Positions 1 to 64,000 of a stretch of DNA of 64,000 nt are shown here, piece by piece. Numbering within the stretch: position 1 is the stretch's first letter; the number at the start of each line of letters is the position of its first letter. Both the position numbers and the translations under genes were made by a program. A model generated the notes under the pieces. That model did not search any database and was not told the DNA's origin. It worked only from the letters and a program-made list of their open reading frames with translations. This DNA is from Bacteroidota bacterium. Lineage in GTDB: Bacteria; Bacteroidota; Bacteroidia; Bacteroidales; Lentimicrobiaceae. The stretch spans positions 186,001 through 250,000 of the forward strand of contig WSXU01000006.1 of the NCBI GenBank assembly GCA_009773455.1, written 5' to 3'.

Positions 1-1223
1 TTCAACAGGGTCCGCTTAAGAATATTAGGCAATGTATAGACTCTTTTGTAAAGCCACCAATACATCTGATTGAGTTCAGCGGGAGTCATGTTGGCAGGGG
101 TATGAACACAATTGGTGGCCGTGTAGTAATTGTAATCCTCATGCAGCAACCTCCCCTGCTTTTTATAGTCTTCATACAATACCGATCCGGGCATTGGGGT
201 GAGAATGTAGAACTTGGGAATCGGAATCCCTGATTTCATGACGAATTTATAGGTATTCCTGATCGAATCCACTGTATCACTGTCGGTCCCGAGCATCATC
301 TCTGTAGCCGGAATGATCCCGGCATCTGAAATTCTTTTCAGCAGTTTTACATGCTCCCCGGTGTTAACCCAGTTTTTGTTCAGCTGATTGAGCCCTTGCT
401 GGGTTATGCTTTCGATGCCCAGGCTCATTATCCTGCACCCGGAATCAGCTACTTTTTTGAGCAATGCCGGATTGCGGGCAAGGTTGATGGAACACTGGCT
501 GGCCCACTTCATCTTCAAAGGCCTGATCCGGTCGCACAATTCATCAAGAAACTTAGGGTTCCCGATGATGTTATCATCCAGCAGGTAAAAATAGCTGAAA
601 CCCAGTTCCTTTATCCGTTTGATGTCACGCATGACCTCATCAACCGGCCTGGCTATATATCTTCCCTTATAGATACAAGCGATAGAGCAATAACTGCAAA
701 GATGAGGGCAGCCCCTGCCGGCCTGCACGGGAAGCATAAAACCTATCCTTTTCTCCATCAACAGTTCATACCTGGGTAACGGAAGACAGTTCAGATCCTT
801 TAACGGATGATCGTATCTCTTTTTGATTGTCCCCGTTTTTTCAAAATCGTCAAGCAATTCAGGAAGTGAAATCTCGGCATCGCCTATGATCACACCATCA
901 CAATATTCATCAACAAACCAGGGGATCAGTGAAGGCATATAACCACCCATGAATACTGTTTTTCCCCTTTTCCGGAATTCTTTGGCGATGTCAATAGCCC
1001 GGAAGACGGCATGTCCCATCGCCCCTATTCCGACAACATCGGCATCCGAATCAAAGTTTATTTCATCAACAACCTCAATGTTTAATTCCAGTTGCCATTG
1101 GTCAGGCAAATAAGCAGCCAATAACGGGAATGCCAGACCAGGAAAATAAATCCTTGACTGCTTGCATAGTTTGCTGCTGCCGGCACTGTACTGCGTCGAC
1201 TGTATAAGAAGCAACTTAGGCAT
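1..1223 (-). CDS. B12-binding-type radical SAM protein (3' end beyond window)
   Basis: The frame opens at an ATG (complement of 1221-1223) and runs without a stop to the left edge, about 407 residues, so the C-terminus is missing. The N-terminal ~130 residues look like a cobalamin-binding Rossmann domain (VVGIGAMGHAVFRAI, then VFMGGYMPSLIPW). The radical SAM cluster motif CPHLCSYC (C-x3-C-x2-C) lies near residue 171, followed by YFYLLDDNIIGNPKFLDEL and SLGIESITQQGLNQLNK, both typical of the BchE/P-methylase-like B12 radical SAM class. The start overlaps the end of the upstream radical SAM gene by 8 bp, implying translational coupling. Members of this class do methylations, cyclisations and ring contractions; the substrate here cannot be told. 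Confidence 0.85.
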   Translation of the reverse strand, partial: MPKLLLIQSTQYSAGSSKLCKQSRIYFPGLAFPLLAAYLPDQWQLELNIEVVDEINFDSDADVVGIGAMGHAVFRAIDIAKEFRKRGKTVFMGGYMPSLIPWFVDEYCDGVIIGDAEISLPELLDDFEKTGTIKKRYDHPLKDLNCLPLPRYELLMEKRIGFMLPVQAGRGCPHLCSYCSIACIYKGRYIARPVDEVMRDIKRIKELGFSYFYLLDDNIIGNPKFLDELCDRIRPLKMKWASQCSINLARNPALLKKVADSGCRIMSLGIESITQQGLNQLNKNWVNTGEHVKLLKRISDAGIIPATEMMLGTDSDTVDSIRNTYKFVMKSGIPIPKFYILTPMPGSVLYEDYKKQGRLLHEDYNYYTATNCVHTPANMTPAELNQMYWWLYKRVYTLPNILKRTLL

Positions 1224-2598
1224 GATCTGCTACCTCCATGATCCTTGATTTGTATTGTTTCATCACCAATCTCATACCTGCAGCCATTTTGAACTGCATT
1301 CTCAAGGGATATCCCAGCAACCTGACCAGATTCCGGGGGTGGAATATTATCCGGAGATATAAATTCAGTATGTTCCTGTAGAAATCTTCCAGGCTCATCT
1401 TTTCAGGCCTGATAGTGACATGTGCAAGATCCCACCGGGCATAATCACTTCTGCTGATGACCAGATCCTCCTCTTTAACATGCAGCCCGGTTCCCTTAAG
1501 TGGGGTCAGGGGCTGAAGATTCACAAATCTGATTCCCAGTGAAAGCATCACATCACCGGCCTTCCTGAAATCTTGCCTGTCCCATGATGGAGATATGATT
1601 ACAGCCGCATAGCAATCAACCCCATATCTGTTCAAAACAGCCATAGCCTGTTTGTTGATGTTAAGGGTCGTTTGCTTGTTGAAACCACTGAGTTCTGAAT
1701 CCTCAAATGATTCAAGTCCAACGATGACCGTTCGCAGCCCCATTTCCTTGAAATCCCTGATCAGATCAGGATTTGCTGCAATGAAATCAGCCCTTCCGTA
1801 GACAAGAAATCTCTTTTTGATGCCTCTGCTTTTTAATAAACCGATGAATTCCCTGGTACGTGCGTCACTAACCAGGAAATCATCGTCAACAATATAGATT
1901 TCCTTTTCCCTGATAGCGGAAAGTTCTTCCATCACTTCTTCCAGTGGACGGGCAAAATATCGGTCCCCGGTTATTTTCCTGCAAAAACAGAAACGGCAAT
2001 GAAACGGACAACCGAAGGATGTTTTTATCAGGGCAACTTTGTTGTGGAATACATAAAAATAACGGTGCCTGTATTTCTCTGTAAGGCTTCGGTCAGGCAT
2101 GAAACAACTGAAATCATAATCGGGCAGCCTACCCTCATCCATTAATTCATCCCTTCTTAATACTCCCGGAGGGAAATCAGCATTGCCGCTGAGAAAATCA
2201 ATCAGTTGCGGAAAGGTTATGGAAGCATTTCTGACAACCCTGTAATCGATGGAAGGGTGATTGATATCTTCCGGAAATTTTTCAATGTGGACCCCGCCGG
2301 CAACGGTAACAATGCTTTCATTAATCTCCTTTGCCGCCATGCAATACTGTTTCATTACAGTGATGTGTGTAATGTATCCGGTGATACAGAAAACATCGGG
2401 CCTGAACGCCTGAATAAAATGAGAAATATCATCTTTCTCAAGGATCATATCAATAATCTGCACCTCATGATCTTTGCGGATGGAAGCGGCCAGAATCTCG
2501 AGTTCAAGCGGCTCAACAACCATCAGGTGCTGCAGACCTATGGTATCGGGCGATGGCCTGGGCCTGACAAGCATTATTCTCTTTTTATCCTGTTTCAT
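1216..2598 (-). CDS. B12-binding-domain radical SAM protein
   Basis: This 460-residue protein has an N-terminal B12-binding-like domain (about 1-140; LEILAASIRKDHEVQIIDM, FCITGYITHITVMKQY, VAGGVHIEKFP) and then a radical SAM core. The 4Fe-4S motif is CPFHCRFC (C-x3-C-x2-C) near residue 196, followed by EIYIVDDDFLVSD and VIVGLESFEDSELSGFNK. The layout matches the BchE/HpnJ-like family, whose products range from lipid and hopanoid modification to natural-product methylation. The B12 domain lacks an obvious DxHxxG motif, so cobalamin binding is not assured. It sits 6 bp after the acyltransferase gene and overlaps the next radical SAM gene by 8 bp, so the three form one transcription unit. Substrate unknown. 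Confidence 0.88.
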   Translation of the reverse strand: MKQDKKRIMLVRPRPSPDTIGLQHLMVVEPLELEILAASIRKDHEVQIIDMILEKDDISHFIQAFRPDVFCITGYITHITVMKQYCMAAKEINESIVTVAGGVHIEKFPEDINHPSIDYRVVRNASITFPQLIDFLSGNADFPPGVLRRDELMDEGRLPDYDFSCFMPDRSLTEKYRHRYFYVFHNKVALIKTSFGCPFHCRFCFCRKITGDRYFARPLEEVMEELSAIREKEIYIVDDDFLVSDARTREFIGLLKSRGIKKRFLVYGRADFIAANPDLIRDFKEMGLRTVIVGLESFEDSELSGFNKQTTLNINKQAMAVLNRYGVDCYAAVIISPSWDRQDFRKAGDVMLSLGIRFVNLQPLTPLKGTGLHVKEEDLVISRSDYARWDLAHVTIRPEKMSLEDFYRNILNLYLRIIFHPRNLVRLLGYPLRMQFKMAAGMRLVMKQYKSRIMEVADHA

Positions 2599-2604
2599 CT
2601 TTGC

Positions 2605-3612
2605 TCAGTTTACACTCCTGAAAACCCTGGGATTCTCAGACACCCTGGAATATTCGATTAATTTTCTTGATAACTTCAGCAAACCAAAAATGATCCTGTT
2701 CCTGTGATAAAAAAACATCCGCCTTTCGCTTAAAACACCGCCAAACCTTGTTTTTGCTATTTCAGCAGTCTGTCCGAAATCAATGATCCTGCTTTGACTG
2801 CCAAAGGCATCTTCAATTATCCCAAGCAGGTTGTTATTGTACGACTGGAACCTGTCGCGGAGTTCGTAGTTCATACCTCCGAAAAAGAAAAACAGCGTAT
2901 CGTTGTCCTGGCACACCACATACCATGCAAGCATCACCTGATCAGAATAGTAAGTTGTGATCCGGAAGTTTGATGGCAGATTCCTGAAAACATCCCGATT
3001 CAGAATCTCCAGCTTTGTGGTGGTTTTCTTCATGATCTGAAGGTACAATGAATAATGCTCTTCGCTGAATTCACTACAGCCGGAAGTAACTGATGTCACA
3101 CCTGAGAACTTTTCGCGGATCAGGCGCAGTCGTCTTCTGTAGCAATGACGAAGGGCATTTTCATAGGCAGCCATGTTATTGCCCGGAAGTTCCAGCAGAA
3201 TGGTCGGGAGCGTCCTTAAATTAAGCACACTGTCCTGAAGGTAATCCTCCTTAAAGTTGATTCCAAGAATGACGCCTTTTTCAATTTTCAGAATTTCGGA
3301 CAACAGGTATCCGAATTCCTCCGGAACACCTATGATGGGCGGTGAAGCAACCGATACCGGTAATCCGATGACCTGGACCTTAAACGGACTGGGAATGCGT
3401 GAGAAAGTGAAAAGATCTATTTTCAACGTATAGACAATGGTGCCTGCAACAAGAGTACCATCGCAATAGAGTTCATAATAACGCTGGGCACAGGGATTGT
3501 ATTTGTGCAAAAGTTCAAGGAATTCTCTTTTCTGAAAGTAAGAATCAGCCAGTTCGTCCCAATGACCGTTGAGAAACCCGGGAGATGACCACTTCTTGAT
3601 TACTTTCTCCAT
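2605..3612 (-). CDS. FemAB/GNAT-like acyltransferase
   Basis: This 335-residue protein has no signal peptide or membrane segment. The central and C-terminal parts fit the FemAB-like/BioF2 type of GNAT acetyltransferase: a basic helix (CYRRRLRLIREKF), a strand pair (VMLAWYVVCQDNDTLFFFFGGMNYE), and a late segment IIDFGQTAEIAKTRFGG that resembles the lipid/aminoacyl-transferase signature. Such enzymes move acyl or aminoacyl groups onto amines. It is the first gene of a tight operon with two B12-type radical SAM enzymes, which suggests it acylates or conjugates a metabolite or peptide altered by them; that is inference. The family call is moderate because the similarity is structural rather than motif-based. 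Confidence 0.7.
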   Translation of the reverse strand: MEKVIKKWSSPGFLNGHWDELADSYFQKREFLELLHKYNPCAQRYYELYCDGTLVAGTIVYTLKIDLFTFSRIPSPFKVQVIGLPVSVASPPIIGVPEEFGYLLSEILKIEKGVILGINFKEDYLQDSVLNLRTLPTILLELPGNNMAAYENALRHCYRRRLRLIREKFSGVTSVTSGCSEFSEEHYSLYLQIMKKTTTKLEILNRDVFRNLPSNFRITTYYSDQVMLAWYVVCQDNDTLFFFFGGMNYELRDRFQSYNNNLLGIIEDAFGSQSRIIDFGQTAEIAKTRFGGVLSERRMFFYHRNRIIFGLLKLSRKLIEYSRVSENPRVFRSVN

Positions 3613-4038
3613 TTTCTGATCCTTTTGCAGCTAGCGCCGTTGCATCAGGACGATGCCTGCCTGCATACTTTCCCAATCCGTTCTTTCTTCCGCTTTACCA
3701 ATAGCTAATATATGGCCTTTTCAGATATCATTCAGAAACGGAATTACATTAATGTGCCTTTATCATGATTAATCTGCAACCATGCCGATGTTGTATGGAG
3801 TAAACAGCCAAGGTTTATAATGAATCGTAACAGGTTACTTGCTGATCCCTGTCGGGAAAGAAGTGATGAAATAATGAATGTTTATGGATAACCGGAAAAC
3901 AGTTGTTCCCAAAAAAAAATACCGCGATCAACTGCCGATGACATGTGATCGCGGTAAAATATGGAATTCAATTCGCAATAGAAAAATCCGGATATTACAG
4001 AGATTCTAATGCTCAGATCTGAATCTCCCCGGAACAAT
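3613..4038. other. intergenic region without a gene
   Basis: This 426-bp gap lies between the arsM-like gene and the acyltransferase operon. It holds the strong hairpin terminator at 3920-3956 and presumably the promoter of the acyltransferase/radical SAM operon. I could not place a convincing TTTG/TAnnTTTG pair. The only open frame (3882-4196 on the minus strand) overlaps the terminator and the end of the methyltransferase gene and looks spurious. Confidence 0.6.
3920..3956 (-). terminator. intrinsic terminator after arsM-like gene
   Basis: Perfect 11-bp inverted repeat TACCGCGATCA/TGATCGCGGTA with a 15-base loop. On the minus strand it is followed by a run of nine T (the A tract at 3911-3919). 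It lies about 80 bp past the stop of the methyltransferase gene. Confidence 0.85.
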
Positions 4039-4830
4039 TTAATTCTTATGCTTGTCCGGATTGTGGCAGCAGGTCTCGGCAGAGCAGGTCTCAGGTTTTT
4101 CAACCACCAGCACCACGCTGAACACACCGTCATCTGAATCAAGATTGTTGTAACTCTCCATTTCAGTAGCATCAAGGTACTTCGACAGGAGTTCATCCGG
4201 AAGTTTAACCTTGTTCACTTCAACAATCTGGCCCTTTGTAAAGCCGGTTTTCTTGAAATAGTCCATGAAAACAGGGGCTTTCTCAACACCGGCGATACAA
4301 CCGACCAACCCGGCTGCTTCCTTTCTCAATCCGTCGGGGATATCCTTCAGGATGACAAAATCGGAAACACAAACATAGCCATTGTGCCTGATCACCCGGT
4401 ACATCTCATCGGCAGCCTTTTGCTTGTCGCTCTGCAGATTGAAAACGCAACTGGTATAAACGATGTCGGCCCATTCATCGGGTACCGGTGCGGCGGTAAT
4501 ATCGCCCTGAATGAACTCAATATTGTCGATTCCCGAAATACGGGCTTTTTGTCTGGATTTGGAAATATTTGTCTCATTGATATCAATGCCGATCACCTTC
4601 CCTTCAGGACCAACAATGGAAGCAACCGAAATGGCATCGTTGCCAAGGCCTGAGCCGAATTCCACCACTTTATCGCCTTCCTGGAGCAACTGGAAGCGGT
4701 CGGGTAAGTTATAACCAATTCCTGATGAATGCGGGCTGCCGGAATGACAGCCACAGCCACCTGAGCCGCAGGCGCAGGCACTTTCATTGGTGGTATCGCC
4801 GGATGTTATGGTTGTTGTATCTGTCTGCAT
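4039..4830 (-). CDS. arsM: ArsM-like arsenite/SAM methyltransferase with Cys-rich ends
   Basis: This 263-residue class I methyltransferase has motif I VVEFGSGLGND (about 55-65) and motif II GKVIGIDINE (77-86). After the Rossmann core it keeps two cysteines in positions typical of ArsM: TSCVFNL (C128) and LVGCIAG (C178). In characterised ArsM these bind trivalent arsenic for SAM-dependent methylation. The third ArsM cysteine normally sits just before motif I. Here that region instead has a cluster ACACGSGGCGCHSG (C19, 21, 26, 28), and the C-terminus adds CSAETCC (C249, 254, 255). It is monocistronic with its own terminator, and no arsR, arsB or arsC is nearby. It could instead methylate another soft metal(loid), so the substrate call is moderate. 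Confidence 0.75.
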   Translation of the reverse strand: MQTDTTTITSGDTTNESACACGSGGCGCHSGSPHSSGIGYNLPDRFQLLQEGDKVVEFGSGLGNDAISVASIVGPEGKVIGIDINETNISKSRQKARISGIDNIEFIQGDITAAPVPDEWADIVYTSCVFNLQSDKQKAADEMYRVIRHNGYVCVSDFVILKDIPDGLRKEAAGLVGCIAGVEKAPVFMDYFKKTGFTKGQIVEVNKVKLPDELLSKYLDATEMESYNNLDSDDGVFSVVLVVEKPETCSAETCCHNPDKHKN

Positions 4831-5158
4831 TTAATGGGATATTTAGAGTGATTGAAGGTTGTTTTGAGATCAGGGATCTTTCCCTGCTGAACAACAACAA
4901 AAATGATGGTTCGAAAGTTTAACGACCGGATTTTTTTTTCTTCTTTTCGGTGATAGTGAGCAGAGAAAAGCTAACGAAAACCTGATTACGTTATCAAAAC
5001 GAAAAACAGTTGTTCGCTATCCCTGTAAAACTCTGTGGATTCTCTGTGTTCTCTGTGTAATTAATTTGATTTGCAGGTTTCATGGAGACCTCACGGAGAA
5101 ACACAGCATTATTTACATTCAGGAAATTTTCAGACCCTCGTTTTACTGTTCCCTGATG
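4831..5158. other. intergenic region with short dispersed repeat
   Basis: This 328-bp gap lies upstream of the arsM-like gene and downstream of mntA. It must hold the arsM promoter. A small hairpin CAGGGATC/TTTCCCTG sits at 4870-4885 in the presumed leader. The rest is AT-rich with poly-T at 4929-4938 and the CTCTGTG repeat at 5031-5106. No reading frame is convincing. Confidence 0.5.
5031..5106. repeat. CTCTGTG-type intergenic repeat
   Basis: Three near-tandem copies of CTCTGTG(t/g) occur at 5031-5060, then TCACGGAGAAACACAG at 5091-5106, an imperfect inverted copy of the same unit. The arrangement resembles the short CTAAG-rich array at 13366-13402: non-coding, low complexity, repeated heptamer-like words. 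I read it as a dispersed intergenic element of unknown function. Confidence 0.55.
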
Positions 5159-5518
5159 TCATTTTGCATCATCTTCTAAGTAGCCTGGTTTCCTTTCATT
5201 TACTACCGGAAGATGTGCTTCTGAATAAAATAACTGCCCGGTCCTGAAAATCTGCTCCTTAAGTTCAGGATGCTTTAATTCAGAGAAGTTGATGATATCT
5301 ACAAAATAGGGTAAATTACTATCTTCAAAGTCGGAACGCACTTGTCTGATCACTTTACCGGATACGTTTGAATTCATAACAGCCAGATCGACATCGCTTC
5401 CTGAATGATAATTCTCAGTGATTCGGCTCCCAAACAGCCACACTTCATGAATATCCGGATATTTTTCCAGAATTCTGATTATAGTTTCCGTTTCTTTTGG
5501 GGTGAGCCCGTTTTTCAT
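5159..5518 (-). CDS. mntA: MNT-domain nucleotidyltransferase antitoxin (MntA)
   Basis: This 119-residue minimal nucleotidyltransferase has the exact family signature GS-x10-DxD: G30 S31 and D42/D44 in GSRITENYHSGSDVDL. A third acidic residue is expected around VDIINF. MntA antitoxins AMPylate a tyrosine of the partner HEPN toxin and silence it. The ATG overlaps the stop of the upstream hepT gene by 4 bp (ATGA), so translation is coupled. The toxin-then-antitoxin order fits known hepT-mntA pairs. The last ~25 residues (after QLFYSEAHLP) look like a flexible tail. A housekeeping nucleotidyltransferase is possible but less likely with this partner. Confidence 0.88.
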   Translation of the reverse strand: MKNGLTPKETETIIRILEKYPDIHEVWLFGSRITENYHSGSDVDLAVMNSNVSGKVIRQVRSDFEDSNLPYFVDIINFSELKHPELKEQIFRTGQLFYSEAHLPVVNERKPGYLEDDAK

Positions 5519-5928
5519 GCTTCCCTGTCATATTCTGATTTGAGGAAGAGGTAAAGCTTTTCGAGTGCAGGATAAATCACGGTTCTGAATTCCGGTTCTG
5601 ATTCCAGAAATTTTTCACCACTGTAGTCATGCGAAAGTTCATTCCTCAATGCCATTCCATCTAAAAGATCTTTGGCAAAGTCAATATAGCCACTTTGCTG
5701 TGCCAACCTCAGGGTATCTTTTGGTGAAGGCTTGAAGTTGAATTCTTTACCCAATAAAAAGTCCTTCAAAGTCTTCCAGGCAAGTTCAAGTGTAAATTCA
5801 AACCGTTGAATCAGACCGTTCCGTTCAAGTTCATTCAGATCCGGTTGCTCCACGCCTTCCTTTAGCCTGAGGAATACAGCCTGAAAATTCAAGAATCGCT
5901 GTTTCCACCGTAATTCACTATTGCTCAT
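5515..5928 (-). CDS. hepT: HEPN-domain toxin / nucleotidyltransferase substrate-binding protein (HepT)
   Basis: This 137-residue all-helical protein belongs to the HI0074/HEPN family (RFEFTLELAWKTLKDFL is typical). It carries the HEPN RNase motif R-x4-H-x-Y as R95, H100, Y102 in RNELSHDY; the tyrosine is the residue AMPylated by MntA in studied systems. It is the first gene of a two-gene unit with mntA, preceded by a good Bacteroidota promoter at 5964-5997. By family it is expected to be an RNA-cleaving toxin, possibly against tRNA, when not modified. With the motif intact it is likely active. Its role in plasmid or chromosomal stability, or in phage defence, is inference. Confidence 0.88.
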   Translation of the reverse strand: MSNSELRWKQRFLNFQAVFLRLKEGVEQPDLNELERNGLIQRFEFTLELAWKTLKDFLLGKEFNFKPSPKDTLRLAQQSGYIDFAKDLLDGMALRNELSHDYSGEKFLESEPEFRTVIYPALEKLYLFLKSEYDREA

Positions 5929-5963
5929 CGAATCGAGTTAATGATTGTTTTAAATCTTACAAC

Positions 5964-5997
5964 CAAAGTTATCACTTTTTGGAACGATTTGTTCAAA
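5964..5997 (-). promoter_or_regulatory. promoter of hepT-mntA
   Basis: On the minus strand there is a TTTG (5994-5997), a 22-bp spacer and a perfect TAACTTTG (5964-5971), matching the Bacteroidota -33/-7 pattern. Transcription would start near 5957, giving a leader of about 29 nt before the hepT ATG. Confidence 0.6.
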
Positions 5998-6106
5998 ATA
6001 TAGATTAAAAGTTCATCACATCAAAGATGAATAAGTAAGCCCCGCGATAAAACGATGGAGTATATGAATACATTGTTCCACAGGCTCATGTGAAAAAATC
6101 AAAAAA

Positions 6107-6130
6107 AGCCGCCGCAAAAATGCGACGGCT
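6107..6130 (-). terminator. intrinsic terminator downstream of acyl-CoA dehydrogenase
   Basis: A 10-bp stem AGCCGCCGCA/TGCGACGGCT (one G-T pair) with an AAAA loop, followed on the minus strand by seven T (6101-6107). It lies about 320 bp past the dehydrogenase stop, so the transcript would carry the palindromes in its 3' untranslated region. Confidence 0.75.
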
Positions 6131-6197
6131 TGCAAGTAGTGGTTAAGGAATGTACAAAGGTAAGTAAAAAGCTCAAAGCTTAAAGCTCAAAGTTTAC

Positions 6198-6247
6198 CCG
6201 CCTTTGGTTGGTATAAACCTGCCCGACGGTTTATCTGCCAGAGGCGG
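6198..6247. repeat. nested palindrome (CCGCCTTTGG...CCAGAGGCGG)
   Basis: The outer arms CCGCCTTTGG (6198-6207) and CCAGAGGCGG (6238-6247) pair over 10 bp with one G-T. Nested inside, ATAAACC (6213-6219) and GGTTTAT (6228-6234) pair perfectly. The GC-rich arms stand out from the AT-rich flanks, as expected for a REP-like mobile hairpin. Confidence 0.6.
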
Positions 6248-6355
6248 ACAAGCCCGCTGAAGGAGGGCAGACGGGGTCTAAAGTAAAGGTCAACTTTGTC
6301 AAACTTCAATTTCCCCCTTAGTCCCAGGGTATCAATCATTCTTCATTCATCATAT

Positions 6356-6437
6356 GTCACCCTGAGCGGTGGTGGTCGAGCAGCTTGCCCCGCAGAAACA
6401 AAGAGTAGGCGGGGGAGCCGAGACCTGTCGAAGGGCG
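6356..6437. repeat. REP-like palindromic element
   Basis: It begins with TCACCCTGAGCGG and ends with CTGTCGAAGGGCG, so CACCCT and AGGGCG can pair. The inner arms TTGCCCCGC (6385-6393) and GCGGGGGAG (6409-6417) pair imperfectly around an A-rich loop. Ends of the CCCTGAGC...GTCGAAGGG type are familiar as dispersed intergenic repeats in Bacteroidota and other bacteria. Confidence 0.55.
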
Positions 6438-6449
6438 TAATTCGTCACT

Positions 6450-8234
6450 TTAAAACTTATAGGCATTGTCCTCGATCAGCTTATCGGCAATCCGCCTGCG
6501 TGCTTCCTTAACATTGACACCTGCGACTTTCGTCAGTTTCTCAATGGCGGCATTCAGTTTTTCAGATTCCTCCGGGGTGGCAAATGAGTTAACGGCATCC
6601 ATGGCCGATTTGCGGACCAGATCGGCAGCATCGTAAACATACACATCCAGCATATCGCGGTAAATACCGGCCTGACCCTTCAGACCTTCCAGTTTCTCAA
6701 CCCTCAGGGCAAGTGATTCAGCCACATAGGTTTCCATAATCATTTCGGAGATGTTGTTCATGACCTCCTGCTCCTTCACCAGTTTCTTGTCGAAATAGGT
6801 GGTAACCCCATGAATAGCAATCAGGATCGCTTTCTTGAAACTGGCAATGTACCTGCGTTTTTCATCGTAATAACCTTCATCACCGGCCTTTCCGGTTTTG
6901 ATGGAATCAAGGTTATTGTAAAATGCTGCAGCCGGGCCAAACAGATCAAATTCGCCTTTCTGGGCGCGTTTGATGGCTGTATCGGCAATCAGCAGGCGGT
7001 TGATCTCATTGGTCCCTTCAAAAATCCGGTTGATCCTTGAATCACGGTAGCCGCGTTCAACATCCATCTCGGCTGAATAACCCATTCCACCATGAATCTG
7101 AACGGCCTCGTCAATCACAAAATCAAGGGCTTCTGAACCGTAAACCTTCAGGATGGCAGCTTCCACGGCATAATGGGCGATGCCTTCGATGGTGGCACGT
7201 CCTTTATCAAGACCGGCAGCCTTGTTTATTTCAATCTGATCGTCAATGTCTTTACTGACGCGATAAACAGCAGATTCTGCTGCAAAGGTCTTGATGGCCT
7301 GCTGGGCGAGTTTATGTTTGATGGCCCCAAAGGTGGAGATCAGCACACAAAACTGTTTGCGCTCATTGGCATATTTCACCGAATCATTGATGGCTTTCTT
7401 GGAGGCGCCCAGTACATTGGCGCCCAGTTTAATACGGCCCATGTGCAGGATACTCAGGGCAATCCTGAAACCTTCACCGGGAACACCGATCAGGTTCTCA
7501 ACCGGCACCTTGACATCGTTGTAAAAAATCTGTGCCGTAGATGATCCCTTGATTCCCATTTTCTTCTCATCCGGGGCAACCACCACACCAGGCATATCTT
7601 TCTCAACAATGAACGCACTCAGGATACGGTCGTTGCCGATTTTGGCAAATACAGTCTGCACATCGGCAAAACCGGCGTTGGTGATCCACATTTTCTGTCC
7701 GTTCAGGATGTAATGGGAACCATCTTCCGACAGGCGGGCATTGGTCTTTCCGGCATTGGCATCGCTGCCTGCACCCGGCTCTGTAAGGCAATAAGCACCC
7801 AGCAATTCGCCGGTGGCAAGTTTGGTTACATACTTTTCACGCTGGGCGTCGTTTCCGTAATAGGCGATCGGCAGGGTTCCGATGCCGCAATGGGCCATAA
7901 AGGCAACAGAAAAGGAATAGCCGGCTCCGATGGTCTCAGCGGCAAGCATCTGGGTAACAAAAGACTGTCCGAAACCTCCGTATTCTTCAGGAAGCGCGAT
8001 GCCCATCAAACCGAGTTCGCCTGACTTTTTGAGGGTCTCCTTCATCAGCTGGATATCCGGTGCATCAATCTTATCCATATTCGGATAAACTTCAGTATCC
8101 AGGAAATCCTGACAGGTCTGGGCAATCATCAGCTGTTCATCGTTGAACTCTTCCGGAATAAAAACATCACTGGCTTCAACCGTATCTACGAGGAATTCCC
8201 CGCTTTTTAATACTTTTCTGTTTTCCATTGTCAT
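6450..8234 (-). CDS. acyl-CoA dehydrogenase (large, C-terminally extended)
   Basis: This 594-residue FAD enzyme catalyses alpha,beta-dehydrogenation of acyl-CoA and passes electrons to ETF. Visible family features are YCLTEPGAGSDA and MWITNAGFADVQTVFAK in the N-terminal and middle domains, GRIKLGANVLGASKKAINDS, YANERKQF, and the C-terminal AVQIHGGMGYSAEMDVERGYRDSRINRIFEGTNEINR (about 385-420). It is longer than the usual ~380 residues by a ~150-residue helical extension after EFDLFGPAAAF, like the long ACAD9/VLCAD-type enzymes of Bacteroidota. The final IADKLIEDNAYKF matches that group. Likely substrates are long or medium acyl-CoA; specificity is not visible. It is separated from the upstream dehydrogenase gene by a terminator. 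Confidence 0.92.
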   Translation of the reverse strand: MTMENRKVLKSGEFLVDTVEASDVFIPEEFNDEQLMIAQTCQDFLDTEVYPNMDKIDAPDIQLMKETLKKSGELGLMGIALPEEYGGFGQSFVTQMLAAETIGAGYSFSVAFMAHCGIGTLPIAYYGNDAQREKYVTKLATGELLGAYCLTEPGAGSDANAGKTNARLSEDGSHYILNGQKMWITNAGFADVQTVFAKIGNDRILSAFIVEKDMPGVVVAPDEKKMGIKGSSTAQIFYNDVKVPVENLIGVPGEGFRIALSILHMGRIKLGANVLGASKKAINDSVKYANERKQFCVLISTFGAIKHKLAQQAIKTFAAESAVYRVSKDIDDQIEINKAAGLDKGRATIEGIAHYAVEAAILKVYGSEALDFVIDEAVQIHGGMGYSAEMDVERGYRDSRINRIFEGTNEINRLLIADTAIKRAQKGEFDLFGPAAAFYNNLDSIKTGKAGDEGYYDEKRRYIASFKKAILIAIHGVTTYFDKKLVKEQEVMNNISEMIMETYVAESLALRVEKLEGLKGQAGIYRDMLDVYVYDAADLVRKSAMDAVNSFATPEESEKLNAAIEKLTKVAGVNVKEARRRIADKLIEDNAYKF

Positions 8235-8436
8235 TGATTCGTTGATTGTTTGGGATTTAATTTTCTTCCATAAACGGATGTGTCCGGGTTTTCAGATAAA
8301 GCCGACCTGCTTCTAAATGAAAACTATCAGGATCACAAACAGTTGATTTCCGGCGGAAAATTACAAAAAGGCGGCCGCATGATTAAATATGTTCATAAGA
8401 TTTTTATGAAACCGGCCCGGCAAAAAGCAATAAAAA

Positions 8437-8465
8437 AAGGAACGCCCGGTTAATGAGCATTCCTT
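8437..8465 (-). terminator. intrinsic terminator after etfBA-acd operon
   Basis: Stem AAGGAACGCCC/GAGCATTCCTT (two G-T pairs) around CGGTTAAT-type loop bases, with a T-rich tract on the minus strand (A run at 8432-8438). It lies about 45 bp past the stop of the 567-residue dehydrogenase gene and separates it from the 594-residue one. Confidence 0.75.
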
Positions 8466-8507
8466 CTTAATGATTATCAGCCTGTTAGCCGATTAATTAT
8501 AATTCAT

Positions 8508-10211
8508 CTAAATTTTAAAATCGTTGACATCCTTGGGATGGCAATTGTTGATGAAACTGACGGCTGCGATGTTTTCAGCCCTGCCCTTCCGGATAAAGAT
8601 ATCGGCAGATTTTGTATACACTTCGCTCCGGTTGGCATCGTAAAGCAGAAGATATCCGATCACCACATTCCCGGCCATTTCAACCAGACGGCGCGCATGA
8701 AAGTCAAGGTATTCGTTGTCATTGAACTCATTGACTTTTTCAACCGTTTTGGCAAACTGCTCGGTCATTTTTTCAAGCGCATGTTTCAGATACTCAAGTT
8801 CAGGCCTTACCGGCAGCTGAGCCCTTTCGTGCATAAATGACAGGTACGCTCCATTACCGACACCCCTGATGGCAGCAACGACCTGCAACTGGGAAGTACC
8901 TTCATAGATGGTGGTGATACGCGCGTCGCGGTATATGCGTTCTATCGGGAAGTCCTTCATGTAACCGGTGCCACCGAAAATCTGGATAGCATCATAGGCG
9001 ATCTGGTTACAGCCTTCACTGGAATACAACTTCAGCAGCGGGGTGAACATATCGGCCAGTTTCTGATAAACTTTGGCTTCCTGTCGTTCGTCTGACTCAA
9101 GTTTGCGTTCCCTTGATGCGAAATTGTATGATTTGTAAATATCTACATAGCGCGCGGTTTCATAAAGGAGGCTGCGCATGGCATCGATCTTGACCCTCAT
9201 ATTGGTCAGCATTTCGAATACCGCCGGGTATTGAATGATGGCTTTGCCAAACTGCTCACGCTCCATGGCGTACTTGTGTGCCTCACGGTAGGCTGCCTCA
9301 GCAATTCCCACCGATTGGGACCCGACACCGAGCCTGGCTGAGTTCATCAGCGACATCACGTATTTGATGAGTCCCATTTTGGTGTCACCAATCAGTTTGG
9401 CCGGAGCATTGCGGAAAACCAGTTCACAGGTGGGCGATCCTTTGATCCCCAGTTTATTCTCAATACGCCGCACTGTAACGGCCTGATCGGTTCGGTCATA
9501 GACAAAGAGCGACAATCCGCGGGCATCGGTGGTTCCTTCTTCGGAACGGGCCAGCACCAGTGAAATATCGGCATCACCATTGGTGATGAAGCGTTTGACG
9601 CCATCAAGCAGCCAGCGGTGCTTATGATTGTCGTAGGTAGCTTTAAGCTGCACCGCCTGAAGGTCGGATCCTGCATCGGGCTCTGTGAGGTCCATGGCGG
9701 CAGTGGCCCCTTTGTGGAAGCGGGGAAGAAACTCCGCTTTGATCTCCTCGGAAGCAAACTCATGAATGGTTTCGGCGCAGTCCTGAAGTCCCCAGATGTT
9801 GGCAAAACCTGCATCTGCTCGTGATACGATTTCACCCGACATAACATAGGGTACCATGGGAAGGTTCAGTCCGTCATACTGCCTGGGCAGTGTAAATCCA
9901 ACCAGCCCGGCTTTAACGAGGGCATCGTAGTTCTGTCTGGTTCCACGGGCATAAACGACCTCGTTGTTGACCAGTTCAGGACCCTCTTTATCAACGGATT
10001 CTGCATTGGGTCCAATGATCTCACCACTGATTTCCCCGATGATTTCCATCACTTTATCGTAGTTGTCGATGGCATCTTCAAAATCGAGCGGGGCAAAATC
10101 GTATTTTTCCTTGTCGGTATAATCCGACTCTTTCAGTTTCACGATCTTCTCCATCAGCGGATGGGTCAGGTGAAACTTAAGATGGGGATTGTCGTTATAA
10201 AAGTTTTCCAT
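8508..10211 (-). CDS. acyl-CoA dehydrogenase, ETF-linked
   Basis: This 567-residue acyl-CoA dehydrogenase family protein shows AAMDLTEPDAGSDLQAV, RWLLDGVKRFITNGDADISLVLAR, LGIKGSPTCELVFRNAPA, AREGSQSVGIAEAAYREA-like helix and YAMEREQFGKAI. The C-terminal FAD signature is AIQIFGGTGYMKDFPIERIYRDARITTIYEGTSQLQ (about 410-445). An N-terminal ~60-residue and a C-terminal ~110-residue extension make it longer than short-chain enzymes. It follows etfA by 12 bp and etfB before that, so the three form one operon and this dehydrogenase is probably the dedicated donor to that ETF. The substrate could be a branched, aromatic or long-chain acyl-CoA; the sequence does not decide. Confidence 0.9.
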   Translation of the reverse strand: MENFYNDNPHLKFHLTHPLMEKIVKLKESDYTDKEKYDFAPLDFEDAIDNYDKVMEIIGEISGEIIGPNAESVDKEGPELVNNEVVYARGTRQNYDALVKAGLVGFTLPRQYDGLNLPMVPYVMSGEIVSRADAGFANIWGLQDCAETIHEFASEEIKAEFLPRFHKGATAAMDLTEPDAGSDLQAVQLKATYDNHKHRWLLDGVKRFITNGDADISLVLARSEEGTTDARGLSLFVYDRTDQAVTVRRIENKLGIKGSPTCELVFRNAPAKLIGDTKMGLIKYVMSLMNSARLGVGSQSVGIAEAAYREAHKYAMEREQFGKAIIQYPAVFEMLTNMRVKIDAMRSLLYETARYVDIYKSYNFASRERKLESDERQEAKVYQKLADMFTPLLKLYSSEGCNQIAYDAIQIFGGTGYMKDFPIERIYRDARITTIYEGTSQLQVVAAIRGVGNGAYLSFMHERAQLPVRPELEYLKHALEKMTEQFAKTVEKVNEFNDNEYLDFHARRLVEMAGNVVIGYLLLYDANRSEVYTKSADIFIRKGRAENIAAVSFINNCHPKDVNDFKI

Positions 10212-10223
10212 TGCTTCTTTTTT

Positions 10224-11246
10224 TTACTTCGAATTCTTCTTGTAAAATCTGATCATTTTCGGAATCACATCGGCTACATTTCCGACAATGGTAAAGTCAG
10301 CAATCTGATTGATCGGGGCGCTGACGTCGGTATTGATGGAAATGATCTGTGCCGACTGGTCCATGCCAGCCCTGTGCTGCACGGCACCTGAAATTCCGCA
10401 GGCGATGTAAAGCTTGGGCCTGACCGTTACACCGGTCTGTCCTACCTGACGTTCATGGTCAACGAAACCCGCATCCACTGCGGCACGTGAAGCACCAACC
10501 TGTGCCCCGAGGATATCGGCCAGGTCGAAAAGCAGGTTGAAATTCTCCTTAGAGCCAACACCATACCCACCTGAAATGATTACCTGTGCGTTTTTGATGT
10601 CGATTTTGCTCTTTTCCATGTGACGCTCAATGATGGTGACAGCAAAGTCATCATCTTTCAGGATTTTCCTGGCATCGATCTTTTTCAGTTTGCCTTTGAA
10701 TTTGGCAGAGAAGATCTCTTTTTTCATCACCCCTTCGCGGACAGTAGCCATTTGAGGGCGTGTTTCCGGGTTGATGATGGTGGCGATGATGTTGCCACCG
10801 AATGCAGGCCTGATCTGGTATAACAGGTTCTTGTATTCGGTTTGCGTCTTGTTCTCGAAATGATCACCGATTTCAAGGCTGGTGCAGTCGGCAGTCAGCC
10901 CGCAACGAAGTGCCGAAGCTACACGGGGTGCAATGTCACGTCCGATGCTTGTAGCCCCGAACAGGGCTATCTCCGGCTTTTCCTTTTCGAAAAGATCAAG
11001 CATGATCGAAGTATGCGGCAGTGTGGTATAGGGAAACAACCGCTCATCATCTGCATAATGGATGACATCCACACCATATGGGTAGAGTAATGGTTCCAGA
11101 CCGCTCACCTTATGACCGATAACAACCGCTTCAAGTTTAACATTCAGGTCACCGGCGAGTTTTTTGCCTTTCGATAAAAGCTCAAGGCTGACATCAGCAA
11201 TCGTCCGCTCCTCGGTAACTTCGCAATAAACAAATATGTTGTTCAC
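10224..11246 (-). CDS. etfA: electron transfer flavoprotein alpha subunit (first pair)
   Basis: This 340-residue ETF alpha subunit has the C-terminal FAD domain with VIISGGYGVGSKENFNLL, GASRAAVDAGFVDHERQVGQTGVTVRPKLYIACGISG (split here only for description) and AVQHRAGMDQSAQIISINTD (about 220-320). It forms a heterodimer with the EtfB encoded 42 bp upstream and carries electrons from acyl-CoA dehydrogenase to a quinone reductase or another acceptor. The PYGVDVIHYADDE-type N-terminal domain differs from the second EtfA at 14.8 kb, so the two are not recent duplicates. Gene order is etfB-etfA-acd. Confidence 0.93.
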   Translation of the reverse strand: MNNIFVYCEVTEERTIADVSLELLSKGKKLAGDLNVKLEAVVIGHKVSGLEPLLYPYGVDVIHYADDERLFPYTTLPHTSIMLDLFEKEKPEIALFGATSIGRDIAPRVASALRCGLTADCTSLEIGDHFENKTQTEYKNLLYQIRPAFGGNIIATIINPETRPQMATVREGVMKKEIFSAKFKGKLKKIDARKILKDDDFAVTIIERHMEKSKIDIKNAQVIISGGYGVGSKENFNLLFDLADILGAQVGASRAAVDAGFVDHERQVGQTGVTVRPKLYIACGISGAVQHRAGMDQSAQIISINTDVSAPINQIADFTIVGNVADVIPKMIRFYKKNSK

Positions 11247-11288
11247 GTACTTTTTAATTAGGTCAATAAATAAATTGTCTAGCTTCCT

Positions 11289-12161
11289 TTAACCAATGAT
11301 GTGGCTCTTCATCAGTTCCTTCATCAGCGATTCAATCTCCTTATCGGAACTGCCGATTATTTTTGAATCCTTGTGCTGAAAAACAACATTCTCGATTTTC
11401 TTCACTTTCGTAGGTGATCCGGAAAGACCGAGCATTTCAGTCTGAGCGTTCAGATCATCGGCGGTCCATTCATCAATCAGCAGATACGGACGATCGTTGT
11501 ACAATTCAGTGTAATCTTTGGTTTCATTCTGTAATTCGGTAACCGTGCGGGCATGCTTGTATTTCATCAGCAGTTTGGCCACACGCTGACGACAAACCGG
11601 TGCTGAGCCGTGCACTGTAATTGCTGCCGGAAGGGTTGAATTAACGACCTCCACACCCCTTTCAAGCCGGCGCTTCACGATGATTTTCTTGGCGTCGACC
11701 GAAATGATCTCCTCACAATAAGTAATCTGGGGAATTCCAAGTTTCTCGGCCGTTTGCGGACCAACCTGGGCTGTATCGCCGTCGATGGCCTGCCTGCCAG
11801 AAATCACCAGATGATAGGGAGCAAGCTTCTTAACTGCCAGCGACAACGCATAGGATGTTGCGAGGGTATCGGAACCGGCAAATTTCCGGTCAGTAATCAG
11901 ATAACCCCGGTCAGCACCGCGATACATGGCCTCACGAATGATTTCAGCAGCCCGGAAGGGTCCCATGGTCAGCAGGATGACTTCAGCTTCAGGAATTTTA
12001 TCCTTGATGCTGAGGGCCTGCTCCAGGGCGTGTAAATCCTCCGGGTTAAAGATCGCAGGCAATGCCGCCCTGTTCACAGTTCCATCGGCTTTCATGGCAT
12101 CCTTGCCTACATTCCGGGTGTCCGGAACCTGCTTGGCTAATACAATTATTCTAAAACGCAT
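11289..12161 (-). CDS. etfB: electron transfer flavoprotein beta subunit (first pair)
   Basis: This 290-residue ETF beta subunit starts with IIVLAKQVPDTRNVGKDAMK and contains the nucleotide-binding stretch ISGRQAIDGDTAQVGPQTAEKLGIP (about 122-145). It is about 40 residues longer than the second EtfB in the window, with an extra C-terminal helix region ending MKELMKSHIIG. It heads the operon etfB-etfA-acd and is preceded by a promoter at 12237-12270. The long-beta type is common in anaerobic Bacteroidota; whether it bifurcates electrons cannot be read from sequence by eye. Confidence 0.93.
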   Translation of the reverse strand: MRFRIIVLAKQVPDTRNVGKDAMKADGTVNRAALPAIFNPEDLHALEQALSIKDKIPEAEVILLTMGPFRAAEIIREAMYRGADRGYLITDRKFAGSDTLATSYALSLAVKKLAPYHLVISGRQAIDGDTAQVGPQTAEKLGIPQITYCEEIISVDAKKIIVKRRLERGVEVVNSTLPAAITVHGSAPVCRQRVAKLLMKYKHARTVTELQNETKDYTELYNDRPYLLIDEWTADDLNAQTEMLGLSGSPTKVKKIENVVFQHKDSKIIGSSDKEIESLMKELMKSHIIG

Positions 12162-12236
12162 AGTCGGTTATTCTGGTTTAAACTTCAACAATCGTGTTCG
12201 TTGTACTGCGTGATCTTCCTTTGAAATTCAAAGGTG

Positions 12237-12270
12237 CAAAAATAAGATTTTAGGGTTTATCTCCGACAAA
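12237..12270 (-). promoter_or_regulatory. promoter of etfBA-acd operon
   Basis: Minus-strand TTTG (12267-12270), 22-bp spacer and perfect TATTTTTG (12237-12244). The inferred start is near 12230, about 70 nt before the etfB ATG. Confidence 0.5.
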
Positions 12271-12464
12271 AAGAGTCTAATGCTGACACAATCAGTACTT
12301 TAAATATGCATTCTTCGACATATCTATCTAAGTACTAAATCCTTATGTCTACAGAGGTTTCATGATTCAGGGATAGAGCAAGATCGCAGACATGTTATGG
12401 TTCACGCCTGATTATGACCTGAATTTAAAATGGAGATGTGCTGAAAGCAGTTATTCTGAATGAA

Positions 12465-13256
12465 TTACAGATCCATAACCTGCACAATCAGTTCTGCAAT
12501 ATCCAGGTTTTTGATATCTTCCTTGTTTTTGTACTTGAGACCATCGGTAAGCATGGTCATACAAAACGGGCAGGCTGTGGCAACGATTTTGGCATCACTG
12601 CGCAAAACCTCCTCGGTTCTTTCGATAAAGACTTCCTTCTTTCCCGTTTCAGCCTCCTTGAACATCTGGGCACCACCGGCGCCACAACAGTATGAAAAGC
12701 TCCGGTTGCGCTCCAGTTCGACAAAATCGTTGGTAAGCTTCTTCAGGATGCTGCGGGGTTCTGCGTAAATATCGTTGCCACGCCCCAGGTAACAGGGGTC
12801 GTGATAGGTAATGCGGGTATTGCCAAGCATGGAAGCATCCAGTTTTATGTTACCGTTTTCGATGTGATGATCGAGAAACTGAACGTAATTGATCACCTCA
12901 TAATGACCACCAAGATCAGGATATTCGTTTTTGAAAATATTGAAACAATGCGGGCAAATGGTGATGATCTTTTTTACTTCATAATTTTTCAGAATCTCAA
13001 TGATCTGCAAAGCCTGCATCTGGTAAAGCATTTCATTCCCGGCCCTGCGCGCCGGATCTCCGGTGCAGGTCTCCTCCTTTCCAAGCACAGCATAACTGAT
13101 GCCCAAATGCGTAAGGATTTTTGTGAAGGCCCTGGTAACCTTTTTATACCGGTCGTCGAAAGCGCCGGCACACCCAACCCAGAAAAGGTATTCGGGCTTT
13201 TCACCACGGGCAAACAAATCGGCCATTACCGGCACCTCAATCTTTTTTGTTTCCAT
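12465..13256 (-). CDS. CCG-domain iron-sulfur protein (HdrD/GlpC-like half of ETF:menaquinone oxidoreductase)
   Basis: This 263-residue soluble protein has two cysteine-rich (CCG) domains like heterodisulfide reductase HdrB/HdrD and GlpC. The first has C in WVGCAGAF, then ETCTGDPARR (CT instead of the usual CC) and ICPHCFNIF. The second is canonical: HDPCYLGRGNDIY, FSYCCGAGGAQMF and ATACPFCMTML. Such domains bind non-cubane 4Fe-4S clusters. It follows the membrane iron-sulfur protein gene by 152 bp on the same strand. In other bacteria the two are fused into one ETF:menaquinone oxidoreductase, so here they probably form a two-subunit version taking electrons from ETF to menaquinone. Confidence 0.85.
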   Translation of the reverse strand: METKKIEVPVMADLFARGEKPEYLFWVGCAGAFDDRYKKVTRAFTKILTHLGISYAVLGKEETCTGDPARRAGNEMLYQMQALQIIEILKNYEVKKIITICPHCFNIFKNEYPDLGGHYEVINYVQFLDHHIENGNIKLDASMLGNTRITYHDPCYLGRGNDIYAEPRSILKKLTNDFVELERNRSFSYCCGAGGAQMFKEAETGKKEVFIERTEEVLRSDAKIVATACPFCMTMLTDGLKYKNKEDIKNLDIAELIVQVMDL

Positions 13257-13365
13257 TCCTGATTCAGTTTAATTCGATCAATACTGTTTTATACCACTCC
13301 GAAACATAAAGTATCCGGATTCAAAAAGGCCAACACATGAGACCGGAAATTAATATCAATAAAAA

Positions 13366-13402
13366 CCTTAGTGTTCCTAAGTGTCCTTAGTGCCTAAGTG
13401 GT
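13366..13402. repeat. CTTAGTG/CTAAGTG intergenic array
   Basis: Four near-tandem units CCTTAGTG, TCCTAAGTG, TCCTTAGTG, CCTAAGTGG fill the gap just after the stop of the membrane iron-sulfur gene. Each unit is a half-palindrome of its neighbour (CTTAG/CTAAG), so the array could fold. It resembles the CTCTGTG array at 5.0 kb in style but not in sequence. Confidence 0.6.
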
Positions 13403-13408
13403 AAATTT

Positions 13409-14737
13409 TTACTTCCCTACATTCATTTCCAGGTTATCCGTCCACAGCAGCCGGTCCTCGGGTGAATACTGCCAGGGTGCCCCGTTGTTTTCGATATTGG
13501 CAAACATGGTCTTCAACCCGGTAGGCGCACTGCTCTCTTCCATCACAAGATATCTCCGCATATCAACAATCAGGGTCGGATGGTTGATGTTTACCGGGCA
13601 TTCCTGTGCACAGGCATTGCAGGTGGTGCAGGCCCAGAGTTCTTCCTCCGAAATATAATCACGAAGCAATGATCTGTTATCTGTAAAATCTTTCCCGTTT
13701 TTCACCAGCCCGGGACCCTTCTCTTTCATCCTGGCACGTAGGTCCATAAATATCTTGCGGGGCGACAGCATTTTCCCTGTGGTATTGGCAGGGCATACCG
13801 CAGTACAACGTCCGCACTCGGTGCAGGAAAGCGAATCAAAATAGTTCTTCCAGGTAACATCTTCCACATCCTTAACACCAAAGCGGGCCACCGGAACATC
13901 ACCGGCAGGTGCGCTGAAAGCGGTTTCCTGGTCAAGCATCAGTTTCACCTCGCGGGTGATATCGTCCATATTGGTCAGCTTACCCAACGGATCCAACCTC
14001 GACAGAAACGTATTCGGCACCGACATGAATACATGGAAATGCTTGGAATAAGGCAGGATGTTGGCAAAAACAAAGATCAGCAGGATATGCGACCACCAGA
14101 AGAATTCGTACCAGAAATGCAGACCCTGTGATGTGAGCCCGCTGAAAATGGGAGCTAAAATGGCCCCTATGGGATAAACACCATAAACAGTTCCGCCTTC
14201 TGCTGCCTCAAAGGCAATATAAGCCGCATTCATGCCCATCAGCGATATCATCAGCAATAGGATCATCGACAGGGCCAGGTTGGCATCCTGATGCGATTTC
14301 TTCTTCATCTCGATGCCTTCGAAGCGACTTACATGCAGAAAGATTCTCCTGATCATAAAGATCACGATGGAAATGGCCACCAGCAATGCAAAAACATCAC
14401 CGGATGCCATGATCACATCATGAAGCCCCCCGAGTACTTTCAACGATCGTTCGGAGCCGGAGAGACCATCGATGACCATCTCGATGCTGCCGAAAATAAT
14501 CACACAGAAACCCCAGAATACCAGCGCATGAAAAAATCCCATCACCGGGTGACGAAATATCTTGGTTTGACCAATGGCTACATTCAGCATCACCCGGGTC
14601 CTTTTGCCAAAATCCCTGATGGGAAAGCCGGCTTTGGTAAATCTGAAAAAGCTGATCAGCCTGAGCACAGTGTAGGTAAATACACCGAGCGTGAACAGAA
14701 GTGCAATTGCAAAAACGATCTGTTTTATCATGACCAA
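13409..14737 (-). CDS. membrane iron-sulfur oxidoreductase (NarI-like + 2x4Fe-4S; ETF:menaquinone oxidoreductase)
   Basis: The N-terminal ~260 residues of this 442-residue protein form about five to six membrane helices (IVFAIALLFTLGVFTYTVL, ALVFWGFCVIIFGSIEMVI, and others) with histidines suited to heme b, as in NarI/HdrE. The C-terminal part has two ferredoxin-type 4Fe-4S motifs, CTECGRCTAVCP (about 315) and CTTCNACAQECP (about 375). This is the N-terminal half of the FeS-oxidoreductase (EMO) that moves electrons from ETF to menaquinone in beta-oxidising bacteria; the CCG half is the next gene. It lies directly after etfB2-etfA2 (82 bp gap), so that ETF pair is its most likely electron donor. 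Confidence 0.88.
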   Translation of the reverse strand: MVMIKQIVFAIALLFTLGVFTYTVLRLISFFRFTKAGFPIRDFGKRTRVMLNVAIGQTKIFRHPVMGFFHALVFWGFCVIIFGSIEMVIDGLSGSERSLKVLGGLHDVIMASGDVFALLVAISIVIFMIRRIFLHVSRFEGIEMKKKSHQDANLALSMILLLMISLMGMNAAYIAFEAAEGGTVYGVYPIGAILAPIFSGLTSQGLHFWYEFFWWSHILLIFVFANILPYSKHFHVFMSVPNTFLSRLDPLGKLTNMDDITREVKLMLDQETAFSAPAGDVPVARFGVKDVEDVTWKNYFDSLSCTECGRCTAVCPANTTGKMLSPRKIFMDLRARMKEKGPGLVKNGKDFTDNRSLLRDYISEEELWACTTCNACAQECPVNINHPTLIVDMRRYLVMEESSAPTGLKTMFANIENNGAPWQYSPEDRLLWTDNLEMNVGK

Positions 14738-14819
14738 TTGTTTTAAAAGAAAAATGTCCTTACAGGTATTCTTTTGCGAAGATACTTTTCAGGACATTCA
14801 TCAGGTATTTCTGCTGAAT

Positions 14820-15791
14820 TTATTTTGACTTTACTTCTCTGAGTTTCTCAACAAGCCTCGGCAAAATCTTTGCAGCGTCACCCACAATACCATACTGGGC
14901 AGCCTCAAAAATCGGGGCATCCTTATCGGTGTTGATGGCTACAATATATTTTGATGAACTGATGCCAGCCAGATGTTGTATGGCCCCTGAGATACCAATG
15001 GCAAAATAGAGATTTGGTGCAATAATCTTTCCGGTCTGACCTGTATGCTCATCGTGAGGACGCCATCCTTCATCCGATACCGGACGCGAACAGGCTGTGC
15101 CTGCACCCAGAAGCTCAGCCATCTCAACCAGGGGTCCCCAGTTATCGGCCGACCGCATACCCCTTCCTCCCGAAACCACAATGTCGGCATCAGTCAGCAG
15201 AATTTTTCCGGTTTGCTTCTGAACATCCGTAACCTTTGTCCTGAGAAGGTTCTGGTCAGGTTGAATACCTGATTTTTCGATGGCCACCGTCTTTGGTGAT
15301 TCAATCACTTCGAATGAATTCTGAGCCAGGGTAATGATCTTCACTGGGGTTTTTATCTCCACATTGGCAAATGCCTTACCGGAATATACCTTTTTATAAA
15401 CGATAAACTGTGAAGTTGAAACCGGCAACCTGCTCACACCCGAGGCAATGCCTGCCTTCAGTTTCACCGAAAGTCTCGGTGCCAGGGCCTTGCCGGTATT
15501 GTTGTTTGAAAGAACGACCACGCTTGCGCTGACACTCTTTGCCACTTCTGCAATGAGACTGGTATAAGCCTGATCATCAAGCGATTTCAGGGCTCCGTTT
15601 TCAATACTTATGATCCGGCCGGCTCCGTATGTAGCCAGTTTGCTGAGTTCACCTTCATCCACACTACCTATGGATACTGCCACAGCCTGAACGCCAAGCA
15701 TTTCGGCAACCTTAGATGCGTAGGACACCAGTTCAAAAGAAAGTTTCTTGAATTTTCCATCCCAGTTTTCGGGATAAACCAATACTGCCAT
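14820..15791 (-). CDS. etfA: electron transfer flavoprotein alpha subunit (second pair)
   Basis: This 323-residue ETF alpha subunit has [44 protein letters not shown] and [18 protein letters not shown] near the C-terminus, the FAD-binding domain of the family. An N-terminal domain of about 190 residues matches EtfA/FixB. It lies 36 bp after etfB2 and 82 bp before the membrane iron-sulfur gene, so it probably acts in the same ETF-to-menaquinone route. Sequence differences from the EtfA at 10.2 kb (DEHTGQTGK versus ERQVGQTGV) suggest a different partner or redox tuning. Confidence 0.93.
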
Positions 15792-15827
15792 ATGTTGAAT
15801 TGTTTATATCGTGAACAATAGTTAATA

Positions 15828-16577
15828 TCAGAAAACCCGTGCTTCATTCTGAAGCAGATCGATGAGCTGACCTGCATTCTCGGCATCGACATATTTGCAT
15901 GCTGCCCGCGGTTTAGGCATTTCATAATTAAGTACCTCGGTGAAGTTTTCGATGGCCTGGGGTTCATACACCCGGATGGGTTTGGTACGGGCAGCCATAA
16001 TTCCGCGCATGGCGGCAATCCTCGGCTCTTTTGCAATGCCCTTCTGAACAACGGCAACAAATGGCAAAGGTACTGTCAGGCTCTCTTTTCCTCCGTCAAT
16101 TTCGCGCGAAATAACCGGTTGACCACCCTCAATCTTCAGTGAGGAGACACAGGTTACTGACGGGCAATCAAGAAATTCAGCGAGCATGCCACCAACGGTT
16201 GATCCGTTGTGATCGCTGGATTCGATTCCGCAGAGGATGATGTCATATTTCTCGGTTTTCATTACTTCAGCCAGCTGGGCAGCGATGCCATAGGCATCGG
16301 CGGGATCGGTATTCACCCTGATGGCATCATCGGCACCAATGGCTAGGGCTTTGCGGATGGTAGGCTCAGCAGAAACAAGGCCTACATGGGCTACCGTCAC
16401 AGTCTGCACACCGTTGGATGCATCATCCTTAAGCTCGAGTGCACGGGTGAGTGCCAGCTCATCCCATGGATTGATCACCCATTGGATGCCTGTTACATCC
16501 AGCTTCTTCTGATCGTCAATAAATTTAACTTTTGTTGTAGTATCCGGCACATTGCTGATACAAACCAGGATTTTCAT
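15828..16577 (-). CDS. etfB: electron transfer flavoprotein beta subunit (second pair)
   Basis: This 249-residue ETF beta subunit starts MKILVCISNVPDTTTKVKF and has ILCGIESSDHNGSTVGGMLAEFLDCP (about 113-138) where AMP/FAD contacts lie in classical ETF. The motif DHNGSTVGG differs from DGDTAQVGP of the first pair and is the variant typical of Bacteroidota beta-oxidation ETFs. The length is that of ordinary (non-extended) EtfB. It is the first gene of the unit etfB2-etfA2-membrane FeS-CCG. A -7 element occurs 150 bp upstream at 16725-16732. Confidence 0.93.
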   Translation of the reverse strand: MKILVCISNVPDTTTKVKFIDDQKKLDVTGIQWVINPWDELALTRALELKDDASNGVQTVTVAHVGLVSAEPTIRKALAIGADDAIRVNTDPADAYGIAAQLAEVMKTEKYDIILCGIESSDHNGSTVGGMLAEFLDCPSVTCVSSLKIEGGQPVISREIDGGKESLTVPLPFVAVVQKGIAKEPRIAAMRGIMAARTKPIRVYEPQAIENFTEVLNYEMPKPRAACKYVDAENAGQLIDLLQNEARVF

Positions 16578-16724
16578 AAGCTAATTCGTTTTGTGGTCAG
16601 TTAAAATGAATATGTTAATTCCGAATCCGGAGAATCTTCAGAAAGAATCCCTGAAAGATCAGGCTTGACTGCCTGAACCATTCCGCGATACTTCCTGAAT
16701 GCTGAACTTTTTATATTCTGATTG

Positions 16725-16732
16725 CAAATATA
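16725..16732 (-). promoter_or_regulatory. -7 element of etfB2 operon
   Basis: Perfect TATATTTG on the minus strand. The -33 element is weak (TATG about 18 bp upstream). The predicted leader is about 140 nt long and contains a 5-bp hairpin. Confidence 0.45.
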
Positions 16733-16951
16733 CCATAATTTGGGAATGCGCATAATTTGCACTCCAGGAACCGGAAAAACCTGTTACCGGCAGATAAAAC
16801 ATTGTTTTACTGAATTATAAATTCCATCAATGATTTCCTTCTGAACCTGAACTGGAAACCCGACGGCATTATTGAACCGGACACATCCTTTTTTTTAGGG
16901 CTTTGGCTGAAGATATGGCGTCCTCCTGCATGAATCCGATGCAAATGATTA

Positions 16952-16959
16952 TATCTTTG
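16952..16959 (+). promoter_or_regulatory. -7 element of TonB-domain gene
   Basis: Perfect TATCTTTG 24 bp before the ATG at 16983, which would give a leader of about 17 nt. No clear -33 TTTG. Confidence 0.4.
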
Positions 16960-16982
16960 TATTCACCGAATACGTTGGTTGC

Positions 16983-17429
16983 ATGACAAAGAAAAGCAGG
17001 AAAGACAAAAATTTTATTAAAATGCCCCAATACCCCGGTGGCAGCGAAGCCCTTCGCAAATTCATCGACAGCGAGCTGCGCTATCCCGATCTTGCGCTGG
17101 AGCGGATGATTGAAGGGCAGGTACATGTCAGTTACACGGTTTCGAATGAAGGCCATGTGGAAGACGTGGAGGTTGTAAACGGAATCGGTCATGGCTGTGA
17201 TGAAGAGGCCATCAGGGTAATTTCATTGTTAAAATATGCCCCGGCCGATAACCACGGTGTGAAAGTAAGGAGCAGCATGCGTACCCGGATAAATTTCCGG
17301 CTCCCTCACGCTCCTGCTCCGGTGTTGAATTATACGGTCACTTCAGAACCAGCCAAACAAAAACCGGCCATAAAGCCGGTCGGTGGAAATAATTACGGAT
17401 ATACCATTACGTTCGGTGATAACACCTGA
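16983..17429 (+). CDS. stand-alone TonB C-terminal domain protein
   Basis: The TonB energy-transducer C-terminal fold is visible over residues 15-105 of this 148-residue protein: MPQYPGGSEALRKFIDSELRYP, IEGQVHVSYTVSNEGHVEDVEVVNG, CDEEAIRVISLLKYAPA and VRSSMRTRINFRL. The usual N-terminal membrane anchor and proline-rich linker are absent; the protein begins MTKKSRKDKNFIK and has no signal peptide. A short C-terminal tail (KPAIKPVGGNNYGYTITFG) follows. Without an anchor it cannot couple to ExbBD as classical TonB does, so it may be cytoplasmic or act with another protein. The gene is monocistronic, convergent with fabI (5-bp gap). Confidence 0.8.
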   Translation: MTKKSRKDKNFIKMPQYPGGSEALRKFIDSELRYPDLALERMIEGQVHVSYTVSNEGHVEDVEVVNGIGHGCDEEAIRVISLLKYAPADNHGVKVRSSMRTRINFRLPHAPAPVLNYTVTSEPAKQKPAIKPVGGNNYGYTITFGDNT

Positions 17430-17434
17430 ATCTC

Positions 17435-18304
17435 TTAAAATTCCGTTTCCGGATGATTTAGCGGATTTTCATGGCATTCCTTACATTCAAGACTTTTATT
17501 ATATTGTAGCATGGCGCGCTGGCTCATACCCATGCTGCTGAACCCGCCGTCATGGAACAGATTCTGCATTGTAACCTTCCTGGTAAGGTCAGAAAACAGG
17601 GTAATGCAATAATCTGCACATTCATCGGCCGTTGCATTGCCCAGGGGCGACATACGCTCCGTAAAGTCCATCAGGCCCGAAAAGCCCTTGACCCCCTGCC
17701 CTGCCGTGGTTGGTGTGGGTGATTGGGAAATGGTATTGATCCTGACATGTTTCTCGCGGCCATAGATATAGCCGAAACTCCTTGCAATGGATTCGAGCAC
17801 TGCCTTGGCATCAGCCATATCATTGTATTCGAACAGGGTACGCTGAGCAGCAATATAGGAAACGGCTACAATTGAACCCCATTCACTGATGGCATCCATT
17901 TTTTTGGCAGTCTGAATCATTTTGTGAAATGAAACAGCTGAAATATCCAGTGTTTTGGAAAAGAAGTCATAATTAATGTCATCATAAGGAAGCTTTTTAC
18001 GCACATTGGGTGACATCCCTATTGAGTGAAGCACAAAATCAATTTTCCCGCCGAAAATTTCAAGTGATTTCGAGAAGAGGTTTTCAAGATCTGCGACACT
18101 GGTGGCATCAGCCGGTATCATCTGTGAACCTGTTTTGGCAGCCAGTTCGTCCATATCTCCCATCCTGATGGCAAGTGGCGTATTGGTCAGAACCAGTTGT
18201 GCCCCTTCATCATGCGCCCTTTCAGCAATTTTCCAGGCAATGGAGTTGCTGTTCAGCGCGCCAAAAATTATTCCTTTTTTTCCTTTTAACAGGTTATACG
18301 CCAT
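17435..18304 (-). CDS. fabI: enoyl-[acyl-carrier-protein] reductase
   Basis: This 289-residue FabI (start MAYNLLKGKKG; the frame extends 22 codons further up but those residues do not fit the family) reduces trans-2-enoyl-ACP in fatty acid synthesis with NAD(P)H. It shows GIIFGALNSNSIAWKIA (the FabI-type G-x5-S-I-A nucleotide loop), VLHSIGMSP, and the catalytic Tyr-x6-Lys in EYNDMADAKA preceded ten residues earlier by the second active-site Tyr (VSYIAAQ). The late LFHDGGFSSMGMS is also typical. It lies 62 bp after recN on the same strand, so it may be co-transcribed with the bamD-recN unit. Confidence 0.93.
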   Translation of the reverse strand: MAYNLLKGKKGIIFGALNSNSIAWKIAERAHDEGAQLVLTNTPLAIRMGDMDELAAKTGSQMIPADATSVADLENLFSKSLEIFGGKIDFVLHSIGMSPNVRKKLPYDDINYDFFSKTLDISAVSFHKMIQTAKKMDAISEWGSIVAVSYIAAQRTLFEYNDMADAKAVLESIARSFGYIYGREKHVRINTISQSPTPTTAGQGVKGFSGLMDFTERMSPLGNATADECADYCITLFSDLTRKVTMQNLFHDGGFSSMGMSQRAMLQYNKSLECKECHENPLNHPETEF

Positions 18305-18366
18305 AAGTTCAGTTTTTATGTTTAAGGTTTTATCAGTTTTCGGGTAAATAGATGAAACAATCCAAC

Positions 18367-20028
18367 TCAACTATTGTTTTGGAGCATCTCCGCTGCAGCA
18401 TGGCGTGCAGCTTTTGAATCCGGGTCACCGCTGATCATCAGCGCAAGTTCTGTAATCCTTTGTTCATCGTCGAGTTGTTCAATGGCAGAATAGGTCCGGG
18501 TTTCATCGGTAAATTTAAAGACCTTGAAATGCCGGTTGCCCTTTCCGGCAATCTGGGGAAGATGGGTAATGGCAATGACCTGCATATTTGAAGCGATCTT
18601 CTTCAGGATACTTCCAACCCTTGTTGCAGTTTCACCGGAGATTCCGGTATCAATTTCATCGAAAATAATGGTCGGAAGCAAACTGGCCGATGAAATCAGC
18701 GACTTTACTGCAAGCATGAGCCTTGACAATTCTCCACCCGACGCGATCCTGGAAAGTTCAGCCGGAGGTATTCCTTTGTTGGCACTGAAAAGAAAATCTA
18801 TCCGGTCACTGCCATCACGACCCGGATCAGCCAGTGGCGTGATGTTCACCCTGAAAGCCGCTTCAATCATTCCAAGTTGTGCTACTGTTTCAAGCAGTGC
18901 CTTTTCAATGACTCCCGAAGCAGCTTTTCTCTTCTCAGTAAGCTGTCCGGAAAATCCCGTCAGCTCTTGCTGCAGGGCAAGAATCTGTTTTTCTTTCCCG
19001 GCAATCTGCAGATCCAGTGAATCAATGGTGGCAATTTTCTCTTCAATACTGTCCCTGACAGCGATCAGATCGTCAACCGAATTCACATGGTGCTTCTGTT
19101 CCAGCTGGTAGATCAACCCGAGACGGTCGTTGATTTCAGCAATGCGGGCTGGGTTATAATTTATTTCTTCAGCATTCCGTTCAACCGATGCCGCAATATC
19201 ACGCAATTCTATCAGGCAGGCTGAAACACGAGTACTCAGCTCTGACGACTCTTTCTGGTATCGTGAAGCGACCTGAAGATTGGCTACAACTTCGTTCAAA
19301 CGCCGGATCACGTTCTCTTCTCCGTGGCTTAAGAGTTCTGAGACCTGGAAAAGACGGGTTTTTATCTCTTCGGCATGGGTAAGTACCTCAGATTCTCCTT
19401 CAAGTTCTGACTGCTCACCGGATTTGAGCGACGCCTTTTCAAGTTCGTCGAACAGGAAGTTGAGATAATCCAGTTCTGTCCTTGATTTCTGGTTGGTTTC
19501 AACCAGCATGGCAAGCTCCTTTTTCAGGGTACTGATTTCCCTGAATAATTGCTTATACCTGCGGAGTAACAGGGCGTTTCCGGCCACCGAATCAACAACG
19601 GATAACTGGAAAGATGATTCCTGAAGTAAAAGGGTCTGATGCTGTGAATGAACATCAACCAGCATACCGGTAAGGTCTTTCAGCTGGTTCAGATTGACCG
19701 GGGTGTCGTTGATAAAGGCCCTTGACTTACCATGTGGGGTTATTTCACGCCTGATGATGCAGATGGTCTCATAATCCAGATCATTTTCCTGGAAAAAGCC
19801 CTCCAGGTCGCATTCCGACAGATCAAAAGTACCTTCAATACTACATTTTACGCTCTTATCAGGAAGGCTCAGGTTGTCGGCACGCTGACCAAGCATGAGC
19901 GACAAGGCACCCAGGATGATCGATTTACCGGCACCTGTTTCACCGGTAATCACCGAAAAGCGATCGCCAAACTCTATGTCGAGCCTGTTTATCAGCGCAT
20001 AGTTAACAATGGATAGTCGTAAAAGCAT
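18367..20028 (-). CDS. recN: DNA repair protein RecN
   Basis: This 553-residue SMC-like ATPase acts in double-strand break repair. It has Walker A GETGAGKSIILGALSLMLG (about 30-48), a long coiled coil (about 150-370), the ABC signature LSRIASGGELSRLMLA (about 425-440) and Walker B PTIIFDEIDTGISG (about 455). The D-loop/switch is AITHLPQIAGKGNRHFKV. Length matches the family (~550). It lies 54 bp after the DUF4835 gene in the conserved Bacteroidota order bamD-rpoZ-coaBC-DUF4835-recN. Confidence 0.95.
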   Translation of the reverse strand: MLLRLSIVNYALINRLDIEFGDRFSVITGETGAGKSIILGALSLMLGQRADNLSLPDKSVKCSIEGTFDLSECDLEGFFQENDLDYETICIIRREITPHGKSRAFINDTPVNLNQLKDLTGMLVDVHSQHQTLLLQESSFQLSVVDSVAGNALLLRRYKQLFREISTLKKELAMLVETNQKSRTELDYLNFLFDELEKASLKSGEQSELEGESEVLTHAEEIKTRLFQVSELLSHGEENVIRRLNEVVANLQVASRYQKESSELSTRVSACLIELRDIAASVERNAEEINYNPARIAEINDRLGLIYQLEQKHHVNSVDDLIAVRDSIEEKIATIDSLDLQIAGKEKQILALQQELTGFSGQLTEKRKAASGVIEKALLETVAQLGMIEAAFRVNITPLADPGRDGSDRIDFLFSANKGIPPAELSRIASGGELSRLMLAVKSLISSASLLPTIIFDEIDTGISGETATRVGSILKKIASNMQVIAITHLPQIAGKGNRHFKVFKFTDETRTYSAIEQLDDEQRITELALMISGDPDSKAARHAAAEMLQNNS

Positions 20029-20082
20029 AAACCAGAAACCGGTAATTGGGAAAGCAAAGTTACAAAATCCGCTTGTAAAAGC

Positions 20083-21039
20083 CTATTTTGAACCCGGACT
20101 GAAATTACCGTTGTTACCTGAAGTGGTTGTTGTTGTGGTCGTGTTCCCGGTTTCGAGAATCTTCTGATACTTGGAGGAGTTGGCCGGATCTATTTCCTTC
20201 AGGATGTTGACTGCCTTGGTTTTATCCATGGGTGATGCCCCCGAATAAATGTTCACGATTTCATCACGCTTGGCTTCAAGGAAAAGTTGAAGGATAAAGA
20301 GTCCCGGGCGTTCCCTGTTGGCTTTACGCAGCAGCTCAAGGCTTTCGTTGATGGCCACCCTGCCTGTTTCCACATCATCCGACATCTGGTCGAGTCCGAG
20401 ACGGTGATATTTATACATGGCCTCCCTTACTGAGGCATAGGTCGGATTGGTCAGGTTCTCGATCAGCCAGTAACGGTTCTTCTGGCTCTCAAAAGCCTTC
20501 CACCCCTTTTCACGGGCATTCTGTCCCATATTCACAATACCCTGAGCCTGGGCAAAATAGGGTGAGCCTCCATTCCTGGCAAAGGAATCACCATCAAGAC
20601 CCAGAAAAACATAAAGGTAATAGGCAATAGTAGATGTCAGGTTTGAGGTGAATACATTATCAGCATACTCAAGCGACTGAAATTCAACGTATTTAAATTC
20701 AAAATCCTTGTCAATGTAATTTAGCAAAGCGGTGTTATAGGATGATTTGTAGACCGGACGGCGAAGGGCAACATTCATTTTAGCGGTAAAATCTTCACCC
20801 GACCTGTTGCTGACGGTAATCAGGATGGTTCCTTCAATCCGCTCTTCAGGTTTATACTGATAGTTGGTCCATTTCCTGTTGTTCACAAAATCGTACAAAT
20901 CCTGCTGCAGGGTTTCAAATATTTTCTTTTCGGTACCTTCAACCTGTGGCGAAGTAACCTGCACCGTCACATTAAACTCCTGTGCAAAAGCAGCCATAGC
21001 CGCGATGCTCATACTTAACGCCAGAAACAGTTGCTTCAT
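20083..21039 (-). CDS. porD: DUF4835 family protein (PorD-type)
   Basis: This 318-residue protein has a clear signal peptide (MKQLFLALSMSIAAMAAFAQ, cleavage after FAQ) and the family start EFNVTVQVTSPQVEGTEKKIFETLQQDLYDF (first part EFNVTVQVTSPQV). Family members sit between coaBC and recN across Bacteroidota, as here, and are often annotated PorD and linked to type IX secretion. I treat that functional link as reported rather than shown here. The Gly/Thr-rich C-terminal tail (TTTTTTSGNNGNFSPGSK) is probably disordered. Periplasmic or outer-membrane-associated location is expected. Confidence 0.85.
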   Translation of the reverse strand: MKQLFLALSMSIAAMAAFAQEFNVTVQVTSPQVEGTEKKIFETLQQDLYDFVNNRKWTNYQYKPEERIEGTILITVSNRSGEDFTAKMNVALRRPVYKSSYNTALLNYIDKDFEFKYVEFQSLEYADNVFTSNLTSTIAYYLYVFLGLDGDSFARNGGSPYFAQAQGIVNMGQNAREKGWKAFESQKNRYWLIENLTNPTYASVREAMYKYHRLGLDQMSDDVETGRVAINESLELLRKANRERPGLFILQLFLEAKRDEIVNIYSGASPMDKTKAVNILKEIDPANSSKYQKILETGNTTTTTTTSGNNGNFSPGSK

Positions 21040-21054
21040 CTTATTAAAGTTGGT

Positions 21055-22263
21055 TTAAACGGTTTTACCTCTGAGGGAAATGATCATGTCGGCAATTTCC
21101 CCGGCAATCTTAGCTTTGCTGAATAGCCCGGTTTCTTTGATCTGCCCGCCGGCACCGATCATTTTAACCTTATTCGTATCTGTTCCGAAACCGGCTCCCT
21201 GATCGTTCAGGGAATTTAAAACGATCAGATCAAGGTTTTTATTTTGCAGTTTCTTCGTGGCATTGTCCGTTTCGTTTTCAGTTTCGAGCGCAAACCCTGT
21301 CAGGAACTGATTTTTCTGTTTCATTTTACCAAGTCCCGCCAGAATATCCGTGGTCGGTTTAAGTTCAACGGTCAAATTGCCATCCTTTTTCTTAATCTTT
21401 TGTGCAGCGGGTGAATCTACAGAATAATCAGCCACGGCGGCGGCCATAATTCCAAGATCGCACGATGGGAACACTTCAAAACAGGCTTTCGCCATCTCTG
21501 TGGCCGTCCGGACACTGATGAGCCTGATTGACGGGTTAAAGGCTTTTATGCTAACCGGCCCTGATACCAGAACAACTTCTGCTCCTCTTCCGGCCATTTC
21601 CTCAGCAAGGGCATATCCCATCTTTCCGGACGAGAAATTTCCGATAAAGCGCACCGGATCAATCAATTCGTAAGTCGGACCGGCTGAAATCAGGACTTTT
21701 TGTCCCTTAAAGTCATTTTTTTTTTCGAAGAAGCTTTTGATGACTTCCACAATTGCTTCAGGCTCTTCCATTCTGCCTGCCCCGCACAATCCGCTGGCCA
21801 GTTCCCCTTCATTGGGTGCAATCAGATGGTTTCCATATGAAATAAGGATATCGGTGTTTTTTTGCGTGGTGGGATGATGGTACATATCAAGATCCATGGC
21901 AGGCGCAAAAAATACCGGGCATTTGGCTGCAAGATAAGTGGTTGTAAGCAGGTTATCGGCTACACCATTGGCCATTTTGGCGAGTGTATTCGCCGAAACC
22001 GGGGCAATTACGAATACATCGGCCCACCTTCCCCACTCAACATGAGAATTCCAGGATCCGTCAACCTTATTGTAAGGTTCAATGAGGACAGGTTGCTGCG
22101 AAAGGGTTGAAAGTGTAAGCGGCGTAACAAAATCAGTGGCACATTGCGTCATGACCACCTTGACTTCAGCACCTTCCTTCTTAAAAAGCCTGACGAGTAT
22201 GGGAATTTTATAGGCAGCAATACTGCCGGTTACCCCGATCAGAATCTTTTTTCCTTTCAGCAT
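21055..22263 (-). CDS. coaBC: bifunctional phosphopantothenoylcysteine decarboxylase/phosphopantothenate-cysteine ligase
   Basis: This 402-residue CoaBC makes 4'-phosphopantetheine in coenzyme A synthesis. The N-terminal flavoprotein (CoaC) half has GVTGSIAAYKIPILVR, the catalytic-His segment NSHVEWGRWADVFVIAPVSANTLAKMANGVADNLL (first part NSHVEWG), and the PAMDLDMY PXMNXXMW-like motif. The C-terminal CoaB half has VLISAGPTYELIDPVRFIGN, FSSGKMGYALAE and KIKKKDGNLTVELKPTTDIL. The key cysteine of CoaC is in ASGLCGAGRM. Full length. It is 18 bp after rpoZ and 15 bp before the DUF4835 gene. Confidence 0.95.
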   Translation of the reverse strand: MLKGKKILIGVTGSIAAYKIPILVRLFKKEGAEVKVVMTQCATDFVTPLTLSTLSQQPVLIEPYNKVDGSWNSHVEWGRWADVFVIAPVSANTLAKMANGVADNLLTTTYLAAKCPVFFAPAMDLDMYHHPTTQKNTDILISYGNHLIAPNEGELASGLCGAGRMEEPEAIVEVIKSFFEKKNDFKGQKVLISAGPTYELIDPVRFIGNFSSGKMGYALAEEMAGRGAEVVLVSGPVSIKAFNPSIRLISVRTATEMAKACFEVFPSCDLGIMAAAVADYSVDSPAAQKIKKKDGNLTVELKPTTDILAGLGKMKQKNQFLTGFALETENETDNATKKLQNKNLDLIVLNSLNDQGAGFGTDTNKVKMIGAGGQIKETGLFSKAKIAGEIADMIISLRGKTV

Positions 22264-22281
22264 GGCCTGAAAATAAAGTGA

Positions 22282-22614
22282 TTATTCTTCTCCCTGATCT
22301 TTCAAAGGATTTCTGAAATACACCTGCCCGTTCAGGAACTCCTGAACAGCGATGAGCGTCGGCTTTGGCAGATGCTCGTAATACTTTGCAATTTCAATCT
22401 GTTCCCTGTTCTCGAAAACCTCTTCAAGGTTATCGTTTGGAACGGCAAACTCGGAAATCTTAGAGTTGAGTTCTTCCTTAATTTCGAGTGCAATCTGATT
22501 GGCACGCTTCGACAGAATGGCCACAGACTCATACATGTTGGTTGTGGGCTCCATCAACTGGTTGATGTTGCGGGTAACTGCGACGGTGTCGGTTTTGATT
22601 CTTTTAAAATCCAT
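22282..22614 (-). CDS. rpoZ: RNA polymerase omega subunit (Rpb6-like)
   Basis: This 110-residue omega/Rpb6-family subunit helps RNA polymerase assemble. Visible features are TNMYESVAILSKRANQIALEIKEELNSKISEF (first part TNMYESVAILSKRANQI), the conserved helix that clamps the beta' subunit, and a longer acidic C-terminal part than proteobacterial omega. It lies between bamD and coaBC with gaps of 5 and 18 bp, the standard Bacteroidota order. Small size would hide it without context. Confidence 0.88.
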   Translation of the reverse strand: MDFKRIKTDTVAVTRNINQLMEPTTNMYESVAILSKRANQIALEIKEELNSKISEFAVPNDNLEEVFENREQIEIAKYYEHLPKPTLIAVQEFLNGQVYFRNPLKDQGEE

Positions 22615-22619
22615 ATGGT

Positions 22620-23429
22620 TTACTGTAAAATTGTCAGATTTTCTAAATTCTTCTTTGCATTTTTCTGAATCTGAAGGGCTTCCTTTACCATTTCAGATTC
22701 AGGAAAGTTGGCCAGGAAATTGTCAACAGCTTCAGCACAGAGCTGGTATCTTTCACCCTGTTTTTTGTCAATACTGCTCCCTGCGTAGTAATAATATGAT
22801 TTTGCAATGTGGAACATGGCCGTTTCACGGTATTTTGTATCAGGGTAATCCTTAATCAGATTCTGATAATTGATGACTGCAGCCTTATAATCACGCATCT
22901 TGAAATACAAAACTGCAATATTCAGCGCCTTTGTTTCAAGTTTCAGCCTCAGTTCATCAATCAGTTCATTGGCCCTGGCAACACGCTCACTCTTCGGGTA
23001 TTGATTGATAAACAACTGAAGATCCTGAATGGCATCGTGTGTAACAGTCTGATCAAGACTTTCGGGTGGTGAATCAAGATAGTTACAAAAGGCACTCATA
23101 AATGCGGCTTCTTCGGCATGTTTGCTGTTTGGAAAATTTTTCGAAAACTGGCTGAAATAATAACTGGCCAGGATGTAATCCTTCTGCTCATAATTCGCAT
23201 TGGCATAATAGTAAGCCATGCGTTCAGCCTTCTCGGTACCTCTGTACAAAGGCATCAACTGATCGAAAAGCTGTATCGCCCTGTAATAGTCCTTATCCTC
23301 ATAGTAAGCGATGGCCATTTCATATTTTTTTTCATTATCCGTGCTCTTCATCAGTTTCTGATACTTACTGCAGGAGGTAATGACAACTATGGCCGGGATC
23401 AGCAAAAAGAAAATGCTTTTTCGAATCAT
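22620..23429 (-). CDS. bamD: outer membrane protein assembly lipoprotein BamD
   Basis: This 269-residue lipoprotein has a signal peptide and lipobox VITSC (C at about 20), then TPR repeats: KYEMAIAYYEDKDYYRAIQLFD, ERMAYYYANANYEQKDYILAS, SKHAEEAAFMSAFCNYL and MRDYKAAVINYQNLIKDYP. It belongs to the BAM complex that inserts outer membrane beta-barrels. It is the first gene of the bamD-rpoZ-coaBC-DUF4835-recN unit. A plausible promoter lies at 23477-23508. Confidence 0.93.
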   Translation of the reverse strand: MIRKSIFFLLIPAIVVITSCSKYQKLMKSTDNEKKYEMAIAYYEDKDYYRAIQLFDQLMPLYRGTEKAERMAYYYANANYEQKDYILASYYFSQFSKNFPNSKHAEEAAFMSAFCNYLDSPPESLDQTVTHDAIQDLQLFINQYPKSERVARANELIDELRLKLETKALNIAVLYFKMRDYKAAVINYQNLIKDYPDTKYRETAMFHIAKSYYYYAGSSIDKKQGERYQLCAEAVDNFLANFPESEMVKEALQIQKNAKKNLENLTILQ

Positions 23430-23476
23430 GCTGCAAAAATAAACATATTAAGCATACGATGAACGTATTATGTCTA

Positions 23477-23508
23477 CAAATATTACGGTTGTTGGGTTTC
23501 TTAACAAT
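23477..23508 (-). promoter_or_regulatory. promoter of bamD operon
   Basis: Minus-strand ATTG (23505-23508), 20-bp spacer and AATATTTG (23477-23484), one base off TAnnTTTG. The start would fall near 23470, giving a leader of about 40 nt. Confidence 0.4.
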
Positions 23509-23516
23509 ATTTAAGA

Positions 23517-24830
23517 TTACCCACCTTCCCCGGGTTTCAATGCTTCCGAGTATATCTTCAGGCACCGGTTTCTTGCTTCAGTATGTTCAACCATCTGATC
23601 CGGGTAACCACTGGTGCCGTATTCGGGAACCCATCTTTTAACATAAACGGCTTCCGGATCAAATTTTTTCATCTGCTCAGTCGGGTTGAAAATCCTGAAA
23701 TAGGGTGCGGCATCACAGCCACAACCTGCCGCCCACTGCCAGTTGCCATTGTTGGACGAAAGTTCGAAGTCAAGCAGCTTTTCAGCGAAATATGCTTCCC
23801 CCCACCGCCAGTCAATCAGCAGATGTTTTGTAAGGAAGCTGGCAACCACCATACGCACCCTGTTGTGCATGAATCCGGTCTGATTGAGTTCACGCATCCC
23901 TGCATCAACCAGAGGATATCCGGTGGTGCCTTCACACCATCGCTGAAAATTGTTTTCATTGCCCGACCATTGGATCCGGTCATAAGCCGGTTTAAAGGCC
24001 CTGTTGGTAACCGAGGGGTAAAATGCCAGGATCTGCATGAAAAACTCCCGCCAGATTAACTCATTCAACCATGCCTGACTAAGGGCTTTTCCCGCTGTTA
24101 TGCAATCCCTGACGCTGATGGTGCCGAAACGAAGATGTAGTCCAAGCCTGGTAGTCAAATCAATACCGGGAAAATTGCGGTGATCGGCATACCCGGCGAT
24201 GCGGTTTTCCTGAATTGACATCTCCGGAAACCGGAAAGTTCCGGGGTGAAATCCCATCTTTTCCAGGGAAAGCATCTGGCTCTGGTCTTGTCTGATCAGC
24301 GTCGGAAGCATAGATTCAGAACTGTACCGGCCAATGCCGTCATGATGCATCTTCTCAAGCCACTTTCTGCTGTAGGGTGTAAATACAACATATGGTTTAC
24401 CGTCCGGTTTCAGGATATCTCCGGCTTCAAACAGTACCTGGTCCTTGAATGACCTGAAGCCTGCGCCGGACCCGGAGATCAAAGCGGCAATATCTTTGTC
24501 ACGCCGGATGGCCGCCGGCTCATAATCCCTGTTGACAAATACCGTTTCAACCCGGTATTCACGAAGAATCTGACTGAAAATATCCGTCGGTGTTCCGTAA
24601 TAGACCGAAATACAGGTGTTGAAAGCTGACAACTGATTGTTAAGTTCCCCGATTCTGTTATGAATAAACAATACACGTTTGTCATCAGGTTTCAGTTTCG
24701 ATAAAATTTCAGTATCAAAAATAAAAACAGGCAGAACCTTCCGACCTGCTTTCAGCGCCTCATATAGCCCCCTGTTGTCGTTCAGCCGGAGATCGCGCCT
24801 GAACCAGAAAATATTGATAATTTCAGTCAT
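23517..24830 (-). CDS. phrB: deoxyribodipyrimidine photolyase
   Basis: This 437-residue DNA photolyase repairs cyclobutane pyrimidine dimers with light. The N-terminal domain has FWFRRDLRLNDNRGLYEAL (antenna-binding). The FAD domain has LTTRLGLHLRFGTISVRD, LNELIWREFFMQIL, QRWCEGTTGYPLVDAGMRELNQTG, MHNRVRMVVASFLTKHLLIDW and NNGNWQWAAGCGCDAAPYFRIFNP, the class I signature. It could be a cryptochrome-like variant, but all photolyase residues look present. It is 87 bp upstream of bamD on the same strand and divergent from the alpha-oxoamine synthase gene. Confidence 0.93.
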   Translation of the reverse strand: MTEIINIFWFRRDLRLNDNRGLYEALKAGRKVLPVFIFDTEILSKLKPDDKRVLFIHNRIGELNNQLSAFNTCISVYYGTPTDIFSQILREYRVETVFVNRDYEPAAIRRDKDIAALISGSGAGFRSFKDQVLFEAGDILKPDGKPYVVFTPYSRKWLEKMHHDGIGRYSSESMLPTLIRQDQSQMLSLEKMGFHPGTFRFPEMSIQENRIAGYADHRNFPGIDLTTRLGLHLRFGTISVRDCITAGKALSQAWLNELIWREFFMQILAFYPSVTNRAFKPAYDRIQWSGNENNFQRWCEGTTGYPLVDAGMRELNQTGFMHNRVRMVVASFLTKHLLIDWRWGEAYFAEKLLDFELSSNNGNWQWAAGCGCDAAPYFRIFNPTEQMKKFDPEAVYVKRWVPEYGTSGYPDQMVEHTEARNRCLKIYSEALKPGEGG

Positions 24831-24930
24831 TTTAAAATAGGAAGGTGGACGTTAAACACCTTTATGTAATGAATGTTCATATAATCAGTAACATCGGCAT
24901 CGTGGTTTCGTTTTTTATCATTTGGATTGC

Positions 24931-24955
24931 TGAAACATAAAAATCCATAGCTTTG
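24931..24955 (+). promoter_or_regulatory. promoter of alpha-oxoamine synthase gene
   Basis: A perfect TAGCTTTG (24948-24955) with TTTGGATTG upstream; the ATTG at the end of that string gives a spacer of about 18 bp. Transcription would start near 24962. This rules out the upstream in-frame ATG at 24953, which lies inside the -7 box, and supports the ATG at 24989. Confidence 0.6.
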
Positions 24956-24988
24956 CACCCAATTTACAGGACTAAAAACCAAAAACCA

Positions 24989-26242
24989 ATGGCTGTGGAT
25001 ATTTTTGAAAAAAGGGTTATGAATCTTGGCCCGCTGGGAATGTATGCCAAGCAGGCTGACGGCTATTTCATGTTTCCGAAACTCGAAGGTGAAATAAGCA
25101 ATCGCATGAAGTTTCGCGGCAAGGATGTTCTTGTCTGGAGCCTTAACAACTATCTTGGCCTTGCCAATCATCCTGAAGTCAGGGAAGCCGATGCACAGGC
25201 AGCGAAAGACTGGGGACTGGCCTACCCGATGGGTGCACGCATGATGTCGGGGCAGACTGTTTATCATGAACAACTTGAGCGGGAGCTCGCTGCATTTGTA
25301 GGAAAAGAGGACGCTTTCCTGCTGAATTACGGTTATCAGGGAATGGTTTCAATTATTGACGCACTTGTTGACCGGAAAGACGTGATTGTTTATGATTCTG
25401 ATGCCCATGCCTGCATCATTGACGGGGCAAGGCTGCATATGGGAAAACGGTTTGTTTATCCCCACAATAACATTGAGAATCTCAAGATTCAGCTCAAAAG
25501 GGCTCAGAAGATGACCGAAGAAACCGGTGGAGGTATTCTTGTAATCACTGAAGGTGTTTACGGAATGACCGGTGACCAGGGAAAATTAAAGGAGATCGTT
25601 GCCCTCAAAAGTGAGTTTAATTTCAGGCTGCTGGTTGACGACGCGCATGGTTTTGGTACCATGGGACCCACAGGCGCCGGTACGCATGAAGCACAAGGTG
25701 TGGTTGACGGAGTGGATGTTTACTTTGGCACTTTCGCAAAATCGATGGCCGGTATCGGAGCCTTCGTAGCCACCAACAGGGATATTGTTGACTTCCTGAG
25801 GCACAATATGCGCTCACAGACATTTGCCAAGTCGTTACCAATGCCAATGGTTATCGGATCGCTGAAACGCCTTGACCTGATCAGGAAGCACCCTGAATTA
25901 AGGGAAGACCTGTGGAAAATCGTCAATGCACTCCAGTCAGGATTGCGTGAGGCAGGCTTTAACCTGGGGCATGCAGCTTCACCGGTAACCCCGGTCATAC
26001 TTGAAGGCGGAATACCGGAAGCAACCCAGATTACGGTTGACCTCCGTGAGAATTACAGCATTTTCTGCTCAATCGTTACCTATCCGGTTATTCCAAAGGG
26101 TATGATCCTGCTGAGGCTCATCCCGACAGCCGTTCATACGCTCGAAGACGTAAAATACACCATCGAAGCCTACAAGGAAGTCAGGAAAAAACTTGAAGCC
26201 GGAGCCTATGCCGATGTGATGTATGATATTTCCAAACTCTGA
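24989..26242 (+). CDS. alpha-oxoamine synthase family PLP enzyme (KBL/serine palmitoyltransferase-like)
   Basis: With start MAVDIFEKRV the protein has 417 residues. It belongs to the fold type I alpha-oxoamine synthases, which condense an amino acid with an acyl-CoA. Visible features are WSLNNYLGLANHPEVREA, GARMMSGQTVYHEQLERELA, the His/Asp sites YDSDAHACIIDGA and LLVDDAHGFGTMGPTGAG, and the PLP lysine in FGTFAKSMAGIGAFV. Likely roles are serine palmitoyltransferase (sphingolipids are common in Bacteroidota) or glycine acetyltransferase; the long N-terminal region (GPLGMYAKQADGYFMFPKLEGE) is typical of a Bacteroidota group of unclear specificity. Monocistronic, followed by a strong terminator. 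Confidence 0.88.
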   Translation: MAVDIFEKRVMNLGPLGMYAKQADGYFMFPKLEGEISNRMKFRGKDVLVWSLNNYLGLANHPEVREADAQAAKDWGLAYPMGARMMSGQTVYHEQLERELAAFVGKEDAFLLNYGYQGMVSIIDALVDRKDVIVYDSDAHACIIDGARLHMGKRFVYPHNNIENLKIQLKRAQKMTEETGGGILVITEGVYGMTGDQGKLKEIVALKSEFNFRLLVDDAHGFGTMGPTGAGTHEAQGVVDGVDVYFGTFAKSMAGIGAFVATNRDIVDFLRHNMRSQTFAKSLPMPMVIGSLKRLDLIRKHPELREDLWKIVNALQSGLREAGFNLGHAASPVTPVILEGGIPEATQITVDLRENYSIFCSIVTYPVIPKGMILLRLIPTAVHTLEDVKYTIEAYKEVRKKLEAGAYADVMYDISKL

Positions 26243-26260
26243 AGCATTCAGAATATAATG

Positions 26261-26286
26261 AAAAGGCTGCAATCATGCAGCCTTTT
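26261..26286. terminator. bidirectional intrinsic terminator
   Basis: Perfect stem AAAGGCTGCA/TGCAGCCTTT with an ATCA loop, A-run on the left and T-run on the right, between convergent genes (plus-strand synthase, minus-strand 151-residue protein). Confidence 0.88.
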
Positions 26287-26320
26287 TCGTTATTTAACAT
26301 CCGGGACAGGAAGACCGGAT

Positions 26321-26776
26321 CTATTGTTGTTTTATCGTGCCACTGTTATTTTCAATAACAGGATTAAGTTCAATTATTGTCAGAAAATAATCATCCTGTC
26401 CGGCATATACTTCAGCCCAGTACTCTCTGCCATTTTTTTTCAGGTTGATATAGATCCTGTTGTCACTGTATTCAATTGACCTTCCCCCGTTGGGCCTGAC
26501 CGAATTTGAAAAACTCCTGATGATTCTCAGGGGAGATTCCACACAGTTACACATATAATGAATGGTAGTTTTCTTCCCTTCAACAGTAATGATACTGTCC
26601 TGGTCTGCATGAAAGGAATAGATTCCCGGCTCCTCAACCATGTAATCGTTGATAGAAAAACCAGGAATACGGCTGAACAAGGGGTGATCGGAACTTCCCT
26701 GAATATCCTGCGCAAATACTCTAAAACACCCTGTTAACACAAATAAGCAAAACAGGAATACTACTTTTAATTTCAT
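26321..26776 (-). CDS. secreted or lipoprotein, function unknown
   Basis: This 151-residue protein is not recognised. It starts MKLKVVFLFCLFVLTGCFRVFAQ. Two readings are possible: a lipobox LTGC, or signal peptidase I cleavage after VFAQ. The mature part has IHYMCNCVESPLRIIRSF, a Cys-x-Cys, and acidic and Tyr-rich strands (GREYWAEVYAGQDDYFLTIIEL), suggesting a small beta-rich extracytoplasmic domain. It is AT-rich and lies alone, convergent with the synthase gene. No neighbour explains it. Confidence 0.7.
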   Translation of the reverse strand: MKLKVVFLFCLFVLTGCFRVFAQDIQGSSDHPLFSRIPGFSINDYMVEEPGIYSFHADQDSIITVEGKKTTIHYMCNCVESPLRIIRSFSNSVRPNGGRSIEYSDNRIYINLKKNGREYWAEVYAGQDDYFLTIIELNPVIENNSGTIKQQ

Positions 26777-27351
26777 TTTAAATTACAATCATTTTACACT
26801 CTGTCCGGAAACCTATAAAGGCATATTAAAGGTTCATCACCTGCAATTCCGGGGTTACTGAAACTGACATGAAAGTTAGCGAGGCAGTTAGAGGGATAGC
26901 AGACCTGAAATCATCCGTGCAAATGTAATTAAATATTGTATTGATGTCAAGACTACCGCAGAATTCCACGACCAGATTCCTTGCATCTCTTATCAGGCTT
27001 TGCTGTATTTTCAGGCCACAATTACCTGCTCAGATAATTTTTCAACAAAAATAAATGATGACTTCAATTCACAGGCTGGAATGTGCTGCCGGATAATGAA
27101 AAAATGATCCTGATTTTATGAAACCATAATTGCATTTCATACATATTTGTTTATATTTATGCAGGTTTTATGCAACCATCCCAAATCCCTGATCATCTTT
27201 GATAAATCTCAAATACCTTTCAGATTAAAGTTTTTATTGTGTTTTTCATGATCTTTAATTGTTGAAAACTTTTTTGAGCATTTGCCTGACAACGTTAAAA
27301 TTAAGTGACGAATTCTGATATACCTGCCTTTACCAACCATTATAAGAAATA
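26777..27351. other. AT-rich intergenic region without a gene
   Basis: This 575-bp gap lies between divergent secreted-protein genes. It is AT-rich with no convincing frame, hairpin terminator or RNA-like GC-rich stem. A near -7 sequence CATATTTG occurs at about 27142-27149, but it is some 200 bp from the next ATG. I see nothing else in it. Confidence 0.5.
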
Positions 27352-27867
27352 ATGAAAATCAGATTCAATTTCCTTACAGCCATTCTGATGACCGGAATTC
27401 TTTCATTCAGTTGTGATTATGAAAATGAATCACAGCAGCAACAAGACATCCGGGGACAGTTAACCGGTCATTCAGAATGTAAAAGCAGTATGGCTTTGCG
27501 GAATACAGAAGAAACCGCTGACAGTTTGTCGTGCGTTGAATATTCCTATGATGAAGCAAGCAACAGGTTAACACTTCATCATATCAATGCCGGGTTTAAT
27601 TGCTGTCCCGGAAACCTGTCCTGCGCTGTTACAATGAGAAACGATACCATTCTGATCGCTGAATCAGAGGAGCATTATCTGTGTAATTGTGATTGCCTGT
27701 ACGACCTTGACATTGAAGTCAATGGAGTTGAAAACAGGAAATACCTGATAAAATTCTCAGAACCTTACCTGGGAGACCAGGAGCCCCTGATTTTTGAGGC
27801 AGATTTATCTGCCTCAGCTACAGGTTCATATTGTGTAGCAAGGTTTCAATATCCATGGGGGACATAA
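27352..27867 (+). CDS. cysteine-rich lipoprotein, function unknown
   Basis: This 171-residue protein starts with a lipoprotein signal (MKIRFNFLTAILMTGILSFSC, lipobox SFSC). The mature part is rich in cysteine: SECKSS, LSCVEYSY, NCCPGNLSCAVTM, HYLCNCDCLYDLDIEV and SYCVARF. The CNCDCLYDL pattern resembles CNC segments of small Bacteroidota lipoproteins of unknown role. Disulfides are probable after export. Likely cell-surface or periplasmic. No operon partner. Confidence 0.72.
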   Translation: MKIRFNFLTAILMTGILSFSCDYENESQQQQDIRGQLTGHSECKSSMALRNTEETADSLSCVEYSYDEASNRLTLHHINAGFNCCPGNLSCAVTMRNDTILIAESEEHYLCNCDCLYDLDIEVNGVENRKYLIKFSEPYLGDQEPLIFEADLSASATGSYCVARFQYPWGT

Positions 27868-28210
27868 AGCGCACTTCGATACGATTCAAAGTTTTTGCTT
27901 TATAACTGATTCATTGAATTGGCCGATCATCTGTTGACTCTTATTTACCCTTCAGTGATTACATGCCTTTTGCCGCAATCATAATGGGTGGTTATGATCG
28001 TTTCCGGATCCCACTGTTTGAATTGAGTTTCAATAATCAATCATTATTCCTGGCATCAGATATCTGATTGAATTCAATCTTTACCAAAGTATATATATAG
28101 ATTAATATTAGATGAATTACATCTGGATATAAATTTTACCATATATTTGTGTTGATTCAGATAATCAATGTTACAATTCACCTATTCCTAATCACTTAAA
28201 GAAAAAAAAC
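27868..28210. other. AT-rich intergenic region with a promoter
   Basis: This 343-bp gap ends with a perfect -7 TATATTTG (28142-28149) for the 551-residue protein gene, plus a weak -33 TTAC about 21 bp upstream. The rest is AT-rich (ATATATATAG at 28091-28100). No open frame. Confidence 0.5.
28117..28149 (+). promoter_or_regulatory. promoter of 551-residue secreted protein gene
   Basis: Weak -33 TTAC (28117-28120), 21-bp spacer, perfect TATATTTG (28142-28149). The expected start is near 28156, giving a leader of about 55 nt. Confidence 0.45.
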
Positions 28211-29866
28211 ATGAGAAAGCCCATCTTAATCATCATTATCCTGCTGACAGGGACCTGCGTCTCTTATGCCCAGCAGACGAGGCAGGCACTTTCCAAAACT
28301 GCCCAGAATGGAGCATTGTACGATGCACAAATTACCGATGATGGTTCATTGTCAATCGATTACGGGTGTATGATGAAAAAGGAACAGGCATTCGTGAACT
28401 ACAAATTTGATTCAAAACTTAAACTGATCAAGGAAGAAGAATCGACCGAGCCCAAGATCAAAGAGATTGACAAACCGATGCTGAAATATGAGTATATATA
28501 CACTACTGTCGGAGGTTGCAGTTCATTCGATGTTCTCAGTATGGATCTTAATGTTTCCAAAATTTCAGTTACCAAAACATGGAATAACAAAAAGCAATAC
28601 TATGATACTGATTTTAAAGAACTTAAAATCAGTTCCGGAAAAGATGGAAAATTCAAATATAAAGGTTATGTTGGATATTATGATGCCGTATCAGGCTCAA
28701 ACCTTTTACTTGTTAAAGAGAATGATAAAAGTAAAGAGGATGCAGCTCAGTATAAACTGATAACCATTTCACTCAATAGCGAAGTAACAGAAATTCCAAT
28801 TGGAGAGTTGGGTAAATACACACTTGTGTTTTCTTCACTCATCAAGAAAAATCCTGAAGTAGCTGATGTATATGATGAAAAAAACCTGGCAGAATACAAT
28901 GCCCTGTTTCTTTTTGCCCCGTTTAAAACCTGTTCAGCAGACCCAAAGGATTTTATAATGCTGATAACCGATGGCGCTGGCAAAGAAATATCAAAATCAA
29001 CCATTAAAATGCCATTGACTGCCTCCACCATCATTGAAATGCAGCAGGTAGGAAATGAATTGTATTTCTTTGGTCTAACCAGTGCCGGCACCGGATCACA
29101 TTACAGGTATGAGTTTATGGATTTCAGCAATATACCAAACCCTTGCTATCCTGACTTCTATAATTACCGGGATAATCAGAGGGAAATGGATGTTGCCAAA
29201 TGTGAAGTCAGTAATCTGATTCTGATGAAAATAAAGGGAGATAAACTTGAATATTTAACCACAACGCCAGCTTCAGCATTGCAGTCGAAAAAAGTTGTTC
29301 CTCCTTCAGTTAAGAAAGTTCCTAAATCCGAATTTTCGAGGTTCAGTATCCAGGCTTTTGATGTTCTTGATAATGGTGATATGGTGGTAGCCGGACAACG
29401 TAAGGTAATTATCAACATGGGTGGTACCTCAAAATGGGCATATGAAGAAGTTACCTGCTTCCATTTCGATAAAAATGGTAATCTAAGAGCTGAATACTGC
29501 ATTGAGCCTCAGCTGGCTACAGCCAAGCAGGATAAAATTTTTCCAATGACACAGGTTTTTATTGTTTCAGGAGATAAAAGCAGCGTTTATTGGATAATGT
29601 ATGAGCCTGAAGGCATCTCAGGCTATGCTAATTTCTGGGCTGCCTATAATGGGAGAAAGACCATCTATGCAGCCTATCAGCCCGAGGTAACAAAAATAAA
29701 CCTGGAAACAGCAAAAATAGGAGATCCTGAATTACCTCTGGGGAAAGAATTTCTTGTTTATGCAAAGTGCCCGTTAATTATGAAAGCCAATTCATCTGAA
29801 GGCATTTTTATGGGACAAGACCGGAAAGGAGATTTTCTCGGCCTTACATTGTTCGATTTCAGGTAA
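28211..29866 (+). CDS. secreted protein of 551 residues, function unknown
   Basis: A clear signal peptide (MRKPILIIIILLTGTCVSYA, cleavage before QQTRQ) and no membrane segment afterwards. Beta-rich segments (LSIDYGCMMKKEQAFVNYKF, YNDYDAVSGSNLLLVKEND-type, NGDMVVAGQRKVIINMGGTS, GNLRAEYCIEPQLATAK) suggest a beta-propeller or beta-sandwich of repeated blades; the repeat is not clean. There is no T9SS C-terminal sorting domain, so it probably stays in the periplasm or outer membrane. Neighbours are unrelated; it ends in a shared bidirectional terminator. Codon and base use are AT-rich. Confidence 0.75.
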   Translation: MRKPILIIIILLTGTCVSYAQQTRQALSKTAQNGALYDAQITDDGSLSIDYGCMMKKEQAFVNYKFDSKLKLIKEEESTEPKIKEIDKPMLKYEYIYTTVGGCSSFDVLSMDLNVSKISVTKTWNNKKQYYDTDFKELKISSGKDGKFKYKGYVGYYDAVSGSNLLLVKENDKSKEDAAQYKLITISLNSEVTEIPIGELGKYTLVFSSLIKKNPEVADVYDEKNLAEYNALFLFAPFKTCSADPKDFIMLITDGAGKEISKSTIKMPLTASTIIEMQQVGNELYFFGLTSAGTGSHYRYEFMDFSNIPNPCYPDFYNYRDNQREMDVAKCEVSNLILMKIKGDKLEYLTTTPASALQSKKVVPPSVKKVPKSEFSRFSIQAFDVLDNGDMVVAGQRKVIINMGGTSKWAYEEVTCFHFDKNGNLRAEYCIEPQLATAKQDKIFPMTQVFIVSGDKSSVYWIMYEPEGISGYANFWAAYNGRKTIYAAYQPEVTKINLETAKIGDPELPLGKEFLVYAKCPLIMKANSSEGIFMGQDRKGDFLGLTLFDFR

Positions 29867-30021
29867 TAGTAATGAAAATCACGGTTATGCCTTATTCCAA
29901 AATCAAATGAATGAACCGGAGTGAGAATTTTCTGACTAAAAGAGATTTTCCAGAATACTGACCATTTCATCTGTTTTCATTTGAATGATATTGCTTAAAC
30001 CAGCAAAATTGAGTGCATACA

Positions 30022-30054
30022 AAAGCCGCAGTCCCGGATGGAAACTGCGGCTTT
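30022..30054. terminator. bidirectional intrinsic terminator
   Basis: Perfect 11-bp stem AAAGCCGCAGT/ACTGCGGCTTT with an 11-base loop, T-rich on the right (CTTTCTTTTTGG) and A-rich on the left. It lies between the convergent 551-residue gene and the CotH-kinase gene. Confidence 0.85.
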
Positions 30055-30070
30055 CTTTTTGGCTTTTCTG

Positions 30071-33070
30071 TTAATTAACAATAAACTTTCCGCTCACTGC
30101 AACAGTGCCTGAATTACTTACGAATCTGTAAAACCAGATTCCCGGATGCAATCCCTGCGAAGTAATTACCAGGTGGTTTTCACCAATGTTGTTATAGCGT
30201 GTAACCTCCACCCCGCTGGCTGAATAAATGATGAGTGTGCCATCCTTTATTCCTGTATCAGTATTTACAGTAAACTCTGCAGAATTGCGGAATGGATTCG
30301 GCCAGATGTCAGCATCGGGTTTATCGGTCTGATTGACATAACGGATGCCTACATTGGGACTGTTGTATTCACCCGGTGTACCATGTTCTGTGCCACTGCT
30401 CTTCCAGCTTTCTGCCAGCGCATTGTCAAGGCCCGGGTTGATCAGCTCAAGGGTCGGGCCGTTACCATCGGGCGCAGTTGGCCACGGAGCTACATCATCG
30501 TAATGTACCGTGTCGACAAGAGCCCCGGTTTCATCATAAACCCGCAGCAATTCACCATTGCCACTCAGTCCGAATCCCATAGGGCCGATATAGTTATTTA
30601 CTTCGGGGAAAAGCGTGCTGAAGGCAACCGGATCATTGGCTACCACAATCAGTCCGAAAGGATCCAGAACTGTTCCTGAAGGGAACGTAAATACATGGAG
30701 ATCGTCCTCGTCCTTGAATGTCCAGTCAGAAACATCCAGGTTGTAGCCATGCGGGTTGTAAAACTCAACCCAGTCGCCCGGATCGAAACCTGCCGATGAA
30801 TTGTAATTGATCTCATGAATAACAAGGGAATCGGCAAAAACCCTCGGAACATAAACAGCTGTGATCGTATCACCGGCTGTCAGCCTGAGCATGATGTCTT
30901 TGAGGGTATCGGCCGGTGTAATGATGTTGTGCCTCACCTCCCAGTGGTCGAATTTATAATACTGATCCGATTCCAGCGCTGTTAATTTTGTATCAATATT
31001 CCCGTAATAGGTTCCCGTCCATGGGAAAGCATTCAGATCGAGTGAATTAAGCTTGACCTGTCCTTTGCCCGGAGGTGTTACCTCAACGGTAACCTGATAG
31101 GGTCCCGTGAGTGCATAACATTCCATAATGGCTTCCCTTACGAAATTAAAACGCCTGTTTACAAAATCACGGATACGCTGTACATTACCTGTCCACTCGA
31201 GTGAGTTTCCACCCCAACGGCTGAAATGCCTGGGCATTTCCGGTGATATCACTCCGGCAAGACTGTCGAGCAAAGGCTGCAGATGCTCAAGGCTCAGACT
31301 GGTGTTGAGCAGGTCGGCATACCTCGAAACATAGTATTGTTCAAATCCGGGATTGGTGCGGAGTTTATTCAACAGTCTCACATGGCCTTCGGGGTCTGAT
31401 CCGCCGGTAAGGGCTTCATGAAAACAGGGCGTAACATAGGGCGATTGCGCCGGAATACCTGTATAGTTGATATAATGCCCGAAGGTTGCATCTTCATCCC
31501 ACAGAATATAACCCCACCGCCTGTGGCCGCCGTTTGGATTCAGTCCGCGCCACCAGCCAACGTTCCAGTTCAGCCAGTCAGAACAAACAACGAACGAATT
31601 GATCAGCATATAATCTGTAATACTTGAGGGGTCGAGCTGGGACTCAACATAAGCCCAATTGGCTGAATCGGCCATATTATGGTCCATAACATAAGAATAC
31701 AGCGCATTCCAGTCATTGAAAGCAGCCTGCCCGCCATACTCAGCCCAGGTACCACCCCACAGCATCAGGTAATGCAGATTGTATTTGTCCTGCTCATAAT
31801 AGTACTTGGTAAAATCGTGGTCATTTACCTTTTCACGGATGGAATACACCCCCCAGTATTGTCCGTTGGCGTAAACCACACAACGGGACGATTTACGCTC
31901 ATCAAGGTTCATTCCTGTTTTCACGGAGATGGTTTCAACAAAATCGTCACGCATGTGAGCACTTGAATCAATACCGGGATAGTTATCATCACCACAGGCC
32001 CGCAGGATGATTTTCTGAAATTCGTTGCGATCGGTGTATTTAAACAGGGTCTCCTGCAAGGCATAATTATAACCGCATTCATCGCGCATTTTATAATCAA
32101 GACTCCGCTGGGGATGCACCCATGAGTCCTGCCCATGCTTGTCGAATTCACCGTACCCCATGGTAGTTCTGACCAAATCTGTATTATAGTACTCTATCGA
32201 ACCCCATGGAAAATAGCTTGCATCGCCATTCAGCAGGCTGATCAGATCGTTCGCGGCAATGGACACCACCGGAAGTGAATGTTCCTCATTGATGAAATAG
32301 GTATTAAACGTAATCAGCCCGGGAAGGATGGCCGGGTTGTTGCTAAAAACTTTGGCTTTGATAATTTTAGTAGCGAGTACGCTGATCGGACCAGTATAGA
32401 CTGGTGAGGTAGGTCCGGGCTCATTGCCATTCGTGGTATACCTGATCTGACTGTTGGGTTCTGTGCTGGTTATTTCAACAGACAGGGACTCAGTATAAAA
32501 TCCACCTTCAAGGCTCATCACCGGCTTTTCAGCATACCGGGTATAAGGCTCGGTGTTGTTGTTGGTTGAACCCGGGGTCGGATTGACAAAAACACCCCAT
32601 TCAGGATCACCATTCATTACACGGCCATTTGAATGCTCCTTCTGTGTAATGACCAACTTCTGCTGATCAAGAATAACTCCGCCCGGATCGGAAAAAACAA
32701 TATCATCAGGAATCGTCCTTGATTGAGTCAGTTTGAAATTGGTATGGTATGAACCAAAAGTAACTTCGTCCCGGCCTGACGCCCAGAAAAGTTTAAACCC
32801 ATGCGCAGGAATGGATGTACCCGCCGGAATCTGCCACATCATCGGAGCATCAGGCGTATCGCTCAGATAATAACCTCCGATGTTGATGGTGGTGCTACCT
32901 GAATTGTACAACTCAATCCAGTCTTCATACAAATCATAATTATCCGGAAATCCGGAAAAATTTGAGCAAGAATACTCATTGATAACGACCTGCGATCTGA
33001 CCGGAATGCTCATGCAGACCGAAAATAAAACCAACAGGATGAAAGTAACCGGGGTAAATAATTTTTTCAT
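30071..33070 (-). CDS. T9SS-exported CotH-kinase / lamin-tail protein
   Basis: Signal peptide (MKKLFTPVTFILLVLFSVCMSIPVRS), then a lamin-tail domain (about 30-180; LYEDWIELYNSGSTTINIGGYYLSDT), a chitobiase-type segment (SLSVEITSTEPNSQIRYTTNG), and a CotH kinase domain (about 260-600) with SRCVVYANGQYWGVYSIREKV, the core WGYILWDEDATFGHYI and SFVVCSDWLNWNVGWWRG. A second lamin-tail domain (LVIHEINYNSSAGFDPGDWVEFYNPHG) follows. The C-terminus is a T9SS type A sorting domain (WPNPFRNSAEFTV ... FYRFVSNSGTVAVSGKFIVN). CotH-type kinases phosphorylate secreted or spore-coat proteins; here the enzyme would act outside the cell or at the surface. A -7 box sits at 33105-33112. Confidence 0.88.
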   Translation of the reverse strand: MKKLFTPVTFILLVLFSVCMSIPVRSQVVINEYSCSNFSGFPDNYDLYEDWIELYNSGSTTINIGGYYLSDTPDAPMMWQIPAGTSIPAHGFKLFWASGRDEVTFGSYHTNFKLTQSRTIPDDIVFSDPGGVILDQQKLVITQKEHSNGRVMNGDPEWGVFVNPTPGSTNNNTEPYTRYAEKPVMSLEGGFYTESLSVEITSTEPNSQIRYTTNGNEPGPTSPVYTGPISVLATKIIKAKVFSNNPAILPGLITFNTYFINEEHSLPVVSIAANDLISLLNGDASYFPWGSIEYYNTDLVRTTMGYGEFDKHGQDSWVHPQRSLDYKMRDECGYNYALQETLFKYTDRNEFQKIILRACGDDNYPGIDSSAHMRDDFVETISVKTGMNLDERKSSRCVVYANGQYWGVYSIREKVNDHDFTKYYYEQDKYNLHYLMLWGGTWAEYGGQAAFNDWNALYSYVMDHNMADSANWAYVESQLDPSSITDYMLINSFVVCSDWLNWNVGWWRGLNPNGGHRRWGYILWDEDATFGHYINYTGIPAQSPYVTPCFHEALTGGSDPEGHVRLLNKLRTNPGFEQYYVSRYADLLNTSLSLEHLQPLLDSLAGVISPEMPRHFSRWGGNSLEWTGNVQRIRDFVNRRFNFVREAIMECYALTGPYQVTVEVTPPGKGQVKLNSLDLNAFPWTGTYYGNIDTKLTALESDQYYKFDHWEVRHNIITPADTLKDIMLRLTAGDTITAVYVPRVFADSLVIHEINYNSSAGFDPGDWVEFYNPHGYNLDVSDWTFKDEDDLHVFTFPSGTVLDPFGLIVVANDPVAFSTLFPEVNNYIGPMGFGLSGNGELLRVYDETGALVDTVHYDDVAPWPTAPDGNGPTLELINPGLDNALAESWKSSGTEHGTPGEYNSPNVGIRYVNQTDKPDADIWPNPFRNSAEFTVNTDTGIKDGTLIIYSASGVEVTRYNNIGENHLVITSQGLHPGIWFYRFVSNSGTVAVSGKFIVN

Positions 33071-33104
33071 AGCCGGGTAAATAAGAAGTGGTTGTGTGTG
33101 CTTT

Positions 33105-33112
33105 CAAAATTA
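33105..33112 (-). promoter_or_regulatory. -7 element of CotH-kinase gene
   Basis: Perfect TAATTTTG on the minus strand, about 35 bp before the ATG. No clear -33. Confidence 0.4.
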
Positions 33113-33266
33113 ATACATAAAGCATCTGATTATATCTTCAGGGCAAATATTTTACAGATTGTATCAGGAATACGAGCCAGGGAGGATATTTTCCAGCAGT
33201 TCAACAAAAATGCAAGCAGACAAATTAAGCAATTAAAACCATTTGTTAAGGTTACTGACTCCTTGT

Positions 33267-34097
33267 TTACCCAGGCCTGTGACTTTTGAGATATGAGGCC
33301 ACATGATTGCTGAACAGATCCGCGATTCTCTTCATCTGGCTGTTATTCACATCAAAACTCTGTTCATCAACCCTGTTCACCGGCAACACTTTTCTGGATG
33401 TTCCCGAGATAAACAAAGCATCGAACTTTTTCAGATCATTCCGATGGACAACAGTTTCGGAAACCCTGATCTGGCTGGCTTCACAAAGGCTGATGATTTG
33501 TTTCCGGGTTATTCCGGGCAGGACTGACTCAAGCGGAGGAGTGATGACTTCATCTCCTGAAATAAAAAAAACATTCGACCGGCTTCCTTCTGTAATATAG
33601 CCTTTCCTGTCAACAAGCAAAACCTCGTAAACCTCATCCTGACTTTTTATCTTGTCTGTTACTGCCCTGAGCGGCATATCCATCACCTTGGCATTCGGGT
33701 TATTCCTTTCCGCTTCCATTAACTTTACAGCAACACCCGATGCAAATTGCTGCGCGGTCGGATAAATGTGGGGGGTGTAATAAATAAGAAGATTGGAATT
33801 TCCCGATTTTCCGGGAGCAATGGATATTTTGATGTTTCCTTCATCACGGCCATTTGCTCCGATTACAGAGAGGATATCAGTGAGTAGCTGATTTCTTTTA
33901 CAGCCAGAATCTGCACCGGCCAGCCTTACGGTTTCAAAAAACCGGTCAAGATGGTCTTCAATAAACAGCGGAATGCCGTCAATTACCCTGAAAACTTCAT
34001 AGATGTATGTTTTCTCCGGTGAGAAATAATCATCAAATACGGCCACTGGCTGCAGTTCCCCATTGGCCATAAAAACCATTCGTGTACAATCTGTCAT
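33267..34097 (-). CDS. class IV aminotransferase (BCAT/D-amino acid/ADC lyase family)
   Basis: This 276-residue PLP enzyme of fold type IV has ETYIYEVFRVIDG-like start (KTYIYEVFRVIDGIPLFIEDHLDRF), the lysine region RAVTDKIKSQDEVYEVLLVD, EGSRSNVFFISGDEVITPPL and VLPGITRKQIISLC. Members are branched-chain aminotransferases, D-amino-acid aminotransferases or aminodeoxychorismate lyase; EVYEVLLVDRKGYITEGSRSN fits all three. The ~275 length and absence of the BCAT-specific N-terminal extension make ADC lyase or D-amino acid type more likely than IlvE. No pab or dat gene is adjacent. Confidence 0.85.
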   Translation of the reverse strand: MTDCTRMVFMANGELQPVAVFDDYFSPEKTYIYEVFRVIDGIPLFIEDHLDRFFETVRLAGADSGCKRNQLLTDILSVIGANGRDEGNIKISIAPGKSGNSNLLIYYTPHIYPTAQQFASGVAVKLMEAERNNPNAKVMDMPLRAVTDKIKSQDEVYEVLLVDRKGYITEGSRSNVFFISGDEVITPPLESVLPGITRKQIISLCEASQIRVSETVVHRNDLKKFDALFISGTSRKVLPVNRVDEQSFDVNNSQMKRIADLFSNHVASYLKSHRPG

Positions 34098-34548
34098 CCT
34101 GAAATCATTTTCTTTATACCGGCATACAGTATATGCGTATCCAGCATGAAACCCTTTTCTTTTTACAAAAGGAAACTTCTTGATTGCAGCAAAAATAGTG
34201 ATTAATGCCAGACCCGGAAAGTATTCCTTTATGTGGAATCAGGTACAGTTTAGATCGGATCAGGAAACTTTTGAAATAAAAAATAATCAAACTGTTTTAA
34301 CCACTATAAATTCCTTGTTGAAGTGCAGATATAAAATCCGATTGACAAGCTTCTACCAGTATACAAACTATTAAATATCATGTTCTTAAAAATGATTAAG
34401 GCAACAAACCGGTATAATTTTCAAAGATGACCGCTTACCACGAAAAAGCTCCATCAATACAAGCCGTCTGCCAATTCAATAATTTATTAGGCAAATTCAC
34501 CGGGATTCACTATTTTTAACATCCAATCAGGATTAATAAGATCATAAA
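34098..34548. other. divergent intergenic region
   Basis: This 451-bp gap lies between the divergent aminotransferase and branching enzyme genes. It holds the glgB promoter region; TATTTTTA at about 34511-34518 is the nearest -7 match, with no strong -33. No terminator or RNA is visible. The small open frame at 34180-34374 has no start signal and looks spurious. Confidence 0.45.
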
Positions 34549-36564
34549 ATGAAAAATAAAACTCCGGGAATTGTAAAGACTGACCCCTGGCTCCGGCCCG
34601 TTGAATCAGACGTCGTAGCCAGAATTGACCGTTTTAAAAATAAGCTGACTGTCATTGAAAACCACAGCGGGTCGTTGGGTAAATTCGCTGATGCTTATAA
34701 ATTCCTTGGGATAAATTATGATAATAAACTTAAAGGCTGGTTTTACCGGGAATGGGCTCCGGCAGCTAAGGCGCTTTTTCTCTCGGGCGAATTTAACGAC
34801 TGGGACCCCCGCTCCCACCCTCTACATATCATAGGTAACGGAGTATGGGAGATCTTTCTGGATGAAAAAAAATATGGAAAGCGTTTTTCCCATGGCAGCA
34901 AAATCAAAGTATGGGTAGAAGCTGACAATGGATTCCTGCCCAGAATACCTGCCTATATCAGGCGTGTAGTCCAGGATGAAGACACCAAAAACTTTTCGGG
35001 TCAGTTGTGGTTCGGAGATTTTGACTGGGGTGGCGATGACTTCCATATAAATCCGGATGAACAGCTGTTTATTTATGAGTGCCATGTCGGCATGGCTCAG
35101 GAAAAATCAGGACTGGGCACTTACAACGAATTTGCCGGAAATATACTACCCTGGGTTAAAGCATGCGGCTACAATGCCATCCAGATGATGGCCATACAGG
35201 AACATCCTTACTACGGGTCGTTCGGATATCATGTGGCCAATTTCTTTGCTCCGTCGTCACGCTTCGGGACACCGGAAGATCTGAAATCACTGATCCGCAA
35301 AGCCCATGACATGGGCATTGCCGTCATCATGGACATCGTGCATTCGCATACCGTCAAGAATGTGAATGAAGGGCTGAATATGTTCGATGGCAGCGATACT
35401 CAATATTTTCATCCCGGAGAAAGAGGGGTTCATCCCCAATGGGACTCCATGCTGTTTGACTATGGCCGGATAGAAGTACTTCAATTCCTGCTGTCGAATG
35501 TGAAATACTGGTTGAAGGAATTCCATTTCGACGGCTTCAGGTTCGATGGTGTCGGGTCAATGATGTATTTTCATCATGGTAACGCTGTAATCGACTCTCC
35601 CCAGAAGTACTTTACCGATGGCGTTGAATGGGATGCCATCACCTACCTGCAGCTGGCCAATAAACTGGCTCATACAGTAAAGCGAACTGCTGTAACCATT
35701 GCCGAAGACGTTACAGGAATGCCCGGCCTTGCCGCACCTGTTTCGGATGGCGGTATCGGATTTGATTACCGTCTCGGGATGGGTATCCCCGACTTCTGGA
35801 TCAAACTGCTGAAAGAGTACAAGGATGAAGACTGGAATATCCATGAGTTATGGAATGTGATGAACAACCGGCTGCCGGGTGTAAAAACCGTTGCCTACGC
35901 CGAATCGCACGATCAGGCGCTGGTAGGCGATAAAACACTGGCCTTCTGGCTGATGGACGAAGCCATGTACTGGCATATGCATGTTGATGATCAGAACATC
36001 GTTGTTGATAGGGGCATTGCCCTGCATAAACTCCTCCGGTTATTCACCATATCACTTGGAGGAAACGCTTATCTTAATTTCATGGGAAATGAATTCGGTC
36101 ACCCGGAATGGATCGACTTCCCCAGGGAAGGCAATAACTGGAGTTATCAGTATGCCAGGAGACAATGGTCGCTGCCTGCAAATCCTGAACTTAAGTATAA
36201 ATACCTTGCAGCTTTTGACCATCAGATGATTGAAACAATCAAAAACAACCATATCCTTGCCGATGAATTTGCTACCCAGCTGAATATGGATGAAGCGAAC
36301 AAAACCATCGTATTTTCGCGAAGGAAACTCGTTTTTGTGTTCAATTTTCATCCGTTTAACAGCATTCCGGGTTATATTTTGACTGTGCCTGAACAAGGTG
36401 ACTACAGAATTGTTCTTAACAGCGACAATTCAGCTTTTGGCGGTCACGGGAGGATTGATGAATCCATCAGCTATCCTGCAGCTTTCAATAAGGAACTTAA
36501 AATCTGGCAGATCAATCTGTATGTTACAAACCGTACTGCAATTGTTCTGAAGAAAAGCAGATGA
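34549..36564 (+). CDS. glgB: 1,4-alpha-glucan branching enzyme, eukaryote-type
   Basis: This 671-residue GH13 enzyme makes alpha-1,6 branches in glycogen. The CBM48 domain is at about 60-170 (WFYREWAPAAKALFLSGEFNDWD). The catalytic barrel has FGYHVANFFAPSSRFGTPEDL, nucleophile Asp in FDGFRFDGVGSMMYFHHG, acid Glu in VTIAEDVTGMPGLAAPVSDG and Asp in VAYAESHDQALVGDKTLAFW. These are the signatures of the animal/fungal/plant-type enzyme, not of E. coli GlgB. The C-terminal domain (FSRRKLVFVFNFHPFNS) is complete. Monocistronic; no glgA, glgC or glgP nearby. This type is known in many Bacteroidota. Confidence 0.93.
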   Translation: MKNKTPGIVKTDPWLRPVESDVVARIDRFKNKLTVIENHSGSLGKFADAYKFLGINYDNKLKGWFYREWAPAAKALFLSGEFNDWDPRSHPLHIIGNGVWEIFLDEKKYGKRFSHGSKIKVWVEADNGFLPRIPAYIRRVVQDEDTKNFSGQLWFGDFDWGGDDFHINPDEQLFIYECHVGMAQEKSGLGTYNEFAGNILPWVKACGYNAIQMMAIQEHPYYGSFGYHVANFFAPSSRFGTPEDLKSLIRKAHDMGIAVIMDIVHSHTVKNVNEGLNMFDGSDTQYFHPGERGVHPQWDSMLFDYGRIEVLQFLLSNVKYWLKEFHFDGFRFDGVGSMMYFHHGNAVIDSPQKYFTDGVEWDAITYLQLANKLAHTVKRTAVTIAEDVTGMPGLAAPVSDGGIGFDYRLGMGIPDFWIKLLKEYKDEDWNIHELWNVMNNRLPGVKTVAYAESHDQALVGDKTLAFWLMDEAMYWHMHVDDQNIVVDRGIALHKLLRLFTISLGGNAYLNFMGNEFGHPEWIDFPREGNNWSYQYARRQWSLPANPELKYKYLAAFDHQMIETIKNNHILADEFATQLNMDEANKTIVFSRRKLVFVFNFHPFNSIPGYILTVPEQGDYRIVLNSDNSAFGGHGRIDESISYPAAFNKELKIWQINLYVTNRTAIVLKKSR

Positions 36565-36708
36565 TGAGTAAAAGTTAACATCCGGGACTGACATAAATGC
36601 TGCCAGATATCTGTTTTTTAGATATTTTAACATTGCTGATATGGATTTTTTAATTTACTTGCGTATTATTGTAGACTTTTTTTAAACCAATCCGACTTTT
36701 TATTAAAT

Positions 36709-37011
36709 ATGGAACGCAAACGACTGGTAGTTAGTTATAGTAATGTTACACCTGAAGTGCTGGAGGCAATCCGCAAAAAATATCCCCTTGGTTATTCCAA
36801 TCATGTGATCAAGGTTAAGACCAAGGGCGATGATTTCTTTTATGCCATCACAGTTGATACTGAAGATGCAAGCTATCTTGTAAAAGTGCCTGTAAAGATT
36901 GATACCAAAGGCAGCATCCACGACGATGACAACCTTGAAGACATCAACGATGAAAAGGAATCAGAAGAGACATTTCCTGACAATGAGCCTTCAACCGAAA
37001 ACGAAGAATAA
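36709..37011 (+). CDS. conserved small protein with acidic tail
   Basis: This 100-residue cytoplasmic protein has a folded N-terminal half (VVSYSNVTPEVLEAIRKKYPLGY, DFFYAITVDTEDASYLVKVPVK) and a C-terminal tail of Asp/Glu (HDDDNLEDINDEKESEETF). It fits a Bacteroidota-specific family of unknown function. The acidic tail suggests protein or nucleoprotein contacts. It is followed by a terminator at 37017-37040 and separated from glgB by 144 bp. Confidence 0.72.
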   Translation: MERKRLVVSYSNVTPEVLEAIRKKYPLGYSNHVIKVKTKGDDFFYAITVDTEDASYLVKVPVKIDTKGSIHDDDNLEDINDEKESEETFPDNEPSTENEE

Positions 37012-37016
37012 TTATA

Positions 37017-37040
37017 CAGCCCCATCGGGGCTGTTTTTTT
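37017..37040 (+). terminator. intrinsic terminator
   Basis: CAGCCCC-ATC-GGGGCTG stem-loop (7 bp) followed by TTTTTTT, directly after the acidic-tail protein stop. Confidence 0.88.
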
Positions 37041-37100
37041 ATATCAGAATTGCATAATTTAATACCCGGAAAATTCTAAACTTAACATTTTCATAAGGAT

Positions 37101-37574
37101 ATGGAAAACAGCGACTTTAACCATCAGGAATCCAATACTCCGATAAGACTCAACGAAGAAGCAATCAGGTCGCTGACCGAAACACGGAAATGGACAACAT
37201 TCTTCGGAATCCTTGGCATTATCGCAATCGCACTTATGCTGCTGGCAGCAGCAATCATGACTTTTGTGCTCCCGATTTTGAACGAAGGAAATGACCTTGG
37301 GTTCCCACCGGTATTCATTGGCCTGCTCTATCTGGTTCTGGGTGGTTTATATGTGTTGCCGGTATTATATCTTATGCGTTTCGGCAACCTGGCAAGGAAA
37401 GCCCTGTTGATGTCGGATGAGCAACTGATGGGCAATGCTTTGAGAAACCTTACACTTCATTTCAGGGTAGTGGGCATATTCGCCATTGTAATGATATCAT
37501 TGTACATCCTGATGATCATTGCAATGCTGGTTTTTGGCATGGGTATGTTTGCCGGAAACATGATTGGTGCTTAA
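37101..37574 (+). CDS. DUF5362-like membrane protein
   Basis: This 157-residue protein has a polar N-terminus and four probable membrane helices: IIAIALMLLAAAIMTFVLPI, VFIGLLYLVLGGLYVLPVLY, then VVGIFAIVMISLYILMIIAM and VFGMGMFAGNMIGA. The cytoplasmic SDEQLMGNALRNLTLHFRV loop between them fits DUF5362-type Bacteroidota proteins of unknown role. Its stop (TAA at 37572-37574) is 1 bp before the next ATG, so the two are an operon. Confidence 0.75.
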   Translation: MENSDFNHQESNTPIRLNEEAIRSLTETRKWTTFFGILGIIAIALMLLAAAIMTFVLPILNEGNDLGFPPVFIGLLYLVLGGLYVLPVLYLMRFGNLARKALLMSDEQLMGNALRNLTLHFRVVGIFAIVMISLYILMIIAMLVFGMGMFAGNMIGA

Positions 37575-37575
37575 A

Positions 37576-38055
37576 ATGAGTAAAAGGTATCTTACACGAC
37601 CTACCCTACCTGAATGGATATTGATAATAATACTTGCCGGATTTTCAGCTTTACTTATTCTGCTGTCAGAACTTGTCGTTCCGGTTCATTATAATTTTCG
37701 CGGGATACCTGATAAAACGGGTAACCACTTCACCCTGCTGCTGATCCCATTGTCCGGGATTGTGATTTATATTCTCCTGAAAGGAACTAAGCGATTTACC
37801 GGGGCATTCAATTACCCGGTCAGAATTACTCCTGAAAACAGTCGTTTGCAGAAAGATCTGGCTTTTAAACTGCTGGATTCCTATGCTGTGATCACACTTG
37901 TTGTCTTTAACCTGCTCCTGGTTCATCTGCTGTTCATTTCTTTTACTGGCCATATCACTGGCATATGGATATGGGGAATTATCTTTCTCATCAGTTATAT
38001 ACTGCCCATCGCTGTATACCTGAAAAAGGCTTTCAGTGCAAAGAATAATCCATAA
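37576..38055 (+). CDS. DUF1648-like membrane protein
   Basis: Start taken at ATG 37576; a TTG at 37564 would overlap the upstream gene. About 159 residues with four membrane helices: WILIIILAGFSALLILL, FTLLLIPLSGIVIYILL, VITLVVFNLLLVHLLFI, WIWGIIFLISYILPIAVYL. Between helices 1 and 2 is VPVHYNFRGIPDKTGNH, the HYN-x2-G-x-PD motif of DUF1648 domains that occur in SdpI-like immunity and membrane-sensing proteins. It may be an immunity or envelope-stress factor; this is a weak hint. Confidence 0.72.
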   Translation: MSKRYLTRPTLPEWILIIILAGFSALLILLSELVVPVHYNFRGIPDKTGNHFTLLLIPLSGIVIYILLKGTKRFTGAFNYPVRITPENSRLQKDLAFKLLDSYAVITLVVFNLLLVHLLFISFTGHITGIWIWGIIFLISYILPIAVYLKKAFSAKNNP

Positions 38056-38117
38056 AGCCTGCCTCCTGATACAACAGGTTCTCTATTATCCTCAATTCCC
38101 TGATCATGAATAAAAAT

Positions 38118-38143
38118 GCCGGGCCTGGAAAATCAGGCCCGGC
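38118..38143. terminator. bidirectional intrinsic terminator
   Basis: Perfect 10-bp stem GCCGGGCCTG/CAGGCCCGGC with GAAAAT loop, between the convergent DUF1648-like gene and the 79-residue peptide gene. Flanks are A-rich on the left (TAAAAAT) but only weakly T-rich on the right. Confidence 0.8.
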
Positions 38144-38161
38144 TTAACAAGCCTGGTCAGG

Positions 38162-38401
38162 TTATTCAGTGGAATCTTTCCTCAGTCCGGGAATCCTGGA
38201 AAGACCATAAACTACACCCATAACTACCAGTAATGCTGCACCTGCACCAATCGGTGCGTTTCCACCCTGGGGAGGCTGATCACCTGTAAGATTGTGCTGT
38301 CCGGGAGGTGGCGGCGGATTCTGTGAATATGCTCCAGAGCTGATTCCTATAAGCAAGAACAAACTCAAAGACAATACAAGAAACTCTCTCTTCTTTTTCA
38401 T
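38162..38401 (-). CDS. PID-CTERM-like small secreted protein
   Basis: Best start is MKKKREFLVLSL at 38401 (79 residues); an upstream in-frame Met at 38500 lacks a signal-peptide start. It has a signal peptide (MKKKREFLVLSLSLFLLIGI), a proline-rich stretch NPPPPPGQHN, then APIGAGAALLVVMGVVYGLSRI and a basic end GLRKDSTE. The API-G-x-G...YG...K layout resembles the PID-CTERM sorting signal of Bacteroidota: short motif, hydrophobic helix, basic tail. It lies between a terminator and a giant T9SS protein gene. Confidence 0.65.
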   Translation of the reverse strand: MKKKREFLVLSLSLFLLIGISSGAYSQNPPPPPGQHNLTGDQPPQGGNAPIGAGAALLVVMGVVYGLSRIPGLRKDSTE

Positions 38402-38509
38402 TTTTTTATGATCATTTATATTTTTATATTTTGCCCTGGTAATCAGAAGAATGGTAATCATTCTCTGAAAATTTCCTATTAGCTGTCCCATTCTTTTCAT
38501 AGCGGGTGT

Positions 38510-41311
38510 CTAATTAATAATCATCACCTTTTTGCCAACTATGCCATTGGTGCTGATTACATTAACCAAATACACCCCGGTTGCAATGTTTCCGGCATTC
38601 AGCATTTCCACACCACCATCTCCTGCTTTTGTCCTGAACAGCTGCTGTCCCTGCAAAGTGGAAATTGTTACATCGGAGCCTGATCCGGCACCTTTAATGA
38701 AAACCAGATTTCTGTAAGCATAGATACTGACCTGTTTAACTTCAGGATTATCTACCCCAACCGACCCGAATGTAAGCAGGAAACGCCCGGGTAAATCTCC
38801 TTCAACTGAGGAAAAACGGTAAACAGGACTTTCTGTCAGGTTGATGACCGTATTCAATTTAAGGTCAGTCAGGTAAATAACTGATCCAGGCAATGATTTA
38901 GCCAGCTCAATATTGAAATCATCATTTCCGTTCCCGACAAAATCAAAGGGGACAACCAGTTCATTTGATTGCAACGGAAGCGTATTGAGTGAATAGCTTC
39001 CGTCACTTGTCCTGGAATAAAACATTGGGGCAAAACCTGCTAGGAAATAGGAATCAAACTCATTGTCAAACCCCTCTGAAGCCTGCGGATTAAAGCGGAC
39101 AATACTTGACTGGGAAGAATGTCCCGTCAGATCATTGGCTTTGAGAAGGATGAAATCATCGGTTGATTTATACCAGTTTACACTGCTGTGCAACCTTGAA
39201 TCAGCCGGGATGCCCAGTAAACCATTCCCTGATGTATGCACCATAAAGCCGTTCATTGAAGGTACAATACCACCGACCTCAATAGATGTCTGATAACTCG
39301 AGGCCTGAGAATTCCAAACCTGCATAATTCCGTCGATGTTTGTTTTCGTCCAGGAACCACTATTCCAGTCAATAGCACTGGCGAAAGGGTTGCCCGTCAG
39401 ATGCCAGCCCGGGTAGGAACCTGTGGTCGTATTGGTTAAACCATTCAGGGTTAAACCGGTAACGTTCACAGCCCCTTCAAAGGTCTTTACAGCAGTATTT
39501 TCGTAAGCAACCAGATATCCTTTACCGGGAATGAAGTGAGTCATATTATTGGCCGGTACTTTCTGATTCAGCCAGTAACCATAAATCAGGCTTTCATCGA
39601 AGGCATAAAAATCATAAATAGAGGAAGAAGGCGTCCAGTCTCCTGATATTTCCTGGTTTTCTACAGGTGACGAGATCAGATGCCAGCCAGTATCACCGCT
39701 GGTGTATGCCCCGACATTGCGTTCTATGGTTGCCTGTACACCACTGTTTTCATGAATGAGTGAGCCGGTCGAACCTGCATCTGACTTAACTATTAAACCG
39801 CTTGCTCCGGCATGATTGGTCAACAAACGATTTACAGTAAGGGTTTTGCCGGGATTAATAGTTACAGAAGCCCCTGCCATAATCGTGAGGTCACTGCAGG
39901 TAACTGAACCTGTAAGTACCGGAAAGTTGGGCGCTCCTGCCGGAATTTTAATTTTTGCTCCTGATAAAGGTACAACGTTAATATTCCAGTTACCGGAAGT
40001 TGCCCAGTCAGAAGATACAGAACCTGACCAGGTCGCATCGCTGACCACCAGAACTGTATAATCTTCAGCTTGTCCGTATGAACTGATATCACAGCCATTT
40101 GAAGGTATGGCATTGAATCTGGATAATACCCTTAGCCTGAGAGCTTTGTCAAGAACGACTCCTGTTGAAGGTACAGTGAAAGACAATGTGCGCGTTCCGG
40201 TTTTATTTGAAGGGAATGATGCAACTGACTCACCCGCTTCAAAAATTCCGTTATCATTGTAATCGATGTATACCCTGGCTCCTTCATTATTGGCAGTTCC
40301 GGTTTGGACAGTTACATTATAAGTCCTATTGAGCTCCAAAGCCGTCCATTTCAGGCATGTATAATTCTGATAATAACCATCATTACTTGAGGTTGGGTAA
40401 TCGATATTACCCAATGCAAACCTGTATATTCCTATTCCATAACCATTTCCGATATTATTGTTTGACGAAAGGGTGCAACTGGTATTGACAGTTGGTGCAC
40501 TACTTGTAACAAGGATAAGATTTTCCTTAATAATCTCATCTTCCCCGTTATTGATGCTCAGTTTAACCGAATATAATCCCGGACTGTTGTATGTATGGGT
40601 GGGGTTTTGAGTCGTATAATCTGTTGTGCCGTCGTTATCCACATCCCAGGCCCAGGAATTCCAGGCGCCCAGGCTGGCGTCGGTAAATGTCACCGTCAGG
40701 CTTCCCGCACAGCTGTTACTATTGTCTGCACTAAACTCTGCCAGTGAATAGGTGGTGGTGGCATTAGCCGTGCTGCCGGATGAATAATTTCCTGATTCGT
40801 CGTACGACCAGATTTTATAATAATAAATAGAGTTCGAACTCAGGGAAGTATGATCAAATGCAGCATTCCCACCGTTGTATAATACGGTTCCTCCACCGGG
40901 GATGGTGGTTGTGTAGGTAGTCCCATCAACTGGGGTGCCAAAAGAAGGAGATGTATTGAATGCAAGCATAACATTATTATCCTGACTCAGTATCCAGCTC
41001 AGGTCAACCCTGGTATTGCTGCTTACCTCAGCAGTGAAGCCGGCAGGATTCAGCACACCGGATTCAAACAGGTCGCTCTGCCACAGTCCTCGTCCATAGG
41101 TTGCAGCCTTTAAGCGGTTTTGAGTACCTACAGGATCATAAAAAATTTCAAGTTCCCTCACATCCACGGGAGGTAATCCGTTGCTGAAAAGTATCCAGTC
41201 TGTCATGCCGGCATCCTTAAACCAGACACCGGTTTGATTTCCTATATAGAGTCCTTCATTGCTGTTTTTATCAAAAACAATACAATTGGTATACAGATCG
41301 GGCAGGCTGAA
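38510..41311 (-). CDS. C-terminal part of a BNR/PKD/GEVED T9SS protein, separated by a frameshift
   Basis: This frame continues the upstream half: it can be read from 41311 (FSLPDLYTNCIVFDKNSNE, GLYIGNQTGVWFKDAGMTD), although the first Met is at 41206. It has a PKD domain (LAEFSADNSNSCAGSLTVTF; ...WNSWAWDVDNDGTTDY), a GEVED domain (ARVYIDYNDNGIFEAGESVA, ISSYGQAEDYTVLV), a long middle region with repeated beta domains, and a C-terminal T9SS type A sorting domain (VDNPEVKQVSIYAYRNLVFI, GVYLVNVISTNGIVGKKVMI). It would be exported and attached at the cell surface, possibly as an adhesin. The missing base is described under the N-terminal half. Confidence 0.85.
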   Translation of the reverse strand, partial: FSLPDLYTNCIVFDKNSNEGLYIGNQTGVWFKDAGMTDWILFSNGLPPVDVRELEIFYDPVGTQNRLKAATYGRGLWQSDLFESGVLNPAGFTAEVSSNTRVDLSWILSQDNNVMLAFNTSPSFGTPVDGTTYTTTIPGGGTVLYNGGNAAFDHTSLSSNSIYYYKIWSYDESGNYSSGSTANATTTYSLAEFSADNSNSCAGSLTVTFTDASLGAWNSWAWDVDNDGTTDYTTQNPTHTYNSPGLYSVKLSINNGEDEIIKENLILVTSSAPTVNTSCTLSSNNNIGNGYGIGIYRFALGNIDYPTSSNDGYYQNYTCLKWTALELNRTYNVTVQTGTANNEGARVYIDYNDNGIFEAGESVASFPSNKTGTRTLSFTVPSTGVVLDKALRLRVLSRFNAIPSNGCDISSYGQAEDYTVLVVSDATWSGSVSSDWATSGNWNINVVPLSGAKIKIPAGAPNFPVLTGSVTCSDLTIMAGASVTINPGKTLTVNRLLTNHAGASGLIVKSDAGSTGSLIHENSGVQATIERNVGAYTSGDTGWHLISSPVENQEISGDWTPSSSIYDFYAFDESLIYGYWLNQKVPANNMTHFIPGKGYLVAYENTAVKTFEGAVNVTGLTLNGLTNTTTGSYPGWHLTGNPFASAIDWNSGSWTKTNIDGIMQVWNSQASSYQTSIEVGGIVPSMNGFMVHTSGNGLLGIPADSRLHSSVNWYKSTDDFILLKANDLTGHSSQSSIVRFNPQASEGFDNEFDSYFLAGFAPMFYSRTSDGSYSLNTLPLQSNELVVPFDFVGNGNDDFNIELAKSLPGSVIYLTDLKLNTVINLTESPVYRFSSVEGDLPGRFLLTFGSVGVDNPEVKQVSIYAYRNLVFIKGAGSGSDVTISTLQGQQLFRTKAGDGGVEMLNAGNIATGVYLVNVISTNGIVGKKVMIIN

Positions 41312-43383
41312 ATTGTGAAATTGGGATCCATATCTGTCCAGGTTAACCCTTTATTGACTGAAACATACACAGAATTACCGGCAGTCGCATAAACAACATC
41401 TGCATTGGTGGGATGTGTTTCCAGATAAGTAGGGGTCAATCCGTCAGGAAGGGTGCATGCGGTCCATGTCACAGATGCAGGAACGTCATTGGCATTATCA
41501 GTCCTTTTTATTGAGCCGTTCCTGACCACATAGATTACATCCGGATTGGCTTCTGATTGCTCAAGAACCTTACAATCAGCCGTTTCTCCGCTACTGATTT
41601 TAGCCCAGAGTACTGAACCTGCAGAAGCCTCCCTGACGTTGACTGTTCGCCAGACATTTTTATAACCGGCAAACATTGTATTGGGGTCTGTATTATGAAG
41701 AAAGAAAGGCAATACCCATGGACCGGCTTCATCGATGCCATTGGTACCTTCCGAACCAATGTTTGCGTAAGCTCCTTCAGGCCCGGTTACTGACCTGGAG
41801 AGATCACCATATACATAAGTATTGTAGCAATAATTTGAATTGTTATGATCAATGACACATTCTGTTCCGTCACCACCCCGCGTGGTATAAAATGTTGATC
41901 CATTGGTAGTCGCCGCTGACCCATTGTCCTGCAGCCCAATCAGGGTATAATTACTATTTGAGGTACCCTGTCCCAGTCGGTAAATCTGTGAGATAGGCAA
42001 ACCTCCGGTGATTTCAGTCCATGAAGTGCCGCCGTTGGCTGTGTAGGTAATTCCACCATCGTGTCCAAGATACAAAGCGCCATTCAGTGGATTCCACACC
42101 AATACATGATGATCAGCATGCACAGCGGTTGCCGTTCCGCTGCAGTTGCCTGACCAATTTGTACTGCTGTTCCAGGTAACACCGCCATCGGTTGACTTCC
42201 AGGTGTTAATGCCGCCTACAAAAACTGTATTGGCATTAACCGGATCAACATTGATGCAGAGGTCGTAAGTTGCCTGACTGGCTGTTCCGCTTCCGTCACA
42301 GTTATAACCCATAATATTTGGGGTGGTTGACATAGAAGTAAATGACAAACCGGCATCGGTTGAACGCAGCAAGTTTGCAAATGTTCCATCTGCTGACTTG
42401 ATCTGTACCAGGTAAACACAGGAAGGATTTGCCGGTGAAGTTCCGATCACCATGCGGGAACCTATCCCTGTTGAAGGTATTCCTGTGGTAATCTGGGTCC
42501 AGGTATCGCCTGTATTGGTCGATCTGTAAAATCGTGAAGGAGTGGTGATCCTCACAGCATAAACCACCGATGGATCCCCTGGTTTGAATTGAATATCCTT
42601 GATGTTGTGTCCGAAAGTGGAAGTCAGGCTCCAGGTTGCCCCGCCATTGGTCGTTTTGTAGATGCCGGTGCTTGTGGCAGCTATAATGATTTCAGGATCT
42701 GATGGATGCATCAGCATATCTCCGACAATAACATTTCCCATGGTATTGTTAATCTGATTCCAGGAAATCCCTCCGTCCACTGTTTTAAACACCCCGATCC
42801 CGGGAGCATCACCACCATCACGGTCACCCGTCCCGATATAGACGATGTCGGGATTAGTCGGATGAACAAGTATGGATGATACACCCAGCTTCGGCAGATT
42901 ACCTGTCAGGTTTTCCCAGGTTCCGCCTCCATTCGTGGTTTTCCATATTCCGCCTGAGGGTGCACCGATATAAATAGTGTTCACATCTGTCGGATGAAAG
43001 GCAATGGCATTAATACGCCCCATTCCTGTCGGCTGACCGGTATTGTTGATGAAATACTGCGTTGGCCCTGAAATAGACCAGTTGCCTGCCGCTGATTTCA
43101 CTCTTCCATCAGGCAGCACCCTTGATTCATTGATGTATTCCCACCGTTTGAATGCCTTATATCCATTGCCCTTGTAATCGCTCCGGCCTGACCAGTACCT
43201 GTAGAACGAACTTTGCAGATCATAAAAATTAACATCCGGTTCCTGCATCCTTTCGAGCCAGAAACCATGCCCCTGCTGTACTGATTCAGGTGCACTTTCC
43301 TGGGCAAATCCCTGGCTTATGCCTGTTGAAATTGCCAGCACTATCAGAAAATAAAATGTGTTGATAAATCTTTTCATGTTCAT
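41242..43383 (-). CDS. N-terminal part of a BNR/sortilin-repeat T9SS protein, separated by a frameshift
   Basis: Signal peptide (MNMKRFINTFYFLIVLAIS, cleavage after GFAQ), then BNR/VPS10-like repeats: PTDVNTIYIGAPSGGIWKTT, GGGTWENLTG, PTNPDIVYIGTGDRDGG, GGISWNQIN, PSDPEIIIAATSTGIYKTT, GGATWSL. This is the usual beta-propeller of large secreted Bacteroidota proteins. After MDPNF the frame reads TISACPICIPIVLF and stops at 41242, while the next frame reads FSLPDLYTNCIVFDK, as family members do. One base is missing in the coding strand near 41312-41316. Restoring it gives one ~1624-residue protein over 38510-43383. The original gene is probably intact and the split a sequencing error or recent mutation. 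Confidence 0.85.
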   Translation of the reverse strand: MNMKRFINTFYFLIVLAISTGISQGFAQESAPESVQQGHGFWLERMQEPDVNFYDLQSSFYRYWSGRSDYKGNGYKAFKRWEYINESRVLPDGRVKSAAGNWSISGPTQYFINNTGQPTGMGRINAIAFHPTDVNTIYIGAPSGGIWKTTNGGGTWENLTGNLPKLGVSSILVHPTNPDIVYIGTGDRDGGDAPGIGVFKTVDGGISWNQINNTMGNVIVGDMLMHPSDPEIIIAATSTGIYKTTNGGATWSLTSTFGHNIKDIQFKPGDPSVVYAVRITTPSRFYRSTNTGDTWTQITTGIPSTGIGSRMVIGTSPANPSCVYLVQIKSADGTFANLLRSTDAGLSFTSMSTTPNIMGYNCDGSGTASQATYDLCINVDPVNANTVFVGGINTWKSTDGGVTWNSSTNWSGNCSGTATAVHADHHVLVWNPLNGALYLGHDGGITYTANGGTSWTEITGGLPISQIYRLGQGTSNSNYTLIGLQDNGSAATTNGSTFYTTRGGDGTECVIDHNNSNYCYNTYVYGDLSRSVTGPEGAYANIGSEGTNGIDEAGPWVLPFFLHNTDPNTMFAGYKNVWRTVNVREASAGSVLWAKISSGETADCKVLEQSEANPDVIYVVRNGSIKRTDNANDVPASVTWTACTLPDGLTPTYLETHPTNADVVYATAGNSVYVSVNKGLTWTDMDPNFTISACPICIPIVLFLIKTAMKDSI

Positions 43384-43452
43384 AAAAATAGATTTTAATA
43401 TACAAATGGATTTGTTAAACCAGCTCTCCGCCTGAAATGGAAAATTATTTTA

Positions 43453-43484
43453 CAAATATATCGGGAATGATAGGTAAACACAAC
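43453..43484 (-). promoter_or_regulatory. promoter of the BNR/T9SS protein gene
   Basis: Minus-strand GTTG (43481-43484), 20-bp spacer, perfect TATATTTG (43453-43460). The start would be near 43446, about 60 nt before the ATG. Confidence 0.5.
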
Positions 43485-43541
43485 ATCGGTGGTGCGGACA
43501 AAATGCGGACTTAATCAAAAAATGATCGGTAAAGAAAAGTT

Positions 43542-45371
43542 CTAAAACGTTGATATATAATGTTCTAATGACTCATCAGAAGATAGATCCATTTTTTTTC
43601 TTATCCTGTACCTGGTTTTTCTTATGGCTTCGTTGGTAACATTCAGAATATTGGCAATCTGATTGCCCGATAAATTGATCTTAAGATAGGCACAGAATTT
43701 CAATTCAGTTTTGGTTAAGTCGGGATGTCTGCTCTTGAGGTTAACATAGAATTCCTGATGTAATGAAGAAAATTTCTCATTGAACTGATCCAGCTCACCC
43801 GAGTCCCTGACCTGCGACTTAATTGAGGAAACAATCTGTAGCAGCAGGTCGGCTTTGATTGAATCCGCATCTCCCATGGCCGTTGAGATTTTTTCACTGA
43901 TCTGGTTCAGCAATTCATTCTTTTGCTCAATGGCCAGGGCATTGCTCAATTGCTCCCTCTCTTTTGTCCTTACCTCTTCCTGAATCTTTTCCAACCTTAG
44001 CTTGTGTATTTCTTTATCACTCCGAACTTTTTCCAGCTCCAGCGCAGCGGTCTTCAGACGCTCCTGAAGTATCTCCTGCTTTCTCAGCGTATTCTTCCGG
44101 AGAACAACAATCAAAGAAACCAGAAGCAATACCGAAAGTGTTGATATTAAGAATAAAATCAGGAACCAGGTTTGTTTCTGCCTTATTATTTTGAGTTCAA
44201 GCTGCTGATATGCAATGAGTTTCTCCTTTTTAACATTTTCATATCCAAGTTCTGAATTTCTGAGATTGTTCCTGATTTTCCGGGAATATACCGAATCCTT
44301 GAGGATAACCATGCGGTTGCTTTTTTCAGCTGCCGCCTTATAGTTACCTGATGCAGTGTCTATTGCCACCAGTAAAGAGAGTGCCTTAAGTTCTGACTTC
44401 ACAGCACCAACTACCCTGGCGCAGATAACCGATCTGCTCAGAAAATAAACAGCAGAATCTGATTTCTTCATGGAATAATACAGCCTGCCAGCATTGTGAT
44501 AGAGAGATTCAAGAATGGAAGTATCCCTGGTTTCTTCGGCAACCCGCATTCCCTTTCTCAGGTATGCCAGTGATTCTTCGTTCCGGTTGCTCTTCTGAAG
44601 CAGGGAAGCGAAATTATCATACAAAATGGGAAGACTTATCTTCTCATTCTCCTTTTCCAATCCTCCGATTAATTCCAGGTATATCTTTTCAGCCTCGGAT
44701 ATCTTACCTTGTTTCTCGTACAAGTATGCCAGATTACCCCTGTTTTGTAATAAACCATAATCGTTCTTTACTTCCCTGTTCAGAGCCATGGCTTTTTCAA
44801 AATACCTGTAGGCGGTATCAAATTCATTCTGATCAGTTTTATAAATTCCCAGAATATTGTACACACTGGCTATACCCTGTTTGTTGTTTTCAGATTCGAA
44901 CAAGGGTAATGCCTGATAGTAGAGTTTCAGCGAAAGATTCGGGTCATTCATCGATAGATAGAGTGAAGCCATTCTCTCAAGACAACGTGCCTTCAGGAGT
45001 GTATTCCCGGCTTTATCAGCCAGTACCAGAACCTCATCATAACAGGCCAAAGCATCCTTGTATCTGTTCGATTTAAAATTCTGATTTCCTTTATAAAAAA
45101 GTGTTCCTGCCAGTCCATCAGTATAATTATTGCGAATGGAAAGCTCATGCGCAATACCCAGCAATTTCATTATACTGTCATAATCTGTGATTTTATCTGA
45201 GGATATACTTTCGAGTATTTCATGAATACTGGTTGTATCCTGAATATAATCCGGACTCAGGTTGGAATTATCTTTTTTGTTTTCTTTTCTGATACATGAA
45301 AAAAGCCATGGTGACATCATCAAAAGGAATATCAAAAATCTGATATGTGCAGGTTTAAACATCATGCTCAT
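43542..45371 (-). CDS. TPR-containing sensor-regulator with LuxR-type DNA-binding end
   Basis: About 609 residues from MSMMFKPAHIRF at 45371 (a TTG at 45398 adds nine). The N-terminus is a lipoprotein-like signal (FLLMMSPWLFSC), then six or more TPRs (SNRYKDALACYDEVLVLAD, GIASVYNILGIYKTDQNE, LAYLYEKQGKISEAEKIY, SLAYLRKGMRVAEET), a membrane helix (WFLILFLISTLSVLLLVSL), a coiled coil (ELEKVRSDKEIHKLRLEKIQ) and a C-terminal helix-turn-helix LTKTELKFCAYLKINLSGNQ-IANILNVTNEAIRKTRYRI. This is the one-component membrane-spanning TPR-HTH regulator type of Bacteroidota. It lies 160 bp upstream of the T9SS protein gene on the same strand and may control it. Confidence 0.85.
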   Translation of the reverse strand: MSMMFKPAHIRFLIFLLMMSPWLFSCIRKENKKDNSNLSPDYIQDTTSIHEILESISSDKITDYDSIMKLLGIAHELSIRNNYTDGLAGTLFYKGNQNFKSNRYKDALACYDEVLVLADKAGNTLLKARCLERMASLYLSMNDPNLSLKLYYQALPLFESENNKQGIASVYNILGIYKTDQNEFDTAYRYFEKAMALNREVKNDYGLLQNRGNLAYLYEKQGKISEAEKIYLELIGGLEKENEKISLPILYDNFASLLQKSNRNEESLAYLRKGMRVAEETRDTSILESLYHNAGRLYYSMKKSDSAVYFLSRSVICARVVGAVKSELKALSLLVAIDTASGNYKAAAEKSNRMVILKDSVYSRKIRNNLRNSELGYENVKKEKLIAYQQLELKIIRQKQTWFLILFLISTLSVLLLVSLIVVLRKNTLRKQEILQERLKTAALELEKVRSDKEIHKLRLEKIQEEVRTKEREQLSNALAIEQKNELLNQISEKISTAMGDADSIKADLLLQIVSSIKSQVRDSGELDQFNEKFSSLHQEFYVNLKSRHPDLTKTELKFCAYLKINLSGNQIANILNVTNEAIRKTRYRIRKKMDLSSDESLEHYISTF

Positions 45372-45479
45372 GTGTGATAATAATCGGTAAAAATACAAAA
45401 GGCATCTGAATCACATTAATGACGCCACATTGAAAAGTCGTTCCATTGATATGAGAATCAGGTTATAAAACAGATCTGC

Positions 45480-46007
45480 TTAACGGTATCCTTCCTTTGA
45501 AGACAACCTCCTCATGATTTTCCTGCCAATATTGATAAATCCCGGCGTCGCTTCGTCAAGTTGTATTTCAATAATATCGTACAATTCTCTCCTGATTTCC
45601 GGAATGAATTCGGAAATCCTGTTCAGAATTACCATGCTATACATTTTAACTGCTACACTTTCGGATGGGGATTGTAACCAGTTGAAGCAGGCGTCGGCCA
45701 GAATGCCTAGATTTTCTTCCGGCAGCGCAGACCTCGATAACATCCGCAGTGAATGCCTTTTCAGCCCATCGCTGCTGAATCCGGGCACGCAGGATGCCAA
45801 CTCTTCTATTCTTCCGCTTATAAACTGAGGCCTGTTTTCAGCACAATAATCAGCAGCCCAGGCTGCCCGCCTGCTTAAGGGGTCTTTGTTCAAAAGTAAA
45901 ATCCTCCAGAGTTCTTCAAACATTTCCGGCCGTGCCATAACAATACTGATGATCAGGTCAGTGTTTGAACGTGATTGTTCTCTGAGTAGCAGATCTTCAA
46001 GTTCCAT
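45480..46007 (-). CDS. HEAT-like helical repeat protein
   Basis: This 175-residue all-helical protein has segments LLLREQSRSNTDLIISIVMA, MFEELWRILLLNKDPLSRRA, RHSLRMLSRSALPEENLGIL, AVKMYSMVILNRISEFIPEI and GFINIGRKIMRRL, spaced like HEAT/ARM repeats. The segment KDPLSRRAAWAADYCAENRP resembles repeats of DNA-alkylation-repeat scaffolds. No signal peptide; cytoplasmic. Function unknown; possibly a binding scaffold. Its upstream region borders the 3' end of the candidate ncRNA. Confidence 0.65.
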   Translation of the reverse strand: MELEDLLLREQSRSNTDLIISIVMARPEMFEELWRILLLNKDPLSRRAAWAADYCAENRPQFISGRIEELASCVPGFSSDGLKRHSLRMLSRSALPEENLGILADACFNWLQSPSESVAVKMYSMVILNRISEFIPEIRRELYDIIEIQLDEATPGFINIGRKIMRRLSSKEGYR

Positions 46008-46100
46008 AAAAAGATGTACTGCGGTTAACAGTATTTAAAGGACTGCAAACTTAACATTAACTACTGAAAAAGGAAACAAGCAGGAAGGGAAATAGCCATT

Positions 46101-46141
46101 AAAACAAGAAGGGAAACTATCTTTTCAGATTAGTTTCCCTT
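46101..46141 (-). terminator. intrinsic terminator of candidate ncRNA
   Basis: Perfect 11-bp stem AAGGGAAACTA/TAGTTTCCCTT with an 11-base loop (46120-46130), followed on the minus strand by CTTGTTTT. It ends the RNA described at 46102-46421. Confidence 0.85.
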
Positions 46142-46421
46142 CGTTTATCCGTTTGCCTTAGCTTGCGGTAAACCTCAGGTTATTGTTCCGGCGCTTTGTG
46201 TGTGCTCCCCCCGTGAGGATCGCGTTACTTACCAAGTTGCAGGTCTTCCCTACTTGCGTAGTGATCTTCTGAACAGGACCCGGTACTTGTACTTTTCGTT
46301 TCAGGTTAACTTTCCTTGCGGTCTGCCATCCTTCTTCTGCAAAAGCCTTTCGGCGTTGTCAACTTTTCCTTGCGGAAGTTTGATTCTGCCTCCCGGTGTT
46401 TCTCACCGTATCGTTGGCCTG
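46102..46421 (-). ncRNA. candidate structured non-coding RNA (~320 nt)
   Basis: A 553-bp gap lacks a gene but has a promoter at 46428-46459 and a terminator at 46101-46141 on the minus strand, defining a transcript of about 320 nt. The RNA can form many GNRA-capped hairpins: CGGTG-AGAAA-CACCG (46394-46408), AACTT..CC-GCAA-GG..AAGTT (46361-46380), GCC-GAAA-GGC (46345-46354), CC-GCAA-GG (46314-46321) and CTAC-GCAA-GTAG (46250-46261). These appear on this strand only. GC content is higher than the flanks. It does not carry tmRNA, RNase P, 6S, SRP or riboswitch signatures that I could recognise. It could match an existing Rfam family I cannot name. Confidence 0.6.
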
Positions 46422-46427
46422 ATGTGG

Positions 46428-46459
46428 TAAAATTACAACATTTTGACTCCGGTGTCAAG
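46428..46459 (-). promoter_or_regulatory. promoter of candidate ncRNA
   Basis: Minus-strand CTTGACA with its CTTG at 46456-46459, 20-bp spacer and TAATTTTA (46428-46435), close to TTTG-N20-TAnnTTTG. The start would be near 46421. Confidence 0.6.
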
Positions 46460-46560
46460 CATTTTATTGCACTGAATACCAACAGCTTTTGAACCTGAGT
46501 TATGAACAATTGTTAACAACTCCAATGAACCGGTTTACTGATAGAATTGAAAAATAAACC

Positions 46561-47061
46561 TTAGGTTTCCTTGTCAGGGAGGGATAAACTGAGTAACGGT
46601 TTTCCTTTTTTAAACCCTTCAATCTTACAGAATACAGACCCGTTTACTGGTTCAACGAAACAACCTTCAGGCATTTCTACCCGAATTTTATTTCCGAAGA
46701 CATCTGCCACAACCAGCAAAGAAACAAGCGAGCACTTGTCCCCATCCTTTAGCTTTTCCTGTTTTATTCCCACAAAGCTGAACCCTTCGACTGAACCTGT
46801 TTGATACTGTGGATGTTCAGGTTCAAGAAAAACACGTCCTGTACAATTGATTTTATCTACTCTGCAGCGGACAACATTTCCGGGTTGAAGCTTGTAACTG
46901 ATATAGAATTCATAGGGAACCAGATGGCGAATCCCATACGGATCCTCCATCAGCATATAATTCATATGATCTGACAGTGGAACCAGTTTTATAAAATTGA
47001 AAGGATAAGTTACACCCTCACAAAGCTTTTTCCCATCGTTGTACCATGCAGGTGCTGTCAT
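46561..47061 (-). CDS. S1-like OB-fold protein
   Basis: This 166-residue protein has a motif CRVDKINCTGRVFLEPEHPQ (about 61-80), similar to S1/OB-fold RNA-binding domains (GQ-x-V-x-C-x-VDKI-x3-G-x-FLEP), and a second beta-rich segment KCSLVSLLVVADVFGNKIRV. It starts 5 bp after the stop of the RSH gene, so the two are probably co-transcribed. RNA or ribosome binding is inferred from fold and context with (p)ppGpp synthesis. Confidence 0.65.
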   Translation of the reverse strand: MTAPAWYNDGKKLCEGVTYPFNFIKLVPLSDHMNYMLMEDPYGIRHLVPYEFYISYKLQPGNVVRCRVDKINCTGRVFLEPEHPQYQTGSVEGFSFVGIKQEKLKDGDKCSLVSLLVVADVFGNKIRVEMPEGCFVEPVNGSVFCKIEGFKKGKPLLSLSLPDKET

Positions 47062-47066
47062 TGGTA

Positions 47067-49277
47067 TTATTTTGTGGTGCTTAATCTTGAAGCCCGGATG
47101 ATTCCCTTGATTGTCAGCAGCTTCTGTATCAAAAGATCAAGATGTTTCTTGTCCCTGATGCTGACCTTAATAGTTCCGTCAAACTTTCCTCCCTTGCTTT
47201 CGAGCGAAATATTCCTGACATCCATTTTCAGATCGTTGGATATCAGATTCGTAATAGAACTTAGTATCCCGAGCTGATCAAAGCCACTGACCTTGATGGT
47301 GGCGATGAAATAGGTTCCTTCGGCAGGCTTCGACCATTGGGCTTCCATAGAACGATAGGGATACCTGTTCCGCATCCAGGCTGCATTCGGACAATTCAGA
47401 CGATGTATTTTAATTCCATCACCCACTGTAATAAATCCAAAAATATCGTCTCCCATCACAGGGTTACAGCAACGCGCCAGCGTATAACCTTCGATGGCTG
47501 AAGTTTCATTGACAATGATTACATTCTCAGATGTTTTGTTGGCGGATGGAACTTCAGGACCGATCAGCGGCCTTGGAGGTTTCGGATCTGATTTCTCCTC
47601 CTTTTCCTTCGCGCTACCCAGCACAACATCCTTGATTGCCGAAGGTTCTATCTTATTTTCAGCCAGTTGCTGAAAAAGATCAAGCGGGCCTGAAAGCTTA
47701 AAGTAAGCAATCAGTTTGTTGATCGCATCATCCTGGTTCTGAAGTTTCAGTTGCGACAGTTTTCGCTTGAAAATCTCTTTTCCGGCTTCAGCCTGTTTAA
47801 ATTCAGCTTCCTTCAGATAACGTCTGATCTTGATTTTTGCCCTTGAAGTGGCGACCCAGCCAAGCCAATCAATGTTCGGGGTTTGATTGCGTGAGGTCAT
47901 GATTTCAACCATGTCGCCATTCTTCAGCTGATGTTTCAGGGGTACAATTTTCCTGTTTACCCTGGCGCCACTGCACTTTGCACCAAGGTTCGTATGTACC
48001 TCAAAGGCGAAATCAAGCACTGTTGACCCTGTTTTCAGCTTTTTAAGATCACCATCCGGGGTGAAAACATAGATCATGTTCTCCTGTGAGCCCGGTTTAG
48101 ACCCTGATGACAGAGCTTCTTCTCCCTCTTCAGGGTTCTCAAGTATCTTTCGGATCGAATTCAGCCACTCATCGGTTTCAACAGCACCCGCCTGACCTTT
48201 ATAACGCCAGTGCGCAGCATTGCCGAGTTCGGCCTCTTCATCCATGCGAACCGTTCTGATCTGAACTTCAATCCACCGTTTTGTGGGCCCCAGCACAGTT
48301 ACATGCAACGATTCATAACCATTCGGACGGGGCACTGATATCCAGTCGCGCAGGCGTTTGGTTTCAGGGGTATAGAGATTAGTCACTGCTGAATAAGCCT
48401 TCCAGCAATCTGCTTTTTCATTTTCAGGTTCACTGCTGAGGATCACCCTGATGGCGAACAGATCATACACTTCATCAAACGAAACCTGTTGCTTGTTCAT
48501 CTTCGAATATACAGATGAAACAGACTTGGTACGGTTTTTTATCGTAAAGTGAAGTCCGAGCCTCGTCAATTCTGCCCTGACAGGCTCCAGAAATTCTTTG
48601 AAAAAATCCTTGTTATCAAGTTCCGCCTGTTGAATCCGTGATAAAATTCTGTTGTAGGATTCCGGATCGGTATAGTGCAATGATAACTCATTTAATTCTG
48701 AGTTGATTTTATACAGACCCAATCGGTGTGCAAGCGGAGCATAAAGGTTCGATGTTTCCAAAGCGACAGATGACTGTTCCTGACCCGACAGCAAAGCTAT
48801 GGTACGCATGCGGTGAAGCCTGTCTGCCAGTTTAACCAGCACGGCCCTTACATCACCCGAGAGAGATAATAAAAGGCTGATAAAATTCCCGGCATTGTCG
48901 TGAAGCCGGTCGGTTGGCAAATTATTGATACGAGAAAGGCTCTGCAGAATGGTAACTATTTCGGATCGCTGAGGGTAAGGCCCGGTAAATTCCTTTTCAA
49001 GGATATTTAAATCGACATCGTGGAGCAAAGCAGCAGCCACCGAAGATACCCCCAATCTCATTTCTGAAGCCACAATGCATGCCACATCCACCGCATGCAG
49101 GAAATAGGGCTCAGAATCAATCTTCAGGTTATTCCTGTATGCTTTAAGTAAGATGGTAAATGCATCTTTCAGGATCTCAGAATTACTCCCGGTCACAAAT
49201 GGGCGGCAAGCCGAAAGCAACTGACGGTATTTTGCTCTTACCTGCCGCAAATCATTATTTTTCTCCTTGTTTCCCAT
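47067..49277 (-). CDS. relA: RelA/SpoT homologue, synthetase-type with degenerate hydrolase site
   Basis: This 736-residue RSH protein has an HD domain (about 50-160), synthetase (about 225-370), TGS (about 400-460) and C-terminal ACT domain (about 665-735). The HD site keeps H61 and H86-D87 (LLHDVDL) and D152 (KLADRLHRMRT). The Glu-Asp that normally follows (HDVVED) is replaced by Leu-Asn, and the Asn after DRLH by Arg. Synthetase residues look intact (YDLFAIRVIL; VPRPNGYESLHVTVLGP; WIEVQIRT; RLRDWI in place of RFKD). It probably makes but does not degrade (p)ppGpp. A separate hydrolase-competent RSH would be expected elsewhere in the genome. An S1-like gene follows on the same transcript. 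Confidence 0.9.
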   Translation of the reverse strand: MGNKEKNNDLRQVRAKYRQLLSACRPFVTGSNSEILKDAFTILLKAYRNNLKIDSEPYFLHAVDVACIVASEMRLGVSSVAAALLHDVDLNILEKEFTGPYPQRSEIVTILQSLSRINNLPTDRLHDNAGNFISLLLSLSGDVRAVLVKLADRLHRMRTIALLSGQEQSSVALETSNLYAPLAHRLGLYKINSELNELSLHYTDPESYNRILSRIQQAELDNKDFFKEFLEPVRAELTRLGLHFTIKNRTKSVSSVYSKMNKQQVSFDEVYDLFAIRVILSSEPENEKADCWKAYSAVTNLYTPETKRLRDWISVPRPNGYESLHVTVLGPTKRWIEVQIRTVRMDEEAELGNAAHWRYKGQAGAVETDEWLNSIRKILENPEEGEEALSSGSKPGSQENMIYVFTPDGDLKKLKTGSTVLDFAFEVHTNLGAKCSGARVNRKIVPLKHQLKNGDMVEIMTSRNQTPNIDWLGWVATSRAKIKIRRYLKEAEFKQAEAGKEIFKRKLSQLKLQNQDDAINKLIAYFKLSGPLDLFQQLAENKIEPSAIKDVVLGSAKEKEEKSDPKPPRPLIGPEVPSANKTSENVIIVNETSAIEGYTLARCCNPVMGDDIFGFITVGDGIKIHRLNCPNAAWMRNRYPYRSMEAQWSKPAEGTYFIATIKVSGFDQLGILSSITNLISNDLKMDVRNISLESKGGKFDGTIKVSIRDKKHLDLLIQKLLTIKGIIRASRLSTTK

Positions 49278-49341
49278 CAGTTTTCAATCGTTTGCAAATT
49301 TACACTTTAAGCGCGTGAGCAGATGTTAATGAAAATTAAAA

Positions 49342-49368
49342 AAAGCGCCCCGGTTAACAGGGCGCTTT
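49342..49368 (-). terminator. intrinsic terminator after nfeD-floA
   Basis: Stem AAAGCGCCC/GGGCGCTTT around CGGTTAACA, with A-rich flank on the left (minus-strand T-run). It separates floA from the RSH gene. Confidence 0.85.
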
Positions 49369-49389
49369 CAATTTCAATCTGAGTTACCT

Positions 49390-50400
49390 CTATTTCTGTG
49401 GAGGATCAAGATTTTTCGGCGCCTGTTTTTTGGGAGGTTCAGCAATTGATTCCCGCATCTTTGTATCAGCCTGGATATTCTGGAACTTATAATAATCCAT
49501 TAATCCCAGGTTTCCGCTTCTGAAAGATTCGGCTATGGCACGTGGAATTTCTGCTTCAGCTTCAATCACCTTGGCACGGGCTTCCTGAGCTTTTGCCTTC
49601 ATTTCCTGTTCGTTGGCCACAGCCATGGCCCTGCGCTCCTCGGCTTTTGCCTGGGCAATGTTTTTATCGGCGAAAGCCTGGTCCATCTGCAACTGGGCAC
49701 CAATGTTTTTTCCAACATCGATATCTGCAATATCAATGGAGAGAATTTCAAAGGCAGTTCCACTATCGAGACCCTTTGAAAGAACAACTTTACTGATTGA
49801 ATCGGGATTCTCAAGAACACTTTTGTGTGAATCAGATGAACCGATGGAGGATACAACCCCTTCTCCAACACGTGCCAGGATGGTTTCTTCACCAGCTCCA
49901 CCGACCAGTTGCCTGATGTTCGCCCTGACGGTTACCCTGGCTTTCGCTATCAGCTGAATTCCGTCCTTGGCTACTGCAGCTATCGGCGGTGTGTTGATTA
50001 CTTTTGGGTTAACCGACATCTGTACGGCTTCAAATACATCACGTCCGGCCAGGTCAATGGCTGTTGCTGCTTTGAAATTAAGGGGGATATTGGCCTTGTC
50101 GGCCGATATCAAAGCATTTACTACCAGTTTTACCCTGCCACCTGCCAGGTAGTGCGCTTCCAGTTCATCGCGGGTAATCGACAAACCTGCTTTGGTTGCA
50201 TTGATCATCGCAGTAACGATTACTGAAGGAGGTACCTTACGCCAGCGCATAAATACCAGCTGAATCAGGGAAACCCTCACTCCGGAAAGCAGGGCTGAAA
50301 ACCAGAGGCCTACCGGAATGAAATAAAAAATGATCCAAAGACCAAACAATGAAGCAATTCCAATGGCAACTACTACCAGAAAACCAGAATCAGATCCCAT
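49390..50400 (-). CDS. floA: flotillin-like membrane-scaffold protein FloA
   Basis: This 336-residue FloA/YqfA-type (formerly UPF0365) protein has an N-terminal hydrophobic hairpin ([40 protein letters not shown]), a PHB/SPFH-like domain ([56 protein letters not shown]) and a C-terminal Ala/Glu coiled coil ([20 protein letters not shown]). It organises membrane microdomains. It lies 4 bp after the nfeD-like gene, the classical partner. The C-terminus ends in a Pro-rich tail ([16 protein letters not shown]). Confidence 0.93.
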
Positions 50401-50404
50401 AATT

Positions 50405-50872
50405 TTACGTTTTACGTTTTACAAATATCTTATTATCAAGAATATGCGAAACAACAACTTCAGTTTCCTGATCGATGAAATCGCCGTTTGTATGTACTTC
50501 AAAAAACTCATCGTTAAAGACAGCTTTCCCTGAAGGGGAAATGCGTGATATTGCTTTACCCGAATCTCCGGGATGAATGCTGTCAAAATCAATTACATTC
50601 ACTTTTCCCCTGATCTCAGTCTTAAGTGCCAGACGGTGCCAGGTATTGGATTTGAATGCAAGCACAATCGTTATGAGGGTTATTAAAAAAGTCGCGAAAA
50701 GAATATAGTGTCCGACAGGAGACCCAAATACATGGTAGGATTCCCAGATTGAAAATGCAATCAGGGCTACCCCGGCAATACCAACAACAGTCGTACCCGG
50801 AATTACCAGCACTTCAAGCAGAATGAACAACAATCCGGCAACTATCAATATTATTATAAGAGTCAACGACAT
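50405..50872 (-). CDS. nfeD: NfeD-like membrane protein
   Basis: This 155-residue protein has three membrane helices ([58 protein letters not shown]) and a C-terminal OB-fold domain ([40 protein letters not shown]-type) typical of NfeD. It is the short form without the ClpP-class protease domain. It partners FloA 4 bp downstream. A perfect -7 box TATTTTTG lies at 50902-50909. Confidence 0.88.
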
Positions 50873-50901
50873 ATGAAATTATTCTTTATCAGGAGTCTCT
50901 A

Positions 50902-50909
50902 CAAAAATA
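50902..50909 (-). promoter_or_regulatory. -7 element of nfeD-floA
   Basis: Perfect TATTTTTG on the minus strand, giving a leader of about 25 nt. No clear -33. Confidence 0.4.
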
Positions 50910-50928
50910 GTCAGTAAATCTTATGCTT

Positions 50929-51729
50929 TTACTGATTAACAAAATAAATATTGGCTTTGGGAATATACTCCCGGATGGCCTTTATTCTTCTTTCACTTCC
51001 AGGGTGAGTGCTCAGTAATTCCGGTGGTGCAACGCCTGGAATGGCTGCCATATCTTCCCAGAATGAAAGTGCCCTTGATGGGTCGTAACCCGCCATTGCC
51101 ATAAACACCATACCAAGTTTATCCGCTTCCAGTTCATGGGTCCTTGAGTAAGCCAGTGTGCCCAATGTTGAGCCTAAACCGTAAGCCAGGTTAAATAAGT
51201 CCTGTGTCTGCGATGGTTGCTGTTGCATGGCTATTTCAAGCGACACACCCCCGGCAACCACTGCCAGCTGCTGGCTCATTCTTTCTCCACCATGGTTGGC
51301 AACGGCATGGGCTATTTCATGTCCCATAATAACTGCCAATCCTGCTTCATCCTTTGAATAGGGTAAAATACCCGTGTAAACAACGACCCTTCCGCCTGGC
51401 AGACACCATGCATTCACTTCAGAATTTTCAACAAGATTATATTCCCATTGATAGGAATCAGCCTTCCCGGCTTTTCCATTATCGCGCAGAAATTTTTCAA
51501 CTGCTGCCGCAATCCGTTCTCCAACCCTTTTCACCATGGCAACTTTTGGATTTGACGGTGGAAGCGGTGGGTTCTGGCTTAGAAAATCCCTGTAAGAATT
51601 CAGGCTCATCTCTGATATCAACCCGTCAGGAACCATGTTGAATTGTTTGCGCCCGGTAATGGGAACCTTTGAACAGGATAATAAAATCAGAAGTACTGCT
51701 GTAAGCAGTACGGGTTTATTCCGAACCAT
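50929..51729 (-). CDS. M48-family metalloprotease, lipoprotein
   Basis: This 266-residue secreted lipoprotein starts MVRNKPVLLTAVLLILLSC (lipobox LLSC), followed by KVPITGRKQFN. The zinc motif HExxH is in VIMGHEIAHAVANHGGERMS (about 140), with the downstream Glu of the family in THELEADKLGMVFMAMAGYDP. It resembles LoiP/BepA-type outer-membrane quality proteases. The gene follows clpS by 10 bp. Confidence 0.88.
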   Translation of the reverse strand: MVRNKPVLLTAVLLILLSCSKVPITGRKQFNMVPDGLISEMSLNSYRDFLSQNPPLPPSNPKVAMVKRVGERIAAAVEKFLRDNGKAGKADSYQWEYNLVENSEVNAWCLPGGRVVVYTGILPYSKDEAGLAVIMGHEIAHAVANHGGERMSQQLAVVAGGVSLEIAMQQQPSQTQDLFNLAYGLGSTLGTLAYSRTHELEADKLGMVFMAMAGYDPSRALSFWEDMAAIPGVAPPELLSTHPGSERRIKAIREYIPKANIYFVNQ

Positions 51730-51739
51730 ACTATATTAA

Positions 51740-52012
51740 TTATTCAATTGAAACTGTTAATTTCCTGTTTATCATTTCGTTATAAACAGGCTTAAGTTCT
51801 TCAAGGGATCCGCTCATAATGCCGCATTTCCCCTTATAATGAACAATGAGGGTAATTTGTTCAGCCTGAACCGGCTCAATGCCACACACATCGATCAGCG
51901 TTTCAATCACAAATTCGAAAGTATTATAGTCATCATTGTACAGAACAAGTTCCCTGATGTTGGTCAGTTGTTCTTTATGATCGCTGAGAATTGAAGGCTT
52001 TTCCTTAACCAT
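51740..52012 (-). CDS. clpS: ClpS adaptor protein
   Basis: This 90-residue protein shows LYNDDYNTFEFVIETLIDVC and QAEQITLIVHYKGKCGIMSG, matching ClpS, which hands N-degron substrates to the ClpAP protease. The family D-D and the helix are present. The N-terminal arm (MVKEKPSILSDHKEQLTNIR) is of normal length. clpA is not in this window. A metalloprotease gene follows 10 bp later. Confidence 0.9.
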   Translation of the reverse strand: MVKEKPSILSDHKEQLTNIRELVLYNDDYNTFEFVIETLIDVCGIEPVQAEQITLIVHYKGKCGIMSGSLEELKPVYNEMINRKLTVSIE

Positions 52013-52141
52013 TCTTCTGTCCGGGTGTTATATCTTCCGATATTTGACGACATAAAAGTACGAAAAAACAACAAAATCAGTTACGGAAGAATGATAAAAT
52101 TTATCATTTATCCTCAAATACAGCGTTTTACCTGAATCAAT

Positions 52142-52807
52142 ATGTCTTTGTACCTGTTTGAGAGCCAGATCGCCAGTCTTAAGGAAGCAATAACGGCCGG
52201 ACTTCCCGGCCCTACAGCCCATTCAAAGATGGCTCCTGCCCATCGCGACCGCCTGATCAATATCTCCAGGGGACCTGAATACGCGAGAAAAAGCGGCGTC
52301 CTGATCCTGCTTTTCCCTGACGAGTATGAAGAGATTAATACAGTCTTTATCAAAAGGGTTGAATACGAAGGCGTACACAGTGGGCAGATTGCTTTCCCGG
52401 GAGGTAAATTTGAGGATTCGGACCCGGATATCATTGCAACGGCCATACGTGAAGCAGAGGAAGAAATCGGCCTGAAAAAAGAATCCATACAGGTAGTCGG
52501 GCGATTAAGTGACCTATTCGTACCCCCCAGCAATTTTATCATCAGTCCGGTGATAGCACAAACTCCTGCCCGCCCGGTATTTATACCTGATATGACTGAA
52601 GTTGCTGAGATCTTTGCTGTGCCACTCCGATTCTTTCTCAATCAGGACAATTCAGGGGAGTATAAAATCAATTATCGGAACTCCCCTGACATCAGCGTTC
52701 CCGGGTTCCGGTATAACAATCACCTGATCTGGGGTGCAACAGCAATGATTTTGAGCGAATTGCTATACATCTTTGGTAACGTTAAATCCCGAAGGGATCA
52801 TACCTGA
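52142..52807 (+). CDS. Nudix hydrolase, CoA pyrophosphatase-like
   Basis: This 221-residue protein carries the Nudix box: GGKFEDSDPDIIATAIREAEEEIG (GGKFEDSDPDIIATAIRE, EEEIG), GX5EX7REUXEEXGU-like, at about 88-111. The preceding HSGQIAFPGG is typical of the NUDT7/CoA-diphosphatase (UPF0035) group, which cuts CoA to phosphopantetheine and 3',5'-ADP. An N-terminal ~60 residues and a C-terminal domain (FRYNNHLIWGATAMILSELL) match that group. Divergent from clpS, upstream of a serine hydrolase gene by 62 bp. Confidence 0.88.
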   Translation: MSLYLFESQIASLKEAITAGLPGPTAHSKMAPAHRDRLINISRGPEYARKSGVLILLFPDEYEEINTVFIKRVEYEGVHSGQIAFPGGKFEDSDPDIIATAIREAEEEIGLKKESIQVVGRLSDLFVPPSNFIISPVIAQTPARPVFIPDMTEVAEIFAVPLRFFLNQDNSGEYKINYRNSPDISVPGFRYNNHLIWGATAMILSELLYIFGNVKSRRDHT

Positions 52808-52869
52808 ACGCTAATAACAAAGCACAATTCGTTTTTATTTATAGCTTTACCTGACGAAAAACAACTTCT

Positions 52870-53979
52870 ATGAAAATCAGAATTCTTAAATCTCTGCTTC
52901 TGTTAATCGCGGTGTTAGCATTGTCTTCGTGTCATGTCGGCCGCTTTTTCATCTACAACTATGCTGACATAAAGGATTACAGGAAATTTCCTCAGGTAGC
53001 GGTTCAGAATCCTGATAATCCATGGCATTTCAGCCGGAGTCTGAATAAAACCAAACCATCCCTTCCGGGAAACCTTGGTCCTGAATATGGTGATTTTGAC
53101 AATTTTCTTTATGAAACCGAAACTCTGGGCTTCCTGGTAATCAGGAACGATTCCATACTCTTCGAACATTACGGGGAAGATTATGATGAATCGTCAGTTT
53201 TTACCTCATTCTCAGTGGCCAAATCATTTGTTTCGGCCATGGTAGGCATTGCGGTTGAAAGGGGATATATCAGCAGCGTGAATGAGCCCATTACAAAGTG
53301 GTTGCCTGAGCTGAAAGGTGAAGGTTTCGGCCGTATCACGATAGAGCATCTCCTTAATATGCGATCCGGCATATTTTACAGGGAAGCCTATACCAACCCG
53401 TTTATGGAAATGCCGAAGTATTACTATGGCAGGAATCTCCTGAAGTATGTCAAAAAGCTGAAGATCAAAGAAGAACCCGGGCAGAATTTTGACTACATCA
53501 GTGTGAATTCACTGCTGCTCAGCCTTATTATAGAACGTTCATCCGGAATGAGATTAAATGAATTTCTGGAACAGGAAATCTGGAAACCAATCGGTATGGA
53601 ATTTCCGGCAACCTTAAACATTGACAGCAAAAAGCATGATACCTTCAAGGGATACTGTTGTGTGAATGCACGCGCCAGGGATTTTGCCAAATTCGGACGA
53701 CTCTATCTTAACAAAGGCAACTGGAACGGTAAACAGATAGTTCCGGAAGACTGGGTGCGCATTTCTACCACATTTGTCCAGTCACCTCAGTTACCCCAGG
53801 GCTTCCATTATACCTATCAGTGGCGGGTGATGCCATCCGGCTCCTACATGGCCAGGGGAATTCTCGGGCAGTTCATTTATTGCAACCCGGCAAAAAACAT
53901 TATAATAGTCAGACTGGGTAAAAAAGTGAAGGATTTCAACTGGGCAGTCTTCTTCGAAGAGGTGGCAGGCAAGTATTGA
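52870..53979 (+). CDS. beta-lactamase-superfamily serine hydrolase, lipoprotein
   Basis: This 369-residue lipoprotein (signal and lipobox LALSSC) has the class C serine hydrolase fold: S-x-x-K in FTSFSVAKSFVSAMVG (about 115-130), a Tyr-x-Asn/Ser equivalent in FDYISVNSLLLSLI, and KSA/HG-like late strand YQWRVMPSGSYMARGILG. It is more like penicillin-binding or esterase-type EstB/AmpC relatives than a beta-lactamase proper; antibiotic hydrolysis is not implied. It is 62 bp downstream of the Nudix gene and convergent with the thioesterase gene. Confidence 0.82.
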   Translation: MKIRILKSLLLLIAVLALSSCHVGRFFIYNYADIKDYRKFPQVAVQNPDNPWHFSRSLNKTKPSLPGNLGPEYGDFDNFLYETETLGFLVIRNDSILFEHYGEDYDESSVFTSFSVAKSFVSAMVGIAVERGYISSVNEPITKWLPELKGEGFGRITIEHLLNMRSGIFYREAYTNPFMEMPKYYYGRNLLKYVKKLKIKEEPGQNFDYISVNSLLLSLIIERSSGMRLNEFLEQEIWKPIGMEFPATLNIDSKKHDTFKGYCCVNARARDFAKFGRLYLNKGNWNGKQIVPEDWVRISTTFVQSPQLPQGFHYTYQWRVMPSGSYMARGILGQFIYCNPAKNIIIVRLGKKVKDFNWAVFFEEVAGKY

Positions 53980-54048
53980 AATGATAGTGATGTATTTTTC
54001 CGTTAATAGAATCGCTATCCTGAAGGTTATGAACAAGCCGTACCATCA

Positions 54049-54540
54049 TCACTGAATTCCCTGCTGATCCTCTGAGAATGCCTCGCTTCCGGGATACCAG
54101 AATTTTTCCCTGGCAAGTTTTTCGGGGAATGTATAATAATACATCACAGCCTCAGTGCACATGACCATGTCATGATCGTATAGCCAGGTGTCGATAACGG
54201 CAATGTTCCGTTTCATCTCCCTCAGTTTTCCTCTGAGAAACAAACTGCCATTGTTGGTTGTAACAGGCTTGCGCAGTTTGACTTCCATTTTTGAAGTCAC
54301 ACCCGATGTATTCAGTTTGACAAAGACCAGCCAGCTGGCAAGTTCATCAAGCAATGTTGCCTGAATCCCACCGTGAAGGGTATTGTTCCACCCCTGAAAC
54401 TGCGGCTCTGGCATCCACTCTGCTGTTACAAAATCACCATCCTCAACAAAGCGGAGTTTCAGTCCGATGGGATTGTCGGGTGAACAACCAAAACAATTGT
54501 AACCTTCCCTTTTGATAAAAGGATTCCTGATTTTCTTCAT
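54049..54540 (-). CDS. hotdog-fold (PaaI-like) thioesterase
   Basis: This 163-residue protein shows NCFGCSPDNPIGLKLRFVED, GWNNTLHGGIQATLLDELAS (active-site Asp/Glu helix HGGIQATLLDE) and VKLRKPVTTNNGSLFLRGKL. These are the 4HBT/PaaI hotdog motifs for acyl-CoA hydrolysis. The Cys-rich FGCSPDN start is common in this Bacteroidota group. It follows the MORN-repeat gene by 12 bp on the same strand. Confidence 0.85.
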   Translation of the reverse strand: MKKIRNPFIKREGYNCFGCSPDNPIGLKLRFVEDGDFVTAEWMPEPQFQGWNNTLHGGIQATLLDELASWLVFVKLNTSGVTSKMEVKLRKPVTTNNGSLFLRGKLREMKRNIAVIDTWLYDHDMVMCTEAVMYYYTFPEKLAREKFWYPGSEAFSEDQQGIQ

Positions 54541-54552
54541 GGATTGAAAATA

Positions 54553-55347
54553 CTACTTCTTTTCCTTACCCCCTGCGAAAGCTGTGGTTCTTACCACGGC
54601 ACCGTTTTCATCATATTCAATCCATTTGCCGTCCTTTACCCCTGATTTGTACTGGCCCGAAATCTTCACCTTGCCATTCTCAAAATATTCAATGCTGGCC
54701 CCATCGTTGGTGTTGTCCCTGTAAAAGTCGGAAGTTCGCAGCTTATTCCCGGAGTAATAGGATTTTTGTTCGCCCTGCAGCATCCCCTGCACATAATTGT
54801 ATTCAGCTATCAGATTACCTTCAGAATTAAACCATCTGGAAGGACCATCCTTTACCCCGTTGGTATAGTTTGATTCTTCTGATTTTTTCTTGGAGTTTTC
54901 ATACCAGGTTGATTGCATGCCGTGGTATTTTCCGGCTGAATAATTGTTTTCCGAAGTCTGAAAGCCTCCCTGCCCGTAATGACGGCTCGGCCCGTCGGGA
55001 ATATCGTTTTTAAAATACTGCTCTGAAACAAGGTATCCCTGCTTCGACATATCTATGAATATTCCGTCCTTCTGACCAAGTTTATAATTTTCAATTTTGG
55101 CCAGCAATCCACTTTCGGCAAAATGAACCAGCCACATGCCATCCTTCTGGTTATTGACGTAATTGCCATCGAAAATCATTTCCCCGGCTTTTTCAATCCA
55201 GCGGCCCTGCCTGAGACCCTTAGCGTCTGTTTGATTGGCTTGCTCTGCTTGCTGAGCTTTCTGCGCAAAAACCATCATCGTCAGAAAGCTTAACAGAATA
55301 AAGGAAACAACGGTTTTTTTCATTTTTCTGATTTGTTTTGTATGCAC
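54553..55347 (-). CDS. MORN-repeat secreted protein
   Basis: About 264 residues with a signal peptide (MKKTVVSFILLSFLTMMVFAQ, from a Met eight residues in; the earlier MHTKQIRK start is also possible) and at least six MORN-type repeats: GNYVNNQKDGMWLVHFAESG, YKLGQKDGIFIDMSKQG, NYTNGVKDGPSRWFNSEG, NYVQGMLQGEQKSYYSGN, GQYKSGVKDGKWIEYDENG. MORN proteins act as membrane or protein scaffolds; some of these are annotated YwqK antitoxin-like. It is co-directional with rimO (33 bp). Confidence 0.82.
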   Translation of the reverse strand: MHTKQIRKMKKTVVSFILLSFLTMMVFAQKAQQAEQANQTDAKGLRQGRWIEKAGEMIFDGNYVNNQKDGMWLVHFAESGLLAKIENYKLGQKDGIFIDMSKQGYLVSEQYFKNDIPDGPSRHYGQGGFQTSENNYSAGKYHGMQSTWYENSKKKSEESNYTNGVKDGPSRWFNSEGNLIAEYNYVQGMLQGEQKSYYSGNKLRTSDFYRDNTNDGASIEYFENGKVKISGQYKSGVKDGKWIEYDENGAVVRTTAFAGGKEKK

Positions 55348-55380
55348 AAAAATATAAAGACCCGAAGAAATTTATTCACA

Positions 55381-56691
55381 TTACACGATAAATTCAGCAC
55401 GTAAATCATACATTTCGGCGCCGGTAATCACAACATCAACCAGCTTTCCGGGCGTTAACTTACCGGCTTTCCCCGTTATGATGACTTCATTGTCAACTTC
55501 AGGTGAATCAAATTCAGTCCTGCCGATCCAGTTCCCATCCTCTTTCCGGTCTATCATAACTTTCATCCTGGCACCAATCAATGCGTTGTTCCTTGCCAGG
55601 GAAATATCCTGCTGAAGCAGCATCAACTCCTCCGCCCTGCGGGCCTTTATCGCTGGTCTGACATCATCCTTTAGCCTGGCTGCCGATGTATTCTCTTCGT
55701 TCGAATAAGTAAAAACGCCCATTCTCTCAAACCCTGAATCGCTGATGAAACGCTTTAATTCATTGAACTCGGCTGTGGTTTCTCCCGGGTAACCGACAAT
55801 AAAACTGGTGCGGATGGCAATTCCCGGGACCTTTTGCCTGATCGTCCGGATAAGGTCAGCAGTTTGAACTGAATTCAATCCCCGTTTCATTGATTTCAGG
55901 ATTCTTGAATTGATGTGCTGAAGCGGAATATCGAGGTAACGACAGATTTTAGGATGGGTATTGATCGCGTCAAGCACATTTACCGGAAAGCCGGCAGGAT
56001 AAGCGTAATGAAGCCTGATCCATTCTATTCCATCAACTTCTGCCAGTTGATCAAGCAGCACAGATAGCTGCCTTTTCCCGTTCAGATCGATGCCATAATA
56101 GGTCAGGTCCTGGGCGATGAGGATAAGTTCCTTTACTCCGGAAGAAGCAAGAAACCGGGCTTCTTCAACAAGTTTTACGATAGGTTTTGAAATATTACCG
56201 CCCCTGATGCCCGGAATGGCACAGAACGAACATTTTCTGTCACAGCCTTCCGATATCTTAAGGTAGGCATAATGCGGCGGGGTGGTCAGCTGACGCTCTC
56301 CAAGAAGATCTTCGCGAAAAGGGGCGTTTACGGCAGCGAGGACGGCACTCATATCATTCACACCAAAAAATCCATCTACTTCAGGGATTTCCTTTGTAAG
56401 CTCATCGCGGTAGCGCTGCGACAGGCAACCCATTACAAACAGTTTCTCTATCCTTTCTTCCTTGCGGGCTTTGACCCAGTGAAGAATTGTATTGACAGAT
56501 TCTTCCTTAGCATCGTTGATAAAACCACAGGTGTTCACGATCACAACATCGGCATCACCGGCCCCGTCGTGGGTGGTGTGCAGACCTGCCGCTTTCAGCT
56601 GCCTGAGCATAACCTCGGAATCAACCAGATTTTTGGCGCAGCCAAGGGTAACAACATTGACGGATTTATTTTTGAACAGTTTTGTTTTCAC
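55381..56691 (-). CDS. rimO: ribosomal protein S12 methylthiotransferase RimO
   Basis: This 436-residue radical SAM methylthiotransferase modifies Asp89 of ribosomal protein S12. The N-terminal UPF0004 domain has VTLGCAKNLVDSEVMLRQL and VNTCGFINDAKEESVNTIL plus a third Cys in VMGCLSQRY. The radical SAM motif is EGCDRKCSFCAIPGIRGG (about 145-160), and the C-terminal TRAM domain includes MKVMIDRKEDGNWIGRTEFD. RimO rather than MiaB is favoured by the length and the SPEVD region. It lies 80 bp after ftsY in the conserved order. Confidence 0.93.
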   Translation of the reverse strand: MKTKLFKNKSVNVVTLGCAKNLVDSEVMLRQLKAAGLHTTHDGAGDADVVIVNTCGFINDAKEESVNTILHWVKARKEERIEKLFVMGCLSQRYRDELTKEIPEVDGFFGVNDMSAVLAAVNAPFREDLLGERQLTTPPHYAYLKISEGCDRKCSFCAIPGIRGGNISKPIVKLVEEARFLASSGVKELILIAQDLTYYGIDLNGKRQLSVLLDQLAEVDGIEWIRLHYAYPAGFPVNVLDAINTHPKICRYLDIPLQHINSRILKSMKRGLNSVQTADLIRTIRQKVPGIAIRTSFIVGYPGETTAEFNELKRFISDSGFERMGVFTYSNEENTSAARLKDDVRPAIKARRAEELMLLQQDISLARNNALIGARMKVMIDRKEDGNWIGRTEFDSPEVDNEVIITGKAGKLTPGKLVDVVITGAEMYDLRAEFIV

Positions 56692-56771
56692 AGCTGATGT
56701 CTATGGTATATCAGGCCAGGGCTGTTATCAACCCGGTCATCTGAACAGGGAAAAATGAAACCGGCCGATTT

Positions 56772-57725
56772 TCAGTTAAAGAGAGAATCTACGAATTCAT
56801 CCTTGATAAAAGGCTGCAGATCAGTCATTTTTTCTCCAATTCCGATGTATTTTACCGGAATCCTGAACTGATCCGAAATACCTATGACCACCCCACCTTT
56901 GGCTGTGCCGTCGAGTTTGGTCAGGGCCAGGGCATTCACTTCGGTGGCCGCCGTAAACTGTTTAGCCTGCTCAATCGCATTCTGCCCGGTTGAGGCATCC
57001 AGTACAAGCAAAACCTCCTGCGGGGCATCGGGCAACAGTTTCTGCATAACCTTCCTGATTTTCGACAACTCATTCATCAGGCCTATTTTATTGTGCAAGC
57101 GTCCGGCGGTATCGATGATCACCACATCGGCTTCCCTGGCAATCGCTGATTTGAGCGTATCAAAGGCCACCGAAGCCGGATCAGCGCCCATACCCTGCGA
57201 AACACAGGGGACGCCTACCCTTTCGGCCCAGATTTCGAGTTGCGAAACGGCAGCTGCCCTGAAAGTATCGGCAGCACCCAAAACTACGGTTTTACCTGCG
57301 GCCTTGAACTGATAAGCCAGTTTGCCGATGGTGGTTGTTTTTCCAACTCCGTTTACACCGACAACCATGATCACATAGGGTGTATCACGACGTGGAAAAT
57401 CGAAACCTTCCACCAACAGGCCTTTTGATGTTTCATCAAGCAGGGCGGAAATCTCTTCACGGAGTATCTGGTTCAGTTCAGAGGTACCCAGGAATTTATC
57501 ACGGGCCACGCGACTCTGAATACGTTCAATAATCCTCAGGGTGGTTTCAACACCGACGTCGGATGTTACAAGTATCTCCTCCAGGTTATCCAGGACCTCG
57601 TCATCTACCTTTGATTTACCGATAATTGCCTTTGAAAGCTTTCCGAAAAAACTGGTTTTGGTCTTCTCCAGCCCTTTGTCCAGATCCTGTTTTTTTTCTT
57701 TCGAGAAGAATGAAAAAATACCCAT
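56772..57725 (-). CDS. ftsY: signal recognition particle receptor FtsY
   Basis: This 317-residue SRP-GTPase has the NG domain with G1 VGVNGVGKTTTIGKLAYQF (about 120-138), G2 DTFRAAAVSQLEIWAERVGV, G3 VVIIDTAGRLHNKIGLMNEL and G4 LALTKLDGTAKGGVVIGI. The acidic A domain is reduced, leaving a basic start (MGIFSFFSKEKKQDLDKGLE). It docks SRP-ribosome complexes at the membrane. It follows the DUF4295 gene after a terminator at 57803-57841. Confidence 0.95.
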   Translation of the reverse strand: MGIFSFFSKEKKQDLDKGLEKTKTSFFGKLSKAIIGKSKVDDEVLDNLEEILVTSDVGVETTLRIIERIQSRVARDKFLGTSELNQILREEISALLDETSKGLLVEGFDFPRRDTPYVIMVVGVNGVGKTTTIGKLAYQFKAAGKTVVLGAADTFRAAAVSQLEIWAERVGVPCVSQGMGADPASVAFDTLKSAIAREADVVIIDTAGRLHNKIGLMNELSKIRKVMQKLLPDAPQEVLLVLDASTGQNAIEQAKQFTAATEVNALALTKLDGTAKGGVVIGISDQFRIPVKYIGIGEKMTDLQPFIKDEFVDSLFN

Positions 57726-57802
57726 TGTATTCAGTTTGTTTATAATGATTGATTGAGGGCAAAGTTAGTCAATAAGCCTGAAGCATCGCAGGTACAAAAT
57801 AA

Positions 57803-57841
57803 AACAGGGTCTTTTCTTAACGAATAAGAAAAGGCCCTGTT
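57803..57841 (-). terminator. intrinsic terminator between DUF4295 gene and ftsY
   Basis: 17-bp stem AACAGGGTCTTTTCTTA/TAAGAAAAGGCCCTGTT (one G-T) with a 5-base loop and a T-rich flank on the minus strand. It lies about 20 bp past the DUF4295 stop, so ftsY needs read-through or its own promoter. Confidence 0.85.
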
Positions 57842-57859
57842 CCTGATAAAAGGAGGTAA

Positions 57860-58015
57860 TTATTTCTTTGCCAGGAATTCTTTAACCTGATCGTTGGGAA
57901 CAATATTTTCCTTGAAAGCATAGGCTCCGGTCTTGGGCGACCGAACCATGCGGATAACTTTAGCATAATCCTTACCTGATGAAGTCCTCAGGGTTGCAAC
58001 TACTTTCTTTGCCAT
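57860..58015 (-). CDS. DUF4295 family small protein
   Basis: A 51-residue protein starting MAKKVVATLRTSSGKDYAKV and ending QVKEFLAKK. It fits DUF4295, a Bacteroidota-specific small basic protein always found near rpmG and ftsY, as here. Its size, charge and position suggest a ribosome- or translation-associated role; this is inference. The gene follows rpmG by 9 bp. Confidence 0.9.
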   Translation of the reverse strand: MAKKVVATLRTSSGKDYAKVIRMVRSPKTGAYAFKENIVPNDQVKEFLAKK

Positions 58016-58024
58016 GGTCTGTCT

Positions 58025-58213
58025 TTATTTAATTTCCTTGTGAACAGTAACTTTCCTCAGGATTGGATTGTATTTCTTAATCTCAAGCCTCTCGGGAGTA
58101 TTCTTCTTATTCTTGGTGGTAATATACCTGGAGGTTCCCGGCATACCACTGGTTTTGTGCTCTGTGCACTCCAGTATCACCTGAATTCTCGCTTCTTTGC
58201 TCTTCTTAGCCAT
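58025..58213 (-). CDS. rpmG: 50S ribosomal protein L33
   Basis: This 62-residue L33 starts [20 protein letters not shown] and contains [20 protein letters not shown], typical of the family. It lacks the paired CxxC zinc motifs (only one Cys, in LECTEH), so it is the zinc-free (C-) form. The usual neighbour rpmB (L28) is absent upstream; xerD lies there instead on the other strand. A near-perfect promoter is at 58242-58272. Confidence 0.92.
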
Positions 58214-58241
58214 TGTTGTAAGCCTTTAAATTTTCGGACTG

Positions 58242-58272
58242 CAAAAATACAAATAATTACTTACCATCCAAA
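58242..58272 (-). promoter_or_regulatory. promoter of rpmG-DUF4295
   Basis: Minus-strand TTTG (58269-58272), 19-bp spacer, perfect TATTTTTG (58242-58249): the best Bacteroidota promoter in the window. The start is near 58235, with a leader of about 22 nt. Confidence 0.75.
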
Positions 58273-58470
58273 GACATGCAGAGAAAAAATGCGAGAATAC
58301 CGGAAATTTTAACCACGCATATCGAATGAAAGCTGCAATTATCTGTATTTCAAACCCTTAATGATACAGATCAAAATATAAACAAAACTTTGTTGATATT
58401 TTCTCCATTTCAGGGTCAGATTGCATCAGGTTTAAAAAAAAGAAGTAGGTTTGAAAAAAAAAGAAGCGGC

Positions 58471-59379
58471 ATGCAATGGCAGATTCTGATCAGGGGGTTC
58501 AGGGCCTATCTCCAGGTGGAACGATCTATGCCTGCAAATACTGTTGATGCTTACCTGCGCGACATCAGCAAACTGGCGACGTACTTCAGCCCCGAAAACC
58601 ACAATATCCAGCCGTCTTCACTGCAGCTCAAAGATCTGCGGCAGTTCGTGAATGAACTGGCTTCGGTCGGTATCGCTGCTACCAGCCAGTCGCGCATCAT
58701 CTCAGGAATCAGATCATTCTTTCATTATCTCATTCTTGAGAATGAAATCAAATCAGATCCTACCGAATTGCTCGAAATGCCCAAAACAGGACGCCGGCTA
58801 CCCGATGTCCTTACCACAGATGAGATTCTCAAAGTTCTCTCGGTGATAGACCTGAGCGAACCGAACGGAGAAAGAAACAAAGCCATTCTTGAAACACTTT
58901 ACGGCTGTGGTCTGAGGGTATCGGAACTGGTAAACCTGAAGCTTTCCGACCTCCATTTTGATGAAGGATTTATTATGGTTACCGGTAAAGGTAACAAACA
59001 AAGGATTGTGCCCATTGGCTCCGATGCCATCAGGCAAACCGGAACTTACCTGAAGTTTAAAAGAAACATCCAGAAAGTCAGCAGGGAGAGTGAAGACATC
59101 GTTTTCCTTAACCAAAGAGGCAACAGGTTAACCCGGGCCATGATCTTTGAAATAGTGAAGAAACTTGTAACCAAAGCCGGGATAACAAAAACCGTCAGTC
59201 CCCATACGCTCAGACATTCCTTTGCCACACACCTAGTAGAGAATGGCGCTGACCTCAGGGCTGTCCAGGAAATGCTGGGTCATGCCTCCATTACAACCAC
59301 CGAGATTTATACCCACCTTGACCGTGAATTTCTCAGGAGCAACATTTTAAAGTATCATCCTCGTAAAACGATGGATTGA
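58471..59379 (+). CDS. xerD: tyrosine recombinase XerD-like
   Basis: About 302 residues from MQWQILIRGFRAYLQVERSM (an earlier TTG at 58390 adds a basic, poly-K leader and is unlikely). It has the N-terminal SAM-like core-binding domain (NTVDAYLRDISKLATYF) and the catalytic R, K, H-x-x-R, H/W and Tyr: YGCGLRVSELVNLKLSDLHF, VTGKGNKQRIVPIG, HTLRHSFATHLVENGADLRA, LGHASITTTEIYTHLD. Length is that of XerC/XerD, so chromosome-dimer resolution is the likely role rather than a phage or transposon integrase. Confidence 0.9.
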   Translation: MQWQILIRGFRAYLQVERSMPANTVDAYLRDISKLATYFSPENHNIQPSSLQLKDLRQFVNELASVGIAATSQSRIISGIRSFFHYLILENEIKSDPTELLEMPKTGRRLPDVLTTDEILKVLSVIDLSEPNGERNKAILETLYGCGLRVSELVNLKLSDLHFDEGFIMVTGKGNKQRIVPIGSDAIRQTGTYLKFKRNIQKVSRESEDIVFLNQRGNRLTRAMIFEIVKKLVTKAGITKTVSPHTLRHSFATHLVENGADLRAVQEMLGHASITTTEIYTHLDREFLRSNILKYHPRKTMD

Positions 59380-59389
59380 AGGCTGAAGA

Positions 59390-59869
59390 CTAATCTTCAT
59401 CGTCCTCCATATCGTCAAATTCTTCAATTTCGCCGTCTTCATTCACAAAAACGCCCCAATTAACTGTTACCAGTTTTCCGTCCTGAAAGTAGAAATCGAT
59501 CAGGCCTTCATCAAAAGAAACCCGTTTTTCGCCCCATTCTTCCACCTCTGTGTCAATCTGGGTGAGGCCTTCCGATTTCATGAGTTCGGTAATTTCCTGT
59601 TCATTCATTCCGAAGACCTTCTTTCCAAACAGGGTTGTTTCCTCATTATCGGTTTCGAAACACGACAGTACATGATTGTTTTTCCCTTCAAAAAATACCG
59701 ATAATCCTTCCTTATCATAGTTCCAAAGGATGGTATCGAGATCTTCATCGGCCTCTTCACCCAGGTGCTCTATTTCAAGTGGCTTACCGAGCGTATTTTC
59801 AACAGTTTTTGGCAGATCGCCAAATTTAAGGTCATCCAGACCTTCGAGCAGAAGAATCTCCATTTTCAT
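59390..59869 (-). CDS. acidic conserved protein, function unknown
   Basis: This 159-residue protein is very acidic, ending EIEEFDDMEDDED, with NYDKEGLSVFFEGKNNHVLS and GVFVNEDGEIEEF as possible beta-rich parts. No signal peptide; cytoplasmic. Not recognised beyond a Bacteroidota family. Convergent with xerD (10-bp gap) and 58 bp downstream of an SDR gene on the same strand. Confidence 0.65.
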   Translation of the reverse strand: MKMEILLLEGLDDLKFGDLPKTVENTLGKPLEIEHLGEEADEDLDTILWNYDKEGLSVFFEGKNNHVLSCFETDNEETTLFGKKVFGMNEQEITELMKSEGLTQIDTEVEEWGEKRVSFDEGLIDFYFQDGKLVTVNWGVFVNEDGEIEEFDDMEDDED

Positions 59870-59927
59870 TTTTCTGAATTTTTGTTTTCGGTTTTTGAAG
59901 TAAACTTTATTTCCTGATCAGCGTAAA

Positions 59928-60746
59928 CTAATTAAAAGGTGAGTCAGGTTCTTTGGACATATAATGATAGGCCATGCGGCTTACCAGTTTCGGGCAGAAC
60001 CTGTTCAGGAAGACGGTGAATTTTCCTTCCAGCATTGTAAGGATGATTGAATCTTTCCTCCTGATGGTCGCTTTGACTATTTTCCTTGCCGCCACTTCTG
60101 CCGGCATCATGTTTGACTCATTCCTGGGAGTTTCTCCCTGCGGGCTGCCGTCAGCCGTCAGAGCTGCCGTCCGGATGTTTGATGAGGTAAATCCCGGAGC
60201 TGCAATCAACACATGTAACCCGGTCTTAAGGTTTTCACATCTGAGGGTATCAAGAAAACCCCTGACAGCGAATTTGGACGCAGAATAACCGGTTCGACCC
60301 GGAAGTCCGACATAACCGGCAATTGAGATTATCCCTACGACAGACCCTTTGGTTTTGAGGAGGTGAGGTAAGGCATATTTTGTGCAGTAAACGGTACCCC
60401 AGAAATTAGTATCCATCAGTTTTTGCAATACATCCAGATTGGTTTTTGCAAAAACTGCCCTCATGGATATACCGGCATTGTTAACAAGAATATCGATACG
60501 CCCAAAATGAGTAATTGCTGAATCAATCAATTGTTTGCAATCGTTTTCGATACTGACATCCGTATTCACGGCAAGAACATCAATGCCCGCCGAGCTAAGG
60601 CTGCTTTCAGCCTGCCTCAATCGGGTAATATCCCTGGCCGAAATAACCACTTTTGCACCCAAACGGCCGAATTCCTCAGCCAGTGCATAGCCAATTCCGG
60701 AGGAACTACCTGTGATAATCACTACCTTATCTCTGATTTCCCGCAT
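59928..60746 (-). CDS. short-chain dehydrogenase/reductase
   Basis: This 272-residue SDR has the nucleotide motif VVIITGSSSGIGYALAEEFG (TGxxxGxG, about 10-29), NNAGIS (about 89), and the catalytic Ser-Tyr-Lys region GIISIAGYVGLPGRTGYSAS K (Y-x3-K). It binds NAD(P)(H) and reduces or oxidises an alcohol/ketone. The C-terminal basic end (FLNRFCPKLVSRMAYHYMSK) could be membrane-associated, like the 3-ketosphinganine or 17-beta-HSD11 type. Substrate not visible. Divergent from cutC. Confidence 0.88.
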   Translation of the reverse strand: MREIRDKVVIITGSSSGIGYALAEEFGRLGAKVVISARDITRLRQAESSLSSAGIDVLAVNTDVSIENDCKQLIDSAITHFGRIDILVNNAGISMRAVFAKTNLDVLQKLMDTNFWGTVYCTKYALPHLLKTKGSVVGIISIAGYVGLPGRTGYSASKFAVRGFLDTLRCENLKTGLHVLIAAPGFTSSNIRTAALTADGSPQGETPRNESNMMPAEVAARKIVKATIRRKDSIILTMLEGKFTVFLNRFCPKLVSRMAYHYMSKEPDSPFN

Positions 60747-60926
60747 ATTTTTAGCCTATGCAATAATAGCATATTTTCAGGCTTCTTCGTAAATCAGTTT
60801 TTTCAATAATTAATTTAGATATACGACAGCAATCTGCCCTTTTATATAAACTGCAAACCGGCTATTTAATCAGGTATTTTGTTTTTCTTTACCTTCGGCT
60901 CATCATAGAGTTCAATGTCATTGTAT

Positions 60927-61679
60927 ATGTCATCAAAAGTAATCATTGAGGTTTGTGCAGGTTCTGTTGAATCTGCCATTGCTGCTTCAAAAGGCGGAGC
61001 CAGCCGGATAGAGCTCTGCAGTGCCTTGTCGGAGGGTGGACTGACCCCATCACAGGCAATGATTGAATATGCAACTACAAACCTGAAAATCAAGACTTTT
61101 GTACTGATCAGGCCAAGATCCGGTGATTTCAGCTACAGCCGGGCTGAATTTGAAGTCATAAAATCGGATATTTTTTCTGCAAAGGCAAAAGGAGCTCATG
61201 GGATAGTCACCGGAATGCTGAATACTGATGGCAGCATAGACACCTGCCGCATGAAAGAGGTAGTTGAAATGGCCCATCCCATGCAGGTTACATTCCACAG
61301 GGCGTTCGACCTTGCCAAAGATCCTTACGACGCCCTTGAAGTAATTATATCCCTGGGTTGCAGCAGAATCCTGACTTCAGGTATGGCCCCGACTGCCATT
61401 GAAGGTGTTGAACTTATTTCCGGACTTGTAAAACAAGCTGGTTCCAGGATTTTAATTATGCCCGGAAGCGGGATAAATGCCTCCAATCTTGAGGAACTGC
61501 ATTCAAAAACAGGTGCTCATGAATTTCATTTGTCGGCATCCTCAGCAACCCAGAGCAGAATGGTTTACAGAAAACAGGGGATTAAAATGGGCAGTGGAGC
61601 CGGCGATGAATACAATTTCACCCAGACGGATAAAAATCTGGTTTCAGAACTCTGTGCATTGGCCGCCCGCTTAGTCTGA
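60927..61679 (+). CDS. cutC: CutC family protein
   Basis: From MSSKVIIEVCAGSVESAIAA (60927; an earlier ATG at 60915 adds four residues) the protein has 250 residues. It has GGASRIELCSALSEGGLTPS, VLIRPRSGDFSYSRAEFEVI and VTFHRAFDLAKDPYDALEVI, plus the late MPGSGINASNLEEL, all CutC TIM-barrel signatures. CutC was linked to copper tolerance, but the role is uncertain and a metabolic function is possible. Monocistronic. Confidence 0.92.
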   Translation: MSSKVIIEVCAGSVESAIAASKGGASRIELCSALSEGGLTPSQAMIEYATTNLKIKTFVLIRPRSGDFSYSRAEFEVIKSDIFSAKAKGAHGIVTGMLNTDGSIDTCRMKEVVEMAHPMQVTFHRAFDLAKDPYDALEVIISLGCSRILTSGMAPTAIEGVELISGLVKQAGSRILIMPGSGINASNLEELHSKTGAHEFHLSASSATQSRMVYRKQGIKMGSGAGDEYNFTQTDKNLVSELCALAARLV

Positions 61680-61910
61680 TCTGATTTTGCCGGTATGATT
61701 TCACTTCAAGTATATTTTCCATGAAATATCGCTGGAATGCCAATAAAATCGGGTTCATCGATTGCTTTCTCTCCTGACCTTCCGATCTAACCTGAATGGA
61801 AAAGTGCTGTCATCGCCATAATAACAATGATCAACTTTTTTGTTTATGTTATTTAGAATTATTATAAACAATTTTGACTCGAGTTGTGTTTATTTAATAA
61901 ACTCAACGAT

Positions 61911-64000
61911 ATGAAAACAAAGCTACTTTTCTCAAGTATATCCATATTCCTGTTTCTCGGTTCATTAGTCACTTCGTATGCGCAGGTTCAGGTAATTTCA
62001 CCTAACGGTGGTGAAAACTGGGTCAATGGGTCTGAAGTCAGTGTTTTATGGACATGTGAAAACGACTTTGATTATTATTCCATTGAATTCTCCTATGACA
62101 ACGGGGCAAACTATTATGTACTGGATTATGTTTATGGCGAGGCCGGCACAAATGTAACTTCCTGGATTATCAATTATGCTGCTACAGATGAAGCCAAAAT
62201 CCGGGTTTCCAATTACAGTGATCCATCAATTTCTGATGAAAGTGATGGAACCTTTTCTGTTGTCAATCCAACGTATTACATTTATAATCCATATGCAGGG
62301 GCGGTATTTTACCAGAACAATGAAATCATCGTTCAATGGTATACCTCTAACAGTAACCCGACCAATGTTGAATTTTCATCAGATAACGGTTTAACCTGGG
62401 TTCAGGTAGGAAACGGCATTTCAGGTGAAATCCATTATTTTGAAGCCCCGGTGGTAAATTCCAATCAGTGTGTTGTAAAAGTCTCTGATGCCACCAACCC
62501 GGCTGATTTCAATCTGAGTCAGGTTTTTTCGGTGATTCCGGTTCCTGAACTGTCCCTGGTCAGTCCGAACGGTGGTGAAACCTGGAACTATGGTGAATTA
62601 TCCTCTGTTTCCTGGACAGGAACGAACATCAGCCCATATGTTGATCTGGAAATTTCATCGGATGATGGTCAGACCTGGCAGTCATTCTGGTATGCAGAAA
62701 GCTCCCCCACAGGTGGGAGCGCTATGGTAGAAACTCCTATGATAAATACGGAAACAGCCCGTATCAGGATATCCGATTATAATTACCCTGCCGCTTACGA
62801 TATCAGTGATGCCGGCTTTACGATCAATGTGCCGCCGTTCATCATTTATTCTCCGACTGCCGGTAATACCTATTATACAGGTCAAACTTTGACAGTTTCA
62901 TGGTTCACGGTTAATCCGGTGGTTACTGATATTGAGATATCGCTTGACAATGGCCTTAATTTTCAGACACTTGCAACCGATCTACCTTCAAATTCAGGCT
63001 ATTATGATGTTGTTTTACCATCTGCAGCCTCTGATAATTGTATAATAAAAATAGTAGACAGTAGTAACCCTGAATCCTATGCTTTGAGCCAGGTATTCAG
63101 GATCGTTGAGGCTCCTGTTCTCACATTGATCCAACCAAACGGTGGAGAATTATGGGACAATGACTCAACCTATACCATTGGCTGGACCTATACAGGTGAA
63201 GTTCCGGAATACACCTATCTTATGATAGATTTTTCAGCTGACAATGGAAACAGCTGGGAGAATATTGGTTTTCTTTATTACTATGAAAACGAAAATTCGT
63301 TCAGCTGGACTACTCCTGTGCAGACTTCAGATTCATGTCTGATAAGAATATCCGATTATTACTACCCGTACATTTCAGCGATGAGCCAGTCGGTATTCTC
63401 CATCAGTGAAATTCCTGAACTGGATATATGTATGGTCAGTGTTGATTCTGCTTCAGGTAAAAATGTTATTGTCTGGAATAAATCAGACAGCGATCTGATT
63501 TCAGAATATGTTATTCTGAAGGAAGGAAATGAGACTGACATTTATGAGGAAGTCGGCAGTGTTCCGTCGGATGCAGTATCAACATTCATTGATAACGGAT
63601 CCAATCCCAGGGAGAAAGCCACACGCTATAAACTGACTTTCCGCGACGCACAGGGAAATCTCTATGGAACCGGTTCCCTTCACCAGACGATTCACCTTTC
63701 CATCAGCCAGGGAGTTGGCAATACCTGGAACCTGAACTGGAATCCATACCTTGGTTTCCCGGTGAGTTCCTATAACATCTACCGTGGAAGTAATTCAGAA
63801 GACATGCAGCTTTTGGGAACTGTTTCGGGTAATTTTACCTCTTATACTGACCTCAATGCCCAGCCTGGTGTTGTTTACTATATGGTTGAAGTGATTAATC
63901 CCAATGATTGTAATCCTGAAGGGTTAAAATCAGGGAAATACAGCAGTTCAATTTCAAATATTGCGACCAATAATGCTCTTGGGATTGACAATAAACCAAA
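61911..64000 (+). CDS. secreted repeat protein (Kre9/KNH-like domains), 3' end beyond window
   Basis: An ATG at 61911 opens a frame of at least 696 residues without a stop to the right edge. Signal peptide (MKTKLLFSSISIFLFLGSLV, cleavage after SYAQ) and at least four copies of a ~105-residue beta domain: ISPNGGENWVNGSEVSVLW, LVSPNGGETWNYGELSSVSW, YSPTAGNTYYTGQTLTVSW and IQPNGGELWDNDSTYTIGW, each followed by FSSDNGLTWVQVG-like strands. The repeat matches the Ser-Thr-rich (Kre9/KNH) cell-wall domain. A fibronectin-like part follows at about 510-670. A T9SS sorting domain is expected past the edge. Likely surface or extracellular. Confidence 0.85.
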   Translation, partial: MKTKLLFSSISIFLFLGSLVTSYAQVQVISPNGGENWVNGSEVSVLWTCENDFDYYSIEFSYDNGANYYVLDYVYGEAGTNVTSWIINYAATDEAKIRVSNYSDPSISDESDGTFSVVNPTYYIYNPYAGAVFYQNNEIIVQWYTSNSNPTNVEFSSDNGLTWVQVGNGISGEIHYFEAPVVNSNQCVVKVSDATNPADFNLSQVFSVIPVPELSLVSPNGGETWNYGELSSVSWTGTNISPYVDLEISSDDGQTWQSFWYAESSPTGGSAMVETPMINTETARIRISDYNYPAAYDISDAGFTINVPPFIIYSPTAGNTYYTGQTLTVSWFTVNPVVTDIEISLDNGLNFQTLATDLPSNSGYYDVVLPSAASDNCIIKIVDSSNPESYALSQVFRIVEAPVLTLIQPNGGELWDNDSTYTIGWTYTGEVPEYTYLMIDFSADNGNSWENIGFLYYYENENSFSWTTPVQTSDSCLIRISDYYYPYISAMSQSVFSISEIPELDICMVSVDSASGKNVIVWNKSDSDLISEYVILKEGNETDIYEEVGSVPSDAVSTFIDNGSNPREKATRYKLTFRDAQGNLYGTGSLHQTIHLSISQGVGNTWNLNWNPYLGFPVSSYNIYRGSNSEDMQLLGTVSGNFTSYTDLNAQPGVVYYMVEVINPNDCNPEGLKSGKYSSSISNIATNNALGIDNKP

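Follow-up and report, generated by a model that had tools for sequence, protein, structure and literature searches.

What is encoded between two minus-strand open reading frames (ORFs) of 166 aa (46561-47061) and 175 aa (45480-46007) in a genome of the Lentimicrobiaceae? In the window, i.e., the whole 64,000-nt stretch of DNA that was analysed, a sequence-only reading had claimed at this place a structured non-coding RNA (ncRNA) with its own promoter and terminator. The claim is now backed by homology, covariation and a gene layout that is fixed in 31 families. The RNA gene (Table 1) differs from the earlier borders (46102-46421) by at most 2 nt. Upstream of it lies a RelA/SpoT gene (47067-49277), after which comes the 166-aa ORF. 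The 166-aa protein has no Pfam match, and relatives of it are present in 50 fetched loci. The 175-aa gene begins 93 nt past the RNA on the same strand.

Comparison of the homologues shows a predicted gene with its own promoter, a palindrome at -89, a terminator, pairing ends, a hairpin P9 and a variable interior rich in GNRA and UNCG tetraloops. The product would be a trans-acting, highly structured ncRNA belonging to a widespread, apparently undescribed class of the Bacteroidia, and would serve as an end-clamped scaffold acting as a ribonucleoprotein (RNP) or RNA assembly. This reading is regarded as rather probable.

Table 1 Features of the RNA gene and its control region (window coordinates)
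Feature	Position	Strand	Basis or remark
Structured ncRNA gene, 323 nt	46101..46423	minus	conserved 5' end, terminator, homologues
Upstream palindromic site TTGTTAACAATTGTTCATAAC	46499..46519	minus	core begins 89 nt before the RNA
Promoter TTGACA element	46453..46458	minus	TTG at promoter spacing from TAnnTT in 54/60 loci
Promoter TAATTTTA (TAnnTTT type)	46428..46435	minus	TAnnTTT near the RNA start in 57/60 loci
P1 5' strand TCAGG	46418..46422	minus	pairs with 46179-46175; joins the two ends of the RNA
Conserved internal-loop strand CCAACGATA	46409..46417	minus	elsewhere mostly YGAGNGATA
P2 5' strand CGGTG	46404..46408	minus	pairs with 46193-46189
P3 domain	46278..46399	minus	arms 46399-46393 and 46283-46278; encloses P4 and P5 with CCGCAAGG loops; hand alignment
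P7 hairpin CTAC-GCAA-GTAG	46232..46277	minus	base CC/GG; CT/AG in two relatives
P8 hairpin, UACG/CACG-type loop	46197..46228	minus	hand and MAFFT alignments, per-pair test (helices 11-13)
Conserved 3' core: internal-loop strand GAACAATAA and P1 3' strand CCTGA	46175..46188	minus	invariant or nearly invariant columns
P9 hairpin, UACG-type loop (UAAG in the window RNA)	46143..46173	minus	alignments, per-pair test
Intrinsic terminator	46101..46142	minus	arms 46142-46133 and 46117-46108; 10 bp and 4-bp top; T-rich tail to 46101

Borders and control region

The promoter with CTTGACA that had been proposed on the minus strand was recovered: TTGACA and TAATTTTA are separated by a spacer of 17 nt and form a promoter of the Bacteroidota type. 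Simple scans, in which an E. coli-type consensus was used for promoters, listed neither the promoter nor the terminator of the RNA gene. Transcription presumably starts at A46423, the conserved 5' end. At the opposite border, the T-rich stretch of the terminator finishes with TTGTTTT at 46101. The terminator had been described with an 11-bp stem; the terminator itself stands, while its stem is read here as 10 bp with a 4-bp top. In the 33 sequences of the 3' module, 11 of the 14 pairs of this stem have changes on both sides, and the terminator stems of the genus also change on both sides.

The control region was compared in 60 loci (59 usable copies and the window). The palindrome is found at -88 to -91 in 50 of them, allowing up to three mismatches of 14. 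Its core CAATTGTTAATAAC occurs with up to three mismatches in 55/60 loci as compared to 28/60 for the reversed control, and with up to one mismatch in 37/60 as compared to 0/60. A 22-letter version with up to three mismatches occurs at a single place in the source genome, upstream of the RNA. Three loci of the family f128 have no palindrome at the -89 position. Where two copies are present at one locus (L195 and L200), each carries its own upstream palindrome and promoter. The rigid spacing of palindrome, promoter and RNA start is unusual for a gene layout, and the site would naturally be expected to bind a dedicated regulator. Its half-sites TGTTNATAA are one letter off the DnaA box.

Two reading frames of the window overlap the RNA: an antisense frame of 76 aa (46200-46430) and a sense frame of 67 aa (46306-46509), the start of which is upstream of the promoter. 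Within the 17 RNAs of the genus, the longest complete ORFs measure 7-39 aa on the sense strand, with differing start places, and 16-72 aa on the antisense strand. Across 59 wider copies, the longest sense ORFs reach up to 140 aa, with a median of 50 aa. A protein-coding reading of the locus was set aside: since the lengths of the frames vary from one relative to another, they are probably not genes.

Homologues within and beyond the genus

By blastn, the RNA was found in 17 of 60 related genomes, namely in 17 of the 19 of its own genus (source genome included) and in none of the 41 others. The genus genomes without a blastn match, G004 and G015, are 72% and 89% complete. Immediately upstream of all 17 genus copies are TTGACA and an element of the TAnnTTT type, and the copies begin with ATCAGG..GATA, except for ACCAGG in one of them (L080).

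A covariance model of the entire RNA, trained on the genus only (R1; 323 positions, 71 pairs), matches 66 of 393 Bacteroidales genomes, 60 of them outside the genus. Those inspected outside the genus have in common the 3' core, the UACG-type hairpin and the terminator, and many also the 5' end; in the remaining ones the 5' end was located further upstream. A second model covers the 3' module (R2; 103 positions, 33 sequences), and its training set includes 22 sequences that R1 had picked up in the same Bacteroidales genomes and 5 from genus members among these genomes. At E<=0.001, R2 matches 93 of the 393 genomes and 52 of 206 genera; 27 of these 93 genomes are training members and 66 were untouched by model building, and for some matches part of the score comes from the terminator stem, which matches the opposite strand too. 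Large searches work with strict filters and few scored candidates, and a genome without an R2 match need not lack the RNA. Matches below 1e-6 occur in 33 families (labels up to f120).

The RNA is also found outside the order. In f128, another family of the Bacteroidia, R2 matches 26 of 60 genomes, each of another genus, with up to four matches per genome. In a sample of the whole phylum, 8 of 395 genomes are matched, and the clear matches are the source genome and three in f128. The other four were set aside as weak. One of them is a tRNA gene with a terminator (L157) and one is doubtful (L155). Inspected by eye, the remaining two, L154 and L156 of the family f121, show a TTGACA promoter, an ATCAAG start, CTTGA(T) near the end, a CTACGG hairpin and a terminator, and they are without the core loop; they are possible distant relatives.

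The 5' end lies outside R2 and was represented by a motif of 18 letters, CARGYGAGVGATAAAAGR. It occurs at 52 places in 49 of the 393 genomes, while the reversed control has no match. At 50 of the 52 places, an R2 match follows on the same strand, and motif start and module end are 308-647 nt apart. Each of the 49 genomes contains an R2 match as well; the two places that are not followed by one are G055:C92 and G372:C65. Members of the source genus have no exact match to the motif. Because the motif was written after the copies were known, these counts are a test of specificity and not a blind discovery.

Sixty loci with 64 copies were fetched. The class layout, i.e., a TAnnTTT promoter directly followed by the 5' end, both ends joined by P1, and the 3' core followed by P9 and the terminator, is seen in 59 of the 64 copies, from 31 families; these are the copies with a usable 5' end, and 11 of those outside the genus were among the 28 training sequences of the weight matrix for the 5' end. 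They measure 285-650 nt, with constant ends and an interior of variable size. Five copies were dropped: no convincing 5' end was seen in L210, L211 and L215, the scan assigned the start of the first L167 copy to the second one, and the first copy of L199 lies at a contig edge. L190, L191, L201, L205 and L206 were kept despite a low matrix score, as their start was readable, and L201 was moved by one base.

Some loci (L167, L195, L199 and L200) have two RNA copies close together. The f128 versions (L151-L153 and L212-L214, from the same three genomes) are about 610 nt long and contain several module copies with GGGCRCAAAGG, a TCTTCGG hairpin and GAGACGGG..ACCGCAGAARTGC. In the families f97 and f24, the RNAs of L185, L202 and L203 reach 615-627 nt and have, by eye, long similar interior stretches, for example GCCTAGCGTTCTT..CAGATTGAG..GTAAGCAGCA in L185 and L203. 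This suggests that these long forms may hold an additional conserved domain.

Genes around the RNA were compared in 32 families (31 and its own) in flanks of up to 3 kb. RelA/SpoT adjoins the RNA in 6 of the 32, within 650 nt and always on the same strand; it stands upstream in f1, f48 and f86 and downstream in f52, f94 and f116, and the flanks searched in the other 26 did not show it. The sequence-only reading had left open whether the neighbouring (p)ppGpp synthetase mattered, and this doubt was apt, as RelA/SpoT is recurrent and not universal. A second cluster of homologous neighbour genes comprises five families and is probably DnaG, judging from its member in f117; DnaG primase is found beside the RNA in f83 and f117. 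RelA/SpoT and, apparently, DnaG are the most recurrent neighbours. Others are MatE, DHODH, sulfatase and GNAT proteins and a class II aminoacyl-tRNA synthetase. Downstream genes vary by family and are often on the opposite strand. A link between the RNA and the 166-aa gene was rejected: among 50 loci with relatives of the protein, the RNA is present only at L022, a genus member, and the other 49 have no R2 match below E 0.1, many of these loci being cut short. Since the neighbours vary between families, the RNA gene probably acts in trans.

Paired ends, interior arms and choice of strand

The alignment of relatives proposed by the sequence-only reading does show covariation. P1, where the two ends of the RNA meet, has standard pairs in 294 of 295 cells (59 copies, 31 families) with compensatory changes: pair 1 is T-A, C-G or T-G, pair 4 is A-T, G-C or G-T (with one A-C), and pair 5 is G-C, G-T or A-T. 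With one sequence per family, 155/155 cells are paired, which is reached by none of 2000 shuffles. P2 is paired in 93.8% of the cells within the genus (MAFFT alignment), and one of its pairs shows the UA, CG and UG types. Beyond the genus, its strands vary in step (GGC/GCC, GATT/AATC, CACC/GGTG, GACT/AGTC), a descriptive comparison in which the register was picked freely within a few letters. The 3' module has 93.6% of its cells paired as compared to at most 60.1% when slid (33 sequences).

For the whole structure, a MAFFT alignment of 16 sequences gives 78.3% standard cells, as compared to 46.1% at best when the structure is slid along the alignment. The pairs changed on both sides number 45 as compared to 19-30, and the covariation score is 0.330 as compared to at most 0.149. 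In the same alignment, the count of further pair types was no better than in shuffles (208/500), and P3 is only 60.4% paired. The hand alignment contains 16 genus sequences, L075 being omitted as near-identical to L074. In it, a phylogeny-aware test of each pair found 1 of the 40 listed pairs at E<0.05 (the P4 base pair, E ~0) and one further significant pair in P9, outside the 40; several column pairs outside the proposed helices outranked most helix pairs. The core pairs are mostly near-invariant within the genus. One fold for the whole family is not established, because the interior arms differ between families.

Tetraloops are enriched on the RNA strand. By a strict rule (stem of at least 3 bp with at least two G-C pairs), the window RNA has three GNRA hairpins on the sense strand and none on the antisense strand, in line with the earlier remark that tetraloop hairpins occur on the minus strand only. 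In 500 dinucleotide shuffles of the RNA, the mean is 0.22 and none reaches three. At least five GNRA-type hairpins had been counted before; three of them hold by the strict rule, and five are obtained only with a laxer one, which adds CCGCAAGG with a 2-bp stem and the GAAA loop of the terminator with one G-C pair. In the 59 homologues, the sense strand carries 157 GNRA and 83 UNCG hairpins, as compared to 7 and 10 for the antisense strand and 23 and 1 for a single mononucleotide shuffle. Folding energy does not pick the strand (z of -2.8 for minus and -3.9 for plus, slightly favouring plus). The minus strand was settled because the promoter, both ends and the terminator are conserved in the homologues.

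Known RNA families, function and competing explanations

A search of the whole window against Rfam 15 (4227 families), also proposed by the sequence-only reading, gave no family at the gathering threshold. The same holds for 20 homologous loci, and 12 homologous loci have no match at E<=0.5. A 601-base search at E<=10 listed 11 matches, three of them at 0.28-0.48 and all far below gathering; they concern psbA-3'UTR, microRNA, snoRNA, GcvB and CRISPR-repeat models, lie on the terminator stem or the flanks and were rejected as chance. ARAGORN found no tRNA or tmRNA gene in the window. RNase P (RF00010; G000:C96:43033-43417) and tmRNA (RF00023; G000:C148:21736-22107) are encoded elsewhere in the source genome and have no match in the window, which agrees with the earlier statement that the locus bears no signature of either. 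The same statement on 6S and SRP RNA is upheld by the lack of a match in the window (6S models RF00013 and RF01685; SRP RNA) and not by copies elsewhere. Indeed, 6S-Flavo (RF01685) was found in none of the 19 genus genomes and in none of 14 controls, and RF00013 in one genus genome (G008) other than the source genome, where it is on contig C10 and the RNA on C20. The Rfam models of OLE, ROOL, GOLLD and the raiA motif have no match in the window or in the homologous loci tested. Bacteroidales-1 (RF01693), Flavo-1 (RF01705) and Bacteroid-trp (RF01692), which are structured Bacteroidetes motifs (PMC2864571), have no match in the Rfam 15 scan; the comparison covers those motifs of that source that have an Rfam number. 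A literature search, exclusive of subscription papers, preprints and supplementary motif lists, returned no description of the RNA, and five motif strings occurred in 0 papers. Given the lack of an Rfam match, the presence of RNase P and tmRNA elsewhere and the lack of a description in that search, the RNA is treated as a new class.

Few classes of free-standing structured RNAs measure 300-650 nt, and OLE, ROOL, GOLLD and raiA come mostly from other phyla or from phages. Like these, the RNA described here is free-standing, long and highly structured, with a function that is at most partly known; it differs from them by its own conserved core, made of P1, the YGAGNGATAAAA / AATAACAGTAA loop and P2, and by its own P9. 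Phages and prophages carry the genes for ROOL and GOLLD (PMC12286853), whereas the copies described here stand among ordinary chromosomal genes. OLE, ROOL and GOLLD form RNA-only multimers, and raiA is a monomer (PMC12286853); the main text of that article has no occurrence of 'bacteroid'. Long orphan ncRNAs as a general kind thus have precedents, and the class itself matched none of those tested and looks new. Its members come from dozens of families of the Bacteroidales and from one further lineage of the Bacteroidia. Moreover, it offers a testable target with a defined 5'/3' core, covariance models and a site expected to capture the regulator, and its short versions (about 285-330 nt) are suited to structure work.

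In the scaffold reading, the clamp of P1, loop and P2 would be the functional constant, serving as a protein-binding or tertiary platform, and the tetraloop arms would build a compact scaffold. The RNA may then function, as other large orphan RNAs do, as an RNP or RNA assembly, and its amount would be set by a protein that binds the DNA of the upstream site. The next-best mechanism is an RNA that titrates a protein in the manner of CsrB/RsmY or 6S, with the repeated ACCGCAAGG-type hairpins and the f128 modules as the sites of one protein. It seems unlikely. The window RNA does hold three CCGNAAGG hairpin motifs, and the three f128 RNAs repeat, by eye, their longer module with TCTTCGG hairpins. 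However, the CCGNAAGG motif is not generally repeated outside the genus: it is missing from 24 of the 59 RNAs, present once in 21 and two to four times in 14, so that 45 of the 59, and likewise most members outside the genus, contain at most one. Conservation is strongest in the end-pairing core and not in the repeats, and tetraloops of the GNRA and UNCG types are a common feature of large folded RNAs in general. CsrB/RsmY hairpins have GGA loops, whereas those of the RNA are capped by GNRA and UNCG, and the likeness lies only in how the repeated short hairpins of the window RNA might work. A divergent housekeeping RNA (RNase P, tmRNA, SRP or 6S) would be in a comparable range of size and folding, but it is very improbable in view of the Rfam results and of the RNase P and tmRNA genes elsewhere. 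For SRP and 6S, the lack of a match at the locus is joined by a different layout. 6S RNA is a bacterial ncRNA with paired ends, too; the RNA described here is multi-branched with tetraloop arms and measures 285-650 nt.

The gene neighbourhood bears on the other explanations. A base-pairing antisense regulator of mRNAs, perhaps of the neighbouring RelA/SpoT, would fit the six families in which this gene is close by on the same strand, three times on either side, yet RelA/SpoT was not found in flanks of up to 3 kb in 26 families, nearly all loci of the 166-aa relatives, many of them cut short, show no R2 match below E 0.1 and the interior is not conserved between families, which makes this role quite improbable. 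A component of a mobile element, such as the guide RNA of a transposon nuclease, a retron or a phage RNA, would account for the multiple copies in some genomes, which are close together in G055, G089, G172 and G283, and for the 5' motif in three IMG/VR contigs. It is nevertheless hardly credible: none of the three IMG/VR stretches has the 3' module at E<=1, although one stretch, L223, ends about 430 nt past its motif, and distant-mode blastn with the window RNA as the sole query found no match in phage or plasmid records. The flanks are ordinary genes (RelA/SpoT, DnaG, class II aminoacyl-tRNA synthetase, MatE, DHODH). A scan of 34 neighbour proteins, several of them without any match, named no family of reverse transcriptases or transposases. 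Least probable is that the RNA acts in cis on the 175-aa gene, as its leader or attenuator. This gene is near and on the same strand, but the terminator stands between it and the RNA, a separate TAnnTTTG promoter-like site is seen by eye before the downstream gene in L072 and L073, and the gene that follows differs by family and is often reversed.

A wider version of the scaffold reading is doubtful and is put forward tentatively. The RNA might be a class-wide, dose-controlled RNP or RNA assembly with a role in the Bacteroidia as central as that of OLE, 6S or tmRNA elsewhere. A dedicated regulator would switch it at the -89 palindrome, in step with the state of growth or replication. The half-sites of the palindrome are close to the DnaA box, and RelA/SpoT and, apparently, DnaG are recurrent neighbours.

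Elsewhere on the minus strand of the window (38510-43383), ORFs of 713 and 898 aa lie about 35 nt apart, and a frameshift or a stop may have divided a single gene into the two.
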